A stretch of DNA of 20,734 bases, taken from positions 1-20,734 of IMG/VR virus record IMGVR_UViG_3300047276_000170; one strand, given 5' to 3'. Positions within the stretch are counted from its first letter, which is position 1, and each line of letters begins with the position of its first letter. The notes beneath the pieces were generated by a model. That model searched no databases. It saw nothing but the letters and a program-made list of their open reading frames with translations, and was not told where the DNA came from. This DNA comes from a virus. Of this stretch, positions 1 to 20,734 are shown piece by piece. Both the position numbers and the translations under genes were made by a program.

Positions 1-1
1 G

Positions 2-616
2 AAGAGTGGTGATCTGCAGGTGGCCATGATGGGTCTGCAGCGCGTGGAGAGCCGTCTGTCCCAGGCCTTCATGTTGGCCGACATGCGGGACGCTGAACGG
101 GTCACGGCTGAGGAGGTGAGGCTGCAGGCCCTTCTTCTGGAGAACAGCCTCGGCTCGATCTATTCCATCCTCACGGTTGAGTTGATGGCTCCCTATGTCA
201 GCCGGAAGCTCGAGCTATTCGTGCGCGCTGGCGGCATGAAGTCCATGCCTGAGGGTTTGGTGAAGCCGGTGGTGAGTGTTGGCCTGGCTGCTGTTGGCCG
301 TGGCAACGACCTGGAGAAGACCGCTCGCTTCATGCAGATCCTGCAGCAAACGCTGGGCCCTGAAGGCATCGCCACCTACGTGAACCCATCTGAGCTGATC
401 AAGCGATTGGCCAGCTCGATGGGCATGGATGCCCTTGGCCTGGTCAAGTCCGAGGACGAGCTGGCTGCTGAACAGCAACAACAACAGCAGCTGGCAATGG
501 CACAGCAAGCGATGGCAGCCGGTGCTGCTGATCCGCAGAAGCTGGCCAATGCCGCCGCCACTCAGCAAGAGATGGCGATGGCCCAACAACAACCCACTGA
601 GGACGTTCCTGCATGA
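2..616 (+). CDS. Portal (head-tail connector) protein, C-terminal part
   Basis: The reading frame is open from base 2, so this is the last 204 residues of a gene that begins upstream of the window; the GTG at 20 is internal, not a start. The portal dodecamer sits at one capsid vertex, takes part in DNA packaging and carries the tail. The visible part contains the stretch LESRLSQAF-like (here VESRLSQAF) followed by DAERVTAEEVRLQ, which is characteristic of the C-terminal wing and crown region of T7-family portals. The last 50 residues are low complexity: six consecutive Gln codons at 473-490, then Ala/Gln/Met-rich sequence. Such tails are usually disordered crown extensions. The stop overlaps the next start (ATGA at 613-616), so translation is probably coupled to the scaffold gene. 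The assignment is secure from the motif plus the order portal-scaffold-capsid. Confidence 0.92.
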   Translation, partial: KSGDLQVAMMGLQRVESRLSQAFMLADMRDAERVTAEEVRLQALLLENSLGSIYSILTVELMAPYVSRKLELFVRAGGMKSMPEGLVKPVVSVGLAAVGRGNDLEKTARFMQILQQTLGPEGIATYVNPSELIKRLASSMGMDALGLVKSEDELAAEQQQQQQLAMAQQAMAAGAADPQKLANAAATQQEMAMAQQQPTEDVPA

Positions 617-1455
617 CCGATTCACAGATCACGCTGTCCAGCCCTGAAGCTGAAGCCCCGTCGATGGTGGCCCCTGGTCAGGAGGGGTTGCTTGAGGAGT
701 TCATTGCTGAACAGGAAGCTGAGCAGCAGGAGCAAAGCGATTCAGATCTGCTGCTTGGCAAGTTCAAGTCAGCTGATGACCTGGCTAGGGCTTACCAGGA
801 ATTGGAAAAGAAGCTGGGTCAGCCTCGGCAACCTGACCCAGATGAGGAGCCTTCACTCCCTCAGCCTTACACGCGGGAACAGTCCGTCAATGACTACGGC
901 GAGTTCCTGTCGGATGTCTTTGAGACAGCCGAGGTCAACCCCTATGAGATCGCTCAGAAGTGGGAAAGGGGTGAAGATCTAACCACCTACGTGGACAAGC
1001 TGGAAGCTGCTGGCATCCCCCGGCCAGTGGTTGAGCAGTACCTCGCCAAGCCCGAATCATCAGCACCTACGGCTGAGCTGACGGCTGAGGACACCGCTCA
1101 GATCAAGTCGTTGGTTGGTGGTGATCAAGGCTTCCAGCAGCTGAGTGCATGGGCGGTTGAGAACCTCGATGCCCAGCAACTGGTGGACTACAACACCGTG
1201 GTGAACAGCGGCAACAAGGATGCCATCCGCTGGGCACTCAAGGCGATGCAAGCCATGCAGTCCGGTGGCAAGCAACCATCAGAACCCAAGCTGATCAGTG
1301 GTAAGGCACCGGGTGAGGGCCTGAAGTTCGAGTCCAAGCAGCAGGTGCTCGATGCAATGACCAAACGGAACGACAAAGGCCAGAAGCTGTACGACGTGGA
1401 TGAGGCGTACCGCGAGAAGGTGCGAGCAATCCTCGCCAGGAGTGATGTGTTCTAG
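613..1455 (+). CDS. Capsid assembly scaffolding protein
   Basis: This 280-residue acidic protein has many Glu, Asp and Gln residues in its first half and is predicted to be mostly helical. It sits between portal and capsid, the place of T7 gene 9. Scaffolds of this type form the temporary inner core on which procapsids assemble and leave when DNA enters. The C-terminal 35 residues are basic and helical (around KRNDKGQKLYDVDEAYREK), as expected for the coat-binding helix of podovirus scaffolds. The start ATG at 613 overlaps the portal stop and has GAGGA at 599-603, nine bases upstream. Sequence conservation among scaffolds is low, so the call rests largely on position, size, charge and the C-terminal helix. 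It shows no enzymatic motif. Confidence 0.8.
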   Translation: MTDSQITLSSPEAEAPSMVAPGQEGLLEEFIAEQEAEQQEQSDSDLLLGKFKSADDLARAYQELEKKLGQPRQPDPDEEPSLPQPYTREQSVNDYGEFLSDVFETAEVNPYEIAQKWERGEDLTTYVDKLEAAGIPRPVVEQYLAKPESSAPTAELTAEDTAQIKSLVGGDQGFQQLSAWAVENLDAQQLVDYNTVVNSGNKDAIRWALKAMQAMQSGGKQPSEPKLISGKAPGEGLKFESKQQVLDAMTKRNDKGQKLYDVDEAYREKVRAILARSDVF

Positions 1456-1566
1456 TACCTTCAGAGCAGGGAATACTCCTCACCCCTGCAACTGACGGGC
1501 CCCTGCGGGGATAACCCGAGCTGGTGAAGGCGGAAGTGAGACCCGATCACTTCTCTTTACAGACTC
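1456..1566 (+). promoter_or_regulatory. Structured leader upstream of the capsid gene
   Basis: This 111-base gap is the largest non-coding interval in the window. It can fold into several hairpins. GCAGGG (1466-1471) can pair with CCCTGC (1484-1489). A nested pair has CGGG (1496-1499) with CCCG (1515-1518) around CCCC-TGC-GGGG (1500-1510). A perfect 7-bp stem is formed by GAAGTGA (1533-1539) and TCACTTC (1547-1553) with a 7-base loop, followed by TCTTT. No convincing Shine-Dalgarno sequence lies 5-10 bases before the capsid ATG at 1567. T7 has promoter phi10 and an RNase III site here, so a late promoter or processing site is plausible, but no known consensus was recognised. Confidence 0.4.
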
Positions 1567-2643
1567 ATGGCTACTCCTCCCGATGCTGCACTGCAGCGGA
1601 TTGGTCAAATTAAGGGCGATGCCGCCACGTGGGGCCCTGGTGCTGCTGGTCTTGATAAGGACCGTGCTCTCTTTCTGAAGCTGGGTGCCGCTGAGGTGCT
1701 GACTGCTTTCGAAGAGGCTTGCATCTTCAAGGGCAAGACCCGCGAGCGGAACATCAAAGGTGGCAAGAGCGTTGCCTTCCCCATCACGGGCAAGATGGCA
1801 GCTCGCTACCACAAGCCGGGCACTCCCATTCTGGGTGAAGGCAATGATCCTTCCGACCTGAATGAGCGGGTGTTGAACCTCGACGCTCTGATGATCGCTG
1901 ATGCAGCGATTGCGGACGTGGATCAGCTGATGGCGTACTACGACGTGCGTTCCATCTACACCACCGAGCTCGGCCGTGCTCTGGCTTACGAGTACGACAA
2001 ACGTGTTGCTCGCATGATCTATGCGGCTGCCGCTAACACCACCGAGCCTCTGGCCAAGGACGGCACCGCCAAGCCCAAGGGTCCTGCCAACAACACCGGC
2101 CGCATTGGTAAGACCATCACCCTGGGCACCGGCTACACCGGTGCTGGCGCCACCCGCCAGGCCAAAGGTGACGCACTGGTGGAAGCCATCTTCGATGCGC
2201 GTATTGCGCTTGAGAAGAAGGATGTGGGCATTGATGGTGTCGTGGCCGTCTTCACTCCTGAGGACTACTACGCCATCACGATGTCCAGCCGTGCCATCAA
2301 CACCGACTTCAACGGTGGCAATGGTTCCAACGGCACCATCGCTCAGGGCACCACCATGCGCGTGGCTGGCATCCCCATCTACAGCAGCAACCACATCCAG
2401 CAGCCTGCTTACACCCTGGTGGCCGGTGACTACAACGCCGACTACGCCCAGGATCTGAGCAAGTGCCATGGCCTCATCTTCAACAAGGATGCGGTGGGTG
2501 TGTTGACCCTGCTGAGCCCCTCTCTCCAGATCACTTCTGGGGACTGGAACATCCAGTACCAGGCAACTTTGATGGTTGCGCGTCAAGCCATCGGCATGGG
2601 CATCCTCCGCGCCGAATCGGCCGTGGCACTGGTCACCACCTGA
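1567..2643 (+). CDS. Major capsid protein (T7 gp10-like, HK97 fold)
   Basis: This 358-residue protein builds the icosahedral shell. Residues 34-48 (ALFLKLGAAEVLTAF) match the conserved N-arm segment of T7-family coat proteins, where gp10 reads LALFLKVFGGEVLTAF. KGGKSVAFP (65-72) and YYDVRS (124-129) are further landmarks in the same order as in T7 gp10. Its length is close to T7 gp10A (345 residues). It follows the scaffold gene and is followed by a strong terminator at 2669-2697. That is the arrangement of T7 genes 9, 10 and Tphi, where the terminator limits expression of the genes beyond. The ATG at 1567 gives the N-terminus expected for the family, though no clear ribosome site precedes it. 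No slippery site for a gp10B-like frameshift product was seen. Confidence 0.96.
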   Translation: MATPPDAALQRIGQIKGDAATWGPGAAGLDKDRALFLKLGAAEVLTAFEEACIFKGKTRERNIKGGKSVAFPITGKMAARYHKPGTPILGEGNDPSDLNERVLNLDALMIADAAIADVDQLMAYYDVRSIYTTELGRALAYEYDKRVARMIYAAAANTTEPLAKDGTAKPKGPANNTGRIGKTITLGTGYTGAGATRQAKGDALVEAIFDARIALEKKDVGIDGVVAVFTPEDYYAITMSSRAINTDFNGGNGSNGTIAQGTTMRVAGIPIYSSNHIQQPAYTLVAGDYNADYAQDLSKCHGLIFNKDAVGVLTLLSPSLQITSGDWNIQYQATLMVARQAIGMGILRAESAVALVTT

Positions 2644-2668
2644 TCCAGACTGCTTCTGGAATGTTCAT

Positions 2669-2697
2669 GGGGTCAGCTTTGGCTGGCCCCTTTTTTT
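2669..2697 (+). terminator. Intrinsic terminator after the capsid gene (Tphi-like)
   Basis: A 9-bp stem (2669-2677 with 2682-2690, one T-G wobble) has a 4-base loop TTTG and is followed directly by seven T residues (2691-2697). This is a textbook rho-independent terminator. It begins 25 bases after the capsid stop, the same place as Tphi in T7, and so should reduce read-through into the tail and internal-protein genes relative to capsid. It is the only strong intrinsic terminator seen in the window. Confidence 0.9.
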
Positions 2698-2718
2698 GTG
2701 CCCCCATACGATGAGGAC

Positions 2719-2734
2719 TGCACCTGTGCACTTC
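2719..2734 (+). repeat. TGCAC-N2-GTGCA inverted repeat, copy 1, before tail tube A
   Basis: TGCACCTGTGCA at 2719-2730 is an inverted repeat with 5-base arms and a CT centre. With the next four bases (CTTC) it forms a 16-mer found again, reverse-complemented, at 16371-16386. It lies 22 bases after the terminator T-run and 8 bases before the ATG of the tail tube A gene, where a Shine-Dalgarno sequence would normally be. Candidate roles are a late phage promoter, an operator for a dimeric protein, or a small RNA hairpin (UGCA/UGCA) at the translation start. Confidence 0.6.
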
Positions 2735-2738
2735 AGGG

Positions 2739-3401
2739 ATGGGCCTGGCCAATCAAGGCGTGACGCCCGGCAGGACCACCCTGCTGGAAGGGGTGAACAC
2801 CCTGCTCGAGAACATTGGCGAGATGCCAGTGGATTCGCTGGAGAACCAGCAGGTACACGATGCGCGAGTTGCTGAGCGCACGATCCTTGAGTTCCATCGG
2901 GAGGGTCAGCTACGGGGGTGGAGTTGGAACCGGGAGGATGCCTACCCCTTTGAGCGTGATGCCGTCACCAAGGAAGTGGTGGTGCCATCGAATGTGATCA
3001 GCTTTGCGGTGAACCAGTACCAGTGGGATGGGCGGTTCATCGTTCGTGGTCAGCGGGTCTATGACCTGTGGACACGGAGCTACAAGATTGAGGACGGCAT
3101 TGCCCCAATCCAGGCGGATGTGGTGTGGCTGCTGCCGTGGGATGACAGCCCTGAGGCGTTCAATCGCTGGACGGTGATCAGGTCCGCCAGGGTGTTTGCC
3201 ACCAGGGTGCTGGGCTCTGACTCCACCATCCGCTACACGGCACTGGATGAACAGGCCGCACTGACTGAGCTGATGCGTACAGAGCTCAGCCAGTCCCAGC
3301 CGAACAGCTTGACCGGTGGCCCTGGGTTAAGGCCGTTCCCCACCTACCAGCCGGGTTGGGGCTTGCAGCGTGGCGTGAACGGAGGACAGATCATTGGCTG
3401 A
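2739..3401 (+). CDS. Tail tubular protein A (T7 gp11-like gatekeeper)
   Basis: This 220-residue protein forms the ring under the portal that joins head to tail nozzle and closes the DNA channel. The N-terminus contains the family signature of a helix followed by NIGEMPV (residues 25-31), equivalent to the VGEAPV region of gp11 proteins. It is followed by a mixed region rich in Trp and aromatic residues (WSWNRED). T7 gp11 has 196 residues, so the length is normal. The chosen ATG at 2739 is the first ATG after an in-frame stop at 2712-2714. It has no good ribosome site; the space is occupied by the TGCACCTGTGCA palindrome. The 3' end overlaps the tail tube B start by 8 bases. Confidence 0.95.
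   Translation: MGLANQGVTPGRTTLLEGVNTLLENIGEMPVDSLENQQVHDARVAERTILEFHREGQLRGWSWNREDAYPFERDAVTKEVVVPSNVISFAVNQYQWDGRFIVRGQRVYDLWTRSYKIEDGIAPIQADVVWLLPWDDSPEAFNRWTVIRSARVFATRVLGSDSTIRYTALDEQAALTELMRTELSQSQPNSLTGGPGLRPFPTYQPGWGLQRGVNGGQIIG
3381..3386 (+). promoter_or_regulatory. Ribosome-binding site fixing a TTG start for tail tube B
   Basis: GGAGGA lies 7 bases before the TTG at 3394. No in-frame ATG gives a comparable N-terminus (LADLVAVSIPNLIQGISQQP, where the ISQQP region is conserved at the start of gp12 proteins). The strong site and the conserved N-terminus together support TTG as the true start. Confidence 0.8.
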
Positions 3402-5904
3402 TCTGGTTGCGGTTTCGATCCCGAATCTGATCCAGGGCATCAGCCAGCAGCCGGATGGTCAGCGCGACCCCAGCCAGGGCGAGGTGCAGATCAATGGGGT
3501 GAGCTCTGTTGCTGAGGGTCTGCGCAAGCGTGATGGCAGCAGGGTGTTGGCGAAGGTGAGCGATGTCCCGTTTGGGGATGCGTTCATCCATTCGATCCTG
3601 CGGGATGAGAACGAGGAGTACCTGGCGGTCATTACCAAGACCGGCATCAAGGTGTACGACCTGGCTGGAAATGAGAAGACGGTGAATGCACCGGGTGGGT
3701 ATGGCTATCTGTCCACGGTCACCAGTGCTCGAGATCAGATCCGTGCAACCAGCATTGCGGACTACACCTTTGTGTTGAACACAGCGGTGAAGCCAGCGAT
3801 GGATGCTGCGCTGACACCGACCACGCCACGGCCAGCAGCGCATGAGGCATTGGTGTGGATCAAGGCTGCCAACTACGGCCAGACCTACACGGTGACCTTG
3901 AACGGCACCACGACGGAAGTGAAGACCGCCACTGCTGCGGTGATTGCCTCTGGCACCAGCGTGACGGAGGTGAAGATCAGCGCAGCCGAGATTGCAGAGG
4001 CGATCAAGACGGGTCTTTCCACCGTGAGCGGTGTGACGATCACCCGGTTCGGGTCGGTGTTGTGGTTCACCAGTGCCAGCGCGTTCACGATCGCGGCATC
4101 AGATGCCCGTGCCAATGCAGACATCACCTGCATCACCAACTCGGTGCAGTCGTTCACGGAGCTGCCCACCATTGCACCGAAGGGGTATCTGGTGGAGATC
4201 ACCGGCGATCCGGGCAACAAGTGGGACGGGTATTTCGTTCAGTTCAGGCCCCGTGCTGGGGTTGGCGACTTCGGTGAAGGGGCCTGGATTGAGACGGTTT
4301 CACCTGGCACTGAGTACAAGCTGAACCCAGCCACGATGCCGCAGGTGTTGGTGCGGAAGGCGGACGGCACCTTCCACTTCGGACCCATGGATGGCAGCAC
4401 CGTTGGCACGCTGAAGCTGCCGAAGTGGGGTGAGCGGACGGCTGGTGACTACGAGACAGCCCGTGACCCGAGCTTTGTTGGCAGAGCGATCAACGACATC
4501 TTTGTCTTCCGCAATCGGCTCGGTGTGTTGGCGGATGAGTCGGTGGTGCTCAGCCGTCCTGGTGAGTTCTTCAGCTTCTTCCCGGAGACGGTGACGACCA
4601 CGCTGGATTCAGATCCGATTGATCTGCGAGCCAGTAACAACCGGGTGTCAGTGCTGCGTTACGCGGTGCCGGTGCAGGATCAGCTGATCATCTTCTCGGC
4701 CCAGTACCAATTCCTGCTGAGCGGTGGCGATACAGCACTGACGGCAGCGACGGCACGGATCACGGTGCTCACCAACTACGAGGTGGATGTCCGCGTGCGG
4801 CCGCAGCTGTTGGGTAGCGGGATCATCTTTGTGGAAGCCAACGGTCAGTGGAGCCGACTCCAGGACTTCCGCTTCCGTGGTGCTGGCACTGCGATGGTGG
4901 CCAGCGCTGATGACATCACTGAGCACGTGTCGTCTTACGTGCCGGGTGGTGTTTACAAGATGGCGGTGAACGATGTGGGCGGAAGCCTGTATGCGATCAG
5001 CCAGCAGAAGGGGTATCAGAACCGGGTCTATGTCTACAAGACCCTGATGCGCAGCACGGGGAATGGTGAGCAGCGTGCACAGAGCAGCTGGTCACACTGG
5101 TTATTCGCAGGAGCTGATGAGATCCTGCAGGTGCTGTGTGTACGGGAGACCCTGTACTGCCTGATGCGGTATGGGCAGAAGGTCTACCTGGAGAAGGTGA
5201 GTGCGCAGGATCGTCTGCGTAGCGCTGACGAGGTGTCCTATCCGCTGCTGCTGGATCGGTGTGTGACGACCACCGCGGAGACGCCAGCAGCGTTGCGGAT
5301 GGCGAAGGGTGTCTATGACCCGATCACCCGGAAGACCACGTTCACGCTGCCGTACACGGTGGCTGCGCAGACCCAGGTGTGGGCACCGTTCGCCATGGGT
5401 GATGGGGTGCATTACAGCGCTGGGGTGTTGCTGGGTGAGGTGAGTACCGGCAACACGTTGGTCGCTCGCGGTGATTGGTCAAAGGCTGATGTTTACGCGG
5501 GTGAGCCGTATGAGTTCCGGTATCGCTTCAGCCGGTTCAAGTACATGCAGCAGGCAGGTAGCGGGAAGGTTGCTGCCAACGCTGCTCGCACCCAGGTCAG
5601 GCAAGCCAAGCTCCGGTATCACGAGACCGGGTACTTCCAGGTTCATGTACTGCCCGAGCACCGGGCGGAGGGTGTTTACACCTTTGACAGCACGGTGATG
5701 GCCACCAGGGCCAGCAGTATTGGGGCACCGACTGCAGGCACCACCAACACGGCCCGGTACTACGAGGGTGTGTTCAGCATCCCGGTGATGAGCAAGGGCG
5801 AGCAGTGCATGGTGGAGATCAGGAACACCACGCCACACCCCTGCAAGTTCAGCAGTTGTGAATGGGTTGGAACGATCAGCACCCGTGCGAGGGCAATCCA
5901 ATGA
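3394..5904 (+). CDS. Tail tubular protein B (T7 gp12-like nozzle)
   Basis: This 836-residue protein forms the tubular nozzle of the short tail, below the gp11 ring, and contacts the tail fibres. The N-terminal IPNLIQGISQQP segment is a hallmark of the family (T7 gp12 begins similarly, with GVSQQP). The rest is beta-rich with regularly spaced GDY, FRNRLGVLADE and SRPGEFFSFFP motifs, typical of the propeller and platform domains. A Thr/Ala/Ser-rich beta segment at about residues 150-260 corresponds to an inserted domain in the nozzle. T7 gp12 has 794 residues, so the protein is complete. It starts with TTG behind a strong ribosome site and ends in an ATGA overlap with the next gene, indicating coupled translation. 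Confidence 0.95.
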   Translation: MADLVAVSIPNLIQGISQQPDGQRDPSQGEVQINGVSSVAEGLRKRDGSRVLAKVSDVPFGDAFIHSILRDENEEYLAVITKTGIKVYDLAGNEKTVNAPGGYGYLSTVTSARDQIRATSIADYTFVLNTAVKPAMDAALTPTTPRPAAHEALVWIKAANYGQTYTVTLNGTTTEVKTATAAVIASGTSVTEVKISAAEIAEAIKTGLSTVSGVTITRFGSVLWFTSASAFTIAASDARANADITCITNSVQSFTELPTIAPKGYLVEITGDPGNKWDGYFVQFRPRAGVGDFGEGAWIETVSPGTEYKLNPATMPQVLVRKADGTFHFGPMDGSTVGTLKLPKWGERTAGDYETARDPSFVGRAINDIFVFRNRLGVLADESVVLSRPGEFFSFFPETVTTTLDSDPIDLRASNNRVSVLRYAVPVQDQLIIFSAQYQFLLSGGDTALTAATARITVLTNYEVDVRVRPQLLGSGIIFVEANGQWSRLQDFRFRGAGTAMVASADDITEHVSSYVPGGVYKMAVNDVGGSLYAISQQKGYQNRVYVYKTLMRSTGNGEQRAQSSWSHWLFAGADEILQVLCVRETLYCLMRYGQKVYLEKVSAQDRLRSADEVSYPLLLDRCVTTTAETPAALRMAKGVYDPITRKTTFTLPYTVAAQTQVWAPFAMGDGVHYSAGVLLGEVSTGNTLVARGDWSKADVYAGEPYEFRYRFSRFKYMQQAGSGKVAANAARTQVRQAKLRYHETGYFQVHVLPEHRAEGVYTFDSTVMATRASSIGAPTAGTTNTARYYEGVFSIPVMSKGEQCMVEIRNTTPHPCKFSSCEWVGTISTRARAIQ
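5889..5893 (+). promoter_or_regulatory. Ribosome-binding site choosing the ATG at 5901
   Basis: GAGGG lies 7 bases before the ATG at 5901, which overlaps the tail tube B stop as ATGA. An upstream in-frame ATG at 5862 has no such site and would add 13 residues that only overlap the preceding gene, so 5901 is preferred. Confidence 0.7.
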
Positions 5905-6347
5905 ATCTGGTGGAACCAACAGCTGAGGCTGTTCACTACGTGGCTGAGCACCTGCGTCCAGAGGATGAGCAGGAGGTCTGGCTGAGCCACCACATCCCAG
6001 GCCCTGAGGCAGTTCTCAGCAGCTGGGCAGAGAGTGATCTATGCGCCTGCATCGAGACCGAGGATGGTGTTCCAGCTGGTGTGACGGGTGTGGTGGGTGA
6101 TCGGATCTGGATGCTGGGCACGCCAGAGTTGACGGCCACCAAGGAGAGAAGATTGCACCTGTGCATAAAAGGCCGAGGATGGGTGCAGCACTGCATTGAT
6201 CAGGTGGGGATGCCGCTGGGGAACTACGTGTACGCGAAGAACCGTCCAGCGATTCGATGGCTCAGGTATCTGGGGTTTGAGGTTGGAGTGCCACAGCCGT
6301 ATGGCCCAAGCGCTGCACTGTTTCGTCCGTTCTGGAGGTTGGGCTGA
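5901..6347 (+). CDS. gp13-like protein with a degenerate GNAT acetyltransferase fold
   Basis: This small protein has 148 residues from the preferred start. Residues 66-72 (GDRIWML), 108-114 (NYVYAKN) and 117-126 (AIRWLRYLGF) align by eye with the C-terminal half of T7 gp13 (VWVGNTSHIRFLKTIG), including the N-x-x-x-I-R-x-L pattern that in GNAT enzymes forms the last helix near the acetyl-CoA site. T7 gp13 has 138 residues and is required for normal virion morphogenesis; enzymatic activity has not been the accepted role. Position after gp12 and before gp14 agrees. The classic acetyl-CoA loop (R/Q-x-x-G-x-G/A) is not obvious; KGRGW at 90-94 is the nearest candidate, so catalysis is uncertain. 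A copy of the TGCAC-N2-GTGCA palindrome lies inside the gene. The stop overlaps the next start (TGATG). Confidence 0.75.
   Translation: MNLVEPTAEAVHYVAEHLRPEDEQEVWLSHHIPGPEAVLSSWAESDLCACIETEDGVPAGVTGVVGDRIWMLGTPELTATKERRLHLCIKGRGWVQHCIDQVGMPLGNYVYAKNRPAIRWLRYLGFEVGVPQPYGPSAALFRPFWRLG
6154..6165 (+). repeat. TGCAC-N2-GTGCA inverted repeat, copy 2, inside the gp13-like gene
   Basis: TGCACCTGTGCA here is identical in all 12 bases to copy 1. It lies within coding sequence for residues LHLCI and is followed by an A-rich TAAAA stretch. It is about 180 bases before the gp14-like start. In T7 a late promoter (phi13) lies near gene 13, so its place fits a promoter role, but the upstream and downstream flanks differ from copy 1 except for a purine-rich GAGA-type run just before it. 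Confidence 0.55.
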
Positions 6348-7189
6348 TGGCTTTCGGAATTGATGACCTGATTGGTCTTGGCATTGGTGCTGCGTCCACC
6401 GGGATGAACATCTGGGGCGCCAGCGCCCAGAACGCTGCCCAGAAGCAGGCATACAAGGACGCGATCAAGTTCCAGAAGGCGAATGATGCGTTTGCCAAGT
6501 GGCAGGCCAGATTCAACAAGAAAGCCACTGACGCCCAGAACAAGTTCAACTACTGGGGCCAGGTTGTTAATTACAACCAGAACAAGGCCTACACCAATTC
6601 GCTTCGCAACATCGAGAAGCTGAAGGCGTTCAAGCAGGCGGAGGTTGTCTTCAAGACCAGGGCCGCTGCTGGTGCGAGCTACATCCAGGACAGTGAGGCC
6701 ATCTCCAACGCCTACCAAGAGCAGTCAATGCAGGAGGCGGTGTCCCTGCAGCAGTACCAGTGGCGTGCCGTACAGACCCGTGGAACGGTCCAAGCCATGG
6801 AACGGGAGGGTCAATCGGTTGATCGGATCGTGAATGACTACGCCCGGCAGATGGGTGACTTCGAGGCGCTGCAGCAGATCAACCAGAAGATCCGCACCAG
6901 GCAATACACGCGAGAGCAAGCCGGTCAGGTGGCGCAATACCTGAGTCGTTGGAACAGCCAGACGTTCTACCAGGAGCAGCCGTACATGGATCCGCTGCCG
7001 CCTTATGCACCGTTGCCGACGATCATGATGCCACCGCCACCGTCGATGACGGGTGCACCGCCCAGTGCAACAGCAGGTGCATTGAACATTGGCACCGCGG
7101 TGCTGGGCGGTCTGCAGACGGGGCTGAACGCTTGGCAGATGCTCTCGAAGAGCAATACCCCGTCTTCATCCAGCGGCCCCGGTACTTGA
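6347..7189 (+). CDS. Internal virion protein B (T7 gp14-like)
   Basis: This 280-residue protein is predicted to be largely helical, with many Gln, Ala and Asn residues. It begins with a hydrophobic Gly/Ala-rich segment (residues 8-28, IGLGIGAASTGMNIWGA) followed by long amphipathic helices to about residue 210. It ends with a Pro-rich linker (about 215-240, including MMPPPPS) and a second small Gly/Ala-rich segment. In T7, gp14 is ejected first and forms a pore in the outer membrane; the N-terminal hydrophobic helix suits that role. T7 gp14 is shorter (196 residues), and the Pro-rich tail is extra. The start ATG at 6347 has GGAGG at 6334-6338 and overlaps the preceding stop. Function is inferred from order and composition, not from a catalytic motif. 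Confidence 0.8.
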   Translation: MAFGIDDLIGLGIGAASTGMNIWGASAQNAAQKQAYKDAIKFQKANDAFAKWQARFNKKATDAQNKFNYWGQVVNYNQNKAYTNSLRNIEKLKAFKQAEVVFKTRAAAGASYIQDSEAISNAYQEQSMQEAVSLQQYQWRAVQTRGTVQAMEREGQSVDRIVNDYARQMGDFEALQQINQKIRTRQYTREQAGQVAQYLSRWNSQTFYQEQPYMDPLPPYAPLPTIMMPPPPSMTGAPPSATAGALNIGTAVLGGLQTGLNAWQMLSKSNTPSSSSGPGT

Positions 7190-7192
7190 TCC

Positions 7193-10100
7193 ATGGCAGA
7201 CCGTCTTCCTTATGGGCAGCTCACGCCAGCAGCGCGGCCGATCAATGCGTTCATCTCTCCTGCCCAGACCAACACGCCTGATGCTGCAAGGCCGCAATCG
7301 CTTCAGGCTGACATCAGGATCAACACGATCCAGCGTGCATCTGAAGGCAATGTCCAGGGCTTTAACCAGGCCGAGCAGTTAGCGCAGGCGATTGCACCGT
7401 TCAACCGTGCGTTGACCAGCCTTTTAACCGAGGGTGCTGTTGCGTTGAAGAACAGCTCGATCGAGGCTGGCTACTACGACGAGCTGAAGAATCAACAGGC
7501 TCGCGGGATGTTGAGCCTGCAGATGCAGCAGGAGGCAGGTGCTGCCAATGCTGCTGGGCAGATCAGCCAGCTGGAGAAGATTGATCCGCCTGGTGCTGCG
7601 ATGCTGCGCGAGGCCAACCCATGGAAGGCGATCGGTCGACGGCGTGCGCTGGCGCAGCTTGCTGGCGGTGACATCGACAACGTGCTGTCTGCTGATCTGC
7701 AGCAGAACCAGGGCGAGCTGGCAACAGTTCAGCCGGGCAGTGGGGTTCTGTCACAGCGCAAGAGTGCTCTCACCCAGATTGTCCTGGATCGTTATGGGCT
7801 GACGGGTGATGAGATCGAGGTCGCTGCCTATGTAGCGCCGAAGGTCAACCAAGCCTGGGACAAGTACACCGAGAAGCAGCAGAAGCTCTACAACGAGACA
7901 CTGCGGATCAACGGCAGAGCGCAGACCACGGCGGCCCTGGGTCAGGCACTGCAGCAGATGTCAGAGAACGGCATCCCCCTTGCCAATGGTGAGGTGGTGC
8001 CAATGGGTGACCCGCGGTTTGCGCAGCTGGCAGGCCGTGTGATGACCGGGATGATCGACCGGTCACTGACCTTCTCTGGTGGGCAGGACCGTGCTGATGA
8101 CCTGAAGGAGATCCGCACGCAGCTGCTGGGCACGTTTGGTCAGGTGCCGGTGCTGGGTGATGCACTGGGGTTTGTTGAAGGTGGCAACCCTGGTGATGCC
8201 AACCGTCCGACCTGGGGTGCCAGCTACGGGCTGGAGATCCTTGAGACCCGCAACCGTGGCAACTCAGCCCGGCAGCAGCAGTACGAGCTGGGGCAGAAGG
8301 CTGTTGAGCAACAGCTCGATGGGTTGTGGTGGGCTGAGGGTTCACCGGGTTCGATGTTGCCCACCGATCCGAACTACGCGGCAGCGCTGATCAACTTCAG
8401 GAACAAGGCAGCAGCAGCTGGTTATCGGGACATCGACGGCTACATGAAGGGCCGGATGGATTCGCAGGAGTCCGTTGTTGAGCGTGCCTACGCCCCGGAT
8501 CCACTGGCATCTGAAGACTTCCTGACCACGATTCAGGACCTGCCCCGTTCAGCGATGAACACACCGGAAGCGGTGCAGGCATTGCGTGAGCAGGCCAGGG
8601 CTGCAGCGAAGGCTGAGCCCACTCCTGAGCTGCAGCGTGCCCGCTACAAGGAGTACCTGGACGCGATCACGGCCAAGCAGAAGCAGGCACAAGACACCAC
8701 CCCTGGCCTGCAGTCAGCGATTGACAAGGCACTGCTGCAGGACCTGAGCCTGCCGCAGGTGAAGCCGCTTGTGGATGCAGCCAAGGCCAAGTCCGGTGGT
8801 GGTGATGCGTTCACTGCTGCCCTGCAGGGTGGTGCTGGTGCGATGGCTGCAGCCAGTGGGTTGGGCAACGCGAAGGTGACAGCGTTCACTCAGCGGTTGA
8901 ACAACCTGTTCCTGCGAAACGCTGAAGCAAAGATCGACGCATGGATGGCTGAGCGTCCTGGTGTGCCGCTGACCAGCAGTGCCAGGAACGTGTTGATCAG
9001 TGAGGCGATTGCGGAGACCAGGAAGAGCGAGGAGTACAAGCAGGCGTTCCAATCCCTGACGGGCAAAGCACCGGGCGAGGTGGGTGTGGGGAAGGTTGGG
9101 ACTGGCCCTGCGCAAGGCACCGCACCAGGTCCGGCTGTCAGGGGTGTGGCCCGTACTGCAGCAGCAGCGTTGCCTGACACCACGGTGAAGGGCTTTGCTG
9201 TTCGCCCTGTGATGAACGGTGACTGGCTGCACTCAGAGCTGTCTCAGCTCAGCAATGGCAAGCCGGTGAGTGCTGAGCTGTATCGCCTGGCCAATCGAGC
9301 TGGCACCACCACCAACCGGTATTTGCTCGAGCAGCTGCGCTTCTATCCCCAGCTGGATCCAAACGGTGAAGCACGCAAGTTCCTCGAGCAGAAGGTGCGT
9401 CAGCAGCGTCAGGGCCAGACGGTCAGTGGTGCCAACTGGCAGAGCATGAGCCGTGGCACTGGGATGGGGATGGTGCCGACTGGGTACAACCCGCTGGCAC
9501 CCGGCAGCTGGCTGATGAACATGCTGATGCCACCTGCTGCTGCAGCCACCCTGCCACCTGGGTTTGCGTCTGGTTATGGCGGCGGTGACGGGAACTATGT
9601 GGCGACCACTGGGTTCGGTTACTCCGCTGACCGCAAGACCCAAACGCTGCATGGCATCAAGGGTCGCCCTGGGTATGACGCCAACCATGGTGTGGGCAAT
9701 GACCACGTTCACCACGGTGCCAATGACCCGCAGACGGCGATGGCATTGGCGAAGTACCTGAAGGCGAAGGGCTGGCCGATCACGGAGTTCAAGCCATGGG
9801 GTCGAGTGGGTCAGCACCAAGACCCTGGCCATTACGACGGCCGCACCTTTGACATCCCGGTTGCAACCAAGGATCACGCCAAGGTGTTGTCTGACATCAA
9901 CGCCTTCTATGCAGGCCGTAGTGGTAGCGGTGTCCGCGGGACACCCGCTGGTTACCTGAAGCGCCTGGCGTATCTCGAGAGCCGGATCCGCAACGTGCCA
10001 AATGCTGAGGGTTCACCGGGCCGTGGGTACTTCCAGGCCTTCCCTGCCTTCAGCTCTGAAGCCATTGCTGCATCGGGTGGCATTGATCCTCGAGATGCCA

Positions 10101-10294
10101 ACTACGACCGCTCAGCCAAGGCCACATGGGCCTGGATCCAGAAGCACAACGAGCGAGCTGCTGCAGCAATCAAGGCGGGTCGGTACGACGAGGCCGACCG
10201 CCTGCTGCGCAATACCTGGCCATCACTACCGGGTGGCAGCCAAGCCCAGCCCGATCACGTTCAACGCGAAGCCCGCCGCTACCTCGGAGGTTGA
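7193..10294 (+). CDS. Large internal virion/ejection protein (gp15 position) with C-terminal peptidoglycan-degrading modules
   Basis: This protein has 1033 residues. Residues 1 to about 760 are helical, Gln/Ala-rich and lack enzyme motifs, as in T7-like internal core proteins. A short hydrophobic Pro/Ala segment (772-786, SWLMNMLMPPAAAAT) leads to two C-terminal modules. Module one, about 800-905, has DHVHHG (837-842), H875 and G-H-Y-D-G-R-T-F-D-I (879-888), matching the H-x-x-G-x-x-x-D-I metal-site pattern of M15-type D,D-peptidases. Module two, about 915-1033, has a lysozyme-like candidate Glu929 in AYLESR, GYFQ at 945-948, and IKAGR...WPSLPGG ending at 1015. That end resembles the tail of lambda-R-type transglycosylases (WASLPG). 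It probably opens the cell wall during DNA ejection. The ATG at 7193 follows the previous stop by 3 bases without a clear ribosome site. The domain calls were made by eye. Confidence 0.8.
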   Translation: MADRLPYGQLTPAARPINAFISPAQTNTPDAARPQSLQADIRINTIQRASEGNVQGFNQAEQLAQAIAPFNRALTSLLTEGAVALKNSSIEAGYYDELKNQQARGMLSLQMQQEAGAANAAGQISQLEKIDPPGAAMLREANPWKAIGRRRALAQLAGGDIDNVLSADLQQNQGELATVQPGSGVLSQRKSALTQIVLDRYGLTGDEIEVAAYVAPKVNQAWDKYTEKQQKLYNETLRINGRAQTTAALGQALQQMSENGIPLANGEVVPMGDPRFAQLAGRVMTGMIDRSLTFSGGQDRADDLKEIRTQLLGTFGQVPVLGDALGFVEGGNPGDANRPTWGASYGLEILETRNRGNSARQQQYELGQKAVEQQLDGLWWAEGSPGSMLPTDPNYAAALINFRNKAAAAGYRDIDGYMKGRMDSQESVVERAYAPDPLASEDFLTTIQDLPRSAMNTPEAVQALREQARAAAKAEPTPELQRARYKEYLDAITAKQKQAQDTTPGLQSAIDKALLQDLSLPQVKPLVDAAKAKSGGGDAFTAALQGGAGAMAAASGLGNAKVTAFTQRLNNLFLRNAEAKIDAWMAERPGVPLTSSARNVLISEAIAETRKSEEYKQAFQSLTGKAPGEVGVGKVGTGPAQGTAPGPAVRGVARTAAAALPDTTVKGFAVRPVMNGDWLHSELSQLSNGKPVSAELYRLANRAGTTTNRYLLEQLRFYPQLDPNGEARKFLEQKVRQQRQGQTVSGANWQSMSRGTGMGMVPTGYNPLAPGSWLMNMLMPPAAAATLPPGFASGYGGGDGNYVATTGFGYSADRKTQTLHGIKGRPGYDANHGVGNDHVHHGANDPQTAMALAKYLKAKGWPITEFKPWGRVGQHQDPGHYDGRTFDIPVATKDHAKVLSDINAFYAGRSGSGVRGTPAGYLKRLAYLESRIRNVPNAEGSPGRGYFQAFPAFSSEAIAASGGIDPRDANYDRSAKATWAWIQKHNERAAAAIKAGRYDEADRLLRNTWPSLPGGSQAQPDHVQREARRYLGG

Positions 10295-10297
10295 CCC

Positions 10298-13081
10298 ATG
10301 CCTGCTTTCAACCTTGCACCGAAGCCCGAGGACCTTGACCCGCAGTGGGACAACAAGGCACCACAGACATTGGGTGATGGCACCAAGAAGCCAACAGTGG
10401 GTCAGTCCAGGGCGTTGTATGCCCAGCGATCGGAGGCAGCTGCTGGCCCGCTGAAGCCGGTGGTGCAGTTCGCCAATGCACTGGCCAGCCCTGACACCAA
10501 GATCGGCATCTTCACTGGTCCGATCAACGGGATCTCAAAGCTGGGCAATGCACTGGGTGACCTGGTGCAGGGCAAGCCGATTGATGTGAAGGATGCCTGG
10601 ACGATCAGCGATCAACAGGCACGTGCCATCAACCCATGGCGGGTTGGCATTGGCCAGGAGGTGACCCCTTCTGACGTGGCTGGTCTGGCGATCGGTGAAG
10701 GGATCGGTGCTGAGCTGGCTGGTGCTGCCACTGGTGCGACGTTGCTGCAGCAGGCGGCAAAGATCCGCAGGGTGCAGCAGGCAGCGCAGGCGTTCCAGCA
10801 GCAGGCAGCAGTGCGCCGTGCTGCGGTGGCGATCACGGCCAGTCCGAAGCTGAAGGCTGCCACCAATGTGGCTACGCATGTTGGCGAAGCACTGGGCAGC
10901 ACGATGCTGTCCACGCCGTTCCTGGATCAGGCAGACGGGAACCTGGCGAATGTGGGTGATGCGGTTGGGCTGAAGCTGCCCGGCCGTGTCGAGCCAGACG
11001 AGAACTACCTGCAGTCACTGGCCAAGTCAGTGGCGGTGGAGGGGATCGCTGCCCCGCTGGCGCTGCTGGGAATGGGTGCATTGATCAAGCCCATCCGTGA
11101 GGGGATGACCAAGGGTGGACCGGGGTGGATTGAAGAGCTGGCCAATGCAGAGCTCGAGCCATACCTGCCACGGCAGATGGCTGGTCCTGCTCTGCCACCT
11201 GCTGCAGATGTCCCTGCTCTGCCTGGTTACAGCCAGCAGGGTGGTGCGTTGGTGCCTTACGACTCTGCGATCACCCGCTCACTGCAGGAGCAAACGCAGG
11301 TCAAGCAGGTGACGCAGCAGCGCCAGCGGCTGCAGGACATGGGCCTGGTGCAGCAGGGGGAAGGCGGTCAGCTGGATCTGTCCCTTGGTGGTGCGGTTGA
11401 TCCTGAGATCCGGTTGCAGGTGCGACAGCTGCAGACGCAGCGCGGTCTGCTGATCAAGCAGGGGATGGAGTCTGGTCAGGACATGACAGGTGACCTGGCA
11501 AAGATCGACCAGGAGATTGGTGATCTGATCCAGAGCGGCAGCAGTGCTGACTTCATGCCAGCTGAGCGTCCTGTCCAGCCGGAGCTTGATCTACCTGATG
11601 GCCGGCCAGAGCTCGATAGCTTCCTCGCTCACCTGGATGAGATGGGTGATGCCGACCTGCGGCAGATCCACAGCCGGGTGTATGCGGACATCAATGCAGA
11701 GCGCAATGCACAGGAACTGACCAACGCACAGCAGCAGGTGCAAGCGTTGCAGGACCAGCTGGCCAGCATTGATCAGCGGCTGGCCGCTGGTGAGATCAAG
11801 CCGATGGGTGCCAAGCGCATGATCGGCAAGGTGCAGAAGGAGCTGGCCCTAGCGCAGCAGCAGGTGGAGACGATCAATGCACGTGGCCGGGTGCCTGAGG
11901 CATTGGTCGGTGATCAGCTGCAGCTGCGCATTGATCAGCAGGGGCAGCTGGATCTCTCCCCTGAAGTGAAGCTGCCACCGATTGAACAGGTGACACGGAC
12001 CGCCAGTGAGTACGGCTACCAGACACCGGATGACTACCGCTCTGCACTGGGCGGGTGGAACCGTGATCAGCTGCGCAGGTTGGCGATGCCTGATTCCAGC
12101 CCTGAGGTAGCAGCACTGGTGAAGGCACGCACTGGCCGGCCGATTCCCTTGGCCAAGAAGGAGGACATCATTGATGCCTTGGTGGAGATGGCAGAGCGGC
12201 GTGGTCGCTTCCTGCCACCGGAGCCTGAGCAGTTGGCGCTCGAGCTGAAGGCAAACAAGTTCGGTGATGCTGCACCGCTGTTCGATCGTCCTGCTGATCT
12301 CTCTGCCCCTGGCATGACCAAGGTGCTGGATGCTGATGGCGTTGAGCAGCTGGTGCCAGCAACGGATTACAGCGGTCGCGGCATGGATCCTCAAACCCGT
12401 GAGCGGTTGAAGGCTGAGATCCTGCAGCGTGCGATCGACAACGGTGAGGTGCAGCCACCGGTCAGCCCGTTGCCGCAGCGGCCGACTACCACGTTTGAGC
12501 AGGCCTCGTTGGTGGATGACCTGTTTGCCGACCCCACCGGGCAACTGCCGCTGGCCTTCTCCACTGATGCGTTGCCCACGTACAAGGCAGGTGGAAAGAA
12601 CGCTGATGCGTTGATCGAGGAGATGCGTCTGCGGTTTGAGTACAACCTGCTGGATGAGCAGGCACAACGTGCACAGCAGCAAGCGCTGATGGCAGCGCAT
12701 GGTTGGGACACGTTGCCGTGGGAAGAGAAGAAGAAGCTGGGGATCCTGGGTGAAGGGTTCTACAGCCTGCAGCGTCATGAGTTCGCTGGTGCTGTTGATC
12801 GTCTGCGGCAACCGACTGCGCAGTTCAACCCAGAGCTGGAGGTGGTGCCACCACGCAAGCCCAAGCAATACGGGATGGAAGGTGGTGAGCTGGTGGAGAA
12901 AGCACCAGAGGTGAAGCCCACACCGGCAGAGGCCGCGGCGGCCAAGAAGGAACAAGCTGCTGCAGCAAGGGCCGTCAAGGCAGAAGCTGCAGCGCAGAAC
13001 AAGGGCATCGCCAAGATGCGAGAAGCCCTGCTTAAGCAACGGGAGGAACTCCTCCGTCAATCCCAAGGAGCGAAGTGCTGA
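10298..13081 (+). CDS. Large internal virion protein, 927 residues, no known enzymatic domain
   Basis: This protein probably belongs to the ejected inner core, since it lies between two other giant internal proteins in a translation-coupled block. The N-terminal 280 residues contain Gly/Ala-rich hydrophobic stretches (about 125-150 and 240-265) that could insert in membranes. From about 330 to 560 it is Gln/Leu-rich with heptad-like spacing, a likely coiled coil. Around 567-635, W587-NRDQLRRLA followed by KKEDIIDALVE (620-630) looks like a SAP/HeH helix-extension-helix, often a nucleic-acid-binding element. The last 60 residues are Ala/Lys/Glu helix. GGAGG at 10286-10290 supports the ATG at 10298. 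It has no clear T7 counterpart by itself; it could be the front part of a gp16-like protein split in two. I do not recognise a specific function. Confidence 0.65.
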   Translation: MPAFNLAPKPEDLDPQWDNKAPQTLGDGTKKPTVGQSRALYAQRSEAAAGPLKPVVQFANALASPDTKIGIFTGPINGISKLGNALGDLVQGKPIDVKDAWTISDQQARAINPWRVGIGQEVTPSDVAGLAIGEGIGAELAGAATGATLLQQAAKIRRVQQAAQAFQQQAAVRRAAVAITASPKLKAATNVATHVGEALGSTMLSTPFLDQADGNLANVGDAVGLKLPGRVEPDENYLQSLAKSVAVEGIAAPLALLGMGALIKPIREGMTKGGPGWIEELANAELEPYLPRQMAGPALPPAADVPALPGYSQQGGALVPYDSAITRSLQEQTQVKQVTQQRQRLQDMGLVQQGEGGQLDLSLGGAVDPEIRLQVRQLQTQRGLLIKQGMESGQDMTGDLAKIDQEIGDLIQSGSSADFMPAERPVQPELDLPDGRPELDSFLAHLDEMGDADLRQIHSRVYADINAERNAQELTNAQQQVQALQDQLASIDQRLAAGEIKPMGAKRMIGKVQKELALAQQQVETINARGRVPEALVGDQLQLRIDQQGQLDLSPEVKLPPIEQVTRTASEYGYQTPDDYRSALGGWNRDQLRRLAMPDSSPEVAALVKARTGRPIPLAKKEDIIDALVEMAERRGRFLPPEPEQLALELKANKFGDAAPLFDRPADLSAPGMTKVLDADGVEQLVPATDYSGRGMDPQTRERLKAEILQRAIDNGEVQPPVSPLPQRPTTTFEQASLVDDLFADPTGQLPLAFSTDALPTYKAGGKNADALIEEMRLRFEYNLLDEQAQRAQQQALMAAHGWDTLPWEEKKKLGILGEGFYSLQRHEFAGAVDRLRQPTAQFNPELEVVPPRKPKQYGMEGGELVEKAPEVKPTPAEAAAAKKEQAAAARAVKAEAAAQNKGIAKMREALLKQREELLRQSQGAKC
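13065..13070 (+). promoter_or_regulatory. Ribosome-binding site choosing the ATG at 13081
   Basis: AAGGAG lies 10 bases before the ATG at 13081 but only 4 bases before the in-frame GTG at 13075. The ATG forms the same TGATG stop-start overlap as the gp13/gp14 junction, so it is the preferred start. Confidence 0.65.
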
Positions 13082-16000
13082 TGGCTAGCTGCAACGACCT
13101 CGCTGAAGAGCTGCGTCGGATTGACGCTGAACTTGAAGCTCTCGACTCCACCCAGCGTGGACTGAACGCGCAAGCAGCACTTGCCGATGGTCAGCCCAAG
13201 GGCAAGCCAAAGGTGCTCAAGACCTACACCGGTGATGAGGTGACCCTCGACCCCGGCAAGTGGGTGACCGAGGCGGAGATGGACGCCATGCAGATGGGCG
13301 ATGAAACCGTCCGTCAGATGGTGTCAGCTGGGTTCCAAGGCAACCGGACACCGAACGGTCGCACCGGTCGGATGGTGAACTACAGCCAGATCGACCCCAG
13401 CCAGGAGAACATCGCCCTGCTGCTGGAGGTGATGGGGCTCAAGCGTGCCAGCACCGACAAGGGTGTGGAGCTACGCCGGCCGTTCACCAACCAGGCTGCA
13501 GCTAAGGCGCTGATGGCCATGGCGCAGAAGGAAGGTGCTGACCCTCGAGCGGTGGCCGAGGCATTGCAGAAGCGGGTGAAGGGAATCGACAACCTGCCCA
13601 GCGCGGTCTATGCCGCAGCGAAGGCGAAGTGGGATGCAGCCAGCCAGTACACCGACGTGCTCGAGGAGCTGGCCGATGCCATGGACGGTGGCTTCCTCAC
13701 CGATGAGCTGAAGCACCAGGCCGGCAACGCTGCGAAGTGGGCGCACTTCTATGAGCAGCTGGATGCACAGGTGCGGCGGCGTGTCGGCCAGGCACTGAAG
13801 TCCATGCAGTTCAAGCAGGACGCTGAGATCACCCTGGTGGATGTGGGCAAGGACATCCAGGACCTGACGCTGGATGACATCACCGGCAACAGCCTGGTCG
13901 GTGACATGTTGAAGGTGGTGGCTGAGGGCAACGCCAAGGCGCTGCGGCAGATGGCTGCAGCCAAGCGTGCGGACCAGGCACTGGGCCTGAATCAGCCTGG
14001 GTTCTTCCGTGACCTGAGCCTGCTGAACAGCTTGCGGCGGGCAAACCTGTTGTCCTCGTTTGCGACCTGGGCTGTTCGTAACCCGCTGTCGGGTGCGCTG
14101 GTGCAGGGCATCTACATGACCGAAGACATGGTGTCCGGCAGCTTGCGCCTTGCTGCGAAGAACGGGATCAGAGCTGGTGTGGCTGATGAGCTGAAGGCTG
14201 CTGGCTTTGCTGGCCGCGCTTTCGTCGATGCGTTCGGCATGAGCTGGGGCAACTTCAAGGAGGCGTTGTCCACCGGCAAGACAACGGTGGCGACTGACTC
14301 ACTGAAGTACGTGGATTCAGTCGATGAGATGCGCAGCTCCAAGGCCATCGTCAACGCTGCTTTTGATTCCGCATGGGAGGACATCACCAGCTGGAAGGGT
14401 CTGGCCAATCCGGTGTCGGTCCTCAACTTCATCAACGGCGGGTTCTGGAAAGTCTTCGGCGGTGGCGTTGAACGACTGACCGGATCCGATGCGGGATACA
14501 TGGCACCGTTCCGCATCCTGAACGCAACGGATGACTTCATGCAGACGCAAGCGTTTGCGTGGAAGAGCAGCCATGAAGCGTTCGTTCGTGCTGCTGAGGA
14601 GGGCAGAGCAGCAGGTCAAGGTGCGGAGTGGATCGAGCGGCGTGCTGATGAGCTGGCCAGCAAGTCGATGTTCAGCGGTGTCTTCACCGATGACGAGCTG
14701 GTCCAGTACCGCAAGGCGCGGAACGCGGAGTTCGGCATCCCGGTTGGAGGAGACATCGACGATGACGAGCTGCGGGCCATGCTCTACAACCAGCTGAAGG
14801 GTGTGCCCAACACCGAGTCAGAGCTGGGCCGGCTGTCTCTTGATCGTGCAAAGAACAGCACCTTCACCGGTGAGGTGACGGGCATGGCCGCACCGTTCGT
14901 GAACGGTGTGCAGCAGATGCGATCCAATCCGTTCATGGCATGGGCACTGCCGTTCTGGAAGGTGCCGATCAACGGAATCGGCTGGGTGTTGAACCGCGAT
15001 GTAATCCTTGCAGTACCCAAGCAACTGCTGATGGAAGGTCAGCAGCTGATGGGCAAGGGTCAGAAGTTCACGGTGGAGGAGATGGCTGATGCCAGGGCCC
15101 GCACTGCAGTGGCAGTTGCAATCGCTGGCATGACCCACGTGATGTGGGAGAACGGGTTCTTCACTGATGGTGGATCGTTTGATCCTCGTCAGCGGGAACG
15201 TGAGCGCAGGAACTGGAAGCCCTACAGCTTCAGCCTGGCCGGCACGTTGGCTGAGGCGACCAAGTTCCAAGGCAGCTCGATCGACGTGATCGACCTGATG
15301 GGTCTGCACGCTGATGTCCTTCGCGCCTACCACGACGGCGTGATGACGTGGAAGGAAGGCGAGGTGAACATGGTCCCGATCCTGGTGGCCTACGGCAACC
15401 TGATCAAGAACAAGGCAGCGCTGAAGAACATCACCAGCATCATGAACTGGATGCAGGACCCACAGCGTTACGACTTCGGTCGGGTGCTGGGTGATCAGAT
15501 GGGTGGCCTGCTGCCCCTCAGTGGTTTCGGTGGGACCATCTCTCGTTCCTTCTCTGATGCAGAGGAGATGATGGCGAAGCGGCGGATGCTGTCAGCCAAC
15601 GAGGTGGCAGCACTGAAGAACGATCCGAACTACAAGCTGATCCAGCCAGTGATCAACGCGCTGCAGTCAGCAGGTGATGCGTTCGTGAAGGGCAACGCTG
15701 GCATCCTCGGTGGGCTGCTGCCACGGGAGAAGGACTGGCTGGGCAACAGCATCCAGCGACCGCTGGGTCTGCCGGTGGATCTGACCATCCCGTTCATGCC
15801 AGTGATCAAGCCACAGGATCAGCTGTATCAGTGGCTGGAGAAGCATGGCTTTGGAGATAAGCCACGGCCTGACGGCACCTTTGAGATGGGTGGTGCCAAG
15901 GTCCAGATGAGCAATGAGGAGGAGGACTTCTACCGGGAAGAGATGAGGACGGTGCGGGGTGAGATCCCACCGGAGGCGATCGGTCAATCCGCTGGTCGCC

Positions 16001-16353
16001 TGATGCCGATCTGGCAGTACGTGCAGGGCCAGGACCTGGCGGGTGCACTGCGGAATCTGATGCGTGATCCGAAGTACAACCAGCTACTGGATGATCCGAC
16101 CGGGGGTGTCAGCCCGAGCCTGGCAGTGCAGCAGGGCAAGAGCCTGGCTGAGCGGAAGCAGTCAGGCGGCGGCAAGCTCTACGCCCCAGTCGATGACATC
16201 ATCAACTACTACGACCGGCTGGCATTGATGAAGCTGCTGAGCAACCAGCAGTTTGATTTCCGCCAGCGCTATCAAGCAGTGCTCAGGCAGAAGCAGGTTG
16301 GGTTGCAGCAGTATGCGGAGAGCATTAACGGACTAGGGGTGTCTCGCCAATAG
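13081..16353 (+). CDS. Giant internal virion/ejection protein (gp16 position), polyvalent-protein-like
   Basis: This protein has 1090 residues and is the last and largest of the internal-protein block, immediately before the fibre gene, as gp16 is in T7 (1318 residues). It is mostly helical. Residues 624-631 (PFWKVPIN) match the PF-x-x-T/V-P-x-N motif that recurs in C-terminal regions of phage large polyvalent and internal virion proteins, just before a hydrophobic segment. Further hydrophobic stretches occur near 320-350 and 675-695. Unlike T7 gp16, the N-terminus has no transglycosylase signature; that activity seems to sit on the 1033-residue protein. An alternative GTG start at 13075 would add two residues. 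T7 gp16 forms part of the periplasmic and inner-membrane channel for DNA entry, and this is the inferred role here. Confidence 0.75.
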   Translation: MASCNDLAEELRRIDAELEALDSTQRGLNAQAALADGQPKGKPKVLKTYTGDEVTLDPGKWVTEAEMDAMQMGDETVRQMVSAGFQGNRTPNGRTGRMVNYSQIDPSQENIALLLEVMGLKRASTDKGVELRRPFTNQAAAKALMAMAQKEGADPRAVAEALQKRVKGIDNLPSAVYAAAKAKWDAASQYTDVLEELADAMDGGFLTDELKHQAGNAAKWAHFYEQLDAQVRRRVGQALKSMQFKQDAEITLVDVGKDIQDLTLDDITGNSLVGDMLKVVAEGNAKALRQMAAAKRADQALGLNQPGFFRDLSLLNSLRRANLLSSFATWAVRNPLSGALVQGIYMTEDMVSGSLRLAAKNGIRAGVADELKAAGFAGRAFVDAFGMSWGNFKEALSTGKTTVATDSLKYVDSVDEMRSSKAIVNAAFDSAWEDITSWKGLANPVSVLNFINGGFWKVFGGGVERLTGSDAGYMAPFRILNATDDFMQTQAFAWKSSHEAFVRAAEEGRAAGQGAEWIERRADELASKSMFSGVFTDDELVQYRKARNAEFGIPVGGDIDDDELRAMLYNQLKGVPNTESELGRLSLDRAKNSTFTGEVTGMAAPFVNGVQQMRSNPFMAWALPFWKVPINGIGWVLNRDVILAVPKQLLMEGQQLMGKGQKFTVEEMADARARTAVAVAIAGMTHVMWENGFFTDGGSFDPRQRERERRNWKPYSFSLAGTLAEATKFQGSSIDVIDLMGLHADVLRAYHDGVMTWKEGEVNMVPILVAYGNLIKNKAALKNITSIMNWMQDPQRYDFGRVLGDQMGGLLPLSGFGGTISRSFSDAEEMMAKRRMLSANEVAALKNDPNYKLIQPVINALQSAGDAFVKGNAGILGGLLPREKDWLGNSIQRPLGLPVDLTIPFMPVIKPQDQLYQWLEKHGFGDKPRPDGTFEMGGAKVQMSNEEEDFYREEMRTVRGEIPPEAIGQSAGRLMPIWQYVQGQDLAGALRNLMRDPKYNQLLDDPTGGVSPSLAVQQGKSLAERKQSGGGKLYAPVDDIINYYDRLALMKLLSNQQFDFRQRYQAVLRQKQVGLQQYAESINGLGVSRQ

Positions 16354-16370
16354 GGAGGCCGGTAGCCTGA

Positions 16371-16386
16371 GAAGTGCACAGGTGCA
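16371..16386 (-). repeat. TGCAC-N2-GTGCA inverted repeat, copy 3, before the fibre gene
   Basis: GAAGTGCACAGGTGCA on the + strand is the exact reverse complement of the 16-mer at 2719-2734. It fills most of the 42-base gap between the gp16-position gene and the fibre gene and ends 9 bases before the fibre ATG. The only Shine-Dalgarno-like bases (AGG at 16380-16382) lie inside its centre, 13 bases from the start codon. In T7 the promoter phi17 occupies this gap, so position suggests a promoter, but the orientation of the 16-mer is opposite to that of copy 1. Confidence 0.6.
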
Positions 16387-16395
16387 AGCCTTCCG

Positions 16396-17328
16396 ATGGC
16401 GATCCCTACCCCCTACTCCTACCGCCAGTACACAGGGGATGGGACTGCCAAGACCTTCAGTGTCCCGTTCCCGTACCTGGCCAGGGCTCACGTCCACTTG
16501 TGCCTGGACAGCAAGGAGCTGAAGGACGGGACGGACTTCAACTGGACCAGCGGCACACAGGTGCAGCTAACCATTGCTCCCCAGGCACCAGTCACTGGCA
16601 CCACGCCCAAACCAGCTGAGGTACTGACGGTCCGGCGTATCACGCCAGAAGACAGTCAGATCGTCCAGTGGAAAGACGGCAGCTACATCATTGCTGCGGA
16701 TCTGAATGAATCTGATCTGCAGTGGCTGTACCTGATCCAGGAACACCACGACTGGTTGATTCGCCAGGAGAACAACCTTGGGGCATTGCCTGGTGGGGGT
16801 GGCAGCACAGGTGCTGTCAGCCAGTACTGGAACAAGCTGGCGCGGCACCTGGACCCAGCCAAGGACACGGCCAATGAGAAGGCCAATGTCGTTGACACCA
16901 AGGACCAGAAAACACCTGATGCCACTGGCCTGAAGTCTGCTGGCTGGATTGCTGATGACGACCACATCGCCACCACGGGTGCGCTGAGTGAGCGGTATGA
17001 CGTTTACGTCCAAGACACCAAGCCACCGGATCCCCCGATCACGGAGGTGCGTCAGCCAGGGAAGATCTGGATTGATGATGGGGTTCTGCAGATCAATTAC
17101 TGGGAGCCCACGGCCAAGGCCTGGGTGAACCTGGCCAGCACTGGCCCCGAGGGTCCGGCTGGCCCTGCAGGCCCTCAGGGGCCAACAGGTGCAACAGGGC
17201 CAGTCGGTCCCGCCGGTGCACCTGGTCCTGCTGGAACGTACTTGGCGGAAACGCCAATCATTCTGGCTGCAACTGGTTCAACGACCACTATCAAGTTCGA
17301 CCCCATTCCTCTACCCACTCTTCCCTGA
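16396..17328 (+). CDS. Tail fibre protein with T7 gp17-type N-domain and collagen-like stalk
   Basis: This protein has 310 residues. Residues 1 to about 135 are the T7 tail-fibre N-terminal domain that docks on the nozzle: YTGDGTAKTFSVPFPYL near the start, then DLNESDLQWLYLIQEHHD leading to a Gly-rich linker (GALPGGGGS). The middle part (170-245) carries a short PGKIWIDDG...YW-type beta segment. Residues 250-282 are eleven consecutive Gly-x-y triplets, a collagen-like trimeric stalk. Only about 28 residues follow, so the receptor-binding tip is missing from this chain and must come from partner proteins encoded downstream. It is much shorter than T7 gp17 (553 residues). The stop is a lone TGA, in frame with the next gene, which starts 3 bases later. 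It probably acts as the adaptor half of a multi-protein fibre. Confidence 0.9.
   Translation: MAIPTPYSYRQYTGDGTAKTFSVPFPYLARAHVHLCLDSKELKDGTDFNWTSGTQVQLTIAPQAPVTGTTPKPAEVLTVRRITPEDSQIVQWKDGSYIIAADLNESDLQWLYLIQEHHDWLIRQENNLGALPGGGGSTGAVSQYWNKLARHLDPAKDTANEKANVVDTKDQKTPDATGLKSAGWIADDDHIATTGALSERYDVYVQDTKPPDPPITEVRQPGKIWIDDGVLQINYWEPTAKAWVNLASTGPEGPAGPAGPQGPTGATGPVGPAGAPGPAGTYLAETPIILAATGSTTTIKFDPIPLPTLP
17143..17241 (+). repeat. Collagen-like Gly-x-y repeat (11 triplets)
   Basis: Eleven uninterrupted Gly-x-y codon triplets lie near the end of the fibre adaptor gene, with Pro commonly second and Ala, Gln, Thr, Val or Glu filling other positions. Such segments form trimeric stalks in phage fibres and are hot spots for length change by recombination. 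Confidence 0.9.
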
Positions 17329-17331
17329 GTC

Positions 17332-18435
17332 ATGGCTGTTCAATCCACTGATCTGCTGGTCGTTAATCGTTCCGGCACGAACTACAAGGTCTCGTGGCAG
17401 ACCTTAAAAGCTGACACCGCTTACACCCTTCCCAACGCTGCTGCTGCCGTCCTTGGTGGCGTCAAGGTTGGCACCAATCTGTCGATTGACTCTGGCGGTG
17501 TTCTATCTGCCAACCTGCCTGGCGCCCTGATTTACAGGGGCACCACTGATCTGACGGGTACACCTCCTGGCACCAAGGTTTCTGGCGATGTCTACGTCAA
17601 CCGCAAAGCTGGCACGATCAACGGTGCTTGGACTGGCCTGAGCGGCACCGCCACTGTTGGCGAGATGGTGCTGTGGGATGGCACCAAATGGGACATCGTT
17701 GGCAACGGTGGTGCTGCTGGCGTCACCAGGGTGACCGGCACTGCTCCTGTTGTTGTTGGTGGCACTGCCCAGCAACCAGACATCACCGTCAGTGCTGCCA
17801 CCACTACCGCGGCAGGTCTGCTCAGTGCCGCTGACAAGACCAAGCTGGATGGCATCGCAGCTGGTGCAGCTGCTGGCACCGTCACCACGGTCACAGCCAG
17901 CTCACCGCTTCACGTCACAACGCCGACCACAACACCGGCGCTGAGCATTGATGACGCCACCACCGCTGCAAAAGGCGTGGTGCAACTGGCGGATGCAGCG
18001 GCTGTCACAGCTGGTACGGCTGGCCTAGTCGTAACAGCTGATCAGCTCAAAACCACCAACGATGCAATCGCCACAGCAGCAGGCGGCGGCATCACCACGT
18101 TGACTCCAACTGCACCGATCACGGTGACAGCTGGTGCTAACGCTCAGACCAAGGTGATTGGCGTTGGTACTGCCACTAATGCAGCGACAGGTGTGCTGCG
18201 TCTGGCAACAGATGCTGAGGCCACTGCTGGCACCTTGGAAACCGTTGCGGTTAATCCCAAGCAACTGGCCAGCAAAACTATTGCGCAGGCCACCAGGACC
18301 GTTGCAGGCAAGGCTGAGATCGCCACTGAAAGCGAGATCACTGCTGGCACAGATGACACCCGGTTCATTTCTCCGCTGGGTGCCAAGACCACGTTGATGC
18401 CATACGACATCAGCACTCTGACTGTCCTGCCCTGA
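17332..18435 (+). CDS. Repeat-rich tail fibre/stalk protein
   Basis: This 367-residue, Thr/Ala/Gly-rich protein has no charged catalytic sites. It opens with one copy of a short module (residues 4-21, QSTDLLVVNRSGTNYK-type) that recurs three times in the next gene. Residues 34-61 have the VLGGVKVGTNLSID phage-tail repeat. About 67-125 has a GDVYVN...WTG...GEMVLWDGTKW module. AGLLSAADKTKLDGIAAG (about 163-180) and three AKGVVQLAD / TGVLRLATD / AGKAEIATE repeats (about 209-350) are typical of trimeric phage fibres. The start ATG lies in the same frame as the preceding fibre gene, separated only by TGA-GTC, and has no ribosome site, so expression by coupled re-initiation or stop read-through is likely. 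It probably extends the adaptor stalk. Confidence 0.8.
   Translation: MAVQSTDLLVVNRSGTNYKVSWQTLKADTAYTLPNAAAAVLGGVKVGTNLSIDSGGVLSANLPGALIYRGTTDLTGTPPGTKVSGDVYVNRKAGTINGAWTGLSGTATVGEMVLWDGTKWDIVGNGGAAGVTRVTGTAPVVVGGTAQQPDITVSAATTTAAGLLSAADKTKLDGIAAGAAAGTVTTVTASSPLHVTTPTTTPALSIDDATTAAKGVVQLADAAAVTAGTAGLVVTADQLKTTNDAIATAAGGGITTLTPTAPITVTAGANAQTKVIGVGTATNAATGVLRLATDAEATAGTLETVAVNPKQLASKTIAQATRTVAGKAEIATESEITAGTDDTRFISPLGAKTTLMPYDISTLTVLP
17341..17394 (+). repeat. 18-residue fibre module, copy 1
   Basis: This stretch encodes QSTDLLVVNRSGTNYKVS, which aligns without gaps to three copies in the following gene. The consensus is Q-x-T/G-D-L/V-L/F-V/I-V-x-R followed by K/S-V/I/A-S/T eight positions later. 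Confidence 0.75.
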
Positions 18436-18454
18436 GCCAAGCGCCTGATCACCA

Positions 18455-19825
18455 ATGACCGTTCAGAACACTGACGTTTTTGTTGTTAGCCGTGGCGGCA
18501 CGCTGCACTCGGTGACTGCCGCCAATGCCAACGGCAAGATTCAGGACACTGACCTGTTGGTGGTCAGGCGTGGTACAACCACTTACAAGATCACGGGGAA
18601 GGTATTTAAGGCTGCTGCCTTTCAAGACGGTGACCTGTTCATCGTTAATCGGAACCACAAAAGCTATAAGGCCACAGGAGCTGTTGTTAAAGCCATCCTG
18701 CAGAAGGCACCGATCATTCAGGTGGTGACCTTAGCTGAGGATGATGCAGCAGGTGCAGCGTTCACCAGTCAATCGTTCACCGCAACGATCACGATGACGG
18801 AACCGGGTATGCCGGTTGCTACGCATAACCTCAAGGCATGGGTGGAGGGGACGCTTAACGGCGTTGCCGGTGCCCGCCTGTACCTGAAGTTCAACGCTGC
18901 TGGTGCAGTGTCTGACCTGCAATCAGCTGATCCTGGGTGGGTGCAGACGACGGATCAGGCCACACCAAAGCTGACGTTTCCTGCCACGCTTCCGTCAGGC
19001 AAGAAGCCGGATGAGGAGCTACCTGCTGGCACCACGATCACCGTGGAAGCACAGGCCACCAACGCAGCAGGTACGGTCACAAAGGTGAGCAACATCATTG
19101 TTCCCAGTAGGCCAGCTCCGCCGAAGCCTGGTGATGCAATGGGTGGTGGATTCTTCGCCGGTCAGATCAATGATGGCGGCGTGATTTATAACTTGATTGT
19201 TGCCCCAAAAGTCAGCGGCACGCTTCATGGAGAAATAAGCAAGATTGCGTGGGGCACGTCAACAAGAGCACTTAATGGTGTTTACATAAACAAGCACGAT
19301 GGCCGCGTCGGGATGGGAGACGCGAATCGCAAGGCTAACTACGCTGGCCAATACCCACTTATCGAGTGGGTAGAAACAAATCCAACAGGACCGAACAAGG
19401 GTCATTGGGATCCGACGAATAGTGTTGGCACAGGCATAGGAGGCTTCAATGATTGGTACATTCCTTCTGTCTACGAGGCTTTCATTGTGTTCTTTGGCTT
19501 GAAGGGGCAATCGGCTGCTAACAGTACTTCCACTGCATTGGCGGAGCTTGGTGCGAACGGCACCAATCCGTATTCTGTTGCGCCATACACGCCTAACACG
19601 CCATTCACGGCTACATTGCCCGGAGTAACAACGGTCCCTGCGTTTATCACTGGTAGCGGCGCAGAGGCGTTCCCTAACTACTTTGAAATGTGGACCAGCA
19701 CAGAGTGCGATCCAGGCAACAAGGACAGCGCGTACTTCATCAGCATGTGGGATGGCGATATGCACCGCTCACAGAAGACGGCCTCAAACAGAGGCGCCCG
19801 CGCCATCCGCCGTGTACCCGCTTAA
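18455..19825 (+). CDS. Tail fibre protein with C-type-lectin/DUF1566-like receptor-binding tip
   Basis: This protein has 456 residues. The first 75 contain three copies of an 18-residue module (4-21, 30-47, 57-74) like the start of the preceding gene. Residues about 88-220 form an Ig-like beta domain (SFTATITMTEPG, TITVEAQATNAAGT), followed by a Pro linker near 222-232. Residues 238-456 resemble the DUF1566/Lcl, FGE-type C-type-lectin fold: GGVIYN (241-246), WGTST, GFNDWYIPS (330-338), WTSTE (413-417), then K-x5-RGARAIRRV at the end. This fold is used as a ligand-binding head in many phage and bacterial adhesins, so it is a likely host-receptor tip. G+C falls to about 51% in 19201-19560 by hand count, against 62-65% in sampled internal-gene segments, suggesting acquisition by exchange. 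No clear ribosome site precedes the ATG. Confidence 0.8.
   Translation: MTVQNTDVFVVSRGGTLHSVTAANANGKIQDTDLLVVRRGTTTYKITGKVFKAAAFQDGDLFIVNRNHKSYKATGAVVKAILQKAPIIQVVTLAEDDAAGAAFTSQSFTATITMTEPGMPVATHNLKAWVEGTLNGVAGARLYLKFNAAGAVSDLQSADPGWVQTTDQATPKLTFPATLPSGKKPDEELPAGTTITVEAQATNAAGTVTKVSNIIVPSRPAPPKPGDAMGGGFFAGQINDGGVIYNLIVAPKVSGTLHGEISKIAWGTSTRALNGVYINKHDGRVGMGDANRKANYAGQYPLIEWVETNPTGPNKGHWDPTNSVGTGIGGFNDWYIPSVYEAFIVFFGLKGQSAANSTSTALAELGANGTNPYSVAPYTPNTPFTATLPGVTTVPAFITGSGAEAFPNYFEMWTSTECDPGNKDSAYFISMWDGDMHRSQKTASNRGARAIRRVPA
18464..18676 (+). repeat. 18-residue fibre module, copies 2 to 4
   Basis: Three in-frame copies lie at 18464-18517, 18542-18595 and 18623-18676, spaced 26 and 27 codons apart. 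They encode QNTDVFVVSR, QDTDLLVVRR and QDGDLFIVNR starts. The DNA copies have diverged, so selection appears to act on the protein, not on the nucleotide repeat. Confidence 0.75.
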
Positions 19826-19828
19826 GCC

Positions 19829-20149
19829 ATGACTGAATACACTCCAACCCCTGAAGAGCTTGAAGCCATCCGTCTTGAAAACGAGAAGATCGCTGCTGAA
19901 CTAGCAGCTATCCCTGAATGGGAACGCGCTAATCGTCAAGCCAAAGCACGGTTTGACTACATCAACCAACAACTCAGCTCCTATGAAAACCGTAGGGCTG
20001 AGTTTCAGAAGATCCCTGAGTGGCAGCCCAACACCACCTACCAACCTGGGGATGAGGTGCGTCATGAGCACCGCAAGTTCATCAAAGCTGATGACAACGA
20101 CCAAAGCCCACCAGATGATGTAGCCGGCGGCTGGCTACTCGCCACCTAA
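19829..20149 (+). CDS. Small tail-associated protein with coiled-coil and carbohydrate-binding-like C-terminus
   Basis: This protein has 106 residues. Residues 8-60 are a charged helix (ENEKIAAEL...NRQAKARFDYINQQLSSYENRRAEF) likely to form a coiled coil. Residues 62-106 have W65, Y71, G74-D75, F84 and W102 in the order W-x5-Y-x2-G-D-x-V-x...F...N...W. That is the pattern of CBM5/12 (ChtBD3-like) chitin- or sugar-binding modules, including the N-x-x-P-P-x...W ending. The IPEW motif occurs twice (28-31 and 62-65). It lies between two fibre genes, 3 bases after the previous stop, so it may be a fibre accessory, a decoration protein or a fibre chaperone. No ribosome site is evident. The fold call rests on a few aromatic landmarks and should be treated as tentative. 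Confidence 0.6.
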   Translation: MTEYTPTPEELEAIRLENEKIAAELAAIPEWERANRQAKARFDYINQQLSSYENRRAEFQKIPEWQPNTTYQPGDEVRHEHRKFIKADDNDQSPPDDVAGGWLLAT

Positions 20150-20151
20150 CC

Positions 20152-20156
20152 AGGAG
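20152..20156 (+). promoter_or_regulatory. Ribosome-binding site for the truncated last gene
   Basis: AGGAG lies 7 bases before the ATG at 20164. It is the clearest ribosome site in the fibre cassette and identifies the start of a gene that runs off the window. Confidence 0.8.
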
Positions 20157-20163
20157 ACCTGCA

Positions 20164-20734
20164 ATGTCTTTCCCCTTTCCCAAGAATCCAACAGATGGTC
20201 AGCAGGTCACTCAGGCCCAAGCTGACGGCACTGTTCTGGTTGCCACCTACGTCCAGGCCAAGAATGAATGGCAGGTGACGCGGACGGTTCCGAAGGATCC
20301 AACGCTGACGTTGACCGCCGCTACGGCGTACACGGTGACGCCTGGTGCTGACGGTCAGGTGTTGACCTTTGATTCCAGGTTGAATCAGTGGGTTGGTAAG
20401 GCGCCTGCTGCCGCAAGCGGTGGTGGAGGGGGAACATTTATCAAGGCAACGCAGGCGGGTGCCGATACCACCAACCCTCCTGATCCAGCCAAACCGACAG
20501 AACTGTTGAAGGCAGGGATGCTGCAGAGCACACCAGAGAACCTGCATAAGGAGCTGAAGGTATGGGATGGGACGGCTTGGGCTGAGCTATTTGGCGAGGA
20601 CACGATCAAGCAGTGGATTGCCGCCGGTTCACTCTTCCGCAGCACCCTGCAGCAGCCTGGAATCAGCGCCCTGCCAGCGCCTGCTGCCGTCAACCGTGGC
20701 TACTACTGGACCTGGGCAGGAGCATCGGGCTACG
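20164..20734 (+). CDS. Tail fibre-like structural protein, N-terminal part (runs off window)
   Basis: The frame is open from the ATG at 20164 to the last base, giving 190 residues with no stop. Residues 1-75 are Thr/Val-rich beta sequence with a DGTVLVATY...EWQVTR module and a W near the end. A Gly-rich hinge (SGGGGGTF) follows at about 83-90. The rest contains LKVWDGTAWAELFGEDTIKQWIAAGSLF and a YYWTWAGASGY segment, a style common in cyanophage virion structural and fibre proteins. There is no catalytic motif. It follows the small CBM-like gene by 14 bases and has its own good ribosome site, so it is a separate translation unit within the fibre cassette. The product is most likely another fibre or tail-tip component; its receptor-binding end, if any, is outside the window. 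Confidence 0.7.
   Translation, partial: MSFPFPKNPTDGQQVTQAQADGTVLVATYVQAKNEWQVTRTVPKDPTLTLTAATAYTVTPGADGQVLTFDSRLNQWVGKAPAAASGGGGGTFIKATQAGADTTNPPDPAKPTELLKAGMLQSTPENLHKELKVWDGTAWAELFGEDTIKQWIAAGSLFRSTLQQPGISALPAPAAVNRGYYWTWAGASGY

Follow-up and report, generated by a model that had tools for sequence, protein, structure and literature searches.

In phage T7 the ejection protein gp16 carries a wall-cutting domain of the SLT family at its N-terminus; in other phages such a domain lies at the C-terminus of the protein in the gp15 position. Experimental precedents are phiKMV gp36 and SP6 gp36, both with a C-terminal virion lysozyme that in the case of phiKMV is active in vitro (PMC5380687), and in the PhiM1 OEP a C-terminal lysozyme at the gp15 position has been seen by cryo-EM (PMC11440229). 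Domain swapping between ejection proteins was already described in a 2022 review (PMC8954989). SP6 gp36 and K1-5 gp38 consist of a body of ~770 aa followed by a C-terminal lytic domain, and a lysozyme-like C-terminal domain is also present at the gp15 position in Syn5 gp44, P60, S-CBP42 and SS120-1. This Syn5-type domain resembles Phage_lysozyme2 below the cut-off. No lysozyme-like domain was found in P-SSP7 gp15.

The DNA analysed here (the window) is a partial, 20,734-base virus record containing a T7-like morphogenesis block, and derives from a T7-like phage whose host is probably a cyanobacterium. A major capsid protein, tail tube genes and gp12-, gp13- and gp14-like genes (the gp13-like gene at 5862-6347 and the gp14-like gene, a weak match, at 6347-7189) lie upstream of a plus-strand ORF at 7193..10294 that encodes a protein of 1033 aa, here called A. 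The gene next to it encodes protein B (10298..13081, +, 927 aa) and is followed by that of protein C (13075..16353, +, 1092 aa), after which come the fibre genes. Where T7 has two large genes at this place (gp15 and gp16), the window lineage has three. A comprises a body of about 790 residues, followed by two modules in the last ~235 residues; H875, H880, D887, E929, G945-Q948 and W1009-G1015, from which a sequence-only reading of this DNA had assigned an M15-like and a lysozyme-like site, are all found at these positions of the ORF.

Gene position and the order of body and lytic domain are the same in A as in SP6 gp36 and K1-5 gp38. Their cargo is one T4-type domain (Phage_lysozyme, PF00959) whereas A has a second module, and neither body nor enzyme shows detectable sequence similarity to A. 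phiKMV and PhiM1 likewise carry a single domain where A carries two modules and, in contrast to B and C, the gp16 equivalent of PhiM1 bears an additional, endolysin-like domain. The Syn5-type proteins resemble A in having their lysozyme-like domain at this position but lack module 1, and no relationship of their domain to module 2 could be detected. The sequence-only reading was right about the contrast with T7, but this was already known from SP6, K1-5, phiKMV, PhiM1 and the Syn5-type cyanophages, and these precedents largely bear out the lineage trait which that reading had named as the outcome that would count against it. Its observation was thus largely right, its interpretation half right, and the order it described is not new. 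What is new is the tandem pair, the combinatorial cargo, a module 1 that fits no known class and the conservation of a hydrophobic-PAxA junction.

The assignment of A to the gp15 position is based on gene order together with a weak link to Syn5 gp44. The order gp14 - A - gp16 is satisfied, with gp13- and gp14-like genes upstream and C, which resembles the C-terminal part of Syn5 gp45, downstream, B lying in between. No sequence similarity of A to T7 gp15 was found (hhalign E 0.34), which lowers the assignment only a little because gp15-like proteins are mostly paired by size and synteny (PMC8954989). A phmmer search of the whole of A against the PDB returned noise, and A, B, C and their C-terminal pieces matched no significant family in Pfam, PHROGs or NCBIfam; this silence is weak evidence, since Pfam also misses phiKMV gp36, a proven lysozyme. 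The body (residues 1-771; 7193..9505, +) is common to cargo-less relatives and can be aligned with an ejection-region protein of S-SRP02 (ORF45, SSRP02_p045; 42% identity), which carries a different lysozyme-like cargo, and with MedDCM phage proteins (27-32%). Residues 668-785 match between the bodies of two deep clades of relatives (hhalign 97.6%), the last ~115 residues being the part of the body best kept between them.

No lytic domain was detected in B or C with Pfam, PHROGs or NCBIfam. Together the two occupy the place of T7 gp16. B matches nothing beyond its own clade and shows no similarity to gp16. C aligns with residues 996-1341 of Syn5 gp45 (hhalign 97.4%, E 1.4e-11) and weakly with P-SSP7 gp16 and with internal virion protein D of Roseobacter phage CRP-114. 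Judged from these matches, B is either an additional protein or one that has split off, and the gp16-like protein, C, lies one gene further on, so that the earlier claim of a gp16-position protein free of enzymes stands as regards the domains but had been attached to B, which is not gp16-like, rather than to C. The size of B varies in relatives from about 930 to 1500 aa, and in MedDCM S31-C1 (L026, 14426-18880) a 1484 aa protein replaces it, with a PHROG match to 'portal protein' over residues 521-813 (E 7e-35).

Module 2 (residues 921-1033; 9953..10291, +) contains E929, GYFQ at 945-948 and WPSLPGG at 1009-1015, and has homologs at 31 viral loci with 61-87% identity. E929 is invariant in 13 sequences, and comparison of independent contigs shows little or no variation at H880, D887, E929, GYFQ and the greater part of WPSLPGG. 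Pfam and NCBIfam gave no significant match to this module, and its profile found nothing in the PDB. Alignment by hhalign of 21 module 2 homologs with five endolysins including lambda R gave a probability of 93.9% (E 1.6e-7, score 47), compared with scores of at most 21.3 for 60 column shuffles and 13 for the reversed profile; no comparable score was obtained with the lysozyme cargos of SP6, Syn5, phiKMV or S-SRP02 or with the T7 transglycosylase. The confidently aligned block pairs TWPSLPGG of module 2 with IWASLPGA. Outside this block GYFQ corresponds to GRYQ, and YLKRLAYLE929 can be matched by eye with FLDMLAWSE, the Glu of which we take to be catalytic in lambda R. With a permissive threshold, tblastn against a phage collection gave 81 weak matches, and every named entry among the 20 that were listed is an endolysin, a lysin or a lysozyme. 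This stretch is also weakly matched by phrog_90, an endolysin family of PHROGs. An AlphaFold model of both modules together had a mean pLDDT of 62 and weak fold matches, the best for module 2, too weak when taken alone, being a Ralstonia chitinase and a Thermotoga endo-N-acetylglucosaminidase (Z 6.2), both of the lysozyme superfamily. On the profile evidence module 2 is a divergent relative of the phage lambda R lysozyme, of the lysozyme/lytic transglycosylase kind, and is predicted to cleave glycan. The lysozyme-like half of the original proposal is upheld by these comparisons.

Module 1 (residues 798-906; 9584..9910, +) is separated from module 2 by a Gly/Ser-rich linker (residues 907-920; 9911..9952, +), where pairwise identity drops to its minimum within the cargo region (46-62%). 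Among the relatives compared module 1 was found solely at the end of A proteins, and a scan of genome contigs gave one short match that is probably spurious. Its homologs are 63-93% identical, with D837, H838, H840, H841, H875, H880 and D887 invariant; these residues together with E865 and D877 make up a set of conserved positions of the kind found in metal sites. Module 1 matched nothing in Pfam, PHROGs or NCBIfam, direct searches with the M15 models PF08291 and PF13539 found nothing in the window, and hhalign gave no significant alignment with 11 phage M15 peptidases. Structure prediction, which for both models drew on alignments of little depth (9 and 25 rows), gave module 1 a mean pLDDT of 80, exceeding 90 in part of the core, and a ferredoxin-like core whose best fold match (Z 6.8, 55 residues, rmsd 1.9) is a designed protein. 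No LAS or M15 chain is among the fold matches listed, and such searches handle permutations poorly. Module 1, which was assigned to M15 from its motifs and its company, matched no M15 profile or fold and is not filed as M15 here. A role of H875 as zinc ligand is improbable, D837-x-x-H840 together with H880-x6-D887 forming a better candidate set, and the module is described as a putative metallopeptidase that may be an LAS domain in circular permutation. Of the combined peptidase and glycosidase proposed earlier, the glycosidase half is thus well supported, and the peptidase half is plausible by motif and company.

Among relatives, the wall enzymes at the C-terminus of A are interchangeable, which makes this end of the protein a cargo site. 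In the MedDCM phages S38-C3, S37-C6 and S31-C1 (L024, L025 and L026) the homologs of A stop with the body at 785-818 aa and carry no enzyme. Module 1 is the sole cargo in L037 and L049, and in L036 and L039/L040 it is accompanied by a DPBB lytic transglycosylase (PF03330, above cut-off, E 6e-7 and 8e-11). Modules 1 and 2 occur together in phages like that of the window, module 2 is the sole cargo in the second deep clade (L007-L022 and others), and S-SRP02 carries yet another lysozyme-like domain, one weakly linked to lambda R. In trees of gp12, gp13 and gp14, module 2 and the combination of module 1 with DPBB each occur in both deep clades; the cargo combinations cut across the tail-gene trees, and the modules have therefore been repeatedly gained, lost or exchanged. 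This free variation supports, in kind, the suggestion that ejection proteins have swapped their enzymatic cargo. A moved gene boundary, the other explanation offered by the sequence-only reading, is rejected, because the cargo-less homologs end where the body ends and the cargo has therefore been appended to A, with nothing taken from the front of B.

Module 2 (61-66% identity) also occurs inside proteins of 1726-1872 aa in L074, L075, L076, L078 and L080, at about 5001-5354 of these loci (4290-4643 in L075), and size and PHROG matches suggest that these are tape-measure proteins. There it directly follows a peptidase, of the M23 type in L074 and L078 and of the NlpC/P60 type in L075. Since L074 and L075 closely resemble each other elsewhere, the peptidase has been exchanged while the lysozyme next to it stayed constant. 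The same enzyme module thus appears to move between the ejection proteins of short-tailed phages and long tape-measure-like proteins, and one, perhaps two, enzyme modules have been overlooked by Pfam and NCBIfam.

The junction between body and cargo (residues 772-786, SWLMNMLMPPAAAAT; 9506..9550, +) consists of a hydrophobic stretch followed by PPAAAA. A hydrophobic stretch with AxA, mostly PAxA, marks this border in nearly all cargo-bearing relatives, S-SRP02 ORF45 sharing PPAAAAT with A, and was not found close to the ends of the cargo-less homologs. Similar junctions are present in SP6 (FLMSPAFAS, at about residues 716-728 of gp36) and K1-5 (FLMSSAFAS), where the hydrophobic-PAFA/SAFA sequence resembles that of A; none was found ahead of the cargo in Syn5 or phiKMV. 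The junction could serve as a linker, as a helix that associates with membranes or as the target of a protease, and as these regions are alanine-rich, the likeness could partly reflect composition. In these distant phages it resembles a signal peptidase I site. The question of a protease site is worth asking because P22 gp20 may require cleavage by a host enzyme (PMC8954989). A combined scheme, in which a host protease cuts a junction of the signal peptidase I type upon entry of the tunnel protein into the envelope and frees the wall enzymes in the periplasm, and in which module 1 is a new circularly permuted zinc-peptidase family of the cargo slot, strikes us as a long shot.

We consider it likely, with a probability of about 80%, that residues ~798-1033 form an exchangeable peptidoglycan-hydrolase cassette at the C-terminus of a tunnel-forming ejection protein, serving entry through the cell wall. 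A would travel in the phage head, reach the periplasm through the tail during ejection and assemble there into a tunnel to which the C-terminal cargo is tethered by a flexible linker. In the periplasm the glycan strand would then be cut by module 2 and the peptide stems by module 1, probably a zinc peptidase, allowing the tunnel to cross the wall. The location in the virion, the function in entry and the activity of module 1 are what we infer in this scheme. The end of the podovirus tunnel protein would on this account be a dock where phages mix and match wall-cutting enzymes, the window representing a tandem of a predicted glycosidase and a putative peptidase in phages that probably infect cyanobacteria.

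Within this reading the role of module 1 admits two tentative alternatives. It could bind the wall or a metal and so hold the lysozyme in position, module 2 alone doing the cutting, and both the missing M15 or LAS family or fold match and the ferredoxin-like predicted core are compatible with this. We regard it as possible but less likely than not, and several features speak against it: the conserved positions are His, Asp and Glu of the metal-site kind, the neighbour of module 2 elsewhere is a true peptidase (M23 or NlpC/P60), and in L037 and L049 module 1 stands alone with no lysozyme to position. The other is a refinement of the peptidase assignment, in which module 1 is a circularly permuted zinc peptidase of the LAS/M15/hedgehog type. 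The LAS-type motifs HxxGxAxD and (D/E)xxH are present and invariant with the right spacings but in reversed order, DHVH at 837-840 preceding HYDGRTFD at 880-887, so that DxxH (D837-H840), normally C-terminal, comes before HxxGxxxD (H880-G883-D887); the four ligand or base residues are all invariant, and the L037 and L049 proteins stop a short way past D887, too early to accommodate a third ligand in the normal place. A PDB profile search gave weak matches to the hedgehog N-domain (E 0.08-1.3) in which H880 and D887 are paired with the residues of HYxGRxxDI and, separately and in swapped order, DHVH with NHVHV, but noise from the RuBisCO small subunit scored equally well or better, and exceeded hedgehog when half-domains were searched. 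Profiles of LAS enzymes, single or doubled in tandem, aligned with module 1 by hhalign no better than noise, and the fold searches, poor as they are with permutations, returned no LAS fold. The permutation is kept as a conjecture that is possible but less likely than not.

The use and the history of the cassette have also been read in other ways. An endolysin fused to a virion protein for host lysis at the end of infection, and not for entry, would agree with the publication of S-SRP02 ORF45 as an N-acetylmuramoyl-L-alanine amidase and probable lysis gene (PMC8790148), and no separate endolysin gene was seen within the partial record. The record is only 20.7 kb, however, and a lysis gene may lie outside it, while the domain is fused to a body of ~790 aa encoded after a gp14-like and before a gp16-like gene. 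This arrangement recurs in SP6 and phiKMV, whose equivalent proteins are enzymes associated with the virion; we therefore judge a role in lysis very improbable. Recent horizontal transfer, rather than conservation, could account for a cassette that is 86-91% identical in amino acids to that of L002 when residues 201-700 of A are 27-41% and C 37% identical, and for the 69-77% identity of module 2 in phages with ~35% identity in the capsid protein. The fourfold sites speak against it. Their identity to L002 in the cassette (0.52-0.59) is like that in gp10 (0.56) and B (0.50), and to L007 and L019 it is 0.30-0.36, near chance (0.27) and hence saturated. Recent transfer thus appears unlikely, and the synonymous sites look like those of old cassette exchanges under strong purifying selection.

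The S-SRP02 protein ORF45 corresponds to L023 12001-14907 (MW822601 32903-35809) and belongs to the ejection proteins of the gp15 position, its C-terminal domain being lysozyme-like. A role in entry is likelier than one in lysis, and the amidase annotation probably misleads; the published reading as a lysis amidase would be corrected accordingly. In the fibre region of the window, a fibre-like protein (16396-17328) contains a GPxGPx collagen-like stretch close to its end, and two adjoining genes (17332-19825) start with repeats of VQxTDxxVVxRxGTxxxxV, of which the second has ~3 copies.

Follow-up and report, generated by a model that had tools for sequence, protein, structure and literature searches.

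Does the last fibre gene of this podovirus end in a receptor-binding tip, and how is that end of the fibre renewed? A sequence-only reading had likened the C terminus of the gene to the DUF1566/C-type-lectin fold and had proposed, from base composition and codons, that the tip was recently exchanged. We analysed the whole stretch of DNA (hereafter the window), an IMG/VR virus fragment of 20,734 bases whose gene content is that of the structural half of a T7-like podovirus. The answer is ordinary in kind: a lectin-fold tip, by prediction, in an exchangeable cassette, with a well-placed recent junction. What is unusual is that fixed tips and tips driven by diversity-generating retroelements (DGRs) alternate in a single slot. 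Overall, it is probable that the tip is a lectin-fold, putatively receptor-binding domain ending the modular fibre of a Synechococcus/Cyanobium-type podovirus, and that tips and cassettes are exchanged by recombination.

The phage and its fibre cassette

A picocyanobacterium is the likely host, since among named phages the closest is S-SRP02, which infects freshwater Synechococcus (Autographiviridae; nozzle protein 61.6% in a protein comparison) and has been described as a new cyanopodovirus lineage (PMC8790148). The two phages resemble one another in structural gene order and in the fibre anchor (48%), but S-SRP02 has a different fibre end, with no match to fibM, the tip gene or orf106 (Table 1). 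Named phage records show no DNA-level similarity to 18440-20149, and no relatives of the tip turned up in prophages or hosts when one genome per species was searched. The Phage_T7_tail anchor that Pfam finds at the N terminus of fibN marks a T7-type podovirus fibre; the C-terminal part of the same protein matches Pfam Collagen (E 8.4e-5), and fibM matches PHROG tail-fibre families (E 1e-11). Pfam lists nothing for the docking head of the tip gene, whose three hairpins appear in a low-confidence predicted model.

Table 1. Features of the window, with the fibre cassette resolved by gene and by part
Feature	Position	Strand	Description
Structural genes in record			Capsid, tail tube, nozzle, internal virion proteins, fibre genes
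fibN	16396..17328	+	Fibre anchor, Phage_T7_tail aa 5-119 (Pfam E 2.3e-26); C-terminal part collagen-like; ends ...IPLPTLP
fibM	17332..18435	+	Middle fibre protein; head TDLLVVNR..YKVS; C-terminal end ...DISTLTVLP
Tip gene	18455..19825	+	456-aa protein
Docking head of tip gene	18455..18694	+	Codons 1-80; three TDLLVVNR-type beta-hairpin repeats
Exchange junction relative to L017	18689..18702	.	Likelihood change point 18689, lnLR 44.6
Spacer, dock to lectin	18695..19111	+	Weakly bacterial-Ig-like; Pfam Big_7 at E 0.1 only
122 nt identical to end of siphovirus-type contig L017	18703..18824	+	Reading frame same in both
DUF1566/Lcl_C-like C-type-lectin-fold tip domain	19124..19822	+	Pfam, profile, predicted fold
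orf106	19829..20149	+	Weak CBM_5_12 similarity (E 9.8e-4, 19.5 bits, under cut-off 26.2); low-GC3 cassette member
Next structural gene, backbone resumes	20164..20734	+	Extends past window end

A predicted lectin-like fold at the fibre end

The likeness to DUF1566 and C-type lectins held up over residues ~224-456. The tip scores 21.0 bits against Lcl_C (PF07603; E 4.4e-4, profile positions 38-111 of 117), and because this lies below the curated Pfam cut-off of 34.9 bits we name the domain 'Lcl_C-like'. Its homology to clear Lcl_C members is visible in an alignment of the window tip with 19 phage homologues: 18 of the 20 aligned members match at E<=0.01 (best 1.8e-16), and the motif GGFNDW is invariant. 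A domain model built from this alignment is of moderate confidence (pLDDT 66.6, pTM 0.75), and that of the full protein is poor (confidence 52). The top PDB match by Foldseek is the Legionella Lcl C-terminal domain (8q4e, probability 0.92, E only 0.12), which compares with the tip model at VIA Z 11.8 (rmsd 3.1, 126 of 131 residues); a Bacteroides fimbrial protein gives Z 11.3, and C-type lectins and formylglycine-generating enzyme give Z 5-6. A profile match links the tip to the same Lcl chain (E 8.6e-5). On the predicted model, then, the tip has an Lcl-type C-type-lectin fold; the earlier reading had staked itself on prediction giving a lectin or FGE fold, and a lectin fold is what prediction returns.

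The Lcl C-terminal domain is reported to be a C-type-lectin-like trimer behind a collagen stalk that binds sulphated glycans (PMC11162425). The phage tip is like it in predicted fold and in DUF1566-type sequence, and also has a collagen-like stretch upstream, which in the phage sits in the separate gene fibN. It differs in falling under the Pfam cut-off, in being ~100 residues longer with an insertion before IGGFNDWY, and in lying within a phage fibre. Binding of a host surface glycan by this domain is putative. The domain closes the last fibre gene, a position that relatives fill with pectate-lyase spikes or Mtd-like tips, and this location fits receptor binding better than it fits a structural trimeriser or a device attaching the virion to something besides the host receptor, either of which we regard as unlikely.

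Base composition shifts across the whole cassette

The individual compositional observations proved accurate. A hand count of ~51% G+C at 19201-19560 is reproduced by computation (51.1%), and the lowest 360-bp stretch of the window lies at 19180-19539 (48.6%, against a mean of 59.7%, sd 2.6). Codons named as scarce elsewhere are so, on few codons: in the tip domain ATA encodes 3 of 13 isoleucines, compared with 1 of 274 elsewhere (p 3e-4), and AGA 2 of 8 arginines, compared with 7 of 350 (p 0.015). The further claim, that composition marks off the tip, fails. GC3 is 72% upstream, 58% in fibM, 62% in the docking/spacer part, 56% in the tip domain and 53% in orf106. Set against fibM and the N-terminal part of its own protein combined, the tip domain shows no difference (p 0.31). 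Because low GC3 starts at fibM and continues through orf106, the tip alone does not stand out, and we rejected it as the unit of low G+C.

Backbone and cassette have different nearest relatives

A core-protein scan returned nine loci. L018-L020 (core protein identity 92%) and L021, L022 and L024 (86%) have the anchor in common with the window, and fibM, the tip and orf106 find no match in them. Pectate-lyase-type spikes stand in the cassette's place behind the anchor of L018 and L022. DNA similarity to L018 (80%) runs up to 16751, the end of the anchor domain, and that to L022 (81%) extends into the collagen-like part of fibN, as far as nt 17172; in the protein, which is conserved in relatives, these limits fall at aa ~119 and ~247-259, respectively. 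Directly behind the swapped cassette of L018, its positions 17310-17870 show 50% identity to the gene with which the window's backbone resumes.

L038 gives another picture. Its core protein is more distant (55%), yet over anchor aa 1-119 it is the closest (87%, versus 82% and 84% in L018 and L022), and of these three it alone has fibM (52%). L038/L039 carry the anchor, a fibM counterpart along its whole length and then a gene with the same docking head and another tip. The core, anchor and fibM identities disagree, and backbone and cassette therefore have different nearest relatives. By these sequence comparisons, everything that lies behind the anchor (fibM, tip and orf106) is swapped as one cassette at the scale of whole phages. 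Relatives that kept the tip and diverged uniformly would have told against exchange; instead, L018-L022 are without it and L038/L039 have a different one. The same docking head precedes different tips in L038/L039/L080, L082, L084, L085 and L086. Searches for relatives joining the dock and the window's spacer to a different lectin found none, returning only the contig of L017.

Some neighbouring features were noted in passing. The L022 spike (15620-17461) joins an Mtd N-terminal domain (E 1e-15) to its pectate-lyase-type body, and behind it an open frame on the minus strand (17664-18362) looks tyrosine-integrase-like by eye; S-SRP02 also carries an annotated integrase. The L085 tip protein has a weak CBM_5_12 match resembling that of orf106.

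A recent junction shared with a siphovirus-type contig

The sole other viral contig found with the tip's N-terminal and spacer sequence is L017/L002 (contig 3300047276_000517), siphovirus-type as judged by major-tail-protein and central-fibre-J similarity. Within the 8,370 bases of it that were compared, the only window genes that match are fibM (patchily) and the tip gene. DNA identity in the tip gene is 62.5% over codons 1-80 (66% in amino acids) and 99.2% over codons 81-123; about the change point it rises from 61.5% in the preceding 234 nt to 99.3%, and the final 122 nt of the contig match the window exactly, with the frame kept in both. The shared stretch is seen over ~136 nt, the contig ending inside the tip gene and short of the lectin domain. 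This sharp jump in DNA identity argues for a recent exchange of part of the tip gene with L017. The proposal of a recently exchanged tip thus stands as regards exchange but not as regards its boundary, the junction lying just after the docking repeats (codons ~79-83), ~440 nt upstream of the 19135 first suggested. As part of the tip gene is near-identical in an unrelated virus, these viruses appear to trade parts putatively used to recognise host cells.

The shared stretch makes up the final ~136 nt of the L017 contig, and since contig ends are the least reliable part of an assembly, the question of a chimeric end arises. Yet the switch occurs at a homologous codon and in the same reading frame in both genes, and a wrong assembler join is not favoured because the preceding 234 nt are only 61.5% identical and contain no long shared word. 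Real sharing, too, would look like a contig that ends inside a stretch common to two phages, and we judge an assembly artefact improbable. A second alternative dispenses with recent exchange and invokes a native, fast-evolving fibre whose low G+C stems from relaxed codon choice. Fibre ends usually diverge fast, and low GC3 over the whole cassette, rather than the tip only, suits this explanation; rate alone, however, explains neither the jump from 61.5% to 99.3% (lnLR 44.6) nor the discordance between backbone and cassette relatives. Already contradicted unless the L017 stretch is an artefact, a purely native fibre is in our view very unlikely.

Exchange thus remains the preferred reading, and a simple mechanism would serve it. 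The conserved anchor fibN would hold the fibre to the tail and fibM would extend it, and the tip protein would probably be joined to the fibM end by its N-terminal repeats. Since nothing but the docking head would be needed for joining, a tip could come from any gene that has such a head. On this reading, recombination either beyond the head or within and beyond the anchor has placed different tips and whole cassettes on closely related tails, and the same tip gene on different tails. Physical docking is putative, as is an effect on host range.

DGRs in the same slot

DUF1566 has been reported as the commonest Pfam domain among DGR targets (PMC6642488), and the earlier reading had called for a search for a reverse transcriptase and a template repeat. 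Neither was found in the 20.7-kb record, which is about half a genome. A second copy is missing from the window both for the tip end (threshold >=72% over 60 nt) and for 19600-19825 (>=68% over 50 nt), a threshold cleared by every template/variable (TR/VR) pair examined: L005, L013 (nearer repeat), L048, L049 and L080. In these five loci the template starts 440-570 nt behind the variable repeat, so a DGR of the usual layout would have been seen; the corresponding stretch of the window is occupied by orf106 and the structural gene. The hallmark of a DGR target, a template repeat near the variable repeat with adenine-only mismatches, is thus absent from the window, and a nearby DGR acting on its tip is not supported.

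The tip could still be an active target if a reverse transcriptase lay in the missing half of the genome. The domain family is a DGR target elsewhere: a scan of the 19 domain-alignment records, many of them short fragments, found a reverse transcriptase in five. In L005, 23 of 23 template/variable mismatches are at template adenines. Reverse transcriptases occur in 3 of 15 records of one set and in 2 of 22 of another, the latter two being L005 and L013, both outside the window's phage group, and also in the records of L069, L070 and L073. Two sister podovirus groups, moreover, carry a DGR in the same slot. Against this, the stretch where the template is expected lies within the window and shows no second copy, and the record is without a reverse transcriptase; we consider an active DGR on this tip very improbable indeed. 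As a separate observation, L013 2-1083 holds two tandem DUF1566-like genes with one template repeat, their mismatches adenine-only (21/21 and 20/20).

Of the sister groups, one is represented by L080. It extends the L038/L039 phage, with which its DNA is 99.6-99.8% identical over ~2.6 kb, and carries a complete DGR: tip, bAvd (1.5e-20), template repeat and reverse transcriptase (1.4e-13). Its tip matches the Mtd second domain (E 1.4e-16), with an FGE-like end just under cut-off (2e-4). All 11 of its template/variable mismatches are at template adenines. L080, L039 (which reaches partway in) and the template disagree at eight variable-repeat positions, all template adenines; a further disagreement of L039 falls in the last three bases of its contig, which are not template adenines. 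In the second group (core identity 54-58%), L048 and L049 both have a reverse transcriptase and a template repeat besides the tip and an accessory gene (bAvd tested in L048), and all their mismatches fall at adenines (20/20 and 23/23); the L052 record also has a reverse transcriptase. L046 and L052 stand outside the template-repeat comparison, as the stretches read end too early. The contigs of the DGR-bearing L038, L039 and L052 break off within the variable repeat or a little ahead of it, which is what assembly would be expected to do if disrupted by population diversity. Our searches of open-access papers listed none that describes DGRs in this cyanopodovirus group.

A close parallel is found in the major tropism determinant (Mtd) of Bordetella phage BPP-1 and other DGR-diversified phage tips, likewise with a lectin-fold tip at a podovirus fibre end, and relatives of the window phage with the same docking head carry an Mtd-like tip plus DGR (L080). 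The window differs in that its record lacks a DGR and its domain is DUF1566-like rather than Mtd/FGE-like.

A possible fibre joint

The docking-head pattern occurs among 160 loci in 10 distinct genes with a readable front gene; eight of these front genes end in LP, the others in IPALT and TLPTD. Conversely, an LP ending is found in nine of 526 distinct open frames (>=250 codons), each of them immediately before a docking-head gene, eight as found by the pattern and the ninth (window fibN before fibM) by eye. The nine cases are not independent: they represent only about two protein families, and similarity to these families was part of how they were collected. Against a general rule, the LP ending is missing from the genes before three dock-like genes of S-CREM2 and S-B68 (Kyanoviridae). 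Among named phages the dock motif is found in Krakvirus, with weak matches in Kyanoviridae, Klebsiella and other phages. Krakvirus S39C11 (AP013549, 'putative lectin') is similar in its docking-type N-terminal repeats (42% over the dock) and in lying behind a fibre gene, but its protein is very long and shows no similarity to the window tip domain. As a lead, the '-LP' end and the TDLLVVNR-type repeats may possibly form a plug-and-socket joint.

Fibre-end exchange and DGR diversification of lectin tips were each already known. Here, a single slot in one group of cyanopodoviruses is occupied by a lectin tip that is fixed, by hydrolase-type spikes or by lectin tips that a DGR drives. Together with the ~99% DNA sharing of part of the tip gene with a siphovirus-type phage, this alternation makes the group a natural setting for comparing two routes to new receptor binding. 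We suggest tentatively, and with more doubt than conviction, that picocyanobacterial podo- and siphoviruses share a plug-and-socket fibre joint and trade ready-made tips across tail types. A lectin tip on this joint would then be either diversified by a DGR (Mtd-like) or fixed and horizontally traded (DUF1566-like), so that two routes of receptor-binding renewal would compete in one slot. Elsewhere, fibre-gene pairs in L048 (1880-2632 and 2830-3096) and L049 (4769-5503 and 5948-6343) seemingly end in a common tail of ~45 residues (FSVG.PG..PFGVGPV.PPG.AF...PIH..SGSF.), clear in L048 and partly visible in L049, which is perhaps another fibre joint.
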